From the NCBI GenBank assembly GCA_903896015.1, contig CAITWF010000082.1:1-64000 (forward strand): DNA of 64,000 nucleotides, read 5' to 3'. Below the pieces are notes generated by a model. That model was not told the DNA's origin. It worked only from the letters and a program-made list of their open reading frames with translations, and did no database searches. Position numbers and translations under genes: made by a program. Each line of letters starts with the position of its first letter. The first letter of the stretch is position 1. This DNA is from an uncultured Opitutia bacterium. Lineage in GTDB: Bacteria; Verrucomicrobiota; Verrucomicrobiia; Opitutales; Opitutaceae. Shown one piece after another: positions 1-64,000 of the stretch.

Positions 1-123
1 ATCAACGTGGCGCTCGTTGTATCCGGTGCAATCCCGGAGGCCAATCGCCGTTTCCGCTGTTCGGACGGTGTCGTTAGGCTTTCGTTGCCTCTGCTCCCAA
101 ACGGGCACGTGCAATAAAAGCCT
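1..123. other. Gene-free window edge with an attC-like right end
   Basis: No convincing gene is seen here. The seven bases GTTAGGC at about 71-77 fit the GTTRRRY core that closes an integron attC site. They are followed by two short orphan genes of cassette type. The opposing RYYYAAC core and the paired L boxes cannot be seen, because they would lie at or beyond the window edge. This is a suggestion only. Confidence 0.2.
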
Positions 124-274
124 ATGGTTTTACGAACGGTGTTACCGGTTGCGGACTATTTCTTATCGGGATGTGGGAAACTAGCCATTGACGAAAAGAT
201 AGAGACTGAAGCGCCGAACCACTATACCAACCGCCGCTGGGCGCGATTCATTAAAACATTCCCCAAACAAAACC

Positions 275-523
275 ATGTCCCTTCCGCACGACGAAGCTTG
301 GTTTCCCGCAAAGCGGTTTGGCTACGGCTGGGGAATTCCCAGGCGGTGGCAAGGGTGGTTGGTACTGATGATCTATTTTGGCGCGCTGATTGGCGGGGTA
401 TCATTCGCTCAGACGCATCCCGTCCATTTTGCCTCCTGCGTCGGTGCGTTGTCCGTGGGCTTGTTCGCAACCTGCCGCTGGAAAGGCGAGCCGCCACGCT
501 GGCGTTGGGGCGATCCCAAGTGA
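275..523 (+). CDS. Small conserved membrane protein of unknown function
   Basis: An 82-residue protein. It has an aromatic N-terminus (WFPAKRFGYGWGIPRRWQGW), one or two hydrophobic segments at about residues 28-66, and a basic C-terminal motif GEPPRWRWG. I recognise this layout (WFPAKR.GWGWG..WQGW ... KGEPPRWRWG) as a widespread family of short uncharacterised proteins, often found alone or in integron cassettes. No function is known to me. A longer overlapping frame (124-603) was set aside because it lacks any recognisable pattern. The start is the ATG after AAAACC. Confidence 0.7.
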   Translation: MSLPHDEAWFPAKRFGYGWGIPRRWQGWLVLMIYFGALIGGVSFAQTHPVHFASCVGALSVGLFATCRWKGEPPRWRWGDPK

Positions 524-541
524 AAAGGATACCGCACACTT

Positions 542-569
542 TACGCCGACGCCGCCCGGCGCGGTCGGC
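542..569. other. Imperfect hairpin between two small genes
   Basis: GCCGAC pairs with GTCGGC and an inner GCCG pairs with CGGC around a CC loop, with a three-base bulge on the right arm. There is no T-tract on either side, so this is not a clear intrinsic terminator. A bulged hairpin between two short orphan genes would also suit a decayed cassette recombination site, but the core heptamers are absent. Confidence 0.3.
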
Positions 570-599
570 TAAAACGCCCCGGCAAATTCCCGCACTCCG

Positions 600-866
600 A
601 TGATAATTCAAAATACAAAAGAGACCCTGCAAGCCACCCACGCCAATCTCGCAGGCGCGGAATTCAATGACGTAAACCTTCAGGACGCTCAGTTTATCAA
701 CGTAAATCTGTCGAATGCAACGTTCACCGACATCAATTTCAGTGGCGCGAAATTCAGCAATCTCAACCTGACGAATGTTGAAATCGAAGCCTGTGAAACG
801 ACCGGCATGAAGTTTCGCGGCGTGCTCGTCTCCGATCTTTTCGAGGCCCACCGACGGAAAGCTTAG
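600..866 (+). CDS. Small pentapeptide-repeat protein
   Basis: 88 residues, of which roughly 14-75 form successive A(D/N)LXX-type pentapeptides (NLAGAEFNDV, NLQDAQFINV, NLSNATFTDI and so on). Leu or Phe occupies the central position, as expected for a right-handed quadrilateral beta-helix. The helix has only about 12 pentapeptides and there is no signal peptide, so it is probably cytosolic. Some larger relatives protect DNA gyrase, but nothing here supports a specific role. It is AT-richer than its neighbours, which suits acquisition by transfer. Confidence 0.75.
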   Translation: MIIQNTKETLQATHANLAGAEFNDVNLQDAQFINVNLSNATFTDINFSGAKFSNLNLTNVEIEACETTGMKFRGVLVSDLFEAHRRKA

Positions 867-919
867 CAGTGGAGCCAATCGAGCCCGCCGTCGTGAATGT
901 GCGGCTCAAAATCGGTCGA

Positions 920-2476
920 TCACAAACCTGCGGCTTTCACCGCCGTCGCACCGAGCCGCTCGGTGAGTTGCGCGAGGTAGAGGCTGGCGGGCGACACCGG
1001 CGCGTCGGGTGAATCGACGATCCCCGCTGGCAGGTCTTGTTTGCCATCAAACGGCATCGGCTTGCGCTCCAGTTCGCCGCTGCACCCGATCAGCCAGTTC
1101 GCGGAGCCGGGCGGGCGCTGCGCGAGAAAACTTTTCGCCGTGCAGTTCCACGCCACGGCCCAGCCGATCGCCCAGCCGTGGCCGGAGCCCATCTGCCCGC
1201 GATTCATGAAATCGATCCCGCCCCCAGGCACACGACAGTTGTCCACGAGCAGCCCCGTCGCCCAGCGCTGGTGCGGCTGAATCCAGCCACCGCCGCGAAA
1301 TTCGCAGTCGAGCAGCACAATCGGCCCGGTCACGCCCGCACCCGTCGCGAGATAAAACACGCTGTCGCCCTGATCGGTGCACGCGTGGAGAAAAATCTGC
1401 GAACCGTTCACGGAAAAATCGGCCGGCTTCGCCGCGCCTTTGGTCGCCACCGTGTGCGTGATCGCGACGCGCTCGAGCGTCACGCGGCGCGACGAGCCGC
1501 CCAGCGTAATGCTGTTCACCGTGTCCACAATCGCCACATCCCGCATCCACGCGTCCTCGACCGCGCCAACGCGCACCGCCGTGTGATGCGGGTCGTTGAT
1601 CGTCACGGGCTGCGGGGGCGCGATCACGCGAAGATTCTCAACGCCGATCTGCGTGAGACGTGCCGGCGGCGTGCACTTTACGACCGTTGCGCCAGGCGAC
1701 GAAAGATATTTGGATTCGAGATCGTCGGCGAGCGGCACATCGAGCGTAAGCGTGTTGCCGGCGATCGCGGTGATCGTCCTTTCAGAGTCGATCGAGCGGC
1801 CGACGGCGAGCCACGTTTCCTTTTTTCCGTCACGAAAAAGCGCGTCCATGCCCATGAACTTTACCCAAGCCTCGGTCACGGGATGGCGCACGAGCACGGT
1901 GTCACCGGCCTTAAACGCGGAGCGGTCGCGCACAGCGATCGAACGCGTACCGGAGGGAACATACGCGTCAGCCACAAGACTCGGTGAGCCGAACGGTTTG
2001 GCAGCCACCTCGCGGCCGCTCGCGCCGAGCGCAAATGCGACATGCTTCTTCCCGAGCATCACGATGCTCGTGCCGTCTGCGCCCGAGCCGCTGCCGCGCA
2101 ACACGACGCCGCTCGCGCGGAGATTCAACGTCGCTTCGCAGCGATATTCGCCGCTCTCAAGCACGACCGCGCCGCGAAACCCGTTCGCGAGCGGCAGTGC
2201 CGCCACCTCATCAAGCGCGGCCTGGATCGCCGTGGTATCATCTAGGCCCGAGGGTCGCACACGCGCTTTCTCCGGCACATCCGGCAGCGCCACGCCTCCG
2301 CCCATGTAGCCTGCCGAGGAAAAATCCATGATCCGATCGCCGGTCGGAAGCGTTTGGTAGGCGAGCTTGCCGTCGGCACCGGCGTGCGCCCACGCGCTCG
2401 TTGCGGGCTGCGTCGACGCGGCGAAGCTCACCGCGCCAAGAAGGAAAACAATCGGGAGAAGTTTTTTCGCGGCCAT
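920..2476 (-). CDS. Secreted right-handed beta-helix protein, pectate-lyase-like
   Basis: 518 residues with a clear signal peptide (MAAKKLLPIVFLLGAVSFAA). Near residues 75-130 is the start of a pectate-lyase-superfamily fold (GLDDTTAIQAALDEVA, then AVVLESGEYRCEATLNLRASGVVLRGSG). Beta-helix coils with Asn/Cys ladders follow (LLDCEFRGGGW, LLVDNCRVPGGGIDF). The fold is typical of pectate lyases and polygalacturonases, but I cannot point to a catalytic set, so the exact reaction is open. The ATG overlaps the stop of the upstream GH105 gene as TGATG, which implies translational coupling and a shared pectin or rhamnogalacturonan substrate. Confidence 0.75.
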   Translation of the reverse strand: MAAKKLLPIVFLLGAVSFAASTQPATSAWAHAGADGKLAYQTLPTGDRIMDFSSAGYMGGGVALPDVPEKARVRPSGLDDTTAIQAALDEVAALPLANGFRGAVVLESGEYRCEATLNLRASGVVLRGSGSGADGTSIVMLGKKHVAFALGASGREVAAKPFGSPSLVADAYVPSGTRSIAVRDRSAFKAGDTVLVRHPVTEAWVKFMGMDALFRDGKKETWLAVGRSIDSERTITAIAGNTLTLDVPLADDLESKYLSSPGATVVKCTPPARLTQIGVENLRVIAPPQPVTINDPHHTAVRVGAVEDAWMRDVAIVDTVNSITLGGSSRRVTLERVAITHTVATKGAAKPADFSVNGSQIFLHACTDQGDSVFYLATGAGVTGPIVLLDCEFRGGGWIQPHQRWATGLLVDNCRVPGGGIDFMNRGQMGSGHGWAIGWAVAWNCTAKSFLAQRPPGSANWLIGCSGELERKPMPFDGKQDLPAGIVDSPDAPVSPASLYLAQLTERLGATAVKAAGL

Positions 2477-3600
2477 CAGCCGCCAGCGAGCCGAAAGACC
2501 TCCGTGCCGGCGAGCAGGAAACAGCCTAGACCGTAGTCGGTGAAATCGGGTTTGCTGTCGTGGGTCACGGGCTGGCCTTCGCTAGGTTGCTTGCCCGTGC
2601 CCTGCACGTAGCCGAGGTAGCCGTCGGAGTGCAGTGCCTCGGTCGCCAGCGCGTGCCACGCGCGGGCCACGATCGGGCCGTAGATTTTCCCGTCGAGCAG
2701 GCGGTGACGTATGCCCCACGCCATCCCGTAGGTGAAGAGCGCGGTGCCGCTCGTTTCCTTGCCGCCGAAATCATTCGGATCATCGAGGCTGCAATTCCAA
2801 AAGCCGTCGCTGCGCTGACGCGAGGAAAGCGCGCCCGCCATCTCGCGCAGCGTCCGCTCGTAGTCGGCGCGATGCGGTGCGTCGGCGGGCAATTCATCCA
2901 GCACGCGCACGAGCGCGGCAAACACCCAGCCGTTGCCGCGTGACCAGTAGCACTGCTTGCCGTTCGGCGTCTGGTAGGGCGGCACGAAATCCTTGTCGCG
3001 CCACCAGAGTTTGTCGGCGGGATTGTAGAGGCCCGCGCCGCCGGTTTTCGTTTTCGTGGTGAGGTAGATCGCGTGGGCTTTCTCGAAATACTTCGCGTCG
3101 TGCGTGAGCGCGCCGAGCTTAGCGAAGACCGGCATCGCCATCTGTATCGCGTCGACCCACGACCAGTCGTCGGCCTTGTCGCTCGCGACCATCGCATCGA
3201 GGCTCGTCGTGATCGCGCGAATCCGCTCCGGCTTCGGGTCAAGTTTGTAGAGATCGATGTAGGTCTGCGCGCAGCACTGGTCGTCAGCGTTGCGCGTGTG
3301 GTCACCGGAGCGCATCCCCCATTTGTGAAACTCCGCCCATTTCAGCGCGTAGGCGGTGTAACGCGAATCGTGATCGATCGAGTTGAGCGCCATCAGGCCC
3401 TCGTAGTAGACCGCGCGTGTCCAGATGTTCGACGGCCGCTCCTTGTTGGTGACGATCGATTTGCCGGGGTCGGGCCACACGTTGGCAAACCACGCGTTGG
3501 CTGTGCGCATCGACGCGAGCACGGCGTAGGGCTTCGGCAGTTCCTGCGCGAAGAGCGGGGCGGCGATCAACGCGAGGGCGACGGGAAAAAACGGTTTCAT
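2476..3600 (-). CDS. GH105-type unsaturated glucuronyl/galacturonyl hydrolase
   Basis: 374 residues from the ATG that begins a signal peptide (MKPFFPVALALIAAPLFAQ). The open frame continues upstream but codes nothing recognisable. The (alpha/alpha)6-barrel signatures of YteR/YesR-like enzymes are present: NADDQCCAQTYIDLY near residue 105, DDWSWVDAIQMAMP, LWWRDKDFVPPY, and YWSRGNGWVFAALVRVLDEL. Known GH105 enzymes hydrate and release the unsaturated uronic acid left at the non-reducing end of pectin or rhamnogalacturonan fragments by polysaccharide lyases. It is first in a two-gene operon with the beta-helix protein (TGATG overlap). Confidence 0.85.
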   Translation of the reverse strand: MKPFFPVALALIAAPLFAQELPKPYAVLASMRTANAWFANVWPDPGKSIVTNKERPSNIWTRAVYYEGLMALNSIDHDSRYTAYALKWAEFHKWGMRSGDHTRNADDQCCAQTYIDLYKLDPKPERIRAITTSLDAMVASDKADDWSWVDAIQMAMPVFAKLGALTHDAKYFEKAHAIYLTTKTKTGGAGLYNPADKLWWRDKDFVPPYQTPNGKQCYWSRGNGWVFAALVRVLDELPADAPHRADYERTLREMAGALSSRQRSDGFWNCSLDDPNDFGGKETSGTALFTYGMAWGIRHRLLDGKIYGPIVARAWHALATEALHSDGYLGYVQGTGKQPSEGQPVTHDSKPDFTDYGLGCFLLAGTEVFRLAGG

Positions 3601-3732
3601 GCGGGGGGAAGGGTTAGGCGCAGCAAGGCTCACGGGTGGGCCACCGGAAAGCAACGACGCGTCAGACCGTCCGACGATCGCGCGCGATTTCGCTTTGCGC
3701 GACGCCGGTGGCGCGGTTGATTCGGTGCCCCC

Positions 3733-4524
3733 ATGAAATTCCCCCGCCTCTCCCCCGCCCTCGCCGCCGGCTGGCTGCTGGTCGCGTTTTTCACCGCATC
3801 GTGCACGACCACCCCGCCGGTCGATCCGAAACTGCTCAACCCCGCGACCAACTCCGCGATCCGTCCGGAGCCGCGCGATGCGAACTGGGTGAAGCGCCAC
3901 GAGAGTTTCGTCGCGCTGCCGAAGCAGGGTATCGACGTGCTGTTCCTTGGCGATTCGATCACGGACTTCTGGCGTCGCGATCAAACCGAGCGGCAGGTGG
4001 GCGGAAAAAAAGTCTTTGAGGCGAACTACGGTTCGCTCCGTACGATCAACCTCGGCATCAGCGGCGATCGCACGCAGCACGTGCTCTGGCGCATGCAGAA
4101 CGGCGAACTCGATGGCCTCGCGCCCAAGCTCGTCGTCCTGATGATCGGCACAAACAACACCGGCTTCGAAACCGACAAGGTGACGCAGCGCAACTCCGTC
4201 CTGGAAACGATCGAGGGCGTGAAGGCGATCGTCCGCGGACTGCGCGCGAAGCTGCCCGGCGCAAAGGTTCTCCTGCTGGCAGTTTTCCCGCGCGGCGAGA
4301 AGGCCGACAATCCCCTGCGGGTGCAGGTCAACGAAATCAACCGCGGTATCGCGTCACTCGACGATGGACAATTCGTCCGCTACCTCGACATCGGCCCGAA
4401 GTTTCTGACGGCCGACGGCACGCTAACGAAGGAAATTATGCCGGATTTCCTGCATCCGAATTCGCACGGCTACGAAATTTGGGCCGCGGCGATGGGACCA
4501 ACTTTCACGGAGCTGTTGAAGTAA
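3733..4524 (+). CDS. SGNH/GDSL-hydrolase lipoprotein
   Basis: 263 residues. The N-terminus is a lipoprotein signal with lipobox FTASC, so the mature protein should be membrane-anchored outside the cytoplasm. The SGNH blocks are complete: FLGDSITDFW (nucleophile Ser, about residue 77), GISGDRT (Gly), IGTNN (Asn) and DFLHPNSHGY (Asp/His). The pattern resembles the PAF-acetylhydrolase-like esterases common in polysaccharide-degradation loci, where they remove acetyl groups. It is divergently transcribed from the GH105 operon, with about 130 bp between the starts. The natural ester is not deducible. Confidence 0.85.
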   Translation: MKFPRLSPALAAGWLLVAFFTASCTTTPPVDPKLLNPATNSAIRPEPRDANWVKRHESFVALPKQGIDVLFLGDSITDFWRRDQTERQVGGKKVFEANYGSLRTINLGISGDRTQHVLWRMQNGELDGLAPKLVVLMIGTNNTGFETDKVTQRNSVLETIEGVKAIVRGLRAKLPGAKVLLLAVFPRGEKADNPLRVQVNEINRGIASLDDGQFVRYLDIGPKFLTADGTLTKEIMPDFLHPNSHGYEIWAAAMGPTFTELLK

Positions 4525-4540
4525 ACGTTGAGCGGCGGCC

Positions 4541-4602
4541 TTCTTGCAGGCGCCGCCCTGTCCGCCCTTCCGTAACGGCGTCTGCAAGACAGACGCCCTA
4601 AG
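4541..4602. repeat. Short palindromic repeat, copy related to the dnaE2 insertion
   Basis: The core is a perfect 8-bp stem GGCGTCTG/CAGACGCC (4577-4584 with 4590-4597) around CAAGA. In reverse complement this core matches the core of the insertion in dnaE2 at 37868-37887 almost base for base. The upstream half carries a CTTGCAGGCGCC block that also has a counterpart there. It looks like a REP- or MITE-type intergenic element. Confidence 0.5.
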
Positions 4603-4612
4603 TTAGAAAAAA

Positions 4613-4637
4613 GAGCCGGAGAATTTTTCTCCGGCTC
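4613..4637 (-). terminator. Intrinsic terminator
   Basis: A perfect 11-bp stem GAGCCGGAGAA/TTCTCCGGCTC with a three-base loop. The six A residues just before it on the + strand give a U-tract when read on the minus strand, so it ends the minus-strand transcript of the gene at 4663. Confidence 0.85.
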
Positions 4638-4662
4638 CGTGGTGAAAAGAAATTTCGCGCGC

Positions 4663-5076
4663 TTACTTCGATCGCGTGGCTTTCCAGTCGCGCTTCATCG
4701 CGTTGCCGTCACGGCCCGGGGCCTCGGTGCTGCCGGTGAGTGTGTCGCCGTCGAGCTTGGCCGTGTATTTCGTGGTGCGGGTGTTGCCGTTGAAATCCAT
4801 CGTGACCGCGAACGCCACCGTGCCATCCTTAAAGGAGGCCTCGGAGATCGCAGTATCGGGAATCTCGAACTGTCCCATCGACGCTCCCTTTAGCGTGCCG
4901 GTGAGTTTTCCGTCCTTGAAATCGAGGGTGAGCGTGCGCTCGATGCCGGGGCCGCCGCCGCGACCGGCCTGCGTGTATTTCCAAGTGCCGGCGGGCGAGG
5001 CGTCGGCCGCAAATGCGGCAACTGTGATTAGGCAAAAAGCGGCGAAGGCCGCGAGGGTATGGCGGAGGGATTTCAT
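4663..5076 (-). CDS. Small secreted beta-rich protein
   Basis: 137 residues with a signal peptide (MKSLRHTLAAFAAFCLITVAAFAA). The mature part has alternating strands typical of a small beta-barrel or lipocalin-like domain (GTWKYTQ, RTLTLDFKDGKLTGTLKG, AFAVTMDFNGNTRTTKYTAKLDGDTLTGSTE). I recognise this as a common class of secreted proteins in Verrucomicrobia and Planctomycetes with no assigned function. It follows the Gfo/Idh/MocA gene by 67 bp in the same direction and ends at a strong terminator, so it is probably the last gene of that transcript. Confidence 0.7.
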   Translation of the reverse strand: MKSLRHTLAAFAAFCLITVAAFAADASPAGTWKYTQAGRGGGPGIERTLTLDFKDGKLTGTLKGASMGQFEIPDTAISEASFKDGTVAFAVTMDFNGNTRTTKYTAKLDGDTLTGSTEAPGRDGNAMKRDWKATRSK

Positions 5077-5143
5077 GGTTTTATTTTGGGGTGAGCAAAA
5101 GACTGACGCGCCAGCGCGCGACTCGTTGCCTCATTTCCAGCGC

Positions 5144-6541
5144 TCAATGCGCGCCGCTGCGCCCAGGCATGGGCAGTGGGCCGTCGCGCGAGGGCATCGG
5201 CGCAAAGTCGGGACGCGGCACACCGGAAACCAAATCGGCCACGCGCACGGCAGCACCGGTTTCGAGGCCGCGGTTCGCGGCAATGCCAACGAGAATCGAG
5301 CACGCTCCCGCGCGTTCGTCGGCGGCGCGGAGGTATTTGTCGGCGGGTGGAGACGGCAGAAAAATATCCTCCAGCATCAACCGATCGCCGCCGCCGTGGT
5401 CGCCCTCGGCCGTCCACGGCGTGAGCTCACGCGCCTCGCCCCGCAGCGGAATCACGCGCGTCGTCACCCCGCCGTCGGCGATGCCGCCCTGCACGGTCTC
5501 GGTGCCGTTGACGTAAACCGACTCCACGATCTTGTGCTCAAGCCGGCCTTTGGTGCCGTTGAACGCCACCGTGTAACCCTCCCATGCGTTGAACGCATTC
5601 AGCGAATAACTCAGGGTTGCGCCGGTGTCGTAGCCGACGATGACGTTCATCGTGTCCTCGATATCGATGTCCGCGCGAAAAACGCAACGGTCCCGAAAAT
5701 ATCCGTCGTAACTCTCGCAATCGGCGTAGAGCGATTTCAGGTGCGCGTTCGCCGAAAGATCGAGGGCGAAGCCACACTTTTGTTTCTCGGGGCACGTCGT
5801 GCAACGCTCATGCGGGCCGGAAAGCCCGAGCCGCCGCGCTATTGCGGGCGTATAGAACTGGCGGCGGCCGTTCGCCAGCACCGAAACGGGCACGGCACCA
5901 AGCCACCAGTTCACAAGATCGAAATGATGGGTGGACTTGTGGACGAGCAGGCCGCCGGAATTTTTTTTGCGGCTGTGCCAGCGACGGAAATAGTCGGCGC
6001 CGTGGTGCGTGTTGAGCAGCCAGTGAAAATCCACCGACAGCACCTCGCCGATTTCACCGCTCATCAGGATGTCCTTCACCTGCGAACGCGGCGGCGAATA
6101 ACGGTAGTTGAAGGTCACGCGACAGTGCCGGCCGGTGCGCCGGCACGCGTCGAGAATCTGCTGACACTTCTCTGCGTCGGTCGTCATCGGCTTTTCCGTG
6201 ATGACGTCGCAGCCCGCCTCCATCGCGCGGACCAGATACTCATGGTGCGCCGCGTCCGCCGTCACAACGATGACGACCTCGGGCTTCGTCTCCGCGATCA
6301 TCCGCGAGAAATCCGCCGCGAGATAACCGGGCGGCACGGGCGCGTCGTTTTGCGCCGAGCGTTTGCGCGCGACTTCGATCCGGCCCGCGTTCGAATCGCA
6401 CACGCCGACCAGCTGCGCATGCGCCGCGTGCGTTTTCTCAATGCCATCTTGATAGAGTTCGTGTCGCGAGCCCAGCCCGACGATCGCGTAGCGGCGGCGC
6501 GACGCGACTGGCGCGGAGGAAGAGGACAGGGAGACGGACAT
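5144..6541 (-). CDS. Gfo/Idh/MocA-family oxidoreductase
   Basis: 465 residues from the ATG before MSVSLSSSSAPVASRRRYAIVG. A Rossmann start (YAIVGLGSRHELY) is followed by VVIVVTADAAHHEYLVRAMEAG and the family motif ITEKPMTTD, whose Lys is the usual catalytic or substrate-contacting residue. The C-terminal alpha/beta domain is long and carries a four-cysteine insertion (CTTCPEKQKCGFALDLSAN) that could bind a metal. The family catalyses NAD(P)-dependent oxidation or reduction of sugars and cyclitols. The adjacent UxuA-like gene hints at a uronate-type substrate, but this is inference. Confidence 0.8.
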   Translation of the reverse strand: MSVSLSSSSAPVASRRRYAIVGLGSRHELYQDGIEKTHAAHAQLVGVCDSNAGRIEVARKRSAQNDAPVPPGYLAADFSRMIAETKPEVVIVVTADAAHHEYLVRAMEAGCDVITEKPMTTDAEKCQQILDACRRTGRHCRVTFNYRYSPPRSQVKDILMSGEIGEVLSVDFHWLLNTHHGADYFRRWHSRKKNSGGLLVHKSTHHFDLVNWWLGAVPVSVLANGRRQFYTPAIARRLGLSGPHERCTTCPEKQKCGFALDLSANAHLKSLYADCESYDGYFRDRCVFRADIDIEDTMNVIVGYDTGATLSYSLNAFNAWEGYTVAFNGTKGRLEHKIVESVYVNGTETVQGGIADGGVTTRVIPLRGEARELTPWTAEGDHGGGDRLMLEDIFLPSPPADKYLRAADERAGACSILVGIAANRGLETGAAVRVADLVSGVPRPDFAPMPSRDGPLPMPGRSGAH

Positions 6542-6661
6542 GCGGCAAGAATTCCGGGGTAAAGCCTGCAACCGGACACGAGTCCGTTGCAGCGGGCAAG
6601 TCGCAATTCCCGCCAGTTGCCCCGCCCGACGCAACTGCAGCCCTTGCCAGACGGTAAGGCG

Positions 6662-7774
6662 TCAGGCCTCCGCGCGCAGTTGCTGCAAGAGGGCCTGAAT
6701 GTAGCCGAAGCAAAACGCGAACGCCTTCTGTCCGCCCGTGTCGCCCACAATCTGCGGCACATGATCAGGCATGACCATGCCATCAAAGCCGACCTCGCGA
6801 TACGTCCGCAGCGCCCGCGGCATATCGACGTCGCCATCGTCGGGCAACGTCTCGGAAAACTTGAGGTAGCCACCGCGGATGTTGCGGAAGTGAACATTGA
6901 AGATCTTCCCGCGCGATCCAAAATAACGAATCACGTCGTGAATTTGCTCGTCCGGATTTTCGAGCATCTCAGTCACGGTGCCCTGACAGAAATTCAGCCC
7001 GTGATACGGGCTCGGCACCGTGTCGACGAAACGCTTCAGCCCGTCCACGCGCCCGAGCACGGTCTCGACGCCCCGCCAACCCTTCCCCGGCGGCATCGAC
7101 GGATCTTGCGGGTGCAGCGCGATCCGCACCTTCGCCTCCTCCGCGACCGGCACCACGCGCTTCAGAAAATACGTGATGCGATCCCAGTAAATGTCCTCCG
7201 TCACGCGGCCCGCCTCCGTCAGCGGCGGCTCCTGCTTCGCGGCCGCATAGTCGAACGCGCTAAGGCTCGCGCCGCCGCGCCCGATCGTGCGCGTCGAATT
7301 CCTCACGACGCCGATGAACGTGAGATTGTATTTCACCAGCGGAATGCCGGCCGCGCCCGCGTTGCGAATCATCTGGCAGATATTTTCGATCGCCCGATCG
7401 CGTGCGGGATCTTTGGCGAGGAGAATTTCGGGCAGCTCGGCCTTCGAAATTTCGCTCGAGCTCATCGGCAGCGGCACGGCGTCGAGCTGCACGCCGAACG
7501 ACTCGACGTGCTTGCGCAGCCGCGTGAGCGCATCAACGGACCACTCGTCCATGTTGGCCGAAAGATGACCACTACAAATATGCGTGACGCCAAACGCTGC
7601 CAGTGCGCGCAGCGTCGGCTCCGAGTGATCGTGCTGATGCCCCGGCTTCATCAGCACGGGGCGCCTTGCCGCACCCGCCGCCGCGGTCGCGGCGCTCGCA
7701 CGTCCGCCCCCCCCCGCAACGCCGAGGGCGGCGGCGCCAGTCGCGGCACTCGCGAGAAAACTCCGACGATTCAT
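6662..7774 (-). CDS. Tat-exported mannonate dehydratase homologue
   Basis: About 370 residues from the ATG of [18 protein letters not shown], a twin-arginine signal; an ATG 12 codons upstream is possible. The body matches UxuA-type TIM-barrel mannonate dehydratases: [65 protein letters not shown]. UxuA converts D-mannonate to 2-keto-3-deoxygluconate in hexuronate catabolism. The odd point is the Tat signal, because UxuA is normally cytoplasmic. A periplasmic homologue may have a different sugar-acid or isomerase activity. It is likely the first gene of the minus-strand group running down to the terminator at 4613. Confidence 0.75.
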
Positions 7775-7979
7775 CAACTCTGTGGACGCAGACCGCGGGG
7801 TGTGGGGCATGGGTGCGGAGTGTGGCGCTGTGTCCCGTGCGGGCGAGTCGAATTCCTTATTTCCAGCGCGGCCTCACGAGGCCGCTTGCAAAGGCGGCGA
7901 CACCTCACCTCACCCCAAATGTTTCCCCGCCTCCACCCTTGACACGTCTTCACCCCTCCGCCTTTTTCTGCGAGCTCAG

Positions 7980-8093
7980 ATGAACCTTCCCGGCACGACG
8001 ATTTCCGCCCTCCGCAGCGTCCACGCTTCCGTGGCCGCCATTTCAGTCGTCGTCTCCGTCTCCGCCGTTACCGGCGCGCCGCGAGGGCTCTGA
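7980..8093 (+). CDS. Candidate valine-rich attenuator leader peptide
   Basis: A 37-residue ORF ending 16 bases before a strong intrinsic terminator. The segment SVHASVAAISVVVSVSAV holds seven Val, including three in a row (GTC GTC GTC), with Ser and Ala between. That composition resembles leader peptides of branched-chain amino-acid operons (ilvB, ilvG), where ribosome stalling on scarce charged tRNA prevents terminator folding. A GAGGGC stretch at the end of the ORF could pair with the left arm of the terminator as an antiterminator. No ilv gene lies downstream, so the target is unclear. A TTGACA box is at 7939-7944, without a good -10. Confidence 0.45.
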   Translation: MNLPGTTISALRSVHASVAAISVVVSVSAVTGAPRGL

Positions 8094-8109
8094 TCGTTCA
8101 AACGACTTT

Positions 8110-8143
8110 GCCCCTCCGGTGCCAAACCGGAGGGGCTTTTTTT
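8110..8143 (+). terminator. Intrinsic terminator or attenuator
   Basis: A perfect 11-bp stem GCCCCTCCGGT/ACCGGAGGGGC with a five-base loop is followed by seven T. It lies directly after the Val-rich leader ORF and ahead of a 66-residue ORF, the layout of transcription attenuation. Confidence 0.85.
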
Positions 8144-8187
8144 CGCCCCCACGGTTCCGGCGCAGGAGCGGGCTCTCCACACCCGCC

Positions 8188-8388
8188 ATGAAAACCAACC
8201 GCACCCATCCGCCCGAACGCCTGCTCGCCGCCCAACACGCGCGCTTGTTCGACATGTTCGACGGCGCGCTCGCGCCCGAACCGCCCGAGCTCGCCGCCCC
8301 CACGCACGATTTTCTTTCGCTGTGCTGCCGGCCCGGCGACACTCCGCCCGTCGCCCCGCCGCGCATCGCGTTTCGTTCCGCGGCCTGA
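8188..8388 (+). CDS. Small protein of unknown function
   Basis: A 66-residue ORF (MKTNRTHPPERLLAAQHARL...) beginning 45 bp after the attenuator-like terminator. The first half is probably helical (PERLLAAQHARLFDMFDG), and the second is Pro/Ala-rich with a CC pair (FLSLCCRPGD). I do not recognise it. GGAG lies about 20 bases ahead of the ATG, too far for a normal ribosome site. It is the only gene that the upstream leader could control in cis. It converges on the DUF1684 gene with a three-base gap. Confidence 0.4.
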   Translation: MKTNRTHPPERLLAAQHARLFDMFDGALAPEPPELAAPTHDFLSLCCRPGDTPPVAPPRIAFRSAA

Positions 8389-8391
8389 CCC

Positions 8392-9282
8392 TCAGTGATG
8401 CGCGCCGCGATAATTTTTCTCGCCCGCCTCGACCGCAAACGGCAGCCGATTATCCTTCGGCGGCAGCGGACACGTCGCAAACGCCGTGAACGCACACGGC
8501 GGGTTCTGCGCGCGGTTGAAATCGATCACGACTTTGCCGTCAACCGGCGCATCCGCGTAGACGAAGCGCGCCGCGCCGTAGGTTTCCTTGCCGCTCGTCG
8601 CGTCGGAAATGACGAAGAACAGCGGCTCGCCGGGACCTTCGTCGATCGGCAGCAGCTCGATCTTCTGGCCGTCGCGCTCAAACACCGCCTTGCCATGCAC
8701 GATTGCCGGGCCGGTGACGCCGAGGATGTTCGTGATCGAAACCGTGCGCGGCTCGTCAAACTCCACCCACGTCGCCTCGATCCGCCAGGTCGGATCGGTC
8801 GGAAAATAATCGAGACCGAGAAAATGCGCCCGGCTGTCAGCAGCGCTGTCCTTCACGCGCAACGCCTTCTTCCCGCCGCGCTCGACCACGAAAAAACTCA
8901 CCGTGCCGCTCGCTACGACCGTCGGCCGGCCCGCCCGCCACTGCAATTCGCCCGCGAGCGCCGGCTTCCCATCGATTCGCGGCTCGGCCGCGGCAGACAA
9001 CTCGACATTCACCCGCCCGTCCGCCCCCGCGAGCACCTTGCCAAAATGCGCCGGCCCGCCCGCGAGTACGAGGTCGTTGTCTGACGCGCTGCCGACGGTG
9101 TTCTCGCCGTCCTTGAGGAAATGCAGCCCGATCAACGTGAGCCAGCCATCGGGCGTAGTGAGCCGGGCGACGCGCTGCGCACGCCACGTTTCAATTTCGG
9201 TCTTGTAGGCCGGATCGACCTCACCTGCGACGATGCGCCCCACCGCGGCGAGTCCGATCAAGAGCAGCACGCAATTCTTCAT
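8392..9282 (-). CDS. DUF1684 secreted protein
   Basis: 296 residues from the ATG of a signal peptide (MKNCVLLLIGLAAVGRIVAG); the frame continues upstream without meaning. The family hallmarks are present: WRAQRVARLTTPDGWLTLIGLHFL at the N-terminus, an FFVVERGGKKALRVKDS strand pair, and the C-terminal signature DFNRAQNPPCAFTAFATCPL followed by PPKDNRLPFAVEAGEK. DUF1684 proteins are beta-rich and of unknown biochemical function. Nothing in the neighbourhood fixes a role. Confidence 0.85.
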   Translation of the reverse strand: MKNCVLLLIGLAAVGRIVAGEVDPAYKTEIETWRAQRVARLTTPDGWLTLIGLHFLKDGENTVGSASDNDLVLAGGPAHFGKVLAGADGRVNVELSAAAEPRIDGKPALAGELQWRAGRPTVVASGTVSFFVVERGGKKALRVKDSAADSRAHFLGLDYFPTDPTWRIEATWVEFDEPRTVSITNILGVTGPAIVHGKAVFERDGQKIELLPIDEGPGEPLFFVISDATSGKETYGAARFVYADAPVDGKVVIDFNRAQNPPCAFTAFATCPLPPKDNRLPFAVEAGEKNYRGAHH

Positions 9283-9335
9283 AAAGGAAAAGGCCGTCGA
9301 CTTTCTCGGCGAGTCAAGTGTTCCGCGCAATCGTG

Positions 9336-10328
9336 TCACCGGCTCGCCGCGAGCAACCGATCGATGACCTGGGCGTTGCGCAACGATTCCGCGAGCCCCA
9401 GCTGCGGTGCATGCCGCTGGATAATCGCGTCCGAGAAATCCTCGATCTCCAGCCGGTAGCGATCGCTGGCGGGCACGGGAATCTCGCGGCGTTCGTCACC
9501 GCGCGTCAGCGTGAGCGCGCCGGCATCACCGAGAAACGTGTCGGTCACCTCCAGCATCCCGTCCGTGCCGATAATTTCGGACGCTATGCGCTTTTGAGCG
9601 TTGAAGCCGCAGTGCAGCGACGCGATGAGGCCCGACGGATATTTCAGCAGCGCGGAAAATATCTCATCGATGCCATTTTTCCGCAAGCATTCGACGGCGA
9701 CCGACTCCGGCTCCGCCCTGCCCGCGCCGCCCGCCGCGAGGTCCGCGATCCACCCCGCGAAGTTCACCGGATAGCAGCCGACATCGTAAAGCGCGCCGCC
9801 GCCGAGTTCCAGCTTGAGTTTGATCGAGTCGGGGCGGTTGAGCAGGAAGCGATGGCTCGTGTGGACAAACTTGATTTCGCCGAGCGCGCCCGACCGCAGC
9901 ACTTCCTCCACCTGCTTCATTCGCTCCGTGTAGCGATACATGAACGCCTCCATGAAAAGCACGCGATGCTCGGCGCACGCGCCAATCATTGCGCGGACGT
10001 CGGGGGCGGTGAGCGCAAGCGGCTTTTCGCACAGCACGTGCTTCCCGTGCGCAGCGGCTCGGAGCGTCCACTCGCGATGCTCGGAATTCGGCAGCGGAAC
10101 ATACACCGCGTCGACCTCCGGGTCGCGCAGCAGCTCGTCGTAGCCACCATACGTGCGGACGAGTCCCGTAAACGCCGCGCGCGCCTCGGCCAACTTCACC
10201 TCCGTGCGCGAGGCCAGCGCGAAAAACTCCGCGTTGGCGGACCGTATGATCGCGGGAATCACTTCGAGCCGCGCGATGCGCGCATAGCCCAGCACGCCCC
10301 AGCGGATTTTTCGCGGCGATTCACTCAT
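9336..10328 (-). CDS. Gfo/Idh/MocA-family oxidoreductase
   Basis: 330 residues. The N-terminal Rossmann segment is WGVLGYARIARLEVIPAI. VYVPLPNSEHREWTLRAAAHGKHVLCEKPLAL contains the catalytic-Lys motif EKP. The C-terminal sheet domain begins near GALGEIKFVHTSHRF and has GGGALYDVGCYPVNF. Unlike the gene at 5144 there is no cysteine insertion and no signal peptide, so this is a cytosolic enzyme. The overall pattern is close to glucose-fructose oxidoreductase or D-xylose dehydrogenase types. The exact sugar is unknown. Confidence 0.85.
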   Translation of the reverse strand: MSESPRKIRWGVLGYARIARLEVIPAIIRSANAEFFALASRTEVKLAEARAAFTGLVRTYGGYDELLRDPEVDAVYVPLPNSEHREWTLRAAAHGKHVLCEKPLALTAPDVRAMIGACAEHRVLFMEAFMYRYTERMKQVEEVLRSGALGEIKFVHTSHRFLLNRPDSIKLKLELGGGALYDVGCYPVNFAGWIADLAAGGAGRAEPESVAVECLRKNGIDEIFSALLKYPSGLIASLHCGFNAQKRIASEIIGTDGMLEVTDTFLGDAGALTLTRGDERREIPVPASDRYRLEIEDFSDAIIQRHAPQLGLAESLRNAQVIDRLLAASR

Positions 10329-10441
10329 GCGACCGAGTCTACGCGCAGCTCAAGCCGCGGTGCAACCGGCGGTTTTGTCAAAATCGGGAACCCCCACTTT
10401 CAGCGTGAGTCTGCGCAGGAGTGCGCCATGTTCTTCGCATG

Positions 10442-11059
10442 ATGAATCCCCGCCCGCTGCTCCTCGCGTTCGCTATCGCGCTGGTCGCGGTGGCCGGTGC
10501 GCACGCGGCCGACCTGACGCGGTTTTCCCAGGCGCTCGCAATCAGCGAACGCGCCGAGATCGGTTTCAACCGCCTCTCCTCTGATCAAGTCGCAGTGCTC
10601 GATGCGCTCGTCCGTCGGGATCTCGCCGCGAAGTCATCCTCGCGGCCCAAGGATCCGGTGCCGGCGGCGCGTTTCTCCCAACGCATCACCGCCAATGAGC
10701 GCGCGCCGGCCGGCCTCGCGATCTTCAGCGAGAAGGAACTCGCCCGCCTCGACGAACTCGTCGAGCAACACGACTCGTCGGTGCTGGCCCGCGAATTGCT
10801 CGCGCCGCCGGTCTACTTCCCCGTCGGCCTGCGTCCGCTGCCGACCGAGAAAAAAACCGTCCCGGAAATCCACGGCTCCTTCACGCTCGGCTACGCGTTT
10901 GGCAAGGGCGGCTACAGCGAAAAATTCGGCGGCATCAATCTCAACTACGAAGACCCGGTGCACCATTTCGCAGTCGATTTCAGCTACTCGGAATCGCACA
11001 CGAAGGGCCCCATTCCCTATCGGGAAGACTACGTGCCGACGCAGCCGTTCATTCCGTAA
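10442..11059 (+). CDS. Secreted protein of unknown function
   Basis: 205 residues with a signal peptide (MNPRPLLLAFAIALVAVAGAHAA). Two repeats of the form TRFSQALAISERAEIGFNRL and ARFSQRITANERAPAGLAIF occupy residues about 22-100, each followed by a short acidic helix (LSSDQVAVLDALV, FSEKELARLDELV). The C-terminal half is beta-rich (GSFTLGYAFGKGG, HHFAVDFSYSES), possibly an outer-membrane or trypsin-resistant segment. Two ATGs are adjacent (10439 and 10442). An AGGAG sits farther upstream and serves a five-codon ORF that ends at the tandem start. I do not recognise the family. Confidence 0.6.
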   Translation: MNPRPLLLAFAIALVAVAGAHAADLTRFSQALAISERAEIGFNRLSSDQVAVLDALVRRDLAAKSSSRPKDPVPAARFSQRITANERAPAGLAIFSEKELARLDELVEQHDSSVLARELLAPPVYFPVGLRPLPTEKKTVPEIHGSFTLGYAFGKGGYSEKFGGINLNYEDPVHHFAVDFSYSESHTKGPIPYREDYVPTQPFIP

Positions 11060-11071
11060 CCCGCTTCCGGC

Positions 11072-13321
11072 TCAGCGGAGGATTTCGTAGAGACTGGTCT
11101 GGTCGTCGGTCCAAAGCACCGGCGGCTTCGGATTTTTCGCCGGCACATCTGTCGCCTCGTCGATCTCGGGCACGGCGAGAAGCGCCCTGTTTTTCGTGAC
11201 CAAAATCCACGTCGTGTCGTAGAACCACCAGTCCGACTCGTAGTCGTCCGAGATGGTCGCCATGCCTAGGTCGAAGTGGTGCGCGAGCGCCCGCACTACC
11301 GGCTCAAGATCGAGGTAGCGGTTCGAGATGTGCACGGCGATCACTCCGTCCGGCCGCAGGTGTTTCAAATAAACCTCGAACGCCTCCCGCGTCAGCAGGT
11401 GCGCCGGAATCGCATCGCTGCTGAACGCATCGAGCGCGAGCAGATCAAACTGGTGGGAGTGGCCAGCGGCGAGTTCCTGTTCGAGCGAGAGCCGCGCGTC
11501 GCCCATCACCACGTCGACCTTGGCCGGAGTCTTGTCGATATGCGTGAACGGATCGTGCGCGAGTTTTTCGACGGCGGGATTAATTTCGTAGATGCGCAGC
11601 GAATCCCCGGCCTTGCCGTAAACGGCCACCGTGCCCGTGCCGAGGCCGACGAGGCCGAAATTGCGTTCGCTCTTCCGCGGCAGATGCTGAAACGCCAGCC
11701 CGATGCCGCTGTGGTCGCCGTAATAGCTCGTCGCCATCAACGCCTTTTTCGGATCGGCGAACTGGAGGCCGTGCGTGGTCGCGCCGTGCATCAGCAGGAA
11801 GTAGCGCTCGTCTGCCGACTCCGACGTGTAGTCGAAAACTTTCAGCGTGCCGTAAAAATTGCGCGACGCGCGGATGACCTTCCCGTCGCGGTCGTTCAGA
11901 GCCTGTATGATGAAAATTGCCCCGAGCCCGGCCGCGAGCAGCGTCACGAAACCGCCCATCCGCGGCTGCCACGCCGTCTCTTTTTTTCGCCGACGCAGAT
12001 CAAACACCGTCGCGATGAACGCGATCACCGCCACCGCAATGAACCAGAGATGATCGCGGTAAAACGCGACGAGTTCAGCGTCAAATCTCGCGCCGCCGCT
12101 CATCAGCGACCGCAACGCAGGCACCGCAATCGTAGTGGCAAGCGCGCCGACGCCCGCGCCCTGCACGAGCGTCCAGCTCTGTTGCCGGATCGAAATTACC
12201 GCGACCGCGACCCACATGAGCCACCAGCCGATTTGCAGTTCGCGAAACTCCGTGAAGATCGCCGGCGCCGCGATCGCGACGAGGAAGCCGCCGAGCGCGC
12301 CGCCCGCCGAAATGAAAAGGAAATAAGCCGTGAGATCGAGCGGCGGCGGCTTGAGCCGGTAGAGTTCGCCGTGCGCCACCATGCACGCGACGAACAGCGC
12401 GATCGTGTAGCCCGCGACCTGAAGCAGCATTGATGCATCTCGGCCGGAGCCGAGCAACTCGCAGATGACGGCGGACGCCACCGCGAGGAGGCCGATGAAC
12501 AGCCCGCGCCGATACCAGCGCGCGTGATCGAAGCAGATGATGAAGCTCAGAAGATAAAGCGCGAGCGGCAGCACCCAGAGAAACGGCACGACCGCAACCT
12601 CCTGGCATAGTTTGTTGGTCGTCGCGAGCAACAGCACGGACGCGAGTGCCGGCAACGCGATCCACAGCACTTTGTCACTCCACACCGTCGGCGGTGCTTC
12701 GGGCATCCCGGGATTTTTTTCCGCTTTCGGCAGCGCGTTGCCCGAGCGCCAGAGGCGGAACGCGCAGTAGCCGCAGGCGACCACAAAGACCACGAGACCC
12801 GAGCCCCACAGCGTCGCCTGCGCGTGGCGGGAGAATTTCACCTCAAAGAAAAACGGATAGCTGAGCAGCGCGAGCAGCGAGCCGACGTTCGACAGCGCGT
12901 AGAGCCGGTAGGGCGACACGCCCGGCTGCGCGCGGCTGAACCACTGCTGCAACAGGGGCCCAGTCGACGACAGCACGAAATAGGGCAGCCCCACGCACCC
13001 GAGCAGCAGTACAAGGATGTGCCCGACAGGGTTGCCGCCGACATGCGCCTTCCAGCTATCGCCCGGCACTACGGGCAGCAGGGCGAGCGAGGCGAGCAGC
13101 AGCACGCCGTGCAGAACGGCCTGCGCCTTCGGCTTCAGCCGCGTCGTCGAAAAATGCGCGTAGGCGTAACCGCCGAGGAGCAGCGTTTGGAAAAACAGCA
13201 GGCACGTCGTCCACACACCCGGTCCGCCGCCGAACCACGGCAAAATGAATTTTCCAATGAGCGGTTGGACTTGGAACAGAAGAAAGGCGCCGGTGAAAAT
13301 CGTCAGGGCGTAGGGAAGCAT
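11072..13321 (-). CDS. Membrane-fused spermidine-synthase-like protein
   Basis: 749 residues from MLPYALTIFTGAFLLFQVQPL. The first two thirds (to about residue 460) hold at least ten hydrophobic membrane segments (FFQTLLLGGYAYAHF, HILVLLLGCVGLPYFVLSS, ALPLALYLLSF and others). The remainder is a Rossmann methyltransferase-like domain: LVGLGTGTVAVYGKAGD, RIYEINPAVEKLA, VVMGDARLSLEQEL, DLLALDAFSSDAIPAHLLT. This two-part design occurs in many bacteria under the label 'fused MFS/spermidine synthase'. Polyamine synthesis has not generally been shown for it. It follows the GH51 gene by 66 bp in the same direction, without evident functional link. Confidence 0.8.
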   Translation of the reverse strand: MLPYALTIFTGAFLLFQVQPLIGKFILPWFGGGPGVWTTCLLFFQTLLLGGYAYAHFSTTRLKPKAQAVLHGVLLLASLALLPVVPGDSWKAHVGGNPVGHILVLLLGCVGLPYFVLSSTGPLLQQWFSRAQPGVSPYRLYALSNVGSLLALLSYPFFFEVKFSRHAQATLWGSGLVVFVVACGYCAFRLWRSGNALPKAEKNPGMPEAPPTVWSDKVLWIALPALASVLLLATTNKLCQEVAVVPFLWVLPLALYLLSFIICFDHARWYRRGLFIGLLAVASAVICELLGSGRDASMLLQVAGYTIALFVACMVAHGELYRLKPPPLDLTAYFLFISAGGALGGFLVAIAAPAIFTEFRELQIGWWLMWVAVAVISIRQQSWTLVQGAGVGALATTIAVPALRSLMSGGARFDAELVAFYRDHLWFIAVAVIAFIATVFDLRRRKKETAWQPRMGGFVTLLAAGLGAIFIIQALNDRDGKVIRASRNFYGTLKVFDYTSESADERYFLLMHGATTHGLQFADPKKALMATSYYGDHSGIGLAFQHLPRKSERNFGLVGLGTGTVAVYGKAGDSLRIYEINPAVEKLAHDPFTHIDKTPAKVDVVMGDARLSLEQELAAGHSHQFDLLALDAFSSDAIPAHLLTREAFEVYLKHLRPDGVIAVHISNRYLDLEPVVRALAHHFDLGMATISDDYESDWWFYDTTWILVTKNRALLAVPEIDEATDVPAKNPKPPVLWTDDQTSLYEILR

Positions 13322-13387
13322 GGAGGGGCAGGACGAGCGAGCGTCCGGAAAGAAACGCACACTGGCGATCAGAATTTCCTGCCGCCA

Positions 13388-15370
13388 CTACTTCACGCGC
13401 AACTTCAGGACCGTGATCGAATACGGTGCGAGTTCCCGAGTAAAAATCGGCGCCAGCCCGCCCACCTTCGATTCCACCGGCAAAATCTTTGTCGGCTCCG
13501 TGATCGAATTCGTCTCGGTCGGCGCGCTGCCGCTCAACGTGATCGCTTCGCCGTCGGGTGCAACAGACTTCGCCCCCTTCACTTCGATCCGCACGGGCTG
13601 CACCAGCGCCGAGGTGTTCACGAGCTTCACGAAAACTGTCCCTGATTTCGTGTCACGCGTGACGTTCGTGAAGAACGTCGGGACCTGCTGCGTCGGCGGC
13701 ACAACTTCGCTGTTTCGCGGCTTCGGCGGCTGCCAGGTCTCGGCTGGAATATTTTCGATGGCCGCCGCGAGCACGGCATCGCCGTGGTTCAGGCTGAAAA
13801 TCTTCTGCGCGTAATATGCCGGTGAACCGTAGCTCGTGAGCGCATCGTAGCCAATGAGATCGGTGCGCCACTGCATGCCGCCAGGATTCACGTTCACGAA
13901 CAACGGCGCGTAACACGACATCACGATGAGATCTGAATTGCGCTCCATGCCAGTCATCCACGCCGCGTCACCGAGCGCCGCGCCCAGATTCGGCGTCGGC
14001 TCACCTTCGCGCGTCGCCCATTCGCCGACCATGATTTTGGGGCCGTTGCGATCAGAGGCGTCGTAGTGGTGCACGTCGGCCTGAAATTGTTTCGCCGACT
14101 TGTAGTAATGATCATCGATCACATCGGGCACGCGGCTCGTGACCTTCGTCGTCGCGACGATTTTGAGTGGCGGATATTTGCCGCGGATGGCGTCGAAAAA
14201 CTGGGCGAATCGCGCGTCGTAGCTACCCGGTGTGCGATCGAAAAAATCCTCGTTGCCGATTTCGACGTAGTTGAGCGGAAACGGATCGCGGTGCCCGTCT
14301 TTCGCGCGGCGGGCGCCCCACGGGGTCTTCGTGTCGCCGATCACATATTCGATCTCGTCGAGCGCTTCCTGCACATAGGGCTGCAACTCGGGGCCCGCCG
14401 GGACTGGCTTTTGGTTCTGCCGGTCGAGCGTAAGGCCGGCGAAGACGGCGAGCACCGGCTCCATCTTTAAGTCTTCGCACCACTCAAGAAATTCCAGCAG
14501 GCCCATTCCGTCGGAAGAACGGTATTTCCACGAGTCGTTGAGGTGCCCCGACCGCTCCGCGAGATCGCCTAGGGATTTTTGCCAAGGGAAGCGCGTCGCG
14601 AGCGTGCGCCCCTGCACATAGTTGCCACCTGGGAATCGGAGAAACGCCGGCTTCATGTCCGCGAGCAGCTGCATGAGATCAGGGCGATTGCCGTTGCTGC
14701 GGTTGCGCCACGTCGGCGGAAACAACGAGACGAGATCCAGCCAGACGGTGCCGGGCGATTTCGCGGAAATGACGAGGCGTCCGATCAGCGGTGCCCCGAC
14801 CTCTCCGGTCTTAAGCGTGACGGAATATTTTTTCCAAACGCCAGAAATCTTCGTGACGGTGGCGGAAGCAAACGCCGCCGAGCCGTCAGTGCGTTCGATC
14901 GCGATCATGAGCGGGCCGGAGAAACCCGCGGACGCCTTCGCGTAGAACGAAGCGCGGTAGGCCGTGCGCGACTTCACCGGGATGCCCCAGAAGCCGTCGT
15001 TTGCCACCCCGACACGTGCACCCGAGGCGGCGGTCGTGACTTCGAGCTTCAAGCTCACAGGGAGCTCCGCGTTCAGCGGCTGCGACCGATCAAGCGCGAT
15101 CGCCCCTGTGCCGCCGCCCTCCTGCACGAGCGACCAGTGCTCGGGAGCGTCGGCGTTGTCCTGAAACGTGCGGTTGCGGACGAGTTCGCCGTAAAGCCCG
15201 CCGTCGTAGGAATAATTAATCTCCTCCGTCATCAGTCCGTAGAGCGTCGGGCTGACGCGCGCGGTAATTCTTGCCGCGTCGATCGTGAGCGCGACAGGCG
15301 CGGGCGGCTGCGCGGAAACGCACACAGATGAAATCACGAACGATACGGCGGCGAGGCCCAGCTTTTTCAT
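13388..15370 (-). CDS. GH51 alpha-L-arabinofuranosidase
   Basis: 660 residues with a signal peptide (MKKLGLAAVSFVISSVCVSAQ). An N-terminal jelly-roll/CBM-like region (about 50-200) precedes the TIM barrel. RFPGGNYVQGRTLATRF, YVEIGNEDFF (acid/base Glu) and KIMVGEWATREG (nucleophile Glu) are visible. The C-terminal beta domain ends in ELAPYSITVLKLRVK. The enzyme should remove terminal alpha-L-arabinofuranosyl residues from arabinan or arabinoxylan outside the cytoplasm. Its ATG overlaps the stop of the upstream GH43 gene (ATGA), so the two are co-translated and probably attack the same polymer. Confidence 0.9.
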   Translation of the reverse strand: MKKLGLAAVSFVISSVCVSAQPPAPVALTIDAARITARVSPTLYGLMTEEINYSYDGGLYGELVRNRTFQDNADAPEHWSLVQEGGGTGAIALDRSQPLNAELPVSLKLEVTTAASGARVGVANDGFWGIPVKSRTAYRASFYAKASAGFSGPLMIAIERTDGSAAFASATVTKISGVWKKYSVTLKTGEVGAPLIGRLVISAKSPGTVWLDLVSLFPPTWRNRSNGNRPDLMQLLADMKPAFLRFPGGNYVQGRTLATRFPWQKSLGDLAERSGHLNDSWKYRSSDGMGLLEFLEWCEDLKMEPVLAVFAGLTLDRQNQKPVPAGPELQPYVQEALDEIEYVIGDTKTPWGARRAKDGHRDPFPLNYVEIGNEDFFDRTPGSYDARFAQFFDAIRGKYPPLKIVATTKVTSRVPDVIDDHYYKSAKQFQADVHHYDASDRNGPKIMVGEWATREGEPTPNLGAALGDAAWMTGMERNSDLIVMSCYAPLFVNVNPGGMQWRTDLIGYDALTSYGSPAYYAQKIFSLNHGDAVLAAAIENIPAETWQPPKPRNSEVVPPTQQVPTFFTNVTRDTKSGTVFVKLVNTSALVQPVRIEVKGAKSVAPDGEAITLSGSAPTETNSITEPTKILPVESKVGGLAPIFTRELAPYSITVLKLRVK

Positions 15371-17061
15371 GGTGAGGAGGGGTTCGGCTGAGAAACGATG
15401 AAATGAGAAAAGTCGGCGGCGCGAGCGTTCGCGGCGCCGTCGCGCACCGCAAACACTCCAAACGTCGTCGCTGTCCAGACGTTGCCCGAACGATTTGGTA
15501 ACCGTGAATCGATCGGCAAACGCGGCGCGCCCGGCTCCTTGTAGCGCCCCACCCAGCCGAGATCCGGATCGCCGCGCTCGCCGTTACGCAGGTGGTGGCC
15601 GCTCGCGCCGAAGTAGAGCGTGCCGCCAACCTGGGTCCAGGTTTTGCCGTCGCGCCCAAAGAAGAACGTCGCGTGCTCCGCGCCATCGACAACGATCTTC
15701 AGATGCACGTTAGCGCCGTGCGGATTCGGCGCCGACCAGAGATCGGTGCGCTGGCCGAGGTTGTATTTTCCGACGGCAATTATCGGCTGGCCGTCGCGCA
15801 CAGTCGACGCGAGCCAGAGATTCATCAGCGGATCGTGGTAGAGATGCAGACCGGCGGCTTCGTGACCGTCGCGCGCGTCGAACGTGAGCGACGTTTCAAA
15901 ACTGAACTGCTTGTCGATCACACGCTGTTGGAAAATCGCTGGCAGTGCCCCGATCGATCCGAGATCGCCGGGTGCGGAGTGAATGCGAAGGTGGCGCGGA
16001 CTTTCGGTGAGCGACCACGTCGCGCCGCTGAAGTCGGGCGCGCAGGTGAAGAACCACTGCAAGCCGAGCGCCGGCGGGGCGAAATCGTCCGACTGCGCGA
16101 GCGTGTAATTGCACGCCGGCAACACCGGCGCGCGTGCGGTGACCGCCGGAATTTTTCCACCGACCGGACGCCACCACCCGTCAGACATCCACTCGATCGG
16201 CTCCATCAGCATCTGTCGGCCGAGCGAGTAAAATGCCGTCTCGTGCGCGTGAAATATGACGAACCATTCGCCATTCGGCATCTCGAGCAGCGTGCCGTGC
16301 GCCGGCGCCTCGAACGCCGCACCGCTGTCGGTCGAAAAAAGATTTGGATTATTCGGGTCTTCTTCCCACGGACCCGCGAGCGCGCGGGCGCGCAGTGTGG
16401 TGATCGTGCTTGGCTCGTGCGGGAGCGTGCCGCCGTCGGAGAACAGCACGTAATACCAGCCGCCGTGTTTGAAAATGTCCGGCCCTTCGAAAAAGCGATG
16501 GCCCGCGCGGCTGAGTTTCACGACCTCGCCTTTCACGCTAAGGCCGTCGGGCGTGAGTTCGTTGATGACAAATTTGTTCGTGATCAGATAAAGCCGGCCA
16601 TCGTCATCCGCGAAAAATCCCGGATCGATGCCGAGCACGCCGAGGCTTTTCACGGCGTAGGGGCCTTCGGGCTTGTCGGCGTGATAGCAGAAGAGTTCGC
16701 CGTCGCGCGTCGGCGCGTAGATTAGAAATTGTTTCGTGTTGGGATTGAATCCCATCTCCACGCCCCAGATGCCGAAGCGCGTGTCGCCGGGGGCGAGTTT
16801 CGAGTGCGTCTGGAATCCGTGCCCGATGTAGCGCCAGTGAACGAGATCCTTGCTCGCGACGATCGGCAGGCCGGGCTGCCAGCCGAACGAAGAGCGCACG
16901 GAATAAAACGTGTCGCCAACCTGAATCACGCCCGGGTCGCTCCAGTCGCCGCGCATTATCGGGTTGGTAAAATCGGCGGCATGCGCGGCCCACGGGCCGA
17001 GAAAGTTCACCGCAATCGCCACCGTGGTCACACCACGTTTCGTCCACGAAGAAATCCCCAT
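15367..17061 (-). CDS. GH43-family glycosidase with C-terminal lectin-like domain
   Basis: 564 residues from MGISSWTKRG; the longer frame to 17187 has no signal peptide and was rejected. A signal-like stretch ends at AAHAADF. The five-bladed propeller begins with PIMRGDWSDPGVIQVGDTFY (catalytic Asp). IDPGFFADDDGRLYL (pKa-modulating Asp) and RFFEGPDIFKHGGWYYVLFS (acid Glu) follow. From about residue 325 a second beta domain (LGLQWFFTCAPDF, FSFETSLTFDARDGHEAAGLHLY) matches the concanavalin-like module attached to GH43 xylosidases and arabinosidases. It is first gene of the pair with GH51 (4-bp overlap), so arabinan or arabinoxylan is the likely target. Confidence 0.9.
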   Translation of the reverse strand: MGISSWTKRGVTTVAIAVNFLGPWAAHAADFTNPIMRGDWSDPGVIQVGDTFYSVRSSFGWQPGLPIVASKDLVHWRYIGHGFQTHSKLAPGDTRFGIWGVEMGFNPNTKQFLIYAPTRDGELFCYHADKPEGPYAVKSLGVLGIDPGFFADDDGRLYLITNKFVINELTPDGLSVKGEVVKLSRAGHRFFEGPDIFKHGGWYYVLFSDGGTLPHEPSTITTLRARALAGPWEEDPNNPNLFSTDSGAAFEAPAHGTLLEMPNGEWFVIFHAHETAFYSLGRQMLMEPIEWMSDGWWRPVGGKIPAVTARAPVLPACNYTLAQSDDFAPPALGLQWFFTCAPDFSGATWSLTESPRHLRIHSAPGDLGSIGALPAIFQQRVIDKQFSFETSLTFDARDGHEAAGLHLYHDPLMNLWLASTVRDGQPIIAVGKYNLGQRTDLWSAPNPHGANVHLKIVVDGAEHATFFFGRDGKTWTQVGGTLYFGASGHHLRNGERGDPDLGWVGRYKEPGAPRLPIDSRLPNRSGNVWTATTFGVFAVRDGAANARAADFSHFIVSQPNPSSP

Positions 17062-17272
17062 ACGGCGATCTCGCGCGGGAGCGGCGCGAATGGCGACGCG
17101 AAAGCGAGGCGGTGAATAACTTTCTCCCGGCGCGCTTGGCGTCCGGACGTTTTTTGTGCAAAATCTGAGCCGCAACTCGCAACTCACGCGCAGGCAGACC
17201 CGCCGCCCTTCGTTACGATGGACCCCGAGCCGCCCTCACGTTCACCGGCCCAACCCCTCAAGTCCCTCGGCC

Positions 17273-19369
17273 ATGAAAGACTATTCCGCTCCCGATCTCA
17301 GAAACTTCGCGGTGCTCGGTCATGCATCCGCTGGAAAAACAATGTTGTGTGAGGCGATGCTCGCCTGCGCCGGCCGCATTGGCCGGATGGGCAGCATCGC
17401 CGCCGGCACGACCGTCTCCGACTATCACGCCAGCGAAAAGCAGCACCAAATCTCGGTGCACGCCTCGCTGCTCCATCTTGAGTGGATGAACCGAAAGTTC
17501 AACCTCCTCGACTGCCCCGGCTACGCCGACTTCATCAGCGAGGGCCTCGGCGCGCTGCGCGTCGGCGACTTCGCACTCGTCGTGATCAACGCCGCGCATG
17601 GGCTCGGCGTCGGCACCGACGCCGTGTGGGACTATGCCGCGCACTACGGCCTGCCGAAAATGATCGCGGTCAACGCGCTCGACAAAGCCAACGTGAAGTT
17701 CGACGACATCGTCGCCAACGCCCGCGAGCATTTCGGCAAAAACGTTTTTCCCGTCACGATCCCGCTCAATGCCGGACCGGGCTTCAGCCACGTACTCGAC
17801 GTGATGCGCAACGAAATCGTCACCTATGCGCCCGGCGGCAGCGGCACCTACAAAGAGACGCCGGCCGGCGCGCTCGCGGAAAAAGTGCAGCAACTCCACA
17901 AGGAGTTGATTGAATATGTCGCGGAGTCGGACGACACGCTGATGGAAAAATTCTTCGAGAAGGGTATCCTCGCCGAGGAGGAGTTCCGCGCCGGCCTGCA
18001 CAAGGCGATCCAGAATCAGGTGTTCGTGCCGCTCTTTGCCGTCTCGGCGGAGACGAATGTCGGCGTCGCGCGGCTGATGGATTTCATTGCGAAATACGGC
18101 TCCTCACCGATGGACCGCGCGGAAGTCCCCGCGCGGGATGCCGCTGGAGTCACTGGCTCGGTGCCGCTCGCGCAGCCCGAGCCAGTTGCTTATGTGTTCA
18201 AGACCATGAACGAGCCCGGCGTCGGCGAGCTTTCGCTCTTCCGCCTCTTCGCGGGCAACATCAAAGCCGGTGACGAACTGCTCAACAGCGCGCGCGGCGT
18301 CACCGAGCGCCTCGGTCAACTCTACCTCCTCAACGGTCACGACCGCGCGGCGGTGACGCAGCTCCATGCCGGCGATCTCGGCGCCGTCGTGAAGCTGCGC
18401 GACACCCACACCGGCGATACGCTGTGTAGTCCCAAGCAATCGGTCACGCTGCCGCGCGTCGAGTATCCCGCCGCCAACATTCACGGCGCGCTCAAGCTTC
18501 GCTCGAAGGGCGACGAGGACAAACTCGCCGTCGGCCTCGCCACGCTGCACCAGGAAGACCCAACCTTCCACTACCGCGTCGACGATGAAATTCACCAGAC
18601 GATCGTTTCCGGTCAGGGCGAAATTCAGCTCCAAGTGATCGTCGAGCGATTGCTGCGGCGCTTCGGCGTTTCAGTCACGCTTGAGGAGCCGCGCATCCCC
18701 TACCGCGAAACGATCCGCGCTCAGGGCGAGTCGCGTTACCGTCACAAAAAACAAACCGGCGGCGCCGGCCAGTTCGCCGAAGTGTGGCTGCGAATCGAAC
18801 CTACCCCGCGCGACAGCGGCGTCGTCTTCACCCAATCGCTCGTCGGCAACAACGTCGATCGCGTCTTCGTGCCATCCGTCGAGAAGGGCGTGCAGAGTGC
18901 CTGCCGCGAGGGCATCCTCGCCGGCTACCGCGTGACCGACGTGAAAGCGGATTTCTTCGACGGCAAAATGCACCCGGTCGATTCGAAGGACATCGCGTTT
19001 CAAGTCGCCGGCTACCACGCGTTCAAGGAATCTTTTCAGGCCGCCCAGCCCTGCCTGCTCGAACCCATCTTCAACGTGACCGTGACCGTGCCCGCCGAAT
19101 TTGTCGGCGCAATCATGGGCGACCTCTCGGCGCGGCGCGGCCACATTCTCGGCGTGGATATCGACGGCCACTTCGAAGTCGTCCGTGCGCAGCTGCCGCA
19201 AAAGGAGCTCTACCATTACAGCACGATCGTGCGCTCACTCACCAGCGGACGCGGCCGGCACGCCGAAGCGTTTAGCCATTACGCCGAAGTGCCGCCGGAG
19301 TTCGCCCTCCGACTCGTCGCCGACGCGAAAGCCCGCCGCGAAAACGGCAATGGCAAAACCGCCGCCTGA
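17273..19369 (+). CDS. Elongation factor G paralogue (EF-G-like GTPase)
   Basis: 698 residues from MKDYSAPDLRNFAVLGHASAGKT. The P-loop is GHASAGKT rather than the GHxDHGKT of true EF-G, G3 is DCPGY instead of DTPGH, and G4 is NALDK. These are features of the FusA2-like subfamily. Domains II-V are present: VAYVFKTMNEPGVGELSLFRLF, ILGVDIDGHFEVVRAQLP, and the domain IV stretch YRHKKQTGGAGQFAEVWLRIEP. Such paralogues bind ribosomes but often lack full translocase activity, and the cellular role is unsettled. A 75-residue gene follows 19 bp downstream. Confidence 0.85.
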   Translation: MKDYSAPDLRNFAVLGHASAGKTMLCEAMLACAGRIGRMGSIAAGTTVSDYHASEKQHQISVHASLLHLEWMNRKFNLLDCPGYADFISEGLGALRVGDFALVVINAAHGLGVGTDAVWDYAAHYGLPKMIAVNALDKANVKFDDIVANAREHFGKNVFPVTIPLNAGPGFSHVLDVMRNEIVTYAPGGSGTYKETPAGALAEKVQQLHKELIEYVAESDDTLMEKFFEKGILAEEEFRAGLHKAIQNQVFVPLFAVSAETNVGVARLMDFIAKYGSSPMDRAEVPARDAAGVTGSVPLAQPEPVAYVFKTMNEPGVGELSLFRLFAGNIKAGDELLNSARGVTERLGQLYLLNGHDRAAVTQLHAGDLGAVVKLRDTHTGDTLCSPKQSVTLPRVEYPAANIHGALKLRSKGDEDKLAVGLATLHQEDPTFHYRVDDEIHQTIVSGQGEIQLQVIVERLLRRFGVSVTLEEPRIPYRETIRAQGESRYRHKKQTGGAGQFAEVWLRIEPTPRDSGVVFTQSLVGNNVDRVFVPSVEKGVQSACREGILAGYRVTDVKADFFDGKMHPVDSKDIAFQVAGYHAFKESFQAAQPCLLEPIFNVTVTVPAEFVGAIMGDLSARRGHILGVDIDGHFEVVRAQLPQKELYHYSTIVRSLTSGRGRHAEAFSHYAEVPPEFALRLVADAKARRENGNGKTAA

Positions 19370-19388
19370 CATTTTCCCTCCTCCCACC

Positions 19389-19616
19389 ATGAGCACCACC
19401 TGGAAAATCGAAATCACGGAGCCGCACAGCGGCGAACTCGGCGAAGCAATCCTCCACGAGGATCACGGCTTCGCCATGGAAGAATACAGCTACGAGGCCG
19501 GCCATAAAATCGAAGTCGCCGTCCACGAGACGCACGACCCGAAGTGGCACATCTTTACCGACCTCGACTCGGGCCACCGCTTCAAGATTCCGCCGGAAAA
19601 ATACCGCAAGCTGTAG
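19389..19616 (+). CDS. Small conserved protein of unknown function
   Basis: 75 residues (MSTTWKIEITEPHSGELGEA...). It is rich in short beta strands, with acidic and His residues (HEDHGFAMEEYSYEAG, HETHDPKWHIFTDLDSGHRF). There is no signal or membrane segment. It starts 19 bp after the EF-G paralogue in the same direction, so it is probably co-transcribed. The codon use matches the genome. I do not recognise a family. Confidence 0.65.
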   Translation: MSTTWKIEITEPHSGELGEAILHEDHGFAMEEYSYEAGHKIEVAVHETHDPKWHIFTDLDSGHRFKIPPEKYRKL

Positions 19617-19625
19617 GGCCCGGCC

Positions 19626-19670
19626 GTCCTTTCGCGCAGTCGCGAGAGATCCATCTCTTTCGGAAAGGAC
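19626..19670. terminator. Bidirectional two-tier hairpin between convergent genes
   Basis: The outer stem GTCCTTTC/GAAAGGAC (19626-19633 with 19663-19670) encloses an inner AGAGAT/ATCTCT stem around CC. It lies exactly between convergent genes, so it probably limits read-through from both sides. There is no T-tract, so its strength is uncertain. Confidence 0.5.
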
Positions 19671-19709
19671 GCCTCTCCGCGCGTCCACGGTCAGCTCGGA
19701 AAGCCGCGC

Positions 19710-20774
19710 CTACCTCTCGATTGCCCGCGCCACGAATCGATCCAGCCGCAGCGAAAAGAAAATCCACAGCCCGATCATCACCGCGAGGCACGCGTTGCCC
19801 AGGTGATGGTAGGTGTAAATGATGTCGTGCTGACTCCAGCCGAACTCGTCGTGCAGGCCGTTCATGTCGCCGCCCGCATCCTCCTCGCCGTTGATCATCG
19901 AGCCATACGGAATGCCTTCGTCGCCCCGGTAGATTCCCCACCACCGCGTAAAGGTCGCAAAAAAGCTGCCCGCGCCGATGAAGAGAAAAACGTAGCGGCA
20001 TCCGCCCCAGCGGAATTTCTCGGGAAACTGAAAATAGAACAGCCCGACCATCGCCGCCGAAAGATAGAATTCTCCGCCCACTCCGCCGAACGCGATCCAC
20101 TTTTCCGCCGTAGTTTGCGGCAGCCGCCACGTCATGAACGCCTGCAACAACGCGAGCCCGACCGCCAATATCATCGGCCACTTCTTTCTCTCCCGCAGGG
20201 CGGCGACGAACATCACGCCAAGCAGAAACAGCACACCAAAATAAACGAAGAGCGATTTCTCCGACGCGATTGGCGTCCACCCGATCGGCAGCGGCAGTGC
20301 ACGGTGACCGGTCAGCCACCCGATCGTTGCATGACCGAACTCGTGAATCCACACGTGAAACCCCATCAGAAAAAATGCGAGCGGCGTGCGCTGCGTCCCG
20401 ACCGCCAGAAGCGCGACGAGCGGCGGCGCGAGCGCATTGATAATCACGCTGTCGAACGATCGCGGATCCCAGCGGCTCAGTTCGGGCTCTTTCGTTTCCG
20501 CCTCAAACTCGGCGACAAGCTTCTCGAGGTTGCGCTCCTCGATTTCTTCGCGCGCCTGCGTCCGGGCGCCGGCAAGTTTTTGGCGCTCAAGTTCGTCGAG
20601 GTGACCGATGACCGCATCGCGGACGGCTCTGAACTGCGCGCGCTCTTCCTTCGGCGCGCCTGCGCGGATGAGCGAAAAGTTTTTCTGCACGAGCGCCTTG
20701 TTGAGCGCCTCCCGATCGGCGCCGGGCGGCAGGCCCAGCCACGCGTAACACTGCGCGAGTTCGCTTTCGTCCAT
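19710..20774 (-). CDS. J-domain-like membrane protein with HEFGH metalloprotease motif
   Basis: 354 residues from MDESELAQCYAWLGL; a start ten codons upstream is possible. Residues 1-65 resemble a DnaJ-type helical hairpin (CYAWLGLPPGADREALNKAL ... RAQFRAVRDAVIGHLDELERQKL), but no HPD is visible. An acidic coiled region follows (REEIEERNLEKLVAEFEAE). The rest has about seven membrane helices with WIHEFGHATIGWLTGHRALPL, an HExxH in a membrane setting like M50 site-2 proteases. Protease activity is an inference from that motif. A few Opitutaceae proteins I recall share this layout. Confidence 0.7.
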   Translation of the reverse strand: MDESELAQCYAWLGLPPGADREALNKALVQKNFSLIRAGAPKEERAQFRAVRDAVIGHLDELERQKLAGARTQAREEIEERNLEKLVAEFEAETKEPELSRWDPRSFDSVIINALAPPLVALLAVGTQRTPLAFFLMGFHVWIHEFGHATIGWLTGHRALPLPIGWTPIASEKSLFVYFGVLFLLGVMFVAALRERKKWPMILAVGLALLQAFMTWRLPQTTAEKWIAFGGVGGEFYLSAAMVGLFYFQFPEKFRWGGCRYVFLFIGAGSFFATFTRWWGIYRGDEGIPYGSMINGEEDAGGDMNGLHDEFGWSQHDIIYTYHHLGNACLAVMIGLWIFFSLRLDRFVARAIER

Positions 20775-21076
20775 GCGTGAATCCAAACCAAGCCAAGTCC
20801 GCATCCGATTGTCGAGTGCGCGCAGGACATGACGGAGAACGCCATTGCCACTCGCCGTGCGACCCGCAGCCTGACGGTTCCTTCCAGCGTTCCATGCCGT
20901 TTGTAGCCAATCCGCTCCACCACTTGAGACGCGAACCGCCAATGGTGCGCACACTTGCATGACGCAGACGTCTGGCCAGTTCGGTATTCCGCGATGTTTA
21001 GCGATCCGTTGGCCGAGTTGTTTAGCAGGCTGTTTCTAACTGCGCTCGGAACACCGTGTTAAACAAAACGGCTCCG
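20775..21076. other. About 300 bp with no recognisable gene
   Basis: No frame on either strand reads as a plausible protein; the open frame extending the minus-strand gene upstream has no signal or family pattern. Short GTTTAGC/GTTAAAC words at 21000-21065 look like recombination-site cores but are too closely spaced to form an attC site. Confidence 0.4.
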
Positions 21077-21292
21077 TCATCGTTTAATTCCAGGTGAAGC
21101 ATTTTGCTGTTTCAGCAATGTCTCAGCGCGATCATGCGCTGGACCGGCTGGGAGTGATGCGACCCAGGCTAATGCGGCCGGCCGGTCCGATTTCAACCAA
21201 GGAGGAAGCACCCGGTAAACAGCACTGATTTGATCCAACCCGCTCGATAATGTGGTGACCAAATCGGCCGCGTCACGGGGAGACTTTGTCGT
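21077..21292 (-). pseudogene. 3' fragment of a secreted repeat protein, 5' end lost
   Basis: An open frame of about 70 codons closed upstream by TAG at 21293-21295 and ending at a TGA. It contains WLKSDRPAALAWVASLPAGPAHDRAETLLKQQ in effect, in two parts WLKSDRPAALAWVASLPAG and PAHDRAETLLKQQ. This is the (D)PxAALAWxxSLPxGxxRDxA repeat seen in large verrucomicrobial secreted proteins. There is no signal, start or upstream repeats, so this looks like the tail of a truncated gene. Its broken end lies within about 10 bp of another broken gene on the opposite strand. Confidence 0.55.
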
Positions 21293-21305
21293 CTAAGGCA
21301 CATGA

Positions 21306-21623
21306 TCAACCGGAGCGAAAACCCTCCTCATCCGCGCGATCGGCCCGACGCTCGGCACCTTCGGCGTCGGCGGCGTGCTCGCCGATCCCAAGCTCGATCT
21401 CTTCGGCGCGGGCAACGCCCTCATCGCCACCAACGACAACTGGGGCGGTGACGCGGCCCAGAGTGCCACGTTTTCCGCTGTCGGCGCGTTCGCCCTCGCC
21501 AATCCCTCGACAAAAGACGCTGTTCTGCTCGTCACGCTCGATCCGGGAAACTATTCCGCCCAAGTCTCCGGTCTCGGCGGCTCGACCGGCCTCGCCTTGA
21601 TCGAAATCTACGAGGTGAAGTAA
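21306..21623 (+). pseudogene. 3' fragment of a large secreted protein (C-terminal repeat)
   Basis: The frame opens after a TGA at 21303-21305 and reads AKTLLIRAIGPTLGTFGVGG, then VLADPKLDLFGAGNALIATN, then NDNWGG and a tail ending GTGLALIEIYEVK-like (GSTGLALIEIYEVK). This is the conserved C-terminal unit of large secreted verrucomicrobial proteins (KTLLIRAVGP...LADP.L.L...NDNWG...VGAFAL...VTL.PG.YTA.VSG..G.TG.ALVE.YE). The whole N-terminus, signal and start are missing. It should be read as a remnant rather than an 82-residue gene. Confidence 0.7.
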
Positions 21624-21775
21624 GCGATCCTGCCCGGAGGGAGTGAAACGGGCGTCCGTGGCGCCTGCCCGGTTCGTGTGCGACGGAAAAGTCCGCAGCG
21701 TCCGGCATGAATCGCGCTTGCTTTCGCGCACTTCCGACGAAAACTTTTCCGCTTCCCACGTTCAAACGACTCACT

Positions 21776-22852
21776 GTGACCAAGAAGACCAGCACCACTG
21801 CCGAGAAACCCGTCAACTTCGCGCAAGCGCCGATCAACGCGGCCCTCACGGCCGCGCAGAAGGTCGACCTCTTCCGCACGATGGTGCGCATCCGTCGCTT
21901 TGAGGAGCGCAGCCTCCGCGCCTACCAGGGTAAAAAGATCGGTGGCTTCCTCCATCTCTACATCGGCCAGGAAGCCGTCGCCGTCGGCTGTTGCTCGCTC
22001 ATGGGCAAGGATGACCACGTCATCACTGCCTACCGCGACCACGGTCACGCGATCGCCGTCGGCATGGAGCTGAATCCGCTCATGGCCGAACTCTACGGCA
22101 AGGCCACCGGTTGCTCCAAGGGCAAGGGCGGCTCGATGCACTATTTCGCACCCGACAAAAATTACTGGGGCGGCCACGGCATCGTCGGCGGCCAGATTCC
22201 GCTCGGCGCCGGTCTCGCCTACGCCGTGAAATACCAGGGCAAGAAGGGTGCCGCGATGGCGTTCATGGGCGACGGCGCAGTGAACCAAGGCGCGGTGCAC
22301 GAGGCCTACAATCTCGCGGCGCTTTGGAAACTCCCGGTCATTTTCGTGATCGAAAACAACGGTTACTCGATGGGCACAAGTCAGGCGCGCTCCTCGGCCG
22401 GCACGCTTGCCAAGCGGGCCGAGGGCTACGACATGGCATGGGGCCAGTGCAACGGTGCCGACGTTTACGAAGTGCGCGCGACGATGGATCGGTTCCTCAA
22501 ACTCGCCCACGAGAAGCACGAGCCCGCGATCGTCGAGATCGACACTTACCGCTACCGCGGCCACTCCGTCGCCGATCCCGACAACACCTACCGCACGAAA
22601 GCCGAGATCGAGGAATACCGGAACAACAAGGATCCGATTCAGCTTTTCCAGAAGACGCTCCTCGCCGAGGGCGTGCTGACCGAAGCGACCGCCGCCAAGA
22701 TCGACGAGGAAGCCCGCGCCGAGTCCGACCACGCCGCCGATTTCGCCGAAGCCAGTCCTTTCCCGACCGCGGCCGACATCCAGACCGACGTCTACTGGGA
22801 GGCCGACCATCCCGCCGAGCGCAAATCGCAAGGCCGCCTCTTCTTCGAATAA
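21776..22852 (+). CDS. pdhA: Pyruvate dehydrogenase E1 component, alpha subunit
   Basis: About 358 residues from a GTG (VTKKTSTTAEKPVNF); an ATG at 21707 adds 23 residues unlike the family. The alpha-subunit hallmarks are FRTMVRIRRFEERSLRAYQ, GFLHLYIGQEAVAVG, YRDHGHAI, and the thiamine-diphosphate motif MGDGAVNQG ... IENNGYSMGT. The phosphorylation-loop region RYRGHSVADPDNTYR is also present. With the beta subunit it decarboxylates pyruvate and reductively acetylates the E2 lipoyl group. It is first gene of the pdhA-pdhB-E2 operon. E3 (lipoamide dehydrogenase) is not in this window. Confidence 0.93.
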   Translation: MTKKTSTTAEKPVNFAQAPINAALTAAQKVDLFRTMVRIRRFEERSLRAYQGKKIGGFLHLYIGQEAVAVGCCSLMGKDDHVITAYRDHGHAIAVGMELNPLMAELYGKATGCSKGKGGSMHYFAPDKNYWGGHGIVGGQIPLGAGLAYAVKYQGKKGAAMAFMGDGAVNQGAVHEAYNLAALWKLPVIFVIENNGYSMGTSQARSSAGTLAKRAEGYDMAWGQCNGADVYEVRATMDRFLKLAHEKHEPAIVEIDTYRYRGHSVADPDNTYRTKAEIEEYRNNKDPIQLFQKTLLAEGVLTEATAAKIDEEARAESDHAADFAEASPFPTAADIQTDVYWEADHPAERKSQGRLFFE

Positions 22853-22896
22853 GTTTTTCAATTTTTCTCTTTCCCAGTTTTCCGATTTTTCCGCCG

Positions 22897-23874
22897 ATGT
22901 CTCTGATCACTTACCGCGAAGCCATCCGCCACGCCCTCGCCGAAGAACTTGAGCGCGACGCCAACGTCGTCGTCCTGGGCGAAGAAGTGGGCCAGTTCCA
23001 CGGCGCCTACAAAGTCACCGAAGGCCTGCTCGCCAAGTTCGGCCCCAACCGGATCGTCGATACACCGATCAGCGAGGCCGGCTTCATCGGCATGGGCATC
23101 GGCGCGTCGATGCTCGGCGTGCGTCCCGTGATGGAGCTGATGTTCTGGTCGTTCTACTCGGTGGCTTTCGACCAAATCCTCAACAACGCGGCCAACGTCC
23201 GCTATATGTCCGGCGGACAGATTTGCTGCCCGATCGTTATCCGCGGCCCCGCGAACGGCGGTACCAACGTCGGCGCGACCCACTCGCACACGCCCGAAAA
23301 TGTTTTGGCGAATCACCCGGGCGTGAAGGTCGTCGTGCCCGCCACCGCCGCCGACGCGAAGGGCCTGCTCAAGTCCGCCATCCGCGACAACGATCCCGTC
23401 TTCTTCCTGGAGAATACGATTCTCTACGGCGAAAAGGGCGAAGTCCCCGAGGGCGAGCACCTCATCCCGCTCGGCAAGGCCGACGTGAAGCGCGTCGGCA
23501 CCGATCTCACGATCGTCACCTACGGACGCTGCGTGCTCCACTCGCTTGCCGCCGCCGCAATTCTCGAAAAGGAACACGACATCTCGGTGGAGGTCGTCGA
23601 CCTCCGCACGATTCGTCCGCTCGACATCGACACCGTGCTCGCATCCGTCAAGAAGACGAATCGCGTGCTGATCGTCGAGGAGCAGAAGCCATTCGCGAGC
23701 GTCGGCTCGCAGCTCGCGTTCATGATCCAGCGCGAAGCCTTCGACGATCTCGACGGCCCGATCCACCGCCTGGCGACGATCGATGCGCCGGCGATTTACT
23801 CACCGCCGGTCGAGGTCGAACAGCTCCCGAATCCGCAGCGCGTGCTCAAGGCCGCCCTCGAAGCCGTCAAATAA
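22897..23874 (+). CDS. pdhB: Pyruvate dehydrogenase E1 component, beta subunit
   Basis: 325 residues from MSLITYREAIRHALAEEL. Typical beta-subunit features are VVVLGEEVGQFHGAYKVTEG, RIVDTPISEAGFIGMGIGAS, MELMFWSFYSVAFDQILNN and the C-terminal transketolase domain VVDLRTIRPLDIDTVLASVKK. The gene starts 44 bp after pdhA and ends nine bases before the E2 gene. The length matches the family. It forms an alpha2beta2 E1 with the product of the preceding gene. Confidence 0.93.
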   Translation: MSLITYREAIRHALAEELERDANVVVLGEEVGQFHGAYKVTEGLLAKFGPNRIVDTPISEAGFIGMGIGASMLGVRPVMELMFWSFYSVAFDQILNNAANVRYMSGGQICCPIVIRGPANGGTNVGATHSHTPENVLANHPGVKVVVPATAADAKGLLKSAIRDNDPVFFLENTILYGEKGEVPEGEHLIPLGKADVKRVGTDLTIVTYGRCVLHSLAAAAILEKEHDISVEVVDLRTIRPLDIDTVLASVKKTNRVLIVEEQKPFASVGSQLAFMIQREAFDDLDGPIHRLATIDAPAIYSPPVEVEQLPNPQRVLKAALEAVK

Positions 23875-23883
23875 TTCACCGCC

Positions 23884-25161
23884 ATGGCCAACATCATCGA
23901 AATGCCGAAACTCAGCGACACCATGACGGTGGGCACGCTGGTCAAGTGGCTGAAGAAGGAAGGCGACGCCGTGAAATCCGGCGACATGCTCGCCGAAGTC
24001 GAAACCGACAAGGCCACGATGGAGCTTGAGAGCTTCTTCGACGGCACGCTGCTGAAAATCTTTTCGCCCGCCGGCTCGCAGGTCGCGATCGGTGCCGGCC
24101 TCTGTGCCATCGGCAAACCCGGTGAAACGGTCGAAGCCCCCGCCGCGAAGCCCACGCCCGCCGCCGCTCCCACCCCGGCCATGCCGCCCTCAACGACGGC
24201 CGTGCCGGCTGCCGTTGCTCCGACTCCCGCGCCTGCGCCCGTCGTGACTCCCGCTCCCGCCGCACCGGCGCGCGCCGCCGGCGAACGCGTGAAGATTTCT
24301 CCGCTCGCAAAGAAACTCGCCGCCGAAAAAGGCATCGATCCGTCGCAGCTCACCGGCTCCGGCCCTGGCGGCCGCATCGTGCGGGCCGACGTGCTCGCCG
24401 GCCCGAAATCCGGCGGCGCAAAACCCGCAGGCTCATTCGTCGGCGGATCCGTTTCCAACAAAGGTCCGGTGCAAGAGGAGCGCGTGGTTCCCGTTTCCAC
24501 GATGCGTGGCGTGATTGCCAAGCGCATGCTTGAGAGCACCACGCAGATTCCCTATGTCTATCTCGACATCGAAATCGATGCCGAGCCGCTCCTCGGGATC
24601 CGCGAGCAGCTCAACACCGGGCTCGAAAAAGAAGGCGTCAAACTTTCGGTCAACGACTTCATTCTGAAGGCCAGCGCCGAGGCGTTGCGTCGCGTGCCCG
24701 CGGTAAACTCGTCCTGGGAAGGCACGCAAATCCGCTATCATGGAGCCGCGCATGTGGCGTTCGCGGTGGCGATGGAAGACGGACTCATCACGCCGGTCGT
24801 GCGCGACGCGCACCTGAAAAACATTTTCCAAATCAGCACCGAGGCGAAGGCGCTCGGCAAAAAAGCGAAGGAGAAGAAACTCACGCCGGCCGAATTCACC
24901 GGCGGCACGTTCTGCGTCTCGAATCTGGGCATGATGGGCATCCCGAAGTTCACTGCGATCATTAACCCACCCAACGCCGCGATCCTCGCGGTGGGCACGA
25001 CCGTCACCAAGCCGGTGGTGAAAAACGGCCAGATCGTCGTCGGGCAAACGCTTACCGTCACACTCTCGTGCGATCACCGCGTGTTCGACGGCGCCGTCGG
25101 CGCGCAGTATCTCAAGGCGTTGAAGACGCTGCTCGAGTCGCCCGCGCTGTTGCTGGTTTGA
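23884..25161 (+). CDS. pdhC: Dihydrolipoamide acetyltransferase (E2) of pyruvate dehydrogenase
   Basis: 425 residues with a single N-terminal lipoyl domain (residues 1-80, lipoyl Lys43 in ETDKATME). A flexible Pro/Ala linker spans about 85-135, and a peripheral-subunit-binding domain follows (ISPLAKKLAAEKGIDPSQL, GSGPGGRIVRADVL). The catalytic acetyltransferase domain ends with SCDHRVFDGAVGAQYLKALK, carrying the conserved His and Asp. It transfers acetyl from lipoate to CoA and forms the complex core. The ATG is nine bases after pdhB, so the genes are co-transcribed. Confidence 0.93.
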   Translation: MANIIEMPKLSDTMTVGTLVKWLKKEGDAVKSGDMLAEVETDKATMELESFFDGTLLKIFSPAGSQVAIGAGLCAIGKPGETVEAPAAKPTPAAAPTPAMPPSTTAVPAAVAPTPAPAPVVTPAPAAPARAAGERVKISPLAKKLAAEKGIDPSQLTGSGPGGRIVRADVLAGPKSGGAKPAGSFVGGSVSNKGPVQEERVVPVSTMRGVIAKRMLESTTQIPYVYLDIEIDAEPLLGIREQLNTGLEKEGVKLSVNDFILKASAEALRRVPAVNSSWEGTQIRYHGAAHVAFAVAMEDGLITPVVRDAHLKNIFQISTEAKALGKKAKEKKLTPAEFTGGTFCVSNLGMMGIPKFTAIINPPNAAILAVGTTVTKPVVKNGQIVVGQTLTVTLSCDHRVFDGAVGAQYLKALKTLLESPALLLV

Positions 25162-25167
25162 TAGCGC

Positions 25168-26025
25168 ATGGCGAAGGCACACCAACGCACGGTTGCGTGG
25201 GTGGGCTTCGCGATCGTCGCGTTCGCGGCCAATTCTCTGTGCTGCAGGCTCGCGCTGGGTGGCGAGAAAATCGATGTGGGGACCTTCACGCTCGTGCGCC
25301 TCGGCGCGGGCGCGATCGTGCTGGTCGCGATTAACCTCGCGCGCCGGCCCAGGCCGGCGGGGCTGTTCGCGTGCAACGCGCTCTCCTCGCTGGCGCTGTT
25401 CGTTTACGCAGCGGCATTCTCGCTCGCCTACCGGCAATTGACGGCGGGCACCGGTGCACTGCTGCTTTTTGGCGCCGTGCAGGCGACGATGCTCGGCGGG
25501 GCGCTTTCGCGGGGCGAACGCCCGCGACGAGGCGAATGGCTTGGGCTCGCCATTGCGCTCGGCGGCCTCGCCTATCTGGTTTCGCCCGGGCTCGGCGCGC
25601 CGCCGGCGACCGGTTCGGCGCTCATGGTTCTCGCTGGCGCAGCGTGGGGAATATATTCTCTACGCGGTCGGAGACTCGGCGATCCGCTGGTCAGCACGGC
25701 GGCAAATTTCCTGTGGGCGCTGCCGCTGGCGCTGATGTTTTGGATCAGCGTGCACGGCGCGATTCCCGCCGCGCCCGCCGGAGTGATGTGGGCCGTGCTG
25801 TCGGGCGCACTCGCGTCCGGTGTCGGCTACGCCGTGTGGTATACCGCGCTGCCGACCATCACCGCCACGCGCGCCGCGACCGTGCAACTAACAGTGCCGA
25901 TTGTCGCGGCGTTCGGCGGCGTGGGGTTTCTCGGAGAGACAATTTCAGCGCGGCTGCTGCTCGCCTCTCTGCTGGTGCTCGGCGGCGTCGGTCTGGCGAT
26001 TTTTACGCGGCGCCTGACAAAATAA
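25168..26025 (+). CDS. EamA/DMT-superfamily transporter
   Basis: 285 residues with ten predicted hydrophobic segments arranged as two EamA halves (first: VGFAIVAFAANSLCCRLAL to GLAYLVSPGLG; second: GSALMVLAGAAWGIYSLRGR to LASLLVLGGVGLAIFTRRL). The conserved PVPIVAAFGGVGFLGE-like stretch appears as LTVPIVAAFGGVGFLGE. Members export or import small metabolites, and the substrate is unknown. It starts six bases after the E2 gene, so it is probably translated from the pdh transcript, although a metabolic link is not evident. Confidence 0.85.
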   Translation: MAKAHQRTVAWVGFAIVAFAANSLCCRLALGGEKIDVGTFTLVRLGAGAIVLVAINLARRPRPAGLFACNALSSLALFVYAAAFSLAYRQLTAGTGALLLFGAVQATMLGGALSRGERPRRGEWLGLAIALGGLAYLVSPGLGAPPATGSALMVLAGAAWGIYSLRGRRLGDPLVSTAANFLWALPLALMFWISVHGAIPAAPAGVMWAVLSGALASGVGYAVWYTALPTITATRAATVQLTVPIVAAFGGVGFLGETISARLLLASLLVLGGVGLAIFTRRLTK

Positions 26026-26079
26026 AACCGGCGCTTGCGCTCGCTGCAGGCCAGCGCATTTCATGGCGCACCGTACCCC

Positions 26080-27897
26080 ATGAATGCTTCGCCCCTGCTC
26101 CGTGTTTCGCTCCTTGGTTTGCTGTGCGCGCTCGGCCAGCCAAACGCCCTCACCGCGCTGCCGACGCCGTGGACCGCGAAAGTCGATCCGGTGGCGCCGT
26201 GGCCGGAATATCCGCAGCCACAGTTGCAGCGCGACGCATGGATCAATCTCAACGGCGCGTGGGATTACGCCGTCCGCGCGCGCGATGTCGCCGCGGCGCC
26301 GGCGACGTTCGACGGAAAAATCCTTGTGCCCTTCGCGATTGAGTCGGACTTGTCCGGCGTAAAGCGACGTGTCGCGCCCGGCGAACGACTGTGGTATCAC
26401 CGCACTTTCACCGCTCCCGATCTTGCGGGTGGCAAGCGGCTGATGCTCCACTTCGGCGCGGTCGATTGGCAGGCGGATGTCTTCGTCAACGGCCAGGCGC
26501 TGGGCCGTCATGAGGGCGGTTACGATCCCTTCTCCTTCGACCTCACCGGCGTGCTGAAAAAGGGCGGCGAGGCGCAAGAGTTGGTCATCGCCGTGTGGAA
26601 CCCGATCGACTCCGGTGCGCAGCCGCGCGGTAAGCAGCAGCAGAAGCCGGGCGGCATCTGGTACACACCCGTCACCGGCATTTGGCAGACCGTTTGGCTC
26701 GAACCCGTCGCCAACGCGCGCATCAGCGGCGTCATGCTCACCCCCGACTTCGATCGCGGCTCGGTCGCGGTCAAACTCGACACCGCCGGCCCGCGCGACG
26801 GCGCGCACGCGGAAATTGTCGTGTCAGCGAACGGCCAGCGCATCACCTCGGCGACCGCCGAGGATCTTGCCGCCGCCATCACGATCGTGGTGCCACAGCC
26901 GCACGCATGGTCGCCCGACGATCCGTTTCTTTACGACGTGGAGGTCACTTATCGCGTCGGCGAGAGCGTCGATCGCGTGAAAAGTTATTTCGCGTTGCGC
27001 AAGGTCGAGGTGCGCCGCGCGCACGACGGATTCGATCGGATTTTTCTCAACAACGCGCCGCAGTTCTTGATCGGGCCGCTTGATCAAGGCTGGTGGCCGG
27101 ACGGACTCTACACGGCGCCGACGGACGAGGCGCTACGCTGGGACGTCGCGACGATGCGCTCAATGGGCTTCAACGTCGCGCGCAAGCACGTGAAGGTCGA
27201 GCCCGCGCGCTGGTATCGGCACTGCGACGAACTTGGCCTGATGGTGTGGCAGGACTTGCCTTCGGCGATGCGCATGGGTGTGCCCGCCCATCGCGTCGCA
27301 AGCGGTCAGGCAATCGATGGCGTGTTTTCTCCGGAGGACGACGCGCAGTTCCGCCGCGAGTTGCGCGGGCTCGTGGAAAATTTCCGCTGCTTCCCTTGCA
27401 TCATCGCGTGGATACCTTTCAACGAGGGCTGGGGTCAGCACAACACCAACGACATTCTCGCGTGGACCAAGCGCCTCGATCCCACGCGGCTCGTCGACGG
27501 CCCGAGTGGCTGGAGTGATCTCGGTTTCGGCGATCTGCTCGACAAGCACGAGTATCCCGGGCCGGGGATGTTTCCGGCACAAGGCGGGCGTGCGAGCGTA
27601 CTCGGCGAGTTCGGCGGCCTGGGCCTGCCGATCGAAAATCATCTTTGGCAACAGGACAAGAACTGGGGCTACCGCTCGATGAAGGATCGCGACGATCTCG
27701 CGCAGCGCTACGGCGCCCTCATCGCGAATCTGCCCGCACTGATCGATCGCGGGCTCTCCGCCGCGATCTATACACAGATCACCGACGTGGAGATCGAGGT
27801 GAACGGCCTCGTGACCTACGATCGGCAGGTCGTGAAAATTCCAGCCGAGAAGCTCGCGGCCCTGCATCGCGACCTCACGTCGCCGAAGAAAAAGTAG
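26080..27897 (+). CDS. GH2-family glycoside hydrolase (beta-galactosidase/glucuronidase-like)
   Basis: 605 residues with a signal peptide (MNASPLLRVSLLGLLCALGQ). The three GH2 domains follow in order. The sugar-binding jelly roll has LWYHRTFTAPDLAGG and VDWQADVFVNGQALGRHEGGY. The Ig-like domain runs from about 230. In the TIM barrel the acid/base Glu is in PFNEGWGQHN and the nucleophile Glu in VLGEFGGLGLP. The ARKHVKVEPARWYRHCDELG segment matches a GH2 subgroup common in Bacteroidetes and Verrucomicrobia. Substrate is not deducible; a beta-linked galactoside or glucuronide is likely. The stop codon lies inside a GTAGGGC repeat word. Confidence 0.88.
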   Translation: MNASPLLRVSLLGLLCALGQPNALTALPTPWTAKVDPVAPWPEYPQPQLQRDAWINLNGAWDYAVRARDVAAAPATFDGKILVPFAIESDLSGVKRRVAPGERLWYHRTFTAPDLAGGKRLMLHFGAVDWQADVFVNGQALGRHEGGYDPFSFDLTGVLKKGGEAQELVIAVWNPIDSGAQPRGKQQQKPGGIWYTPVTGIWQTVWLEPVANARISGVMLTPDFDRGSVAVKLDTAGPRDGAHAEIVVSANGQRITSATAEDLAAAITIVVPQPHAWSPDDPFLYDVEVTYRVGESVDRVKSYFALRKVEVRRAHDGFDRIFLNNAPQFLIGPLDQGWWPDGLYTAPTDEALRWDVATMRSMGFNVARKHVKVEPARWYRHCDELGLMVWQDLPSAMRMGVPAHRVASGQAIDGVFSPEDDAQFRRELRGLVENFRCFPCIIAWIPFNEGWGQHNTNDILAWTKRLDPTRLVDGPSGWSDLGFGDLLDKHEYPGPGMFPAQGGRASVLGEFGGLGLPIENHLWQQDKNWGYRSMKDRDDLAQRYGALIANLPALIDRGLSAAIYTQITDVEIEVNGLVTYDRQVVKIPAEKLAALHRDLTSPKKK

Positions 27898-27910
27898 GGC
27901 GCGCCCAACG

Positions 27911-27990
27911 GTAGGGCGCATTATCCCTGACGCGCCGCTCAGGGCATTCGCCCACCGAGGGCGCGGCGGATTAACGAAAACCCGCCCTAC
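27911..27990. repeat. Palindromic intergenic repeat with GTAGGGCG ends
   Basis: The element starts GTAGGGCG and ends CGCCCTAC. Inside is a stem CCCTGA/TCAGGG (27925-27930 with 27939-27944). Extra GTAGGGC words lie on both sides (27894 and 27993). The terminal word is shared with the right end of the element inside dnaE2 at 37865-37935, which indicates a family of mobile palindromic repeats. Confidence 0.55.
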
Positions 27991-28076
27991 CCGGTAGGGC
28001 TCGGCGGCACCGTCGCGCACATGCTAAATCGCGGCGAATTCATGCGATTCGTCATAAGCATGAGCGATTCTCAAGT

Positions 28077-28092
28077 TGGCATTGCGTTTGCT
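28077..28092 (+). promoter_or_regulatory. Sigma-54 promoter of amt-glnK
   Basis: TGGCAT-N5-TTGCT, with GG at 28078-28079 and GC at 28090-28091 separated by exactly ten bases, is the -24/-12 pattern of RpoN promoters (consensus TGGCAC-N5-TTGCA/T). It lies about 63 bp ahead of the amt start, consistent with nitrogen-responsive control of ammonium uptake. Confidence 0.85.
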
Positions 28093-28154
28093 AATTGGGG
28101 AGCGTTCCACCGTCGCGGGCTTCCACCCGCGCGTTCCACCGCAATCAAACGTCT

Positions 28155-30028
<1,874 letters not shown>

Positions 30029-30059
30029 GCCCCACGCTCCTTCTGACGAAACTGCTTCA

Positions 30060-30092
30060 GCCGACGGCGCCCCGCGCGCCGTCGGCTTTTTT
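30060..30092 (+). terminator. Intrinsic terminator of amt-glnK
   Basis: A perfect 10-bp stem GCCGACGGCG/CGCCGTCGGC with a seven-base loop is followed by six T, then CTTTTTT. It lies 31 bp after the glnK stop and closes the operon. Confidence 0.92.
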
Positions 30093-30140
30093 CTTTTTTG
30101 GATGCAACGCGAACTCCGGCGACGCGTCTCTGCGGGTGTC

Positions 30141-32108
30141 ATGCCTCGCCTCACCCCTTGCCTGGTTTTTCTCGCACTCAGTTCCGCCACCTTCGCGGCA
30201 ACCTTTCCGAAGCCGAATCCGGACAAAACTTTCGCTGATCAAAAGGTCTTCGATGCCGCGGGCCGCCCTTGGCGCGCAGCGCAGGAAGACTGGGCAGGCG
30301 CCAAGCAACGCGTCGCCACCGATCCGGCATGGACTGCGTGGCTCACGCGCGAACGCGCGAGCGTCGATGCCTGGATCGCGAAGCACCATGATCACGTCGA
30401 GTGGGCCGGCGGCTGGTCGCACGACGGCGTGAGCCCCGTCGACGGCTCCGAGTTGATCTGGACCGAGAAGATCCCGCGCGAGGAAGCGCAAACGATCAAG
30501 AGCCGCGCCGGCGACGACGTCCAAATCACCGATCTAATCTTTGCCTGGTGGGTCGTCGAGTTTCGCGGTCGGCATGTCGATACGATGAGCCGCGCCGCCT
30601 CGCTTTACCGGCTCACCGGCGACGAGCGTTATGCCGCGTGGGTTGCCGGCCAGATGGATTTTTACGCGAACAACCTCGCCACGTGGAAGACGCTCCCGAC
30701 CGCGAAGAACTCCCCGCTCTTCTGGCAGACGCTGACCGAGGCCTCGAACCTCGTGAAGTTCACCAACGCCGTTCGCCTGCTCGGTGACTACGTCGCGAAG
30801 GACCGGCTCGCGCAGTGGCGGGAGAAATTTTTCGCGCCGGAGGTGAAGCACCTCAACGCGACGTTTCAGAACATCCACAACATCGCCACCTGGCAGCGTT
30901 GCGCGGTCGCACAGGTGGCGTTGCTCTTCCACGATGAGGCGATGTGGCGCGACGCGCTCGACAGCAAGTTCGGTCTCCGCGCGCAGATGGATCAGGGCAT
31001 CACGAGCGACTACCTCTGGTATGAGCAGTCGCTCGGCTACAACAATTTTGTCGTGCAGGCCGTCTGCACGCTTTTCAAGGCCGCGGGCGTCGCCGGTCGC
31101 GCCGCGGAGCTCGCGCCCGAGATGATGACCGCGGAAAACCTGATGCTGAGCCCCCTCTACCTGCGTTTCCCCAATGGCCAGCTACCCAATCCCGCCGACA
31201 ACAAAGGCATCCCCACCGCGCCGAACCGCGACGTCTACGCGTCGGTCTACCGCGTCTTCCCCACCGTGATCGGCCTCGAAGCGATCGCCGGACGCCGCGA
31301 CTGGGAAACACTCCTCGATCCGCCACCCGCGCCGCCGCACGCCTCCTCACTGCCCGCGATCACGAGCCGCAACTTCGAATCCACGCGCATGGCCCTGCTC
31401 AAGTCCGGCGGCTGGCAGGTCTTTTTCCACTACGGACAGCTCACGCGCTCGCACGTCGAGGCCGAGGCGCTCAACTACTCCGCGTTCTACGGCGACACCG
31501 ACATCACGCACGATCCTGGCGTCGTCGGCTACGGTTCGCCGCTCTATAAGGGCTACTATCAGCGTGGCCTCAACCACAACGTCCCACTCGTCAGCGGCGA
31601 GGGCCAGGAGCCGCCCAAGTCCGGCGAGCTTCTCGCCTACTCCGAGTCGCCCGCGAGCGTTGCCGCCGCGCAGCCCGACTATCGCAAGGACTCCCGCGCC
31701 CGCCGCTCACTCGCGATCGACGGCAACAACTTCGTCGACACCGCCACGATCGAAAGCCGCGATGGTCAGCCGCTGAAACTCGGCCTCGCGCTACACGTGC
31801 AGGGCAAAGTGAAGCTCGCTGACACCTTCGGCGCCGACAAAGCCTTTGCCGCCGGACGCCCCGAACCGTTCAAGTATTGGCGCAACGTCAGTGGCGCGAA
31901 TTTCCACGATCGCGCGGAGTTCGATGTCGATTACGGCAAAGGCGTCATCGTGCACGTCACGCTCACCGCCCCGGGTGACTTCAAACTCTGGCACGGCTCG
32001 TCCCCCGACGTCCCGCCGAAGCGCCGCGACAGCTTTTATCTCGAACTCGCCGCCCCGGCAGCGAGCGCCACGTTTACGACGACGTTTGCACCCACGGCGA
32101 AACCGTAG
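30141..32108 (+). CDS. Secreted heparinase II/III-family polysaccharide lyase
   Basis: 655 residues from MPRLTPCLVFLALSSATFAA (signal peptide); the open frame upstream overlaps glnK and is spurious. The N-terminal alpha-toroid has the alginate-lyase-type segment NIHNIATWQRCAVAQVALLF and SDYLWYEQSLGYNNFVVQAV. The C-terminal heparinase II/III beta-sandwich has HYGQLTRSHVEAEALNYS, DITHDPGVVGYGSPLYKGYY and HNVPLVSGEGQ. The architecture matches uronate-polymer lyases of the PL15, PL17 and PL39 kinds. Alginate or a related polyuronate is the likely substrate, but the exact family is not resolved here. It has its own transcription unit after the amt-glnK terminator. Confidence 0.82.
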   Translation: MPRLTPCLVFLALSSATFAATFPKPNPDKTFADQKVFDAAGRPWRAAQEDWAGAKQRVATDPAWTAWLTRERASVDAWIAKHHDHVEWAGGWSHDGVSPVDGSELIWTEKIPREEAQTIKSRAGDDVQITDLIFAWWVVEFRGRHVDTMSRAASLYRLTGDERYAAWVAGQMDFYANNLATWKTLPTAKNSPLFWQTLTEASNLVKFTNAVRLLGDYVAKDRLAQWREKFFAPEVKHLNATFQNIHNIATWQRCAVAQVALLFHDEAMWRDALDSKFGLRAQMDQGITSDYLWYEQSLGYNNFVVQAVCTLFKAAGVAGRAAELAPEMMTAENLMLSPLYLRFPNGQLPNPADNKGIPTAPNRDVYASVYRVFPTVIGLEAIAGRRDWETLLDPPPAPPHASSLPAITSRNFESTRMALLKSGGWQVFFHYGQLTRSHVEAEALNYSAFYGDTDITHDPGVVGYGSPLYKGYYQRGLNHNVPLVSGEGQEPPKSGELLAYSESPASVAAAQPDYRKDSRARRSLAIDGNNFVDTATIESRDGQPLKLGLALHVQGKVKLADTFGADKAFAAGRPEPFKYWRNVSGANFHDRAEFDVDYGKGVIVHVTLTAPGDFKLWHGSSPDVPPKRRDSFYLELAAPAASATFTTTFAPTAKP

Positions 32109-32157
32109 GCCGCCGTTCTTCACCGGATCGTCAGGAATTAGGCTGATGTCCGTTTGA

Positions 32158-33234
32158 TCAAACCGATGTCGTGGACCGCCGCCTCAGTTGCCCGCACGCC
32201 GCGTCGATGTCCGGGCCACGCGATCGGCGAAAGTGCGCGACGATTCCGCGCGTGCGCAGCTCGGCGACGAAGGCCTCCGCTGTCTCGTCCGTCGTCGGCT
32301 CGTAGCTGACGCCGCGCAGACTGAGGCCGGTCGGGTTGTAGCGCAGCAAATTGACGTGCATGCGACGCGCGCCGACGACGGATGCCAGCGTGCGCGCGTG
32401 TTCGACCGAATCGTTCACACCCTTGAGCAGGCAGTATTGGATCGTCACGGGCCGGCCGCGCTTCGCCTGAAACCGATCGGCGGCGGTGAGAATTTCCGCG
32501 ATGGCGAAGCGTTTTCCCATCGGGAGGAGCGACGCGCGTGTGGCGTCGTCGGGCGCGTGGAGCGAGACGGCGAGGTTTACGTTGAGGCCGGTTGCGGCGA
32601 GCGCGTCGATGCCCGGCACAATGCCGACGGTCGAGACGGTGACCTGCCTCCAGCCGAGCGCGCCGAGCGGGTTGTCGGCGATGCGGCGCACGGCTTCGAG
32701 CACGTGATCGAGATTCAGCAGCGGCTCGCCCATGCCCATGAACACGACCGTCTGCAACCGCCGGCCCGCCACGCGCGCTTCGTGTCGTAGCGCGAGAAAC
32801 TGCTCCACGATTTCGCCGGCGGTGAGGTTACGCTCGAAGCCGGTCTTCGTCGTAGCGCAAAAATCGCAGCCCATCGCGCAGCCGACCTGCGAGGAAATGC
32901 ACCCCGCCGCTCGGTCCGCGCGAAAATCCGGCATCAGCACCGACTCGACCGTGCGCCCATCGCCGAGCTTCAGCAGAAGTTTAGTGGTGCCATCCGCCGC
33001 CACCTGCCGCACCGCGAGCGACGCCGCGCCGGGCGCGAGTTCGACGCGCAACCGCGCCAGCAAGTCAACGGGCAGCGCGAACCCCGGCCGCCCCGATTCG
33101 CCTGCCCGATCGATCTCGCCGCCGCTCTCGTAATACGCCCGCAGCACCCGCGCCGCATGCGACGGCTTCGCGCCCCACGCAGCGAATTGCTGCTGGAGTT
33201 CGGGCAAACTGAAATCGGCCAGGGCGCGTGACAC
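32158..33234 (-). CDS. rlmN: 23S rRNA (adenine-C2) methyltransferase, RlmN type
   Basis: 358 residues from a GTG (VSRALADFSLPELQQQ). The open frame runs to 33525 but upstream codons overlap a different gene. The radical-SAM cysteines are in CAMGCDFC. VVFMGMGEPLLNLDHVLEAV, VTVSTVGIVPGIDALA and the C-terminal HVNLLRYNPTG are RlmN signatures. A second conserved Cys needed for the methyl-Cys mechanism is near the C-terminus (DAACGQLRRR). It methylates A2503 of 23S rRNA, and in some species A37 of tRNAs. Confidence 0.88.
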   Translation of the reverse strand: MSRALADFSLPELQQQFAAWGAKPSHAARVLRAYYESGGEIDRAGESGRPGFALPVDLLARLRVELAPGAASLAVRQVAADGTTKLLLKLGDGRTVESVLMPDFRADRAAGCISSQVGCAMGCDFCATTKTGFERNLTAGEIVEQFLALRHEARVAGRRLQTVVFMGMGEPLLNLDHVLEAVRRIADNPLGALGWRQVTVSTVGIVPGIDALAATGLNVNLAVSLHAPDDATRASLLPMGKRFAIAEILTAADRFQAKRGRPVTIQYCLLKGVNDSVEHARTLASVVGARRMHVNLLRYNPTGLSLRGVSYEPTTDETAEAFVAELRTRGIVAHFRRSRGPDIDAACGQLRRRSTTSV

Positions 33235-33339
33235 GCCGCGCAGCCACGCAGGGAAACCGCCCGATGCCAAGCGCGCGCGAAGACGACGCCGTCGCTCTTC
33301 ATTCGAGCCATGCGCACCCCGTGAAAATTCGCTTACTCG

Positions 33340-33780
33340 ATGAACAACGAAGCCAATCAATTTGACCGGCCGAGAGACGAAGAATTCGATAGGGTGCTCC
33401 AGTCGGTCTTCGATCTGCCACTGCGGGAATTCGCGCAAGCACTCAAACATTTGGCTGCGCTGTCGGCCGATGAACGAATCGAGTTTTCCCATGATGAGTT
33501 CGCTCGGTCGCTGAGCGAACTCCAAGAAATGCTTCCCCGCATGACCAAGCTTTTTTTGGGTGAAGAGGCAGCGGAATTTGAGCGAGTTCGCATCGAGGAG
33601 CCGTTGCCCGTGCTAATCGAGAAGCTGAAAAACTTCCCGGCCGAAGGGCTAAACGAATCCGGCCGCTTTCTGATCAAATCGACTTTGGAGACCCTGGAAG
33701 GGGTGGCGGATTTGACTGGCAGCCTCATCCAATCATACGCCGCCCGCGAAAATCTTCGAAGGCACGAATCCGGAAGGTGA
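33340..33780 (+). CDS. Orphan helical protein of unknown function
   Basis: 146 residues, highly charged and predicted mostly alpha-helical (REFAQALKHLAALSADERIE, EFARSLSELQEMLPRMTKLF, STLETLEGVADLTGSLIQ). There is no signal, membrane segment or known motif. Its base composition is clearly AT-richer than its neighbours and it uses codons rare elsewhere in the window, which suggests transfer. It is divergent from rlmN with about 105 bp between the starts. I do not recognise the family. Confidence 0.6.
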   Translation: MNNEANQFDRPRDEEFDRVLQSVFDLPLREFAQALKHLAALSADERIEFSHDEFARSLSELQEMLPRMTKLFLGEEAAEFERVRIEEPLPVLIEKLKNFPAEGLNESGRFLIKSTLETLEGVADLTGSLIQSYAARENLRRHESGR

Positions 33781-33807
33781 AGCATGAAACCCCGTTTCCT
33801 TGGCAAT

Positions 33808-33996
33808 TTACGGGCCGTTTCGCACAGGGTGGCCGTTCTCGCTCATCAAGCGGTAAATGACCCGTATCGCCTCGTCGCGCAACTCCTCGGCGTTGAGGCC
33901 GACGTAGCGGTCGACGCTCGCCTGGTAATAGGCCCAGAAGTTCGTGACGTTGCCGCCACCTGAGAAGGTGACCGCCGTCCCACCCCTCGTCTTCAC
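33808..33996 (-). pseudogene. Probable gene fragment
   Basis: A 62-codon frame with strongly genome-like codon use ends in TAA. It reads AVTFSGGGNVTNFWAYYQAS and LNAEELRDEAIRVIYRLMSE. Just upstream the sense continues better in another frame (MRQIFREDEGWD), as if a frameshift separates two pieces. There is no good start. This is best read as the decayed tail of a gene; the family is unknown. Confidence 0.3.
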
Positions 33997-34276
33997 GGAA
34001 TATCTGTCGCATTTTACCGCTCGAAATGTCCGTGCTCTGATTTTTTCCCTCGTAATTTTTCGAGATAGGGTGGGACACCGCGCGACATCGCAAATGCGAC
34101 ATGATTTTTTTGCGCGACAAGATCACCCTTGGCACACGCGCGGCGGTGATTTCATAAGTCTTTGGTCTTAGCTTTTCTTCGAGCTAATTCGGCTTCGTCG
34201 CGCGATTCTTCAAATGCGACAACTATTCTGTGAAGACTCACCGACCGCAAACAAAGGGTTGCATTTCCGCGCGTCT

Positions 34277-34292
34277 GTGTTCACTTGAACAC
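34277..34292 (+). promoter_or_regulatory. LexA-binding site (SOS box) at lexA
   Basis: GTGTTCACTTGAACAC is a perfect 7-2-7 palindrome containing TGTTC-N4-GAACA, the motif reported for Verrucomicrobia LexA. It ends one base before the lexA ATG, so bound LexA would block initiation of its own operon. Confidence 0.85.
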
Positions 34293-34293
34293 T

Positions 34294-34917
34294 ATGACCG
34301 ACAATCCTTCTCTCACAGCCCGTCAGCAGCAGGTTCTCGATTTCATCCACGCCCATCAACGCGAAACCGGCGTGTCCCCCTCGCTCCGCGAAATCCAGGC
34401 GCACTTCGGCTTGGCCAGCCCGTTCGGCGTCCAGCGCCATGTGGATGCGCTCATCGAAAAAGGCGCGCTTCAGCGCCTCGCCGGCAAGGCCCGCGGCCTC
34501 CTCCACCCCGCGCACCATCCCGGCAGCGCGCTCGTCAACATCCCCGTGTTCGGCGTCATCCCCGCCGGCCTGCCGACCGATGCCGTGCAGGAAGCCGACA
34601 CCCACATCTCCGTCGACGCCGCGTCGCTCGGCGTCCGCGCCAACGCCAAGCTCTTCGCCCTCCGCGTGCGCGGCGACTCCATGATCGGCGCCAACATCGT
34701 CGAGGGCGACGTCGTCTTCCTCACCCCGCGCGAGCCGCGCCCGCTCGACATCGTCGCCGCGCTGATCGACGGCGAATCGACCTTGAAACGTTTTCTCCTG
34801 CAACGCGGCCGCGCCTTCCTCCGCGCCGAAAACTCGCGCTACCCCGATCTCATCCCGAGCACCGAGCTGATTATCCAAGGTGTGATGGTCGGCCTCCTCC
34901 GCACCGGCACGTCCTGA
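34294..34917 (+). CDS. lexA: LexA SOS repressor
   Basis: 207 residues from MTDNPSLTARQQQVLDFIHA. The winged helix-turn-helix is residues about 1-65 (GVSPSLREIQAHFGLASPFG, VQRHVDALIEKGAL). The autocleavage site reads AG in VFGVIPAGLP. The Ser of the Ser-Lys dyad is in VRGDSMIGANIVEGD and the Lys in ESTLKRFLLQRG. RecA-ssDNA stimulates self-cleavage and derepression. It is preceded by its own SOS box and is first gene of a same-strand cluster with imuA, imuB and dnaE2, so the error-prone repair genes are probably under its direct control. Confidence 0.93.
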   Translation: MTDNPSLTARQQQVLDFIHAHQRETGVSPSLREIQAHFGLASPFGVQRHVDALIEKGALQRLAGKARGLLHPAHHPGSALVNIPVFGVIPAGLPTDAVQEADTHISVDAASLGVRANAKLFALRVRGDSMIGANIVEGDVVFLTPREPRPLDIVAALIDGESTLKRFLLQRGRAFLRAENSRYPDLIPSTELIIQGVMVGLLRTGTS

Positions 34918-34932
34918 ATCAACTTCGATCGG

Positions 34933-35016
34933 TTAACCGCAGATTGCGCGGATCACGCAGATATCAATCCCGAGCCGCCGGGCTCTTCCGCGATCATCCG
35001 CTCCATCCGCGGTCAA
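34933..35016. repeat. AACCGCAGATT-type intergenic repeat
   Basis: The left end TTAACCGCAGAT and right end ATCCGCGGTCAA are near-perfect inverted repeats (10 of 12). Inside lie tandem GCGCGGAT and ACGCAGAT words. Phrases of this AACCGCRGATTACGCGGAT kind recur between genes in many Verrucomicrobia and Planctomycetes. It sits between lexA and the next small ORF without a terminator. Confidence 0.5.
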
Positions 35017-35040
35017 AAAACTCCGTCCCCTTTTCAAACC

Positions 35041-35208
35041 ATGAAACTCAAACTCTTCACCAAGCCCGCCCCGCGCCGTCCGCTCCGCTTTACCCTGCTC
35101 GATCTTCACACCACGGGCGTGATACAGGTTTTCCGCACGCACTCATTCTTCCGACTCTGGACTCCGCTCCGCGAAACCATCGACGCCGATCAGGATTTCG
35201 CGAACTGA
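35041..35208 (+). CDS. 55-residue protein in the lexA-imuA cluster
   Basis: ATG to TGA encodes 55 residues beginning MKLKLFTKPAPRRPLRFTLL and ending RETIDADQDFAN. It has a basic N-terminus, a beta-like centre (LLDLHTTGVIQVFRTHSFF) and an acidic tail. Codon use matches the genome and it lies between lexA and imuA on the same strand, so it is likely SOS-controlled. I do not recognise it. A small SOS-induced partner or inhibitor is imaginable but unsupported. Confidence 0.5.
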   Translation: MKLKLFTKPAPRRPLRFTLLDLHTTGVIQVFRTHSFFRLWTPLRETIDADQDFAN

Positions 35209-35292
35209 GTCTGCCTGGGGGCGACCGCGTGCACTCCAGCTCCAGCTCCGTGTCCGCCGTCCTCTGTTCGCTGGCCTCCGTTCTTCTCGTCC

Positions 35293-35937
35293 ATGGCCAC
35301 GGCGCCCGAAAAACTGGCGGAGCTTCGGCGCAAGCTCGCCGAAAAATTTCCCACCGCGCCGCGCGCCGCCGCGCGCGCGCTGCGCACTGGCCTCGCCGCC
35401 ATTGACGACACTGCGGGCGGCCTCCCGCTCGGCGCCGTGACCGAGATCGTCTGCACCGCGCCAAGCTGCGGCAGCCATCTGCTCCTCGAACAACTGCTCG
35501 CCGCCACCCGCGCCACGCGCACCCGCGTCGCCCTCGTCGACGCCGCCGACTCCTTCGATCCGTCTTCGTTTCCCGTCGATCTGCTTGCGCATCTCGTATG
35601 GGTCCGCTGCACACCCGCCACCGCGCTCACCGCCACCGATCTGCTCACGCGCGATGCCAATCTCGGGCTCGTTGTCCTCGATCTGCGCCATGCCTCCGAC
35701 CGCGAACTCCGCCTCACGCCCTCCCGCTCGTGGTATCGCCTCCAACGCGCCGTCGAGCCCACCGATCTCGCCCTCGTCGTGATCACGCCGCACGCCACTG
35801 TGCCGAGCGCGCAACTCCGCTTCACCCTCAACACCTCGCACGCCACCACTGCCCTCGCCTGCGAACGCCCCGCGCTCTCCACCGCCCTCACCCCCGCCCT
35901 TCAGCGCCAGCGACGGCAGATCGCCGCCACCGCCTGA
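35293..35937 (+). CDS. imuA: ImuA, RecA-like accessory protein of translesion synthesis
   Basis: 214 residues. The RecA/SulA-like core is recognisable: LRTGLAAIDDTAGGLPLGAVTEI replaces the usual start of a RecA fold, with a degenerate Walker A (CTAPSCGSHLLLEQLL). VALVDAADSFDPSSF and LGLVVLDLRHASDRELRLTP follow. ImuA family proteins work with ImuB and DnaE2 in SOS-induced mutagenesis, probably by linking the polymerase to RecA. Order lexA-ORF-imuA-imuB-dnaE2 matches the known cassette. The start is the ATG after TCGTCC. Confidence 0.88.
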   Translation: MATAPEKLAELRRKLAEKFPTAPRAAARALRTGLAAIDDTAGGLPLGAVTEIVCTAPSCGSHLLLEQLLAATRATRTRVALVDAADSFDPSSFPVDLLAHLVWVRCTPATALTATDLLTRDANLGLVVLDLRHASDRELRLTPSRSWYRLQRAVEPTDLALVVITPHATVPSAQLRFTLNTSHATTALACERPALSTALTPALQRQRRQIAATA

Positions 35938-35994
35938 TGAAAATTTTTCCGCGCTTCCGTTTTTCCACTCTCTTGTCCGTCCGCCTCCGTCTCC

Positions 35995-37452
35995 GTGTTC
36001 GCCGTCCTTCATCTCGCCGACTTCGCCCTGCATGCCGTGCTCCGCACGGAACGCGCGAATCATAACCAGCCCGCCGCGCTCTTCGCCGGCACGGGAAAAA
36101 AATCCACCGTCCTCGCCACCACGCCCGCCGCGCGCGCCGCCGGTGTCGAGCTGGGCATGACCGCTCCGCAGGCCGTTGCCCTCTGCCCCGCGCTCCTCAT
36201 CCGCGCGCCCGGCGCCGACGCCGAGGCCGAGGCCCGCGCCGCACTCCACGCCGTCGCGTTCACCCTTTCCCCGGCGATCGAGGACACCGCGCCCGGCGTC
36301 TGCACGATCGATCTGCGCGGATCAACCCGGGAGAAGTTCGAACCCGCCGCGCTCGCCGCCGTCGCCGAACTCGCGCGACTCGCACTCCCCGCCACCGCCG
36401 GCCTTGCGCGCACCCCGCTGCTCGCGCTCTACGCGACGCGCGCAGCGCATCCGGTGCTCTACGTCGCCGACGAGAAACAGTTCCTCGGTCCGCTCCCGCT
36501 CGCCGTCGCCGATCCTTCGGCCGAACTCGCCGCGGTCTTCGCCCACTGGGGCTTGCGCACGCTCGGTGATCTCACAGCGCTGCCGCGTGACGAGATCGTC
36601 CGCCGCTTCGGTGCTGCGGGTCTCGCCCTGTGGCAGCGTGCCGCGGGCGGCGACACGCGCCCGCTGCGTCCCGTCATCCCGGCGCAAACGTTTTCCGCCG
36701 CGATGGAATTCGAGGATCCGATCGAGACCCTAGAGCCGCTCCTCTTCCTGCTCCGCCGTTTTCTCGATCGCCTCTCACTGGAGTTGATCACGTCGCAGCA
36801 CGTCGCCGCCGAAGTCGAGCTCGCGCTTCGCCTTGAGGACGACACACGCCACGCCCGCAGCTTCCGCCTCCCCGAGCCCACCGCCGACGCTGAGATCCTT
36901 TTCCGCGCGCTCCACACGCATCTCGAATCGCTGCACACCGCCGCCTCGATCATCGCAATCGATCTTCGGCTCACGCCTACGCGGCCACTGGTCCGTCAGC
37001 AGGGGCTCTTCGAAACCGGTCTCCGCGATCCCCACGGCTTCGCCGAAACCCTCGCGCGCGTCGTCGCCCTCGTCGGCTCCGATCGCGTCGGCACGCCCCA
37101 CCTCGAAGACACCCACCGCGCCGACGCGGTGAAACTCACGCCGCCCGCCGACGTGATTCCTCCGCTCGCGATGCCGCCGGTGCATCCCGCTCTCAGCGTG
37201 CCGCTGCGCCGTTTCCGCCCACCGCTGCCCGTACGACTCGAATTCACCGCCGATCGCCCGACTTATCTCTGGACCGAGCGCATGTCGGGTGAAATCTCCT
37301 TCCGCAGCGTCGCGTGGCCGAGCAGCGGCGAATGGTGGCAAAACGATCGCGCGTGGTCGCGGCTTGAATGGGACATCGCGCTCGCCGGCGGCGGACTCTA
37401 TCGCCTGCTGCGTGTCGGCGGCGCGTGGTTCATCGACGGCGAGTATGACTAG
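35995..37452 (+). CDS. imuB: ImuB, catalytically dead Y-family polymerase
   Basis: 485 residues from a GTG. The N-terminus VLHLADFALHAVL aligns with the HIDMDxFFA motif of DinB but lacks the first catalytic Asp, and the second acidic motif is also missing (APGVCTIDLRG). That is the diagnostic state of ImuB. Helix-hairpin residues lie in LGDLTALPRDEIVRRFG. QQGLF at about residue 336 fits a beta-clamp-binding motif. It acts as the adaptor that brings DnaE2 to the clamp. It starts 57 bp after imuA. Confidence 0.9.
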   Translation: MFAVLHLADFALHAVLRTERANHNQPAALFAGTGKKSTVLATTPAARAAGVELGMTAPQAVALCPALLIRAPGADAEAEARAALHAVAFTLSPAIEDTAPGVCTIDLRGSTREKFEPAALAAVAELARLALPATAGLARTPLLALYATRAAHPVLYVADEKQFLGPLPLAVADPSAELAAVFAHWGLRTLGDLTALPRDEIVRRFGAAGLALWQRAAGGDTRPLRPVIPAQTFSAAMEFEDPIETLEPLLFLLRRFLDRLSLELITSQHVAAEVELALRLEDDTRHARSFRLPEPTADAEILFRALHTHLESLHTAASIIAIDLRLTPTRPLVRQQGLFETGLRDPHGFAETLARVVALVGSDRVGTPHLEDTHRADAVKLTPPADVIPPLAMPPVHPALSVPLRRFRPPLPVRLEFTADRPTYLWTERMSGEISFRSVAWPSSGEWWQNDRAWSRLEWDIALAGGGLYRLLRVGGAWFIDGEYD

Positions 37453-37554
37453 CGAACAACCTTCAGAAACTTCGAAAAAAGAAACCGGAGAAACTCGGTC
37501 CCAGCCTGGTGCATCTGTTTCTTCTTTCTGCCATTTCCCACTTTCTTCTTTGCT

Positions 37555-40500
37555 TTGAGCTACGTCGAACTCCATGCGCGCAGCGCCTTCAGCTTCCTGC
37601 GCGGCGCCTCGTCGCCCGAAGACCTCGCGGGCGAGGCCGCGCGGCTGGAGTTGCCCGCCGTCGCGCTCCTCGATCGCGATGGCTTCTACGGCGCGCCGCG
37701 TTTTTACGCCGCCGCGCGCGAACACCATCTCCGCGCCCGCGTCGGCGCCGAGATCACCATGGAGGACGGCAGTGTCGTCCCGCTGCTCGTCGCCACGCGC
37801 GCCGGCTACCAAAATCTCTGCCAGCTCATCACCGAGACTAAACTGACCGAGCGTCCTCCGAGCTGTAGCGCATCTGTCTCGCAGACGCTGTTGTCCGAAT
37901 CGCCCGAAGCGACAGCTGCAAACCAGACGCCCTACGAGCCTAAGCCAACCGATCGCAAGCGCCCGTGCTACGCGACGTGGGCCGAACTCGAAAATTATTC
38001 CACCGGGCTCATCGCCCTCACCGGTGATGACGACGGCCCGGTGCGTCGCGCGTGGCGCACCTCCGGCGGCGCCGCCGCGAACGCCGCGCTCGGAAAACTC
38101 CTCGCGATCTTCGGCCGCGATCGAGTCTACGTCGAACTGCAACGCCATCGCCGTCGCGGCGAAGAACGCGAAATCACCTTTCTCCGTGACCTCGCCGCCG
38201 CGCAGCGGCTCCCGCTGCTCGCGACTGGTGGAGTCGCCTACGCCACCGCCGCCGATCGTATCGTCGCCGACGTGTTTACCTGCCTACGCTGGCACACCAC
38301 GCTCGACACCGTGGGCCGCCGGCTCGAACTCAACGCCGAGCGCCGCCTGAAATCCCCCCGCGAAATGGCCGAGCGCTTCGCCGATCTTCCCGAGGCCGTC
38401 GCCCACTCCGTCCGCCTCGACGAACGGCTCGAGTTCACCCTCGAGAAACTCGGCTACCAATTTCCCGGTTTCCCCACACCGACCGGCGAGACGATGGATG
38501 CTTATCTCCGCGAGCGCACGTTCGCCGCCGCGCACGAGCGCTTCGGCCCGCTCCCCGAAAATCTCCAGCAGCAGCTCAATAAGGAACTCGAACTCATCGC
38601 CCGCCTGAAGTTCTCCGGTTATTTTCTGATTGTCTGGGATATTTGCGCGTGGGCGCGCCAACAGAAAATCCTCGTCCAGGGCCGCGGCAGCGCCGCCAAC
38701 AGCGCCGTCTGTTACGTGCTCGGCATCACCGCCGTCAATCCGCTCAAGCACCGCCTCCTCTTCGAGCGCTTTCTCAGTGACGGTCGTGTGGGCGCCGATG
38801 GCAACCCGTCGTGGCCCGACATCGATCTCGATCTACCGAGCGGCGAGCGGCGCGAGAGCGTCATTCAGGAAATCTACCGGCGCTACGGTCAGCGCGGCGC
38901 CGCAATGACCGCCAACGTGATCACCTATCGCGGCCGCAGCACGACCCGCGAAATCGGCAAGGTCCTCGGCTTCGGCGTCGACGCGATGGATCGTTTCTCC
39001 AGTCTCTACGCCAACGGCGATTTTCCGCACACGCTCGATCTGCAGCAGCAGCTCAAGATGTCTGGCATCGCCGCGCAGCATCCGCGCGCCGAGGCGATGG
39101 TGCGGCTTCATGCTCTCGTGCGCGGCCTGCCGCGTCACCTCGGCCAGCACTCCGGCGGCATGGTCATCTCGCGTAACGAACTCGACAAAGTCGTCCCGCT
39201 CGAGCCCGCCACGATGCCCGGCCGCAGTGTCTGCCAGTGGGACAAGGACGATTGCGAAAACCTCGGCATCGTGAAGATCGATTTTCTTGGCCTCGGCATG
39301 ATGGCGGTGCTGCAGGATTCGTTCGAACTCTGCTCCACGCGCGGCGGCCCGCATACTTTCAACGACATCCCGCCTGACGATCCCGAGACTTACGAAAAGA
39401 TCCGCGCGGCCGACACCGTGGGTGTGTTTCAAATCGAAAGCCGCGCTCAGATGTCCACGCTCCCCCGCTTCAAGCCGAAGAATCTCTACGACCTCGCGAT
39501 GCAGGTCGCGATTATCCGTCCTGGTCCCATCACCGGCCACCTCGTCCACCCGCTCATCCGCCGCCGCGACGGCCTGGAAAAGGACGACTACATCGATCCA
39601 AGCGTGGAGCACCTGATGAAACCGATCCTCGAGCGCACGCGCGGAGTAATCCTCTTTCAGGAGCAGATGCTCGAACTGTCGATGACGCTCGCGAAATTCA
39701 CCGGCGCGCAGGCCGAGGAACTGCGTCGCGCGATGGGTTTCACGAAGCATCCCGAAAAACTGCACGCCGCGCTCGCCAAGCTCATGCTCGCGCTGCGCCG
39801 CGAAGGTCACAATGAAGCGGTTGTCAGCCGCGTCTGCGATTCCGCGCGCACGTTTGCGGCGTATGGCTTTCCCGAGTCCCACGCAATCGGGTTCGCGATG
39901 CTCGCCTATGCGAGCACGTGGTTGAAGATTCACCGGCCGGCGGAATTTTTCGCGAGTCTGCTGAACAACCAGCCGATGGGGTTTTATTCGCCGGCCTCGC
40001 TGTTGCAGGACGGCCGCCGCCACGGCTTGAAATCGAATCCGGTCTGCGTGCAAAGCTCCCAGTGGTCCTGCACCGTCGAGGGTGAAAAAACGATCCGCCT
40101 AGGCCTGCGCTTGGTGAAAGGTCTGCACGAGGCCACCGTGCGAGAAATGCTCGCCGCGCGAAACGAGGCGCCGTTCGCCTCGCTCGACGATTTCCTGCGG
40201 CGTACGCAGTTCACCGCCACCGATCGCCGCGCGCTCGCGGCCATCGGCGCGCTAAATATTTTTTCCCAGCATCGCCGCGCCGCGCTCTGGGAAGTCGAGG
40301 CCGCGTGGTCCGAGTCCGAAAGCCTGCTCCACCATTTCACCGATATGAAGCGGGAGACCTCGCCCCTCGCGGCGATGACGCTCACTGAGCGTCTCCGCGC
40401 CGATTTTCTCGGCATGGAACTGACCGCCGGCGCGCACCCGATGGCCCTGCTGCGCCCAAGATTGAAAAACATTTGGAGCGCCACCGCGCTGAAACACACC

Positions 40501-40788
40501 CCCAACGGCAGCCGCGTCACGATCGCCGGCGCCGTGATCTGCCGGCAGCGCCCTGGCACGGCGAATGGTTTCGTTTTCATCAGCCTCGAGGACGAAACCG
40601 GCATCGCCAACGCCGTCGTGCTCCCGCAGCTCTTCGAACGCGATCGCCTCATCATCACGCAGGAACCCGCGCTGAAAATCACCGGCCGCCTCCAGAACGT
40701 CGCAAACGTGATCCACGTCCGTGCCGAGCGCATCGAGCCCTTGCGCGAATCCGATCTCCCCGCGCAGGCGTCGCACGATTTCCACTGA
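37555..40788 (+). CDS. dnaE2: Error-prone DNA polymerase III alpha subunit DnaE2
   Basis: 1077 residues from a TTG. The PHP domain starts with YVELHARSAFSFLRGAS. The polymerase catalytic Asp pair is in SWPDIDLDLPSGERRE and the third Asp in IVKIDFLGLGMM. RGSAANSAVCYVLGIT, FQEQMLELSMTLAKFTG and the C-terminal OB-fold (GSRVTIAGAVICRQRPGTAN) match DnaE2. It replicates past lesions with ImuB. The odd point is residues about 101-139, a Ser/Pro/Thr-rich stretch coded by a palindromic repeat (37865-37935) that is foreign to the family. The reading frame stays open. Confidence 0.92.
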   Translation: MSYVELHARSAFSFLRGASSPEDLAGEAARLELPAVALLDRDGFYGAPRFYAAAREHHLRARVGAEITMEDGSVVPLLVATRAGYQNLCQLITETKLTERPPSCSASVSQTLLSESPEATAANQTPYEPKPTDRKRPCYATWAELENYSTGLIALTGDDDGPVRRAWRTSGGAAANAALGKLLAIFGRDRVYVELQRHRRRGEEREITFLRDLAAAQRLPLLATGGVAYATAADRIVADVFTCLRWHTTLDTVGRRLELNAERRLKSPREMAERFADLPEAVAHSVRLDERLEFTLEKLGYQFPGFPTPTGETMDAYLRERTFAAAHERFGPLPENLQQQLNKELELIARLKFSGYFLIVWDICAWARQQKILVQGRGSAANSAVCYVLGITAVNPLKHRLLFERFLSDGRVGADGNPSWPDIDLDLPSGERRESVIQEIYRRYGQRGAAMTANVITYRGRSTTREIGKVLGFGVDAMDRFSSLYANGDFPHTLDLQQQLKMSGIAAQHPRAEAMVRLHALVRGLPRHLGQHSGGMVISRNELDKVVPLEPATMPGRSVCQWDKDDCENLGIVKIDFLGLGMMAVLQDSFELCSTRGGPHTFNDIPPDDPETYEKIRAADTVGVFQIESRAQMSTLPRFKPKNLYDLAMQVAIIRPGPITGHLVHPLIRRRDGLEKDDYIDPSVEHLMKPILERTRGVILFQEQMLELSMTLAKFTGAQAEELRRAMGFTKHPEKLHAALAKLMLALRREGHNEAVVSRVCDSARTFAAYGFPESHAIGFAMLAYASTWLKIHRPAEFFASLLNNQPMGFYSPASLLQDGRRHGLKSNPVCVQSSQWSCTVEGEKTIRLGLRLVKGLHEATVREMLAARNEAPFASLDDFLRRTQFTATDRRALAAIGALNIFSQHRRAALWEVEAAWSESESLLHHFTDMKRETSPLAAMTLTERLRADFLGMELTAGAHPMALLRPRLKNIWSATALKHTPNGSRVTIAGAVICRQRPGTANGFVFISLEDETGIANAVVLPQLFERDRLIITQEPALKITGRLQNVANVIHVRAERIEPLRESDLPAQASHDFH
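37865..37935. repeat. Palindromic repeat inserted in frame within dnaE2
   Basis: The ends GTAGCGCATCTG and CAGACGCCCTAC are inverted repeats (10 of 12). An internal hairpin CATCTG-TCTCG-CAGACG matches the reverse complement of the intergenic element at 4577-4597 in 17 of 19 positions. The stretch is translated as a low-complexity insert of about two dozen residues in the PHP domain of DnaE2. Confidence 0.6.
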
Positions 40789-40857
40789 GCACGCCGTCCA
40801 AAAATCAGATCGCATTTTTTCGCTTCCGCTCGCCCGGAGCGCTTTCATGCTGCTCCC

Positions 40858-42693
40858 ATGCGCTTCTCCCCTCTCGCCGCACTCGCTCTCCTGACTCTCT
40901 CGACCGCCCTCCGCGCCGATCCGGCGCTCGCCAATGTCTATGCCCGCTCTTCCGTCAGCCTCAACGGCAAGTGGCATTACATCATCGATCCCTACGAAAA
41001 CGGTTTCTACGACTACCGCCACCAGCCCTTCGATGCCGCCGCCAAGCCGACCGGCGGCTACTTTCTCGATCGTCAACCGGCCGACAAGACCGAGCTGATC
41101 GAATATAATTTTGATACGAGCCCGTCGCTCACCGTCCCCGGCGACTGGAATTCTCAGGACGATCGCCTCCAGTATTACGAGGGCACGGTCTGGTATCGCC
41201 GCCGGTTCGACTGCCCGAAAGCGAACGCGACCGACCGCGTGTTCGTCTATTTTGGCGCCGCGAACTACCGCGCCGATGTCTACCTCAACGGCAAGAAACT
41301 CGGTACGCACATCGGCGGATTTACGCCGTTCTCCTACGAAATTACGGCTCTGGTAACGGACACCGGCAATTCCCTCGTCGTGCGCGTCGACAACAAGCGC
41401 TACGCCGAGGCAGTGCCGACTGTGAATACGGATTGGTGGAACTACGGCGGGCTCACGCGCGATGTGCTGCTAGTGCAGACGCCCGCCACCTTCATCGCCG
41501 CCCAAAGCGTACAGCTCGCACCCGGCACGACCGATCACATCCTCGCCACCGTTCAACTCGACGGTCCGCAAAAGCAGCAGAAGATTCGGCTGACGCTCCC
41601 CGACACGGCGATTACGGCAGAGTTTTCCACGGATGCCGACGGTGCCGGCCGCGCCGAAATTCCCGCGGCCAATCTCGCCCTTTGGTCTCCCGAGAAGCCG
41701 AAGCTCTACTCCGTGGTAATCACCGCAGAATCCGATCGCACCACCGATCGCATCGGTTTCCGCACGATCGCCGTGCGCGGTTCAGACATCCTGCTCAATG
41801 GTCGCTCCGTTTTTCTGCGCGGCATCTGCCTCCACGAGGAGAATCCCCAGCGAGGCGGCCGCGCCTATTCGGTCGAAGACGCCCGCCTGTTGCTTGGCTG
41901 GGCCAAGGAACTCGGCTGCAACTTCGTCCGGCTCGCGCATTACCCCCACAACGAAAACATGGCCCGCGTCGCCGACGAGATCGGTCTGATGCTGTGGGAG
42001 GAAGTGCCCGTTTATTGGACCATCGCGTGGGAAAACGCCGAGACCCTCCGCAACGCCCGCACGCAGCTTTCCGACCTGATCGAACGTGATCGAAACCGCG
42101 CCAGCGTCATCGTCTGGTCGGTCGCCAATGAAACGCCCGTGAGCGAGCCTCGCACCCGTTTCCTGCGGACGCTGATCGAGACGGCGCGCTCGCTGGACGG
42201 CACACGCCTCGTTTCCTCCGCCATGGAGGTGCGGACCGATCCCGCCGACTCGACGCACAAAATCATCGACGACCCACTCGGGGAATTCACCGATCTCACC
42301 AGTTTTAATCAATACGTCGGCTGGTATGACGGGCTGCCTGCCAAGACCGCGCAAATCCGCTGGACGATCAAGTCGGAGAAGCCCGTCATGATCAGCGAAT
42401 TTGGGGCCGACGCGCTCCAAGGCTGGCACGCCGATGCACTCACCCGTTTCAGCGAAGAATATCAGGCCGACCTCTACCGTCAGACCCTAACCATGCTGCA
42501 AAAGATTCCGCAGTGGCGCGGAGCGACCCCGTGGATCTTGTGCGATTTCCGCTCGCCCCGCCGGCCGCTGCCCAATGTGCAGGACGGCTGGAACCGCAAG
42601 GGCCTCATCGGCGAAAACGGCACGAAGAAAATGGCCTTCGGTGTCCTCAGGGAATTTTACGACCGCAAGACGGCGGAGGCCGCCAAGCCGTAA
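40858..42693 (+). CDS. GH2-family beta-glucuronidase-like enzyme
   Basis: 611 residues with a signal peptide (MRFSPLAALALLTLSTALRA). GH2 domains in order: jelly roll (SLNGKWHYIIDPYENGFYDY, VWYRRRFDCP, VFVYFGAANYRADVYLNGKK), Ig-like domain, and TIM barrel with RGICLHEENPQRGGRAYSVE, FVRLAHYPHNENMARVADE, acid/base Glu in VWSVANETPVSEP and nucleophile Glu in MISEFGADALQGW. Pattern and length are closest to bacterial beta-glucuronidases with an insertion. The trailing segment GWNRKGLIGENGTKKMAFGV is also typical. It differs clearly from the GH2 enzyme at 26080. It converges with hrpB. Confidence 0.88.
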   Translation: MRFSPLAALALLTLSTALRADPALANVYARSSVSLNGKWHYIIDPYENGFYDYRHQPFDAAAKPTGGYFLDRQPADKTELIEYNFDTSPSLTVPGDWNSQDDRLQYYEGTVWYRRRFDCPKANATDRVFVYFGAANYRADVYLNGKKLGTHIGGFTPFSYEITALVTDTGNSLVVRVDNKRYAEAVPTVNTDWWNYGGLTRDVLLVQTPATFIAAQSVQLAPGTTDHILATVQLDGPQKQQKIRLTLPDTAITAEFSTDADGAGRAEIPAANLALWSPEKPKLYSVVITAESDRTTDRIGFRTIAVRGSDILLNGRSVFLRGICLHEENPQRGGRAYSVEDARLLLGWAKELGCNFVRLAHYPHNENMARVADEIGLMLWEEVPVYWTIAWENAETLRNARTQLSDLIERDRNRASVIVWSVANETPVSEPRTRFLRTLIETARSLDGTRLVSSAMEVRTDPADSTHKIIDDPLGEFTDLTSFNQYVGWYDGLPAKTAQIRWTIKSEKPVMISEFGADALQGWHADALTRFSEEYQADLYRQTLTMLQKIPQWRGATPWILCDFRSPRRPLPNVQDGWNRKGLIGENGTKKMAFGVLREFYDRKTAEAAKP

Positions 42694-42694
42694 C

Positions 42695-42713
42695 GCGGCG
42701 TTCAGGACGCCGC
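42695..42713. terminator. Hairpin between convergent GH2 and hrpB genes
   Basis: A 7-bp stem GCGGCGT/ACGCCGC with loop TCAGG lies directly after the GH2 stop and 11 bp before the hrpB stop. It has no T-tract, so termination is weak or protein-assisted. It also resembles the core of the palindromic repeats in this window. Confidence 0.4.
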
Positions 42714-42723
42714 TCTCGCCCCG

Positions 42724-45270
42724 CTACCGCCACTCGTGGCGCGGGTAGCGGCGGGAAAGTTCAGCCTTCACCTTCGGATATTGCTCGCGCCAAAAATTGG
42801 TCAGGTCGTCCGTGACCTGAATCGGGCGCTGGTTGGGCGCGAGGATTTCGAACTTCACGGGCACGCGTCCGTGCCCGATCGTAAATTTTCCCTCGATGCC
42901 GTAGAGTTCCTGGATGCGCGCGCTCAGCACGGGCGGACCTTCCTTGTTGTAAGTGAGGCGAGATTTCCGGCCGTTGCCCATCACAAGGCGCTCCGGGAGA
43001 TAGTCGTCGATCACGGCGAGTTGCTCGGCGGTGAGCCAGTCCTTCAGGGTTGGCATCACCGGCTTGTCCTTGATGTCCCGGTAGCTGAGTTCGCCGTAGC
43101 AAATCTGCTCCACCAGCGTCGCGCGATCGGCGTCAGTGATCAGGTTCACTTCGAGTTCGGGAAACCACTCGGCCATGCGATTCACGCGCGTGATCCATTG
43201 CTCGACGGACTCGTCCCACGCTTCGAGTTTCAGCCGGCCGGCGATCACTTCCTTGGTGAGCAACGCGGCCGCCGCGTCGAGCGGCGCTTCGTCGCTGCTG
43301 ACCTTGGCGTCGAGCACGAGATCGCGGAAGCGGCGCTCGCGACGCGACACGACGCGTTTGATCGATTCGTCGTAAGACACGCCCCTCGTCTCGCGATAAT
43401 CATCCGGGAAAATCTCCTTCAGCCAGGCCTCCTCGATCGCAGTCGCGATCGACAGGAGCGTGTTTACCTCGCCGTCGCCGCGGCCGATTTCGCTGATTTC
43501 GCCCGCGACGAACAACTTCGCCTGCTGGATGCCACTTTCGCGCGCGAGCAAGCCGCGGCGGTTGTGGACGAGTTCGCAGCGCAGCGTGCCGGCATCGAGG
43601 CGCCGCGCCAGTTGGTCGGAAAAGCCGGCGAGCACGCATTTGCGGACCTCGGCGCCGTCCGTGCGCTTCTCGCTTGCGTCGAGGCCCTCCTTGGATGCGA
43701 TTTCTAGGAACTGCTCGAAGAGCGGACCGACCCGCCGCGCGCCTTGCGCGTGGATGCCGAGCCGGCGGCAGGCATCGAGCGAGTAATTCGCCTTGTCGGC
43801 GTAGCGCCACGCGCGCATGAGCAGAAAAAAATCACTCTCATGCTCCTCGCCCAACGTGTCCTCGCGCATTCGCTCGACGTCCTTCGGCACACCGCGCAGG
43901 AGAAAATTTCGCCCTTGCGTGAGCGCCGCCATCAGCGCGACCGGACGCACGCAACCGCGATCGGCGGCGGCGAGGAACATCCGCGCGTAGCGCGGGTGCA
44001 CCGGAAAGCGCAGCATCTTCCGACCGACTTCGGTGATCGATTTTTTTTCGCCGCCGAGGGCGCCCAAGTCGACGAGTAGATTCTCCGCCCGGGCGAGGCC
44101 GACCGCGTCGGGCTTTTCGAGCCACGGGAAATTCTGCACGTCGTCGATGCCGCTGGCCTTCAGCGTCAGCACCACCTCCGAAAGATCGAGCCGCTTCACC
44201 TCAGGCAGTTCCTGCGGCGCACGCTGCTCGTGTTCGCGTTCGGTCCAGAGTCGCACACACACACCGGGCGCGGTGCGGCCCGCGCGACCGGCCCTCTGAT
44301 CGGCGCTGGCGGCGGAAATTTTTTCGACGAGCAGCGTGTTGATCCCGCGGTGCGGGTCGAAACGGGCAATGCGCGCGAGCCCGCAATCGATCACGGCGGT
44401 CACACCGTCGATGGTGAGCGAGGTCTCGGCGACGTTGGTGGAGACAATGATCTTGCGCGCGTCGTAACGCGCCACGGCGCGGTCCTGCTGCTCGGGCGGC
44501 AACTCGCCGTGGAGCGGAAAAGTCACAAAGTCGCGCAGTTCGCGCGATGCCTGAATCGCCTGAACGGTGCGGTTGATCTCGTAGGCGCCCGGCATGAACA
44601 CCAAAAAGTCCCCGCGCGTCGCGCCAGCGACGCGTTCACACTCGCGCGCAGTGACGTCCCAGACAGGCTCGGTCTCGAAGTCGACCCGCTTCGTGAGATA
44701 CTCCACGCTCACGGGAAAACTGCGACCTTGCGAGACGAGCACGTCGCACGGCGCGAGGTAGTTTTTCAGCAGACCGGCGTCGAGCGTCGCCGACATCACG
44801 ATGATTTTCAGATCGGGGCGAACCGTCCGCTGAATCTGCAACGCACGCGCCAGCGAGATGTCACCATAGAGATGACGCTCGTGAAACTCGTCGAAGACGA
44901 TCGCGCTGATTCCCTTCAGCGTGGCGTCGAACGACATCTGCCGGAGGAGAATGCCCTCGGTGACGAACCGGATGCGCGTGCGCTCGCTCACTCGCGACTC
45001 AAGGCGGATTTGGTAGCCAACCCCTTCGCCGAGCGAAGTGCCGGCTTCTTCGGCGACGCGCTTCGCAAGCATGCGCGCGGCAAGCCGGCGTGGTTGGAGC
45101 ACGACGACTTCGCCCTTTTCACCGAGCAAGCCGTGCCGCCACAGCATTTGCGGAATCTGCGTGGACTTGCCCGAGCCGGTCGGCGCCTGCACGATCAAAC
45201 GACCGGCGCCGCGCACGGCGGCGACGACGGCGGATTCGAGTTCGTAGATGGGCAAATCGCGCGGTGACAT
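42724..45270 (-). CDS. hrpB: ATP-dependent RNA helicase HrpB
   Basis: 848 residues. Walker A is in QAPTGSGKSTQIPQ, the DEAH-box motif appears as VFDEFHERHLYGD, and motif III is MSATLDAGLL. Motifs V-VI are STNVAETSLTIDGV and DQRAGRAGRTAPG. The helicase-associated and HrpB C-terminal regions follow (RRLGIHAQGARRVG, MAEWFPELEVNLITDADRAT). HrpB is a DExH helicase of uncertain cellular task, thought to act on RNA. It is monocistronic. The start faces a gene-poor region containing a large structured RNA. Confidence 0.92.
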   Translation of the reverse strand: MSPRDLPIYELESAVVAAVRGAGRLIVQAPTGSGKSTQIPQMLWRHGLLGEKGEVVVLQPRRLAARMLAKRVAEEAGTSLGEGVGYQIRLESRVSERTRIRFVTEGILLRQMSFDATLKGISAIVFDEFHERHLYGDISLARALQIQRTVRPDLKIIVMSATLDAGLLKNYLAPCDVLVSQGRSFPVSVEYLTKRVDFETEPVWDVTARECERVAGATRGDFLVFMPGAYEINRTVQAIQASRELRDFVTFPLHGELPPEQQDRAVARYDARKIIVSTNVAETSLTIDGVTAVIDCGLARIARFDPHRGINTLLVEKISAASADQRAGRAGRTAPGVCVRLWTEREHEQRAPQELPEVKRLDLSEVVLTLKASGIDDVQNFPWLEKPDAVGLARAENLLVDLGALGGEKKSITEVGRKMLRFPVHPRYARMFLAAADRGCVRPVALMAALTQGRNFLLRGVPKDVERMREDTLGEEHESDFFLLMRAWRYADKANYSLDACRRLGIHAQGARRVGPLFEQFLEIASKEGLDASEKRTDGAEVRKCVLAGFSDQLARRLDAGTLRCELVHNRRGLLARESGIQQAKLFVAGEISEIGRGDGEVNTLLSIATAIEEAWLKEIFPDDYRETRGVSYDESIKRVVSRRERRFRDLVLDAKVSSDEAPLDAAAALLTKEVIAGRLKLEAWDESVEQWITRVNRMAEWFPELEVNLITDADRATLVEQICYGELSYRDIKDKPVMPTLKDWLTAEQLAVIDDYLPERLVMGNGRKSRLTYNKEGPPVLSARIQELYGIEGKFTIGHGRVPVKFEILAPNQRPIQVTDDLTNFWREQYPKVKAELSRRYPRHEWR

Positions 45271-45301
45271 TTTTCAGGAGCGATCGAGCGTCTGTTCATT
45301 T

Positions 45302-45315
45302 CTTGCCGTGGCAAG
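45302..45315. other. Short perfect hairpin upstream of hrpB
   Basis: CTTGCC-GT-GGCAAG is a 6-bp perfect stem 31 bp ahead of the hrpB ATG on the minus strand, so it would lie in or near the hrpB leader. Confidence 0.4.
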
Positions 45316-45324
45316 CCCGTGAAT

Positions 45325-45363
45325 AACCGGTGAACGAGTTTGCTCCCAAGATATTCACCGGTT
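45325..45363. promoter_or_regulatory. 10-bp inverted repeat, possible operator
   Basis: AACCGGTGAA and TTCACCGGTT are perfect inverted repeats separated by 19 bp, so the centres are roughly three helical turns apart. The site lies between hrpB and the start of the putative large RNA, where a regulator could affect either. No known regulator motif is matched. Confidence 0.45.
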
Positions 45364-45449
45364 CGCATGGTGCAGCGATTGTGAAGAACAAAGACTTCAT
45401 TTTTCTCATCCTGCGCGCACCGTCTACAACGTTCCTTGATAGAACAGTC

Positions 45450-46306
45450 GCAGCGTGGCGGTCTGAAATAAATCGCCAAGAGCACGGCTGGGATAATCCC
45501 GGGCGACCGGGGAAAGGGCGACGGCAGCTGGTGCCGGCTCCCCCTCCAAACCGCGTTAGCGGACTTGGCAGGCATATCTCACCAGTTCCTCTGGCCGAAG
45601 TCGTGTTCGGTCAGGCAAGATCACGAAGAAGTGAACTGAGCGGTGAGCGGCGATTAGAAACCGCGCGCGAACCGAGTCAGGCCCACGGGGCGTTTCGACC
45701 CGTGCGCCGACGCAGTTACCCAGAGGGTTTCGGTTGCTACTGCGCAGACCAGAACGCAGTCGCGTTGTCCGGCGGGCCCACCCCGCCAAAAGGCCCAGCC
45801 CGGTTAAACGGGCGGGGCGCGAAAAGGCAGCGCGGCGGCGGGGAGCGAGCGAACCTGGCAAAGTTCGTCAAACCTCCTCCATGAGGCGGCGTGCAAAAAC
45901 ACGTCACCTCGCTGCAAGAGCGAAAGCAACCTGAGAGGTAAGAGGTCAGACCCGTAACGCGGGGCCAACGGCCGGCCAAAAGCTGGCGCCGTCCCCGTGG
46001 CAAAGGTGCTCGACGCGAAGATTGGTATTGCAGACGTGTCCGCACCACGTCCGGCGCGCCGCTCCCGGCAGGGAGTGTCCGAACCGGGCGCAGAGGCCTC
46101 ACTCGAAAGATTCGGACCGGAAACGGTCCGGACGGTCCCGCCATGAGACCGAGACATCCGCATGCCGCGGAGAGTGGCGTCGGGAAGCACACCGCCCGCG
46201 AAAGCGAGCGCGTCCAAGCGTGTGCCGCCGGGAAAGAGCGCGTGACGAACGCCCACCCCCACTTTTTGGCCCCGGGACCGCAAGGTCCCGGGGCCAAACT
46301 GTTTTT
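45450..46306 (+). ncRNA. Putative large structured non-coding RNA, unassigned class
   Basis: About 850 bases without a credible protein. Stems visible on the + strand include CCGC/GCGG with loop GTTA (45551-45562), CCGAA/TTCGG (45594-45609), CACGGG/CCCGTG (45684-45704), GGCGGG/CCCGCC (45771-45787), GCCCG/CGGGC (45797-45812), CGAAC/GTTCG (45850-45867), GACGTG/CACGTC (46033-46051), GGACCG-GAAA-CGGTCC (46114-46129) and CGC-GAAA-GCG (46198-46207). It ends in a 12-bp stem with a GCAA loop and T5. GNRA loops occur only in the + sense. GGTAAGAG at 45937-45944 equals the RNase P CR-II loop, but the RNase P CR-I and CR-V motifs are absent. The 5' end is a guess and no promoter is obvious. Confidence 0.6.
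46268..46306 (+). terminator. Very strong intrinsic terminator of the putative RNA
   Basis: A perfect 12-bp stem GGCCCCGGGACC/GGTCCCGGGGCC closed by the GNRA loop GCAA is followed six bases later by five T. No ORF ends just before it, which implies an RNA gene upstream. Confidence 0.85.
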
Positions 46307-46438
46307 ATACTTCACCGCTCGCCGGTCATCGCTGATCGAGCCCGGCGACGTGTAGGGGAAAACACGCGGCCTACTGGCGGAAACTACCCGCGGCAGCCGA
46401 TTGAATCTCAGCGAGATATTGACGATTAAGAGAGTCGG

Positions 46439-49294
46439 TTGAGCTCCGATCGAGTCCCTTCCCGATTTTTCACTCCTCTCACACTGACCATTCTGTGCGG
46501 TGCGATGGGCTTTGCCGTGAACCAATTCGGCGTAGCGGTTTTTGGCGGCACCGAACTCACGTTCGGCAGCATCCTGCCGATGATGGCCGCGATTCGCTTC
46601 GGGCCGGGCTATGGCGTAGTCGCCGCCGTCATCGCCTCCCTCAGCACGCTGTTCAACTGGGGCCATCCGCTGGGTGCGATCTGTTATCCCGCCGAGGCTG
46701 CGCTGGTGGGGTGGCTTGCTTCGCAGCGCCGCTGGCACCCGCTGCTCGCGGACATCCTGTTTTGGTCATTTCTCGGGTTTCCGATTGCGCTATTTTACAC
46801 TCAATTCGACGGGACGATTCCGTTTCCTGGTTACTGGGCGATTGCCGTAAAAATGCCGGTCAACGGCCTCGTTTCCACGCTCACCGCTTACACGGCGCTC
46901 GAAATACTGCTGGACGCTCTGGCCCATCGCTCCGGCTCGGTCGCAGCCAAGGCGCCCCTCCTCCAAATCCTCTTCCACCGCTTCGGCCTGCTCGCCACCC
47001 TGCCGATTGTCGCGCTCGGGTTTTACGCCGGACGAACCTTCGATCTTCGGCAGCGCGTCAACAGCGCCGTTGAAGTCGCCGACGCCGCTGACGATCTCGC
47101 TGGAGCGGTCGGCAAATATCTCGACACGCACCGGCAGGTCATCGCCACCCTCGCCCGGCAACTCGCCACCGATTCGCCGTCCGGCCACGACTTCCAGGCC
47201 AGTCAACTCGAAGCGGTTCGCCGTGAGTTTCCCGGATTTCTCACGCTGCTCCTTGCAGACGAACACGGACAGATCATCGCGACCGCCCCCAACCGCACCA
47301 CCGCCGCCCGCGGTGAATTCACCAGCGTCGCCGATCGCGAATACTTTCTCCAAGCGGTAAGCCGACGGCGGACGTTCGTCAGCGATGTCTTTCTCGGCCG
47401 CGGGCTCGGCCACGATCTGATCGTCGCCATCAGCGCGCCCGTGCTGGACGCACACGGTCAGGTGCGGTTTGTCGTCGAAGGTTCGCTCAATCTTGAGCAA
47501 CTCTCCCAGGATCTCACCCGCTCGTCCAAGACCACAGCACGCGATCTGGTGGTCGTCGATCGACGCGCGCAGATCGTCTGCAGCTCCGGCCGGCTCGCCC
47601 TCGCCCCCCTTGCTTCGTTCGCTGGCGAAAGCCTCTTTCAGGCGGCCGTTAATTCGCCTTCGCCCTCCTTTCTGCACGATCAGCGCCGCCCCGGCGAACG
47701 CCATGCAGAGCGCCAACTCGCTGCCACTGCCAAGGTCGCCGACTACGGCTGGAGGCTCTACCTGCAGGAGCCCATCTGGATCACGCAGCAGCCCGTCGCC
47801 GCCTATTATTTCTCGATCCTGTGCGGGTCGCTGTTCGCCATCGCGTGCGCCCTCGCCCTTGCGCGGGTGACGGCCGCTTCCGTCACGCGACCGCTGCGGC
47901 AACTCTTGCGCGCCACCCGTGCCCTCACTAGCGAGTCGCTCGCGCCACCTGTCCTAGAACTCACCTCGGCTCCCGCCGAACTCGCCGAACTCAGCCGCGA
48001 TGTCCACACCGCGACCCTGTTGCTACGCCAGAACCGGGATGAACTCGCCCGCCGCAACACCGAACTTCGCGATCTCCTCTCCAGCCTCGACCAGAAGATC
48101 CGCGACCGCACCGCCGAACTCGCCGAGGCGCGCACCCTCGCTGAATCCGCCAACCGCGCCAAAAGTGAATTTCTTGCCAGCATGAGCCACGAGCTGCGCA
48201 CCCCGCTCAACGTCATCCTCGGCAACGCCAACTTGCTCGAAGATGGGGCGCTCGGTTCCGTCACGGACCGCCAACTTGACTCCCTCCGCGGCATCGATGA
48301 AAGCGGCCGTCACCTCCTGGCCGTGATCAACGACATCCTCGACCTCTCCAAGGTCGAGGCCGGCATGCTCGAACTCGACTACAGCGACGTGAGCGTCGTC
48401 GAACTCTGCGATGCCAGCTTGCGCTTCGTCCAAGCCGCGGCCGAAAAGAAACACCTCACGGTCGATCGCAACTACGACTGCCTGCCCGACACGTGCTTCG
48501 TCGCCGACGGCCGGCGCGCCAAGCAAATCCTCGTCAACCTCCTCAGCAACGCCGTCAAGTTCACCCCCGAGGACGGCAGCATTTCCCTCGGCGTCAGCAC
48601 CGACCCGGCAAACAACGCCATCCACTTCATTGTGACCGACACCGGCATCGGCATCCCGCTCGAGCGCCAGCGGCGGCTCTTCCGCCCATTCGTGCAAATC
48701 GACAGCCGGCTCTCCCGCGACTACGCTGGCACCGGTCTGGGTCTCGCCCTCGTCAAACAGCTCGCCGATTTGCACGGTGGCAGCGTCAGCCTGCTCAGTT
48801 CGGCCGGTGAAGGCAGCACGTTCATGGTCTCGCTGCCGTTGCGGCGCCCGACCACCTCGCGCGCCCCGTTTCCATTTTCCGCCGGCGCCGCGCCGGCGGA
48901 AAAAATTCTTCACCAGCCCCGTCTCCTCGTCGCCGAAGACCACGCCACCAACGTCGCCGTCCTCAAGGCCTACTTCAACTCGCACGACTGCCACGTCATC
49001 TATGCCCACGATGGCCTCGACGCCATCGAGCACGCCTTCGCCGAGGTCCCCAACCTGATTCTCATGGACGTCCAGATGCCGCGCATGGACGGACTCGAAG
49101 CGATCAAGCGCCTCCGCGCCGATCCGCGCACCGCCCACGTCCCGATCATCTGCGTGACCGCCCTCGCCATGGCCGACGATCGCGAACGCTGCCTCAAGGC
49201 GGGCGCCAACGACTACCTCTGCAAACCGATCAATTTCCGCACGCTCACGCAGACCATCAACCGTTTCGCCACGCCATCGCTCGCCCGCCCGTGA
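46439..49294 (+). CDS. Membrane hybrid sensor histidine kinase
   Basis: 951 residues from a TTG with AAGAGAG just upstream; an ATG 22 codons in is an alternative. Residues about 10-190 hold five or six membrane helices (MASE-like integral sensor). A periplasmic Cache-like domain follows (FPGFLTLLLADEHGQIIATA ... GDVFLGRGLGHDLIVAISAP in sense), then a helix and HAMP (ASVTRPLRQLLRATRAL). HisKA has FLASMSHELRTPLN, HATPase NLLSNAVKFTPEDGS and DTGIGIPLERQ. The C-terminal receiver has the phospho-Asp in LILMDVQMPRMDG. It starts 132 bp after the structured RNA terminator. The signal is unknown. A second receiver/kinase gene follows ten bases later. Confidence 0.88.
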   Translation: MSSDRVPSRFFTPLTLTILCGAMGFAVNQFGVAVFGGTELTFGSILPMMAAIRFGPGYGVVAAVIASLSTLFNWGHPLGAICYPAEAALVGWLASQRRWHPLLADILFWSFLGFPIALFYTQFDGTIPFPGYWAIAVKMPVNGLVSTLTAYTALEILLDALAHRSGSVAAKAPLLQILFHRFGLLATLPIVALGFYAGRTFDLRQRVNSAVEVADAADDLAGAVGKYLDTHRQVIATLARQLATDSPSGHDFQASQLEAVRREFPGFLTLLLADEHGQIIATAPNRTTAARGEFTSVADREYFLQAVSRRRTFVSDVFLGRGLGHDLIVAISAPVLDAHGQVRFVVEGSLNLEQLSQDLTRSSKTTARDLVVVDRRAQIVCSSGRLALAPLASFAGESLFQAAVNSPSPSFLHDQRRPGERHAERQLAATAKVADYGWRLYLQEPIWITQQPVAAYYFSILCGSLFAIACALALARVTAASVTRPLRQLLRATRALTSESLAPPVLELTSAPAELAELSRDVHTATLLLRQNRDELARRNTELRDLLSSLDQKIRDRTAELAEARTLAESANRAKSEFLASMSHELRTPLNVILGNANLLEDGALGSVTDRQLDSLRGIDESGRHLLAVINDILDLSKVEAGMLELDYSDVSVVELCDASLRFVQAAAEKKHLTVDRNYDCLPDTCFVADGRRAKQILVNLLSNAVKFTPEDGSISLGVSTDPANNAIHFIVTDTGIGIPLERQRRLFRPFVQIDSRLSRDYAGTGLGLALVKQLADLHGGSVSLLSSAGEGSTFMVSLPLRRPTTSRAPFPFSAGAAPAEKILHQPRLLVAEDHATNVAVLKAYFNSHDCHVIYAHDGLDAIEHAFAEVPNLILMDVQMPRMDGLEAIKRLRADPRTAHVPIICVTALAMADDRERCLKAGANDYLCKPINFRTLTQTINRFATPSLARP

Positions 49295-49304
49295 CCTTTT
49301 CATC

Positions 49305-50803
49305 ATGAACCCGCCTGCTACCAAAGTCTGCCTCGTCGATGACGAACCGCGCGGCCGCCAACTCCTGCGCGACCTCCTCGCGCACGACGGCTATACCCTG
49401 ATCGAAGCCGTCGACGGCGCTGATGCCCTCGCCACCGTCCTCCTCGAACTGCCCGATGTCGTCCTTCTCGACGTGATGATGCCCAAGCTCGACGGCTTCG
49501 AAGTCTGCCGCCGCCTGCGCGCCCACGAGGCGACTCGCCACGTGACCATCATCATGCTCACCGCGCTCGACGATCGACGCTCGCGCCTGCGCGGCCTCGA
49601 AGCCGGTGCCGACGACTTCATTTCCAAACCGATTGACGCGGTCGAACTCCGCACCCGCCTCCGCACCGTCGCCCAGCTCAACCGCTTTCGCACGCTCTCC
49701 GAGGAACGCGAACGCTTCGTCACCGCCCTCACCCACTCGCCCGATGCAATCGTCATCGCCAGCCCGGAGGGCGAGATTCACTTCGCCAACCAAGCCTTCG
49801 CACAACTCTTGGATTTGGCGCACTGGGCCGAAGCCAAATCACACCAGTTCTGCGATCTGTTTCCGCGCGAGCAGGCCGATGGCCTCCGCGATTTCATCGC
49901 GCGCACGGGCGGCAATCCCGCGCGGAAGTCGGCGTTCGAATCCGCCCTCATCCATCCCTCGGCCCCCGACACGATTGTCGAAATCACCGCCGGGCCCCTG
50001 CCGTGGGACGGCCGGCCCGCGATGCAGTTCAACCTGCGCAACATCACCGAAAAGAAGCGCCTCGAATCGCAGCTCATGCGCTCGCAGCGGCTCGAGCTGC
50101 TCGGCCAGCTCTCCAGTGGCATCGTCCATGACGTCAACAACATCTTCGCCGCCATCCTCGGCAGCGCGCAACTGATCGAGATGGCGCCAGCCGATCGCGC
50201 ACCCACGCTCCTCGCCAACATCCAGACCAGCGCGCCCGCGGCTCCTCCGTGCTGCGTCAGCTCTTGAATTTCGCCCGCGGCTCCGATGGTGAACTCGAAG
50301 ATGTCGCCCCCGGCGGCGCGCTCGCCGAAGTTGCCTCGGTGATTCGCGAAACCTTTGGGCACGCCTTCACGATCGCGTTTGAGGCACCCGACGATCTCCC
50401 GCACCTCACCGCCGACCCAAACCAGCTGCATCAGATCGTCATGAACCTCTGCGTCAACGCCCGCGATGCCATGCCTCAGGGCGGCACGCTCACGCTTTCC
50501 GCCGCTCATCACGTCGTCTCCGAGGATGAGGCCAGGCACCTCGCACCCGATGCCACCGCGGGCAACTTCATCGTGCTCTCCGTCCGCGACACGGGCACGG
50601 GCATCCCGCCCGAAGTGCGCAAAAAACTCTTCGATCCGTTTTTCACGACCAAGGCGGCCGGCAAAGGGACCGGCCTCGGCCTCGCAACTGTGCTCCGCCT
50701 CGTCCGCCGCCACCACGGTTTCGTCCATTTGGAAACCGAGGTCGGCCAGGGCTCGTGCTTCCACTGTTACCTGCCGCTGTCGCCCGTGCCGGTGACAGCT
50801 TGA
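49305..50803 (+). pseudogene. Receiver-PAS-histidine kinase split by a frameshift
   Basis: The first frame (to 50267) codes a receiver (LVDDEPRGRQLL, VVLLDVMMPKLDGFEVCRRL, Lys in FISKPID), a PAS domain (ALTHSPDAIVIASPEGEIHF) and HisKA (LSSGIVHDVNNIFAAILGSA). It then ends in junk (APPCCVSS). The natural continuation GSSVLRQLLNFARGSDGELE with the ATP domain ([48 protein letters not shown]) is in the -1 frame, reading to 50803. One missing base near 50235 in AGCGCGCCCGCGGC would explain it. This could be a true mutation or a sequencing error. Intact, it would be a soluble hybrid partner of the preceding kinase. Confidence 0.75.
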
Positions 50804-50886
50804 TTACGCGCCGCCTTCGGCCTTGCTTTCAATCGGTCGCGTCTGCACGTTGGGCCTCTTTTTCCAACATAAGCACGCGTCCGCCA

Positions 50887-52716
<1,830 letters not shown>

Positions 52717-52741
52717 TCAGCTTTCACGTCTGCCTCCTTTC

Positions 52742-52768
52742 GGGCCGGTCGATTGACCGGCCCTTTTT
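52742..52768 (+). terminator. Intrinsic terminator of typA
   Basis: A perfect 9-bp stem GGGCCGGTC/GACCGGCCC with loop GATT is followed by five T, 25 bp after the typA stop. Confidence 0.9.
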
Positions 52769-53011
52769 GTTTTCCGCGCTCGCGGACCAGCGCATTACAG
52801 TTCCATGACAAGGCCGCTTCGCGCTCGCATCGTCACGCCCGGGCGTGTTCGCATCCTACTCTGGGATCACTGGGAAACCTCTCCGCTGATCGCCCGGCGC
52901 CCGAACGCCGCTACATGACATGTTTTTCAGGTAGGATTCATTTCGCGTTCAGCTTTCTTTTCTAATCTTCGACCAACCTCACGTGCCACCCGCACGTCTA
53001 CCCTTCCTCCA
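52769..53011. other. Gene-free stretch upstream of the efflux operon
   Basis: About 240 bp without a plausible ORF; the last 70 bp are T-rich (TTTCTTTTCTAATC) and probably hold the promoter of the following operon, but no confident -35/-10 pair is seen. Confidence 0.4.
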
Positions 53012-54037
53012 ATGCGTCACCTCATCCGCTCCCTCCTCCTGCTCGCCACGCTCGCGGTCTCCGCGCGCGCCCAATACAAAGTCGTCGCTCACTTCCCGAT
53101 CGGTGGCGACACGTCCAGCTACGACTACTTGCGTGCCGATCCCGTCAATCGCCGGCTCTACGTCGCGCACGAGAAAAAATTTGAGGTGCTCGACCTCGAC
53201 TCCGGCAAAAAGGTCGGCGAACTCGGCCCCGTGAAGCGCGCCCACGGCATCGCGATCGCTCCTGAGTCAGGCCACGGCTTCGCCGCCAGCGGCATCGATG
53301 ATCTCATCATCATGTTTGATCTGAAAACTCTCGCGAAGCTCAAGGAGTTCAAGTCCTCCGGCTCCAACCCCGATTCGATCGAATACGATTCCGAGACGAA
53401 GCGCGTCTACGCCGCGAACCACGGCGAAACTGGTGATGTCACTGTGATCGTTCCGGTCAGCGGCGACATTGTCGCGACCGTCGCGCTCAAGGGCGGCAAA
53501 CTCGAAGGCCTGGCGTTCGATGGCCGCGGCCAAGGCTTCGTCAATGATGAGGACAAGAGCTCCGTGCAGGTCTTCGACACGCACACCTTGAAATACAAGG
53601 CCACGTGGTCCTCCGCCCCGGGCGAAGGTGGCACGGGCCTCGCGTGCGACTCCGCGCACCACCGGATTTTCTCGGCCTGCGCCAACAACAAGGTCGTCGT
53701 CCTCGACAGCGACTCGGGCAAAGTGGTCACCACCGTCGCGAGTGGCGAAGATCCCGACGGCCTCGCTTTCGATCCGAAGGCGGGCTTCATCTTTACGTCG
53801 AACCCGGACGGCACGCTGACCGTGATCAAACAGAACAGCGCCGACAGCTATACAGCGCTCCCCTCCGTCGCGACCGCGATTGGGGCCAAGACTATCACGC
53901 TCGATCCGACCAGCGGCCGCCTTTACACGTGCGCGCCGAAGTTCGGCCCGAAGCCCGCGCCCGTCAAAGGCGGCCCAAAGCCGAAGGCGCCGATCCTCGA
54001 AGGCACATTCGAGGCGATCGTTGTCGGCACGAAATAA
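53012..54037 (+). CDS. Secreted YncE-like beta-propeller protein
   Basis: 341 residues with a signal peptide (MRHLIRSLLLLATLAVSARAQ). Seven propeller blades of the YncE/40-residue beta-propeller kind are seen, each with a (D/N)P..R.LYV or similar strand (DPVNRRLYVAHEKKFEVLDL, ESGHGFAASGIDDLIIMFDL, DSAHHRIFSACANNKVVVLD, DPTSGRLYTCAPKFG). The C-terminus has a Lys/Pro-rich loop (KPAPVKGGPKPKAPI). It is the first gene of a four-gene unit with efflux components, 13 bp ahead of the outer-membrane factor. A sensing or metal-binding role is possible but not shown. Confidence 0.8.
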   Translation: MRHLIRSLLLLATLAVSARAQYKVVAHFPIGGDTSSYDYLRADPVNRRLYVAHEKKFEVLDLDSGKKVGELGPVKRAHGIAIAPESGHGFAASGIDDLIIMFDLKTLAKLKEFKSSGSNPDSIEYDSETKRVYAANHGETGDVTVIVPVSGDIVATVALKGGKLEGLAFDGRGQGFVNDEDKSSVQVFDTHTLKYKATWSSAPGEGGTGLACDSAHHRIFSACANNKVVVLDSDSGKVVTTVASGEDPDGLAFDPKAGFIFTSNPDGTLTVIKQNSADSYTALPSVATAIGAKTITLDPTSGRLYTCAPKFGPKPAPVKGGPKPKAPILEGTFEAIVVGTK

Positions 54038-54050
54038 TTTTTCGCGCCGC

Positions 54051-55442
54051 GTGAAATCCCGCCTGCTGTCTGTCTCGCTCGTCGCGCTTGCCGGAGCCGG
54101 CTGCGCGACGAACCCGCCCACTCCGCCCGCAATCTCCGCCGAGTCAGCCGCGGCCAGTTTCACCGCGCGCTCCCTCGACGATCCCGCGTTGCGGCATTTT
54201 CTCGCGGAGAACATCGGTCGCGATCCGGGCGAGACGTGGGATTTTGAGGCGTTGTCGTGGGTCGCATTTTATTATCAACCGTCACTCGAGGTCGCCCGCG
54301 CGCAGTGGGCGACCACGCGCGCAACGCGCCAAACCGTCGCCGCGCGCCCGAATCCCACCGTCTCGATCACCCCAGGCTATAACTCGAACCATGACGTCGG
54401 CGTCTCACCGTGGTTCCCCGCGATCAATTTCGATTTTCTGATCCAAGGCGACAAGCGCGCCCGCCAGCAGGACATCGCCCAGGCCGACATGGAAGTCGCG
54501 CGGCTCGGCGTGCTCGCGGCGGCGTGGCAGGTGCGCAGCGACGTGCGCCGGGCGCTAATCGAAACGCAAACCGCCGCGGCGCGGGCCGAATCGCTCCGTG
54601 CCCAGGCTTCGGCGCAACAGCAGCTCGAAGGGTTATTTCAACAGCGTCTCACACTCGGTCGCGCCGCCGCCTTCGAAGTGTCCGCGGCCCGCATCGCCGC
54701 GCACAAGGCGCTGGCCGCCGCCGCGGATGCCGCCGCGCAATCCGCCGCCGCCCGCGCGCGGCTCGCTGCTGCGCTCGGTGTGCCCGCCAGCTCACTCGAC
54801 GGAAAAAAGCTTTCCGCCCCGGCTATCGTCGCCCTTACCCCCGAAGCGATCGCCACAGCCCGCCGCGAATCCCTGCACAGCCGCGCCGACGTTCTCACCG
54901 CGCTCGCGAAGATTCAGTCCGTCCGCGCGGCGATCGAACTCGAAGTCGCCAAGCAAAAGCCCGATCTCCACGTCGGCCCCGGCTACCAATGGGACCAAGG
55001 TTTGGACAAGTGGAGCGTCGCCTTCACGTTTGAGCTGCCGATCTTTCACCGCAACGAAGGCCCGATCGCCGAAGCGCTGTCGCGCCATGCCGAGGCTGTC
55101 GCGCAATTCACCGCCACCCAAGCCGCCACACTCGCGGCGATTGATGCGGCGGTAATCGCGAAGAATGCCGCCGATGCCCAGACCACTCACGCGCATCAAC
55201 TCCGTGCCGAGGTGACCGCACAGGCCGCGCGCGTCGAGGAGCGTCTCGCGCAAGGCGCCGCCGATCAGGTTGAGCGCATGACCTCCGCGCTGGATCTCGC
55301 CGCCGCCGAGGTCGCCGAGCAGGAAGCCTCGACCGCCGTGTGGCTTGCCGCCGGCCAGCTCGAAGACGCCTTGCAGCTCCCATTCCCCCATCTTGCCGCG
55401 CTCGCTGACGCCTCCCAGCCCACTCCCACCCGCACGCCATGA
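54051..55442 (+). CDS. Outer-membrane efflux lipoprotein (TolC/CusC family)
   Basis: 463 residues from a GTG (VKSRLLSVSLVALAGAGCAT), whose lipobox LAGAGC marks a lipoprotein. Long helical hairpin repeats typical of outer-membrane factors follow: YQPSLEVARAQWATTRATRQ, AQASAQQQLEGLFQQRLTLG and the second-repeat equivalent AQAARVEERLAQGAADQVE. Short strands that form the membrane barrel lie between (PNPTVSITPGY, KPDLHVGPGYQWD). It should form the exit duct for the RND pump downstream. Its TGA overlaps the adaptor ATG (ATGA), indicating translational coupling. Confidence 0.87.
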   Translation: MKSRLLSVSLVALAGAGCATNPPTPPAISAESAAASFTARSLDDPALRHFLAENIGRDPGETWDFEALSWVAFYYQPSLEVARAQWATTRATRQTVAARPNPTVSITPGYNSNHDVGVSPWFPAINFDFLIQGDKRARQQDIAQADMEVARLGVLAAAWQVRSDVRRALIETQTAAARAESLRAQASAQQQLEGLFQQRLTLGRAAAFEVSAARIAAHKALAAAADAAAQSAAARARLAAALGVPASSLDGKKLSAPAIVALTPEAIATARRESLHSRADVLTALAKIQSVRAAIELEVAKQKPDLHVGPGYQWDQGLDKWSVAFTFELPIFHRNEGPIAEALSRHAEAVAQFTATQAATLAAIDAAVIAKNAADAQTTHAHQLRAEVTAQAARVEERLAQGAADQVERMTSALDLAAAEVAEQEASTAVWLAAGQLEDALQLPFPHLAALADASQPTPTRTP

Positions 55443-56434
55443 AAAAACATCTGCCAGTCCTCGCAGCCGGCCTGACTTTCGCAGCCTCCGCAGCGTGGTT
55501 TGCTGCGCCCCGCGCGCTCTGTGCCGAGCCCGCTAAGGCTGACGCGCCCGCCGACAAACCTGCCGACAAGTCAGCGGAAAAGCCGAAGGAAAACCCACTG
55601 CACCTCAACGCCGCGAAACGCGCAAAGACCGGCGTCACCCTCGCGCATCCTTCCTCGATTACCCTCACGCCTGAGGTCGCCGCGTTCGGCCGCGTGCTCG
55701 ATCCCACGCCCCTGATTTCCCTCGTTGCCGAATTTGAAACCGCGCGTGCCGCCCTGGCTGCATCTGAAGCGGACGAAGTTCGCGCAAAGAAACTGTTTGA
55801 GTCCGGCGCCAACGCCTCTGCGCAAGTTGCCGAAGCGGCCCACGCCACTGCCACCCGCGATCGTGCTGCCGTCGCTTCCGCTCGCGCGCGCCTGCTCGCG
55901 GGTTGGGGCCGCGCACTCGCGGACGGCATCGCGCTCGCCACGATTGTCAGCGAACTTGAAAAGGGCGCCGCGCTCGTCCGTCTCGATCTGTTGCCAGGCG
56001 ACGTGCCAGTCGCGGACTTGAAGAAGGCGTCCGTGAGCCTGCTGGGCGGCGTGGAAAAATTTGAGGCGAGCGTCGTCGGAGCCGCGCCCGCAGCCGATCC
56101 CCAATTACAGGGGTTGAGCTTCCTCGCGTTTATCGATGGTCACACGCTGCCGGCCGGTGCCGCGCTCCGCGCCACGCTCGCCGCGCCCGGCGAACCCGAA
56201 ACCAAGCTCGCCGTCCCGCGCACCGCCGTCGTCTACCATCAGGGCAGCACTTGGATTTACGTGCTGGGCGAAGAGGACACCTTCGAGCGAAAGATCGTCA
56301 CGCTCGGCCGCACCGTCGGCGAAAAGGTCGTCATCGCAAGCGGCCTCGAAGCCGACGAGCAGGTCGCCGCGACCGGCGCGGGGCAGTTACTGTCCGCCGA
56401 ACTCCAGGCTGGCGGCGGGCCCGACGAAGGCTGA
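55439..56434 (+). CDS. Periplasmic adaptor (membrane-fusion protein) of RND efflux
   Basis: 331 residues with a signal peptide and a Lys/Asp/Ala-rich linker (PADKPADKSAEKPKEN). The body keeps the adaptor order: beta-barrel strands (ALVRLDLLPGDVPVADLK), a coiled hairpin of only about 70 residues (AEFETARAALAASEADEVRA, KLFESGANASAQVAEAAHAT) and membrane-proximal strands (WIYVLGEEDTFERKIVTLGR, VVIASGLEADEQVAATGAGQ). A classic lipoyl half-motif is weak, so it is shorter than AcrA or CusB. It lies between the duct and pump genes with a 4-bp overlap and a 3-bp gap. Confidence 0.85.
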   Translation: MKKHLPVLAAGLTFAASAAWFAAPRALCAEPAKADAPADKPADKSAEKPKENPLHLNAAKRAKTGVTLAHPSSITLTPEVAAFGRVLDPTPLISLVAEFETARAALAASEADEVRAKKLFESGANASAQVAEAAHATATRDRAAVASARARLLAGWGRALADGIALATIVSELEKGAALVRLDLLPGDVPVADLKKASVSLLGGVEKFEASVVGAAPAADPQLQGLSFLAFIDGHTLPAGAALRATLAAPGEPETKLAVPRTAVVYHQGSTWIYVLGEEDTFERKIVTLGRTVGEKVVIASGLEADEQVAATGAGQLLSAELQAGGGPDEG

Positions 56435-56437
56435 GCC

Positions 56438-59400
56438 ATGCTACAAGCCATCGTCCAGTTCTCGCTGCGATTTCGCGGCGTCGTGCTCACGCTCGCCTGC
56501 CTCGTCGTCGCTTATGGTGTCTGGGTCGCCGCCCACGCGAAGCTCGATGTGTTTCCTGAGTTCGTCCCGCCCCAGGTCACCGTGCAGACCGAGGCGCCCG
56601 GTCTCGCCCCTGAACAAGTTGAGACACTCGTCACCCGCCCAATTGAAAGCGCAATCAACGGGCTCGGTGCACAGCAGTCGCTCCGCTCCGAAACGATCCA
56701 AGGGCTCTCGGTCATCACTGTCGTTTTCACAGAAGGCACGGATATTCACCTCGCCCGGCAGACGCTCGGCGAAAAGCTGAGTGAGATCGCCGGCTCCCTG
56801 CCGGCCGGCGTCAAGACGCCGAAGATGTCACCACTCTATTCGTCGACGATGGACGTGCTGAAGATTGGCCTGCTCAGCGACAAGCTGACTCCAATGGAGC
56901 TCCGCACTTTTGCCGACTGGACGCTCAAGCCTCGCCTGCTCTCCGTCTCCGGTGTCGCGGGACTCACAAACTTCGGCGGCGAAGTCCGGCAGTTGCAGAT
57001 CTTGGTCCACCCTGAACAACTCGTCGCGCGTGGCCTGACGCTTGCCGACGTGCTCAACACCGCCCGCGTCGCCACTGGCGTGCGCGGCGGCGGCTACGTC
57101 GAGACCGCCAATCAGCGCATCGTGCTGCAGCCCGACGGCCAGCTCTTCTCGTCCGAGGAAATCGGCAACGTAGCAATCACCCTCAGCGCCGGCGGGGCGC
57201 CCGTGCGCCTGAAGGACGTGGCGGAAGTCACCTACGGCGCCGCGCCCAAATTTGGTGACGCGCTCATCATGGGCAAACCCGGCGTGCTCCTCACGCTCAA
57301 GACACAATACGGGGCCAACACGATGGACGTCACCAAGGGCTTGGAGGCAGCCCTTGAGGATATGCAGCCCGTCTTCGAGCGCGAAGGCATTGTCAGCTAC
57401 GCCAAGCTTCACCGGCCGGCCTCGTTCATTGAAAACTCGCTCGCGCACATCCGCGCCTCGCTGCTGCTCGGCGCCGCACTCGTGGCGGTCGTGCTCTTCG
57501 TTTTCCTCGGCCATATCCGCACCGCGCTGATCTCGCTCGCCGCGATCCCACTTTCGCTCCTGTCCGCCATCATCGTAATGGATTATTTTGGTGTGACCCT
57601 CAACACGATCACCCTCGGCGGCCTCGCCATCGCGATCGGTGAAGTCGTCGACGATGCGATTATCGACGTGGAGAACATCGTCCGCCGGCTCCGGGAAAAC
57701 GCCACGCTCGCCCGGCCGCGCTCCGCGATCGCAGTGATTCTCTCGGCATCGCTTGAGGTGCGCAGTGCCGTGGTGTATGCGACGTTTATCGTGACGCTCG
57801 TGTTCCTGCCCGTACTCACGCTCACCGGCCTGCAGGGCTCCTTCTTCGCGCCGCTCGCGAAAACGTATATCCTCGCGATCCTCGCCTCGCTCGCCACGGC
57901 GCTCACGGTTACTCCGGCGCTGACGCTCGTGTTTTTCGCCCGGCACCTGGAGGACGCCTCCGCGCCGCGCATCCAAACCTTCCTGCGCAGCCTCTATGAA
58001 AAAATCCTCGGCGCGATCGCACGGCGCCCATTGCCGGTCATGATCACGGTGGCGTTGTTTGTTGTTCTGGCTCTTTCGCGATTGTGGTCGCTGGGCGGCG
58101 CATTTCTACCGGAGTTTCGCGAAGGGCATTTCGTGCTCGGCGTTTCCGCTGCCCCCGGCACCTCGCTCTCGCAAACGATGGAGATCGGAAAACAAATCTC
58201 CACGGCGCTTCTGCAAAATCCCCACGTCGCCACCGTCGAGCAGCAAATCGGCCGCGCCGAACTCGGCGAAGACACCTGGGGGCCGAACAAGAGCGAGTTT
58301 CACGTCGAGCTCAAGCCTCTAACCGGCGACGAGGAGGAACGCGTTTCGGGCGAAATTCGCGACATGCTCAAGGCCGTGCCCGGCATCCAGTTTGAAATTC
58401 TCACCTTTCTCGGCGACCGCATCGGCGAAAGTATCAGCGGCGAAACCGCGCCCGTCGTCGTCAATCTCTACGGCGACAATCTCGACGATCTCGACAGCAA
58501 GGCCGCCGACGTCGCCAAGGCGCTTGAGTCTGTGCCCGGCGCCGCCGAGGTGGAATTGAAGGCCTCCGCCGGCGCGCCGCGCATGGCGATCCGCTTGCGC
58601 CCGGCGGCGCTGACGTCATTCGGCTTCCGCCCCGACGAAGTGCTCGAGGCGATCGACGCCGCCTATCAAGGCGTAGTTGTCGCGCAGATTTACCGCGACA
58701 ACGAGGTCAACGATCTCGCCGTGAAACTCGATGCTGCCAGCCGCGACAATCCTGAGGATATCGGAGCGCTGCTCCTCAGCGCGCCCGGCGGCCAGCGCGT
58801 GGCCCTGCGTACGATCGCGGATATCTTCAAAACCGACGGCCGCGATTCGATCCTGCACGACGGTGCGCGCCGCCGGCAGACGATCACCTGCCATCCCACG
58901 CGCGACGTGCAGTCCTTTGTAGCCGACGCGCGAAAAATTATCGCCGCCAAGGTGCCGCTGCAAAAAGGCGTTTACCTTGAGTTCGCCGGCGCGGCCGAGG
59001 CGCAGAAGGCTGCCACGCGCGAACTGCTGCTGCACTCGGCGATTTCGGCCGTCGGAATTCTGCTCCTGCTCGGCATCGTTGTGGGCCACTGGCGCAATCT
59101 CGCGGTGATCCTCGTAAATTTGCCCTTCGCGCTCGCAGGTGGCGTGCTGGTCGTTTACGCCGCGAAAATGCTTGGCTCCGACACGCTCGGCTCGCTCACG
59201 ATGGGATCGCTCGTTGGGTTCGTCACGCTTTTCGGCGTGACCACGCGCAACGCGATCATGCTGCTCTCTCATTGTGAGCACCTCGTCTCGCAGGACGGCC
59301 TGCCGTGGAATCTCGCCACCGCCACGCGCGCCGCGTCCGAGCGGCTCGTGCCCATCCTGATGACTGCGACCGTCACCGCCCTCGGTCTGCTGCCGCTCGC

Positions 59401-59563
59401 TCTTAAGAGCAACGAGGCCGGGTGCGAGATCGAAGGCCCGATGGCCCTCGTGATTCTCGGAGGCCTCGCGACGTCGACCGCGCTCAATCTCCTCGTGCTG
59501 CCGACGCTTGCCCTCCGCTTCGGCCGTTTCGGCTTGGTGAAAGCCGCAGGAGAAACGGTCTAA
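56438..59563 (+). CDS. RND-family efflux pump inner-membrane component (CusA/CzcA-like)
   Basis: 1041 residues, the standard RND length, with two repeats of one plus five helices and large periplasmic loops. The first transmembrane stretch is FRGVVLTLACLVVAYGVW. PEFVPPQVTVQTEAPGLAPE is followed by ETLVTRPIESAINGLGAQ. IAIGEVVDDAIIDVENIVRR carries the heavy-metal-efflux type Asp/Glu relay. The second half has TMGSLVGFVTLFGVTTRNAI and LIPI-like MTATVTALGLLPLAL. The adaptor and duct genes precede it. Metal or organic substrate is not fixed; the sequence is nearest to the HME branch. It ends convergent with manC, with a four-base overlap. Confidence 0.9.
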   Translation: MLQAIVQFSLRFRGVVLTLACLVVAYGVWVAAHAKLDVFPEFVPPQVTVQTEAPGLAPEQVETLVTRPIESAINGLGAQQSLRSETIQGLSVITVVFTEGTDIHLARQTLGEKLSEIAGSLPAGVKTPKMSPLYSSTMDVLKIGLLSDKLTPMELRTFADWTLKPRLLSVSGVAGLTNFGGEVRQLQILVHPEQLVARGLTLADVLNTARVATGVRGGGYVETANQRIVLQPDGQLFSSEEIGNVAITLSAGGAPVRLKDVAEVTYGAAPKFGDALIMGKPGVLLTLKTQYGANTMDVTKGLEAALEDMQPVFEREGIVSYAKLHRPASFIENSLAHIRASLLLGAALVAVVLFVFLGHIRTALISLAAIPLSLLSAIIVMDYFGVTLNTITLGGLAIAIGEVVDDAIIDVENIVRRLRENATLARPRSAIAVILSASLEVRSAVVYATFIVTLVFLPVLTLTGLQGSFFAPLAKTYILAILASLATALTVTPALTLVFFARHLEDASAPRIQTFLRSLYEKILGAIARRPLPVMITVALFVVLALSRLWSLGGAFLPEFREGHFVLGVSAAPGTSLSQTMEIGKQISTALLQNPHVATVEQQIGRAELGEDTWGPNKSEFHVELKPLTGDEEERVSGEIRDMLKAVPGIQFEILTFLGDRIGESISGETAPVVVNLYGDNLDDLDSKAADVAKALESVPGAAEVELKASAGAPRMAIRLRPAALTSFGFRPDEVLEAIDAAYQGVVVAQIYRDNEVNDLAVKLDAASRDNPEDIGALLLSAPGGQRVALRTIADIFKTDGRDSILHDGARRRQTITCHPTRDVQSFVADARKIIAAKVPLQKGVYLEFAGAAEAQKAATRELLLHSAISAVGILLLLGIVVGHWRNLAVILVNLPFALAGGVLVVYAAKMLGSDTLGSLTMGSLVGFVTLFGVTTRNAIMLLSHCEHLVSQDGLPWNLATATRAASERLVPILMTATVTALGLLPLALKSNEAGCEIEGPMALVILGGLATSTALNLLVLPTLALRFGRFGLVKAAGETV

Positions 59564-60633
59564 AGCAACTCCTTTGGCAACTGGCCCGTCAGCTTCTTAA
59601 TGTCGTGCACGGCGTCGCGGTGGCACACCAGCACCGCATCGTGCGTCTCGACCACGACAAGATCCTTCACGCCGCAGAGGGCGATCATCCGGCCATTGCT
59701 CACAACGATGTTGTTGGTCGAGCCTGAGACCATCACGGGCCCTTTCGCGGTGTTGCCGGCCGCGTCGGTCGCGACGTGCTTCGGCAACGCTGTCCACAAA
59801 CCCACGTCGTCCCAGTCGAATTCCGCCACCACCGTCTCTACCGCGCGCGCCTTCTCCATGATCGCAAAATCGAGCGAGATCTTCGGCTCTAGCGTCGGGA
59901 ATTTTTTGGCGATATAGCCAGCCGCAGCGTTTCTTTTTGGAAATCCCACGATGAATTCGGCCAGCGTCGGCGCGTTGCGCTCCGCCTCGGCGAGAAACGC
60001 GCTTACGCTCCAGGCAAACATGCCCGCGTTCCAAAGATACTTTCCGCTCTTCACGTAGCGTTTCGCCGTCGCCGCGTCCGGCTTTTCGACGAAGCGCGTC
60101 ACGCGCCGAATCGTCGATCCTTCTTGGCCGCCCTCGACCTTCTTGCCCAGCTCAAGGTAGCCGAAACCCGTGGCCGCATAGCTGGGCGGAATCCCAATCG
60201 TCAGCAGCGCGTCGGTCTGCGCCGCGCGCGCAAGGGCGGCTCCGATCTGTTCGCCGCAACGCTTGCCATCGTGAATCATCGCGTCGGACGACAGGAGCGC
60301 CATCACTCCATGCGGATCGCGCGCACGCACGAGCGCCGTGGCGAGGGCGGCGGCCGGACCGGTGTCGCGCTTCGCTGGCTCAGCCACCACCTGATTGCGC
60401 GCGAGCATGGGCAGCGCAGCGCGAGCGGCTTTTAACTGCACCTGATTCGTCAGCACGAAAATATTCTTCTGCGGCACGACGCCATCGAGGCGACGGACGG
60501 TCTGCTCGAGCAGCGTCGTGTCGCCCAAAAGTTTGATCAGCTGCTTCGGGGCGTGCGCCCGGCTCATCGGCCAGAAGCGCTCGCCGCTGCCACCAGCCAT
60601 GATGCACGCATAAAATCGGGAGGTATCGGTCAT
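59560..60633 (-). CDS. manC: Mannose-1-phosphate guanylyltransferase
   Basis: 357 residues from MTDTSRFYACIMAGGSGERF; an ATG five codons earlier is possible. The nucleotidyltransferase signature IMAGGSGERFWPMSR is followed by VVAEPAKRDTGPAAALAT, LLSSDAMIHD, RFVEKPDAATAKRYV and WNAGMFAWSVSAFL. It forms GDP-mannose from GTP and mannose-1-phosphate for surface polysaccharides. There is no C-terminal phosphomannose isomerase domain, so it is the short form. It is divergent from the pseudouridine synthase. Confidence 0.9.
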   Translation of the reverse strand: MTDTSRFYACIMAGGSGERFWPMSRAHAPKQLIKLLGDTTLLEQTVRRLDGVVPQKNIFVLTNQVQLKAARAALPMLARNQVVAEPAKRDTGPAAALATALVRARDPHGVMALLSSDAMIHDGKRCGEQIGAALARAAQTDALLTIGIPPSYAATGFGYLELGKKVEGGQEGSTIRRVTRFVEKPDAATAKRYVKSGKYLWNAGMFAWSVSAFLAEAERNAPTLAEFIVGFPKRNAAAGYIAKKFPTLEPKISLDFAIMEKARAVETVVAEFDWDDVGLWTALPKHVATDAAGNTAKGPVMVSGSTNNIVVSNGRMIALCGVKDLVVVETHDAVLVCHRDAVHDIKKLTGQLPKELL

Positions 60634-60745
60634 TGGGATGGACAGCATTTCTCCCAGTCGTCGCCACGGACGCCAAGCCCGAATGAATGCCCGCCACCGA
60701 TTCCGAGCTTCCGCTCATCCGAGATTCCAAGATTAACTTCCACCC

Positions 60746-61315
60746 GTGCTCCTCGCTTTCCACAAGCCCTACGGCGTGCTCTCGCAGTTCACGCCTGAAC
60801 CCGGCTCGCGCTGGCGCACGCTCGCCAACTTCGGCTTCCCAAAAAAGATCTATCCCCTCGGCCGACTGGACGCCGACTCCGAGGGCCTGCTCCTGCTCAG
60901 CGACGAGCCCGGCCTCAACTCCCATCTCCTCGATCCGGCCAATGCCCATCGCCGAGAATATTGGGTGCAAGTCGAACGCGTTCCGTTGCCTGACGCGCTG
61001 ACGCGTCTCACGCGCGGCGGTCTGGCGCTCGACGGTCATCGCACACTCCCGTGCCGCGTCCGTCTACTAGAGCCCGCGCCCAAGATTCCACCGCGCGATC
61101 CGCCCATTCGCTTTCGCAAAAATATTCCCGACTGCTGGCTCGCACTCGAACTTATCGAAGGGAAAAATCGCCAAGTCCGCCGCATGACCGCAGCGATTGG
61201 TCATCCGACGCTGCGCCTGCTGCGGGTGCGAATTGGCGATTTTTTGCTCGGCGATCTGCTACCGGGCCGCTGGCGCGAACTCGCCGCCCCCGAACGCTCG
61301 CAGGTGTTCGCCTGA
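60746..61315 (+). CDS. rluE: Pseudouridine synthase, RluE/RsuA type
   Basis: 189 residues from a GTG. It has the RsuA-family start LAFHKPYGVLSQFTPEPG, the catalytic-Asp motif GRLDADSEGLLLLSDE and IEGKNRQVRRMTAAIGHPT, and no S4 domain. The size and lack of S4 point to RluE, which modifies U2457 of 23S rRNA, though I cannot exclude a related specificity. It converges on the nitroreductase with two bases between the stops. Confidence 0.85.
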   Translation: MLLAFHKPYGVLSQFTPEPGSRWRTLANFGFPKKIYPLGRLDADSEGLLLLSDEPGLNSHLLDPANAHRREYWVQVERVPLPDALTRLTRGGLALDGHRTLPCRVRLLEPAPKIPPRDPPIRFRKNIPDCWLALELIEGKNRQVRRMTAAIGHPTLRLLRVRIGDFLLGDLLPGRWRELAAPERSQVFA

Positions 61316-61317
61316 CC

Positions 61318-61971
61318 TCAAATCCGCACAATCACGTCGTCCGTCTTGAAGCGCACCTTGGGCGTCGTCGCGTATTTATCATCGGCCGCACGGTAGCCCG
61401 CCGCACACGCCACCACCGTCGCAAACGTCGTGCGGGTCAGCCCGAGAACTTCATCCATCGCGGTGGGCACGATGCCTTCCATCGGACACGTGTCGACCCC
61501 GAGCAGTGCCGCAGCCGTCATGAAATTACCCAACGCAATGTAGACTTGGTGCGTCTGCCACGTGTCGAGTGATCCGTCGGCGCGGGCCTTGTCGAGGTTG
61601 CCCATCGCCATCTTGAGAAACTTGTCGAGCGACTCCCGCGGAAGTCCGCGCACTTCCGCCATGCGGTCGAGATGCCGGCTCACGTGGGTGTCGCTCAAGT
61701 CGCGGTGCACGGTGAACACTACATAGTGCGAACAATCGACGGTCTGCTGCTGTCCTTTCGCCGCAGGCAACAGCCGCCGCTTCGTCGCCGCATCGGTCAC
61801 CACGAAAAATTTCCACGGCTGCATGCCCATCGACGACGGCGTCAGCACGAGCGATTGCTCCAGCGCCTCCCACGTTTCCCTCGGAATCGTTTTTGTCGGA
61901 TCAAATTTCTTCGTGGCATAGCGCCAGAGGAGCGCGTCGAGCAGTTGGTCGCTGGAGATGGGTGTAGGCAT
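61318..61971 (-). CDS. NAD(P)H-dependent nitroreductase (NfsB-like)
   Basis: 217 residues from MPTPISSDQLLDALLWRYAT. Nitroreductase-fold hallmarks are RYATKKFDPTKTI (FMN phosphate contacts), PSSMGMQPWKFFVVTD, QTHQVYIALGNFMTAAALLG and DTCPMEGIVPTAMDEVLGL. It should bind FMN as a dimer and reduce nitro or quinone compounds. The start overlaps or abuts the upstream OYE gene on the same strand (20 bp apart), so the two flavin reductases probably form one unit. Confidence 0.88.
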   Translation of the reverse strand: MPTPISSDQLLDALLWRYATKKFDPTKTIPRETWEALEQSLVLTPSSMGMQPWKFFVVTDAATKRRLLPAAKGQQQTVDCSHYVVFTVHRDLSDTHVSRHLDRMAEVRGLPRESLDKFLKMAMGNLDKARADGSLDTWQTHQVYIALGNFMTAAALLGVDTCPMEGIVPTAMDEVLGLTRTTFATVVACAAGYRAADDKYATTPKVRFKTDDVIVRI

Positions 61972-61991
61972 GGACAAATTCAGCGGCGCGC

Positions 61992-63062
61992 TCACCAACC
62001 GCGGGCGTATTGAACCGGTGCCGCGGGCAGCGGATCAACCTTGAGCTCGCGCGCGGCGCGCAGCGGCCAGTTCGGATCGCGCAGCGATTCACGAGCAATC
62101 AGCACCACATCGGCCTGACCATCGCGCACGATTTGATCCGCGTGCGCGGGCTTGGTGATTAAGCCGACCACCGCAGTCGCGATACCCGCTTCGCGGCGAA
62201 CGCGCTCGGACAGCGGCACGTGAAATCCCGGTGTGGACGGTGCGCGGGCCGCATGCACGCCGCCTCCCGAACTTACGTCGATCAAGTCCACGCCGAGCAC
62301 TTTCAACTGCCGCGCAAGCACCACGCTCTCCTCGATCGTCCAGCCGCCCTCCACCCATTCCGTCGTGGACAGGCGCACGGTCAAGGGCAACGACTCCGGC
62401 CATACGGCACGAACCGCCTCCGTTGTTTCTCGCAGGAAGCGGGTCCGGTTTTCGAAACTACCGCCGTAATCGTCGGTGCGTTGATTCGCGAGCGGCGACA
62501 GAAATTCCTGGAGCAAGTAGCCGTGCGCCGCGTGCAGTTCCAGCCACGCGTAACCCGCCGTGAGCGAGCGTTGCGCCGCAGCCACGAAATCGCGTTGCAC
62601 GCGTGCGATGTCCTCGCGCGTCATCGCCCGCGGCACTTTGTCGAGCCCGCCACCGAAAGCGATCGCGCTCGGCGCGATCGTGTCCCAGCCGCCCGCAATG
62701 TTTGCCAGATGCGCGCTGCCATCCCACGGACGCGCCGCGCTGGCCTTTCGGCCGGCGTGCGCAAGTTGGATGCCCGGCACCGCGCCCTGCGCTTTCACGA
62801 AGCGATTAATGCGCGCGAGCGGTTCGACGTGCTTGTCCGCCCAGATCCCCGCGTCGCCCGGCGTGATTCGGCCCTCGGGAGCAACCGCGGTTGCCTCCGC
62901 AATGATCAGGCCCGCTCCTCCCGCCGCCCGCACACCGAGATGCACCAGGTGCCAGTCGTTTGCCACGCCATCCTCCGAGGAATACATGCACATCGGCGAA
63001 ACCCCGATGCGATTGCGGAGCGTGATCGACTTAATCGTGAGCGGAGCGAAGAGATGCACCAT
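61992..63062 (-). CDS. Old-yellow-enzyme NADH:flavin oxidoreductase (YqjM-like)
   Basis: 356 residues from MVHLFAPLTIKSITLRNRIG. The YqjM signature SPMCMYSSEDGVANDW includes the Cys that tunes FMN. GIQLAHAGRKAS, the proton-donor region AWLELHAAHGYLLQEFLSPL, NQRTDDYGGSFENRTRFLRE and SSGGGVHA complete the family set. It reduces activated C=C bonds and probably acts in detoxification together with the adjacent nitroreductase. The longer frame to 63113 adds only an implausible N-terminus. Confidence 0.9.
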   Translation of the reverse strand: MVHLFAPLTIKSITLRNRIGVSPMCMYSSEDGVANDWHLVHLGVRAAGGAGLIIAEATAVAPEGRITPGDAGIWADKHVEPLARINRFVKAQGAVPGIQLAHAGRKASAARPWDGSAHLANIAGGWDTIAPSAIAFGGGLDKVPRAMTREDIARVQRDFVAAAQRSLTAGYAWLELHAAHGYLLQEFLSPLANQRTDDYGGSFENRTRFLRETTEAVRAVWPESLPLTVRLSTTEWVEGGWTIEESVVLARQLKVLGVDLIDVSSGGGVHAARAPSTPGFHVPLSERVRREAGIATAVVGLITKPAHADQIVRDGQADVVLIARESLRDPNWPLRAARELKVDPLPAAPVQYARGW

Positions 63063-63109
63063 GGACCCGCGAAGGAAAACGTTTCCCGTCGTTTCGCAAC
63101 TCCCACGCT

Positions 63110-63409
63110 TCACTGCGCAACCAAATCCTTAAACTCGGCGTGCCGCTCGATGACCGCGGCGACATACGCGCATGAGGGCACGACACGCTGCTTCCCCGCC
63201 CGGGCCCAAGCCAGGGCCGCTCGCACCAGTAATTCCGCCAGTCCGCGCCCACGCAGTTCTGGCGGCACAAACGTGTGCGTCATCTCGATCACGCCGCCCG
63301 CGACCGTGTAGTCGAGGTGCGCGAGTGCACCCGCGAGCGTGATTTCAAAACGCTGCGCCGCGGCGTCGTGCCGCACGCGGGGAAGCTCGGCTGGATCAGA
63401 GGAAGTCAT
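63110..63409 (-). CDS. GNAT-like N-acetyltransferase, YidJ-type short form
   Basis: 99 residues from MTSSDPAELPRVRHDAAAQR. The short GNAT fold typical of the YidJ/NATD1 family is visible: FEITLAGALAHLDYTVAGGV, EMTHTFVPPELRGRGLAELL (acetyl-CoA loop RGRGLA) and the terminal VPSCAYVAAVIERHAEFKD containing the conserved Cys-Ala-Tyr. Substrate is unknown. The start is 47 bases upstream of the OYE gene's first codon in the same direction, so a three-gene minus-strand unit is likely. Confidence 0.85.
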   Translation of the reverse strand: MTSSDPAELPRVRHDAAAQRFEITLAGALAHLDYTVAGGVIEMTHTFVPPELRGRGLAELLVRAALAWARAGKQRVVPSCAYVAAVIERHAEFKDLVAQ

Positions 63410-63583
63410 GCGACAGAGCGGGACACGGCTGGCAAGCAAAGGTGATGGGCCATAGAAGCAAACCACAAACCATCGCGGCCGCCCTCGCTTTCCCCGTGCG
63501 AAACCATTAGGAGTTCCCTCGCCAAGTCGTTCATTCAAACTCCAAACCCCGCCGGCGCTCCGCGCCGCACCGAGGAGGCCATC

Positions 63584-64000
63584 ATGATTCCCCACACTTA
63601 TCTCGAGCACAGTTTGTCGGTATTGCACACGCGGCTCGCCTCAAATCCCGCGCGTTCGTCCTCGTTGATCCCGGCTGAGCAACGCCCGTTCATCACGATC
63701 TCGCGCGAGACCGGCGCCGGCGCCACCAGCCTTGGCCAGCACCTCGTTCCGTTGCTCAACCAGGAGATCGACTCCGACCGCCAGGGCTGGGTTTTCCTCG
63801 ACAAGGATCTACTGACCCAGGCGCTGCTCCATCACCAGTTGCCATCCCGGCTCGCCGATTTTCTTCCCGAGGATCGCATCTCTGAAACGGAGGCCGTGAT
63901 CGGTGAACTCATGGGGCTGCACCCGTCCCTGTGGCAGCTTGAACAGCAAATCTCCGCCGCGATCCTCCAACTCGCGCACGTTGGTCACGTCATCTTCGCC
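63584..64000 (+). CDS. Cytidylate kinase-like protein, partial at window end
   Basis: At least 139 residues from MIPHTYLEHSLSVLHTRLAS; the gene continues beyond the window. GAGGAGG at 63572-63578 is a clear ribosome site 5-6 bases ahead of the ATG. The P-loop region of the AAA_26/cytidylate-kinase-like family is ITISRETGAGATSLGQHLVP. It is followed by WVFLDKDLLTQALLHHQLPS and FLPEDRISETEAVIGELMGL, as in uncharacterised relatives of cytidylate kinase. It probably phosphorylates a nucleotide or similar small molecule, but the true substrate is not known. Confidence 0.8.
   Translation, partial: MIPHTYLEHSLSVLHTRLASNPARSSSLIPAEQRPFITISRETGAGATSLGQHLVPLLNQEIDSDRQGWVFLDKDLLTQALLHHQLPSRLADFLPEDRISETEAVIGELMGLHPSLWQLEQQISAAILQLAHVGHVIFA

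Follow-up and report, generated by a model that had tools for sequence, protein, structure and literature searches.

A MISL RNA gene in an Opitutaceae genome with a longer predicted 5' end that carries a boxA-like motif, and with DnaA-box-like sites upstream

The feature at positions 45431 to 46306 of the 64-kb stretch of DNA analyzed here (the window) is a MISL RNA (Rfam RF03079), an ordinary member of a catalogued family. The RNA family itself was already known; what is new here is a longer RNA start and the architecture of the putative control region in front of it. We somewhat favor a model in which MISL is a free-standing RNA gene that would be controlled by DnaA and transcribed with rRNA-type antitermination, both control steps being predicted from sequence comparison. 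The features are collected in Table 1.

MISL was reportedly described by Weinberg et al. in 2017, when they surveyed intergenic regions. It shares with GOLLD, ROOL, and OLE that it is a large structured bacterial RNA, while no other Rfam family, these included, had a meaningful score in the region. The function of GOLLD and ROOL is described as unknown in the pertinent passage of one paper (PMC12286853). MISL RNA serves as a chemical-probing example in part of another (PMC10925082), and no function for it was found in the literature searched.

Table 1. Features of the MISL locus and its neighbors in the window
Feature	Position	Strand	Basis
DnaA-box-like site TTATTCACG	45318..45326	-	exact TTATTCAC core; position kept in homologs
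Degenerate DnaA-box-like site ATATTCACC	45351..45359	+	one mismatch to TTATNCAC; exact there in many homologs
Degenerate DnaA-box-like site TTCTTCACA	45380..45388	-	one mismatch
boxA-like motif GTTCCTTGATAGAAC	45431..45445	+	predicted 5' end; 53/54 loci
Likely full MISL RNA, 876 nt	45431..46306	+	predicted ends, boxA-like motif to terminator T-run
P0 region	45446..45489	+	stem 45446-45450 with 45485-45489; outside Rfam model
MISL core	45491..46253	+	RF03079 model 1-751, 492.3 bits, E 7.5e-150; covariation
Intrinsic terminator	46265..46306	+	15-bp stem 46265-46298, GCAA loop, then T-run
hrpB, divergent upstream neighbor, outside RNA gene	42724..45270	-	Pfam HrpB_C and helicase domains
Hybrid histidine kinase, downstream neighbor, outside RNA gene	46439..49294	+	Pfam HisKA, HATPase_c, Response_reg

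Family assignment, fold, and coding potential

We searched positions 45000 to 46700 with cmscan against 4,227 Rfam families. The single strong match was RF03079 on the + strand, which scored 492.3 bits against a gathering score of 274.6 and covered the covariance model completely rather than as a fragment. The three other rows returned for this segment were all far under their own gathering scores. A sequence-only reading of the region had held that no known class fits and that a strong Rfam hit would remove novelty; the search returned such a hit (E = 7.5e-150), which refutes the first statement and rules out a new RNA class. MISL was the sole gathering-level Rfam match within the window, and the 4.96-Mb genome of the window had one MISL match only.

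The same segment had no match up to E = 5 to an RNase P family, tmRNA, SRP RNA, or a group II intron. The word GGTAAGAG had been remarked on for its likeness to RNase P CR-II. It sits in the MISL core, within the most conserved stretch of the family (TAAGAGNNNAGACCCGT is present in 53 of 54 loci), and the likeness is best read as chance. Kinship with RNase P is ruled out by this position and by the absence of an RNase P family match.

The proposal that the + strand encodes a large non-coding RNA with extensive structure was borne out by the Rfam match, the fold, covariation, and stops in the open reading frames (ORFs), as were the two comparisons put forward with it, namely folding against dinucleotide shuffles and covariation among homologs. 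Positions 45431 to 46306 had a fold energy of -421.8 kcal/mol; 20 dinucleotide shuffles averaged -368.5, which puts the native sequence at z = -8.6. For covariation, the Rfam structure was laid over 45 loci of the same family (L001 to L045), so that the tested pairs were taken from Rfam and not derived from the compared sequences. Across the 172 pairs, 90.7% of cells were standard pairs; 100 pairs had compensatory change (729 cells) and 43 were invariant. Slid registers of the core were 37 to 42% paired, and 100 shuffles gave at most 231 compensatory cells. Since shuffles ignore relatedness, the slid registers are the fairer control. Membership in the MISL family holds for sequence and structure alike.

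Four ORFs of the region had no Pfam match at E 0.001. Six ORFs were compared with 53 other loci, and among the loci with a match, in-frame stops were found in 44/45 for the ORF of 184 amino acids (aa) on the + strand, 45/47 for 333 aa (-), 31/45 for 159 aa (-), 30/45 for 135 aa (+), and 23/44 for 101 aa (-). The shortest ORF tested (66 aa, +) had stops in just 6 of 34 loci. Across 54 loci, the longest core ORF was near the shuffled length (median of 126 versus 115 aa). The absence of Pfam matches and the stops in most homologs of the longer ORFs agree with the earlier view that there is no credible protein here.

RNA ends and the boxA-like motif

The conserved RNA begins about 60 nt before the start of the Rfam model and includes a covarying stem, which we call P0. 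A conserved block adjoins the model start on its upstream side and consists, in this order, of GTTCCTTGATAGAAC, stem P0, and GGATAATCC. For five P0 pairs in 89 distinct sequences, 388 of 445 cells were paired, with the third pair seen as TA, AT, GC, TG, CG, and GT. When seven pairs were counted, 71% of cells were paired versus 22 to 34% in slid registers, and 300 shuffles gave a mean of 53% and a maximum of 58%. Not included in the P0 count were L159, the four loci whose model start was unclear (L132, L150, L167, and L172), and named loci lacking a boxA match; removal of duplicates took the sequences from 115 to 90.

At the other end, 54/54 loci have a terminator-like hairpin just after the model, versus 23/154 control segments. 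A simple terminator scan of the window copy was not above chance (one found; mean of 1.8 in shuffles). The MISL RNA probably spans 876 nt. Of the boundaries first proposed, the end near 46306 stands, at the terminator, while conserved sequence places the start at about 45431 and not at 45450; the terminator is present with its T5, which runs to 46306, on a stem of 15 rather than 12 bp. The window copy agrees with RF03079 in its complete model match, covarying secondary structure, and occurrence in Verrucomicrobiota, and adds to it a P0 stem and a boxA-like motif outside the 751-position model and a DnaA-like region upstream.

The boxA-like motif was found no more than 130 nt upstream of the MISL model in 53/54 loci, with four matches in 191,843 nt elsewhere; because the pattern was made from these same loci, the positional contrast is what counts. 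It varies mostly as GTTC[CTA]TTGA[TA]AGAAC, with GATCTTTGACAGAA in its place in some of the distant copies; GTTCCTTGATAGAAC accounts for 62 of the 115 copies extracted. Several copies (GATC..GAAA, GTTC..GCAC, and GTTC..GAAT) cannot close a GUUC/GAAC hairpin and keep the boxA part. We therefore read it as a sequence motif, and the 5' hairpin was rejected as the conserved element. A -35 reading of the TTGATA/TTGACA within the motif was also rejected, as no -10 hexamer was seen by eye at the right distance.

A matrix built from the MISL motif gave rRNA boxA candidates in all five rRNA stretches examined. In one genome of the same family it picked TTTGTTCTTTGACAG, which precedes the 23S start by 92 nt (0/1000 plain shuffles), and in another CTAGTTCTTTGAAG, upstream of an incomplete rRNA operon (p = 0.004). 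In three genomes that are more distant, the picks from the 16S leaders were GATCTTTGATA, GATCTTTCACA, and GTTCTTTTAAA (p = 0.018, 0.028, and 0.05, respectively). Taken singly, at 0/1000 to p = 0.05 by plain shuffles, these tests point to a boxA in a modest way each; they are mutually consistent, and boxA is itself a short motif. Among 21 whole genomes, 16S was found in four by covariance model and in four by DNA, none of them from the window's family, in genomes whose rRNA regions are incomplete. In an Opitutaceae-type genome (L233), the 16S-23S spacer that leads up to the 23S gene at 5872 holds a boxA candidate, TTGTTCTTTGACAG. In three distant copies (L050, L051, and L053), a -10-like hexamer is separated from the boxA-like motif by roughly 20 additional nt that include a small hairpin (like AGTGTTCCTTCGGGAACTT), an arrangement that recalls the boxB preceding boxA in rRNA leaders.

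According to passages of PMC10250234, rRNA operons of E. coli have a boxA close to their start and a second one upstream of 23S, and boxA is both necessary and sufficient to recruit the factors. The consensus GYTCTTTAANA is presented as gamma-proteobacterial in sections of a survey that left non-coding RNAs unconsidered there (PMC5725501). MISL resembles the leaders of rRNA operons in that a boxA-like motif opens a long, untranslated, structured RNA, and differs from them in being a single RNA with its own terminator and a NusB site that is predicted.

DnaA-box-like sites upstream of MISL

In the window, one exact core and two cores with one mismatch lie about 45 to 115 nt before the RNA start. 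This makes the window copy a weak one, a point against DnaA control, although no other 160 bp of the window are as rich in such sites. Just one other exact TTATNCAC core occurs in the 64 kb, at 17111-17119 (-), and reads TTATTCACC. In the first set of loci, the 420 nt preceding the model (22.3 kb in all) contained 90 copies of TTATNCAC, versus two copies in 174 kb of other sequence from these loci, so that the sites are about 350-fold denser upstream. It was present upstream in 49/53 loci and absent at 4/53 (L010 was left out for its short flank), with the commonest positions near -172, -140, -121, and -109 relative to the model.

Among the matches listed for named loci, 71 could be counted after nine of 80 with cut upstream DNA were left out. 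TTATNCAC occurred 100 times in 40.8 kb upstream versus 24 times in 486 kb, and was present at 54/71 and absent at 17/71; these counts keep seven loci without a boxA match, some of which are possibly chance pattern matches. The first set and the named loci share species, and 52 of the named loci listed are non-overlapping.

We also looked for an inward-facing pair, GTGAATAAN{8,34}TTATTCAC, in whole genomes. It was found in 16/20, at one place each and always just upstream of MISL, and its reversed control in 0/20. As most of the 20 genomes were chosen for having both sites at MISL, it is the lack of other places that counts and not the 16. Of the four misses, G003, G047, and G064 carry MISL and G004 does not.

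The exact cores often have a partner. A second box-like 9-mer exactly 11 nt upstream of them had a mean of 4.85/8 matches versus 1.90 in background, and partners with six or more matches were present at 43% of anchors versus 0.8%. This pairing is weaker outside the first set: at the 52 further named loci listed, the mean was 3.39 versus 2.03, with six or more matches at 15% versus 1.1%, and at nine distant loci two of 11 anchors had the pair. At dnaA itself, it was clear in one of 14 loci.

A DnaA-regulated promoter would be expected to have a cluster of DnaA boxes (TTATNCACA), paired with a gap of 2 to 3 bp, and known boxes end in A. In the window's family, the ninth base of the MISL sites is mostly C (TTATTCACC in 49/80 sites); at distant loci, TTATTCACA makes up nine of 11 sites. 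TTATTCACA was also found on the opposite strand, 57 to 63 nt before the DnaA match, in nine of 14 dnaA loci (L062, L065, L066, L067, L069, L070, L071, L074, and L076), where it is likely an autoregulatory DnaA box of Verrucomicrobiota. The genome of the window has 36 exact TTATTCAC (reversed control, 23), two of them no more than 350 nt before its DnaA match.

Paired boxes 2 to 3 bp apart are preferred by E. coli DnaA, as stated in part of PMC11317965, and this spacing amounts to a pitch of 11 to 12 nt. The predicted MISL sites thus share tandem boxes with a 2-bp gap with the double-box promoters of E. coli DnaA described in portions of that paper, and differ in that their ninth base is often C in the window's family and their target is a non-coding RNA. 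A review on the transcription-factor role of DnaA (PMC8203912) does not use the terms sRNA, small RNA, non-coding (in either spelling), or rRNA. The best-ranked titles on boxA or DnaA boxes included none on a MISL controlled by either, in a search that covered little of the subscription literature and leaves novelty unproven.

Much of the remaining probability lies with a plainer account, a serious contender in which MISL has ordinary transcription, the 5' GUUC..GAAC is just a protective hairpin, and the TTATTCAC sites serve another regulator. The predominant motif copy, GTTCCTTGATAGAAC in 62/115, can form a 4-bp hairpin, and a ninth base that is mostly C in the window's family is unlike DnaA boxes. 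However, the copies that cannot close the hairpin keep the boxA part, the tandem 11-nt pitch fits DnaA, and TTATTCACA stands before the DnaA match at most of the dnaA loci.

Distribution, gene neighborhood, and proposed mechanism

MISL was matched in 103/200 sampled genomes of the window's family (81/147 of good quality), in 31 of 387 genomes sampled across the phylum, ten of these 31 outside the window's family, and in 0/14 control genomes; the filters were strict, so that weak matches may have been missed. Two matches each were found in eight of the 103 genomes (e.g., G047, G067, G092, G095, and G145), some being fragments or weak. As 66/147 good-quality relatives lack MISL, it is not essential to every member of the family. 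A conserved core word, used to scan contigs of named genomes, gave at least 119 stretches, and the 80 of these that were listed are all titled as Verrucomicrobia or as groups within Verrucomicrobia. The cultured Haloferula rosea KCTC 22201 (L150) is among those with the core word and is a candidate bearer of MISL. Ten of the listed stretches were put to cmscan, and nine were MISL at the gathering score. Two loci, L164 and L215, have the core word and are not MISL at the gathering score; they are diverged copies or chance. Phage carriage was rejected, as L215 was the single viral-contig pattern match.

The neighbors of MISL change with lineage. A divergent hrpB lies upstream in 33/54 loci by motif, or 42/54 by clustering, and a GTPase gene with the motif NIAIIAHVDHGKTTL, which we take to be typA/bipA-like, lies downstream in 26/54, where the window has the hybrid kinase. 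None of nine distant MISL loci is flanked by either gene, and as a clue to function these neighbors were set aside: they flank many same-family copies and 0/9 distant ones. Seven of the nine distant loci keep the upstream sites without hrpB. Conversely, in 16/16 MISL-free loci (17 taken, L246 left out as not assessable), the stretch that reaches about 1.58 kb upstream from the HrpB Walker motif contained no TTATNCAC, boxA-like word, or MISL core word. No MISL was found by cmscan in 16 of the 17 (L242 left out), and the typA-like gene is still present in five MISL-free hrpB loci. Since the sites are absent without MISL and kept at distant MISL loci, the candidate upstream sites, the boxA-like motif, the RNA, and the terminator co-occur, as this comparison shows, and MISL is a gene of its own.

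Chromosomal DnaA-titration or reactivation loci, such as datA and DARS, are present in E. coli. It is unlikely that the sites are a locus of this kind that adjoins MISL by chance and does not control it. The clusters do lie away from dnaA, and in eight complete genomes (G003, G013, G020, G049, G064, G070, G112, and G491) the distance between dnaA and MISL varies widely (e.g., about 156 kb in G049 and megabases in G003), which means that MISL need not lie close to dnaA. However, the sites are at fixed distances from the RNA start, stay with MISL when its neighbors change, and are missing where MISL is missing. Control of the divergent hrpB, rather than of MISL, by the sites and the motif is much less probable still; hrpB is the neighbor in many loci, but the 16 MISL-free relatives without sites and the distant loci with sites and no hrpB rule it out as their owner. 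That the region is protein-coding or a chance-structured GC-rich stretch has next to no probability, as the long chance ORFs (184 aa, +; 333 aa, -) carry stops in most homologs, ORF length is near that of shuffles, and four ORFs lack Pfam matches, which rules out a coding region, and the Rfam match and covariation speak for an RNA gene.

A consensus scan found no sigma-70-like promoter in the window; in distant copies, inspection by eye shows TTGAC-type -35 hexamers together with TA-rich -10 hexamers. Taken together, MISL looks like a self-contained unit of DnaA-like sites, promoter, boxA, P0, core, and terminator. Under the DnaA-controlled, antiterminated reading that we favor, DnaA would bind the partly tandem cluster, and MISL transcription would be set by the replication state. 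RNA polymerase would start at or just before the boxA-like motif, where NusB and S10 on boxA may render transcription processive and Rho resistant, as on rRNA. The long untranslated RNA would then be completed while folding from P0 onwards to the intrinsic terminator. As a guess, the finished RNA most likely acts as a stable component, structural or regulatory, of a ribonucleoprotein.

More tentatively, MISL may be a replication-coupled RNA in which a paired DnaA-box region, an rRNA-type boxA, and an antiterminated polymerase form one cassette that is gained and lost in Verrucomicrobiota. The likely true ends of MISL are what biochemists and structural biologists need to make the whole molecule. 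The boxA-like motif and the DnaA-box-like sites turn this large RNA into a subject for direct tests of DnaA control, NusB binding, and its level through the cell cycle.
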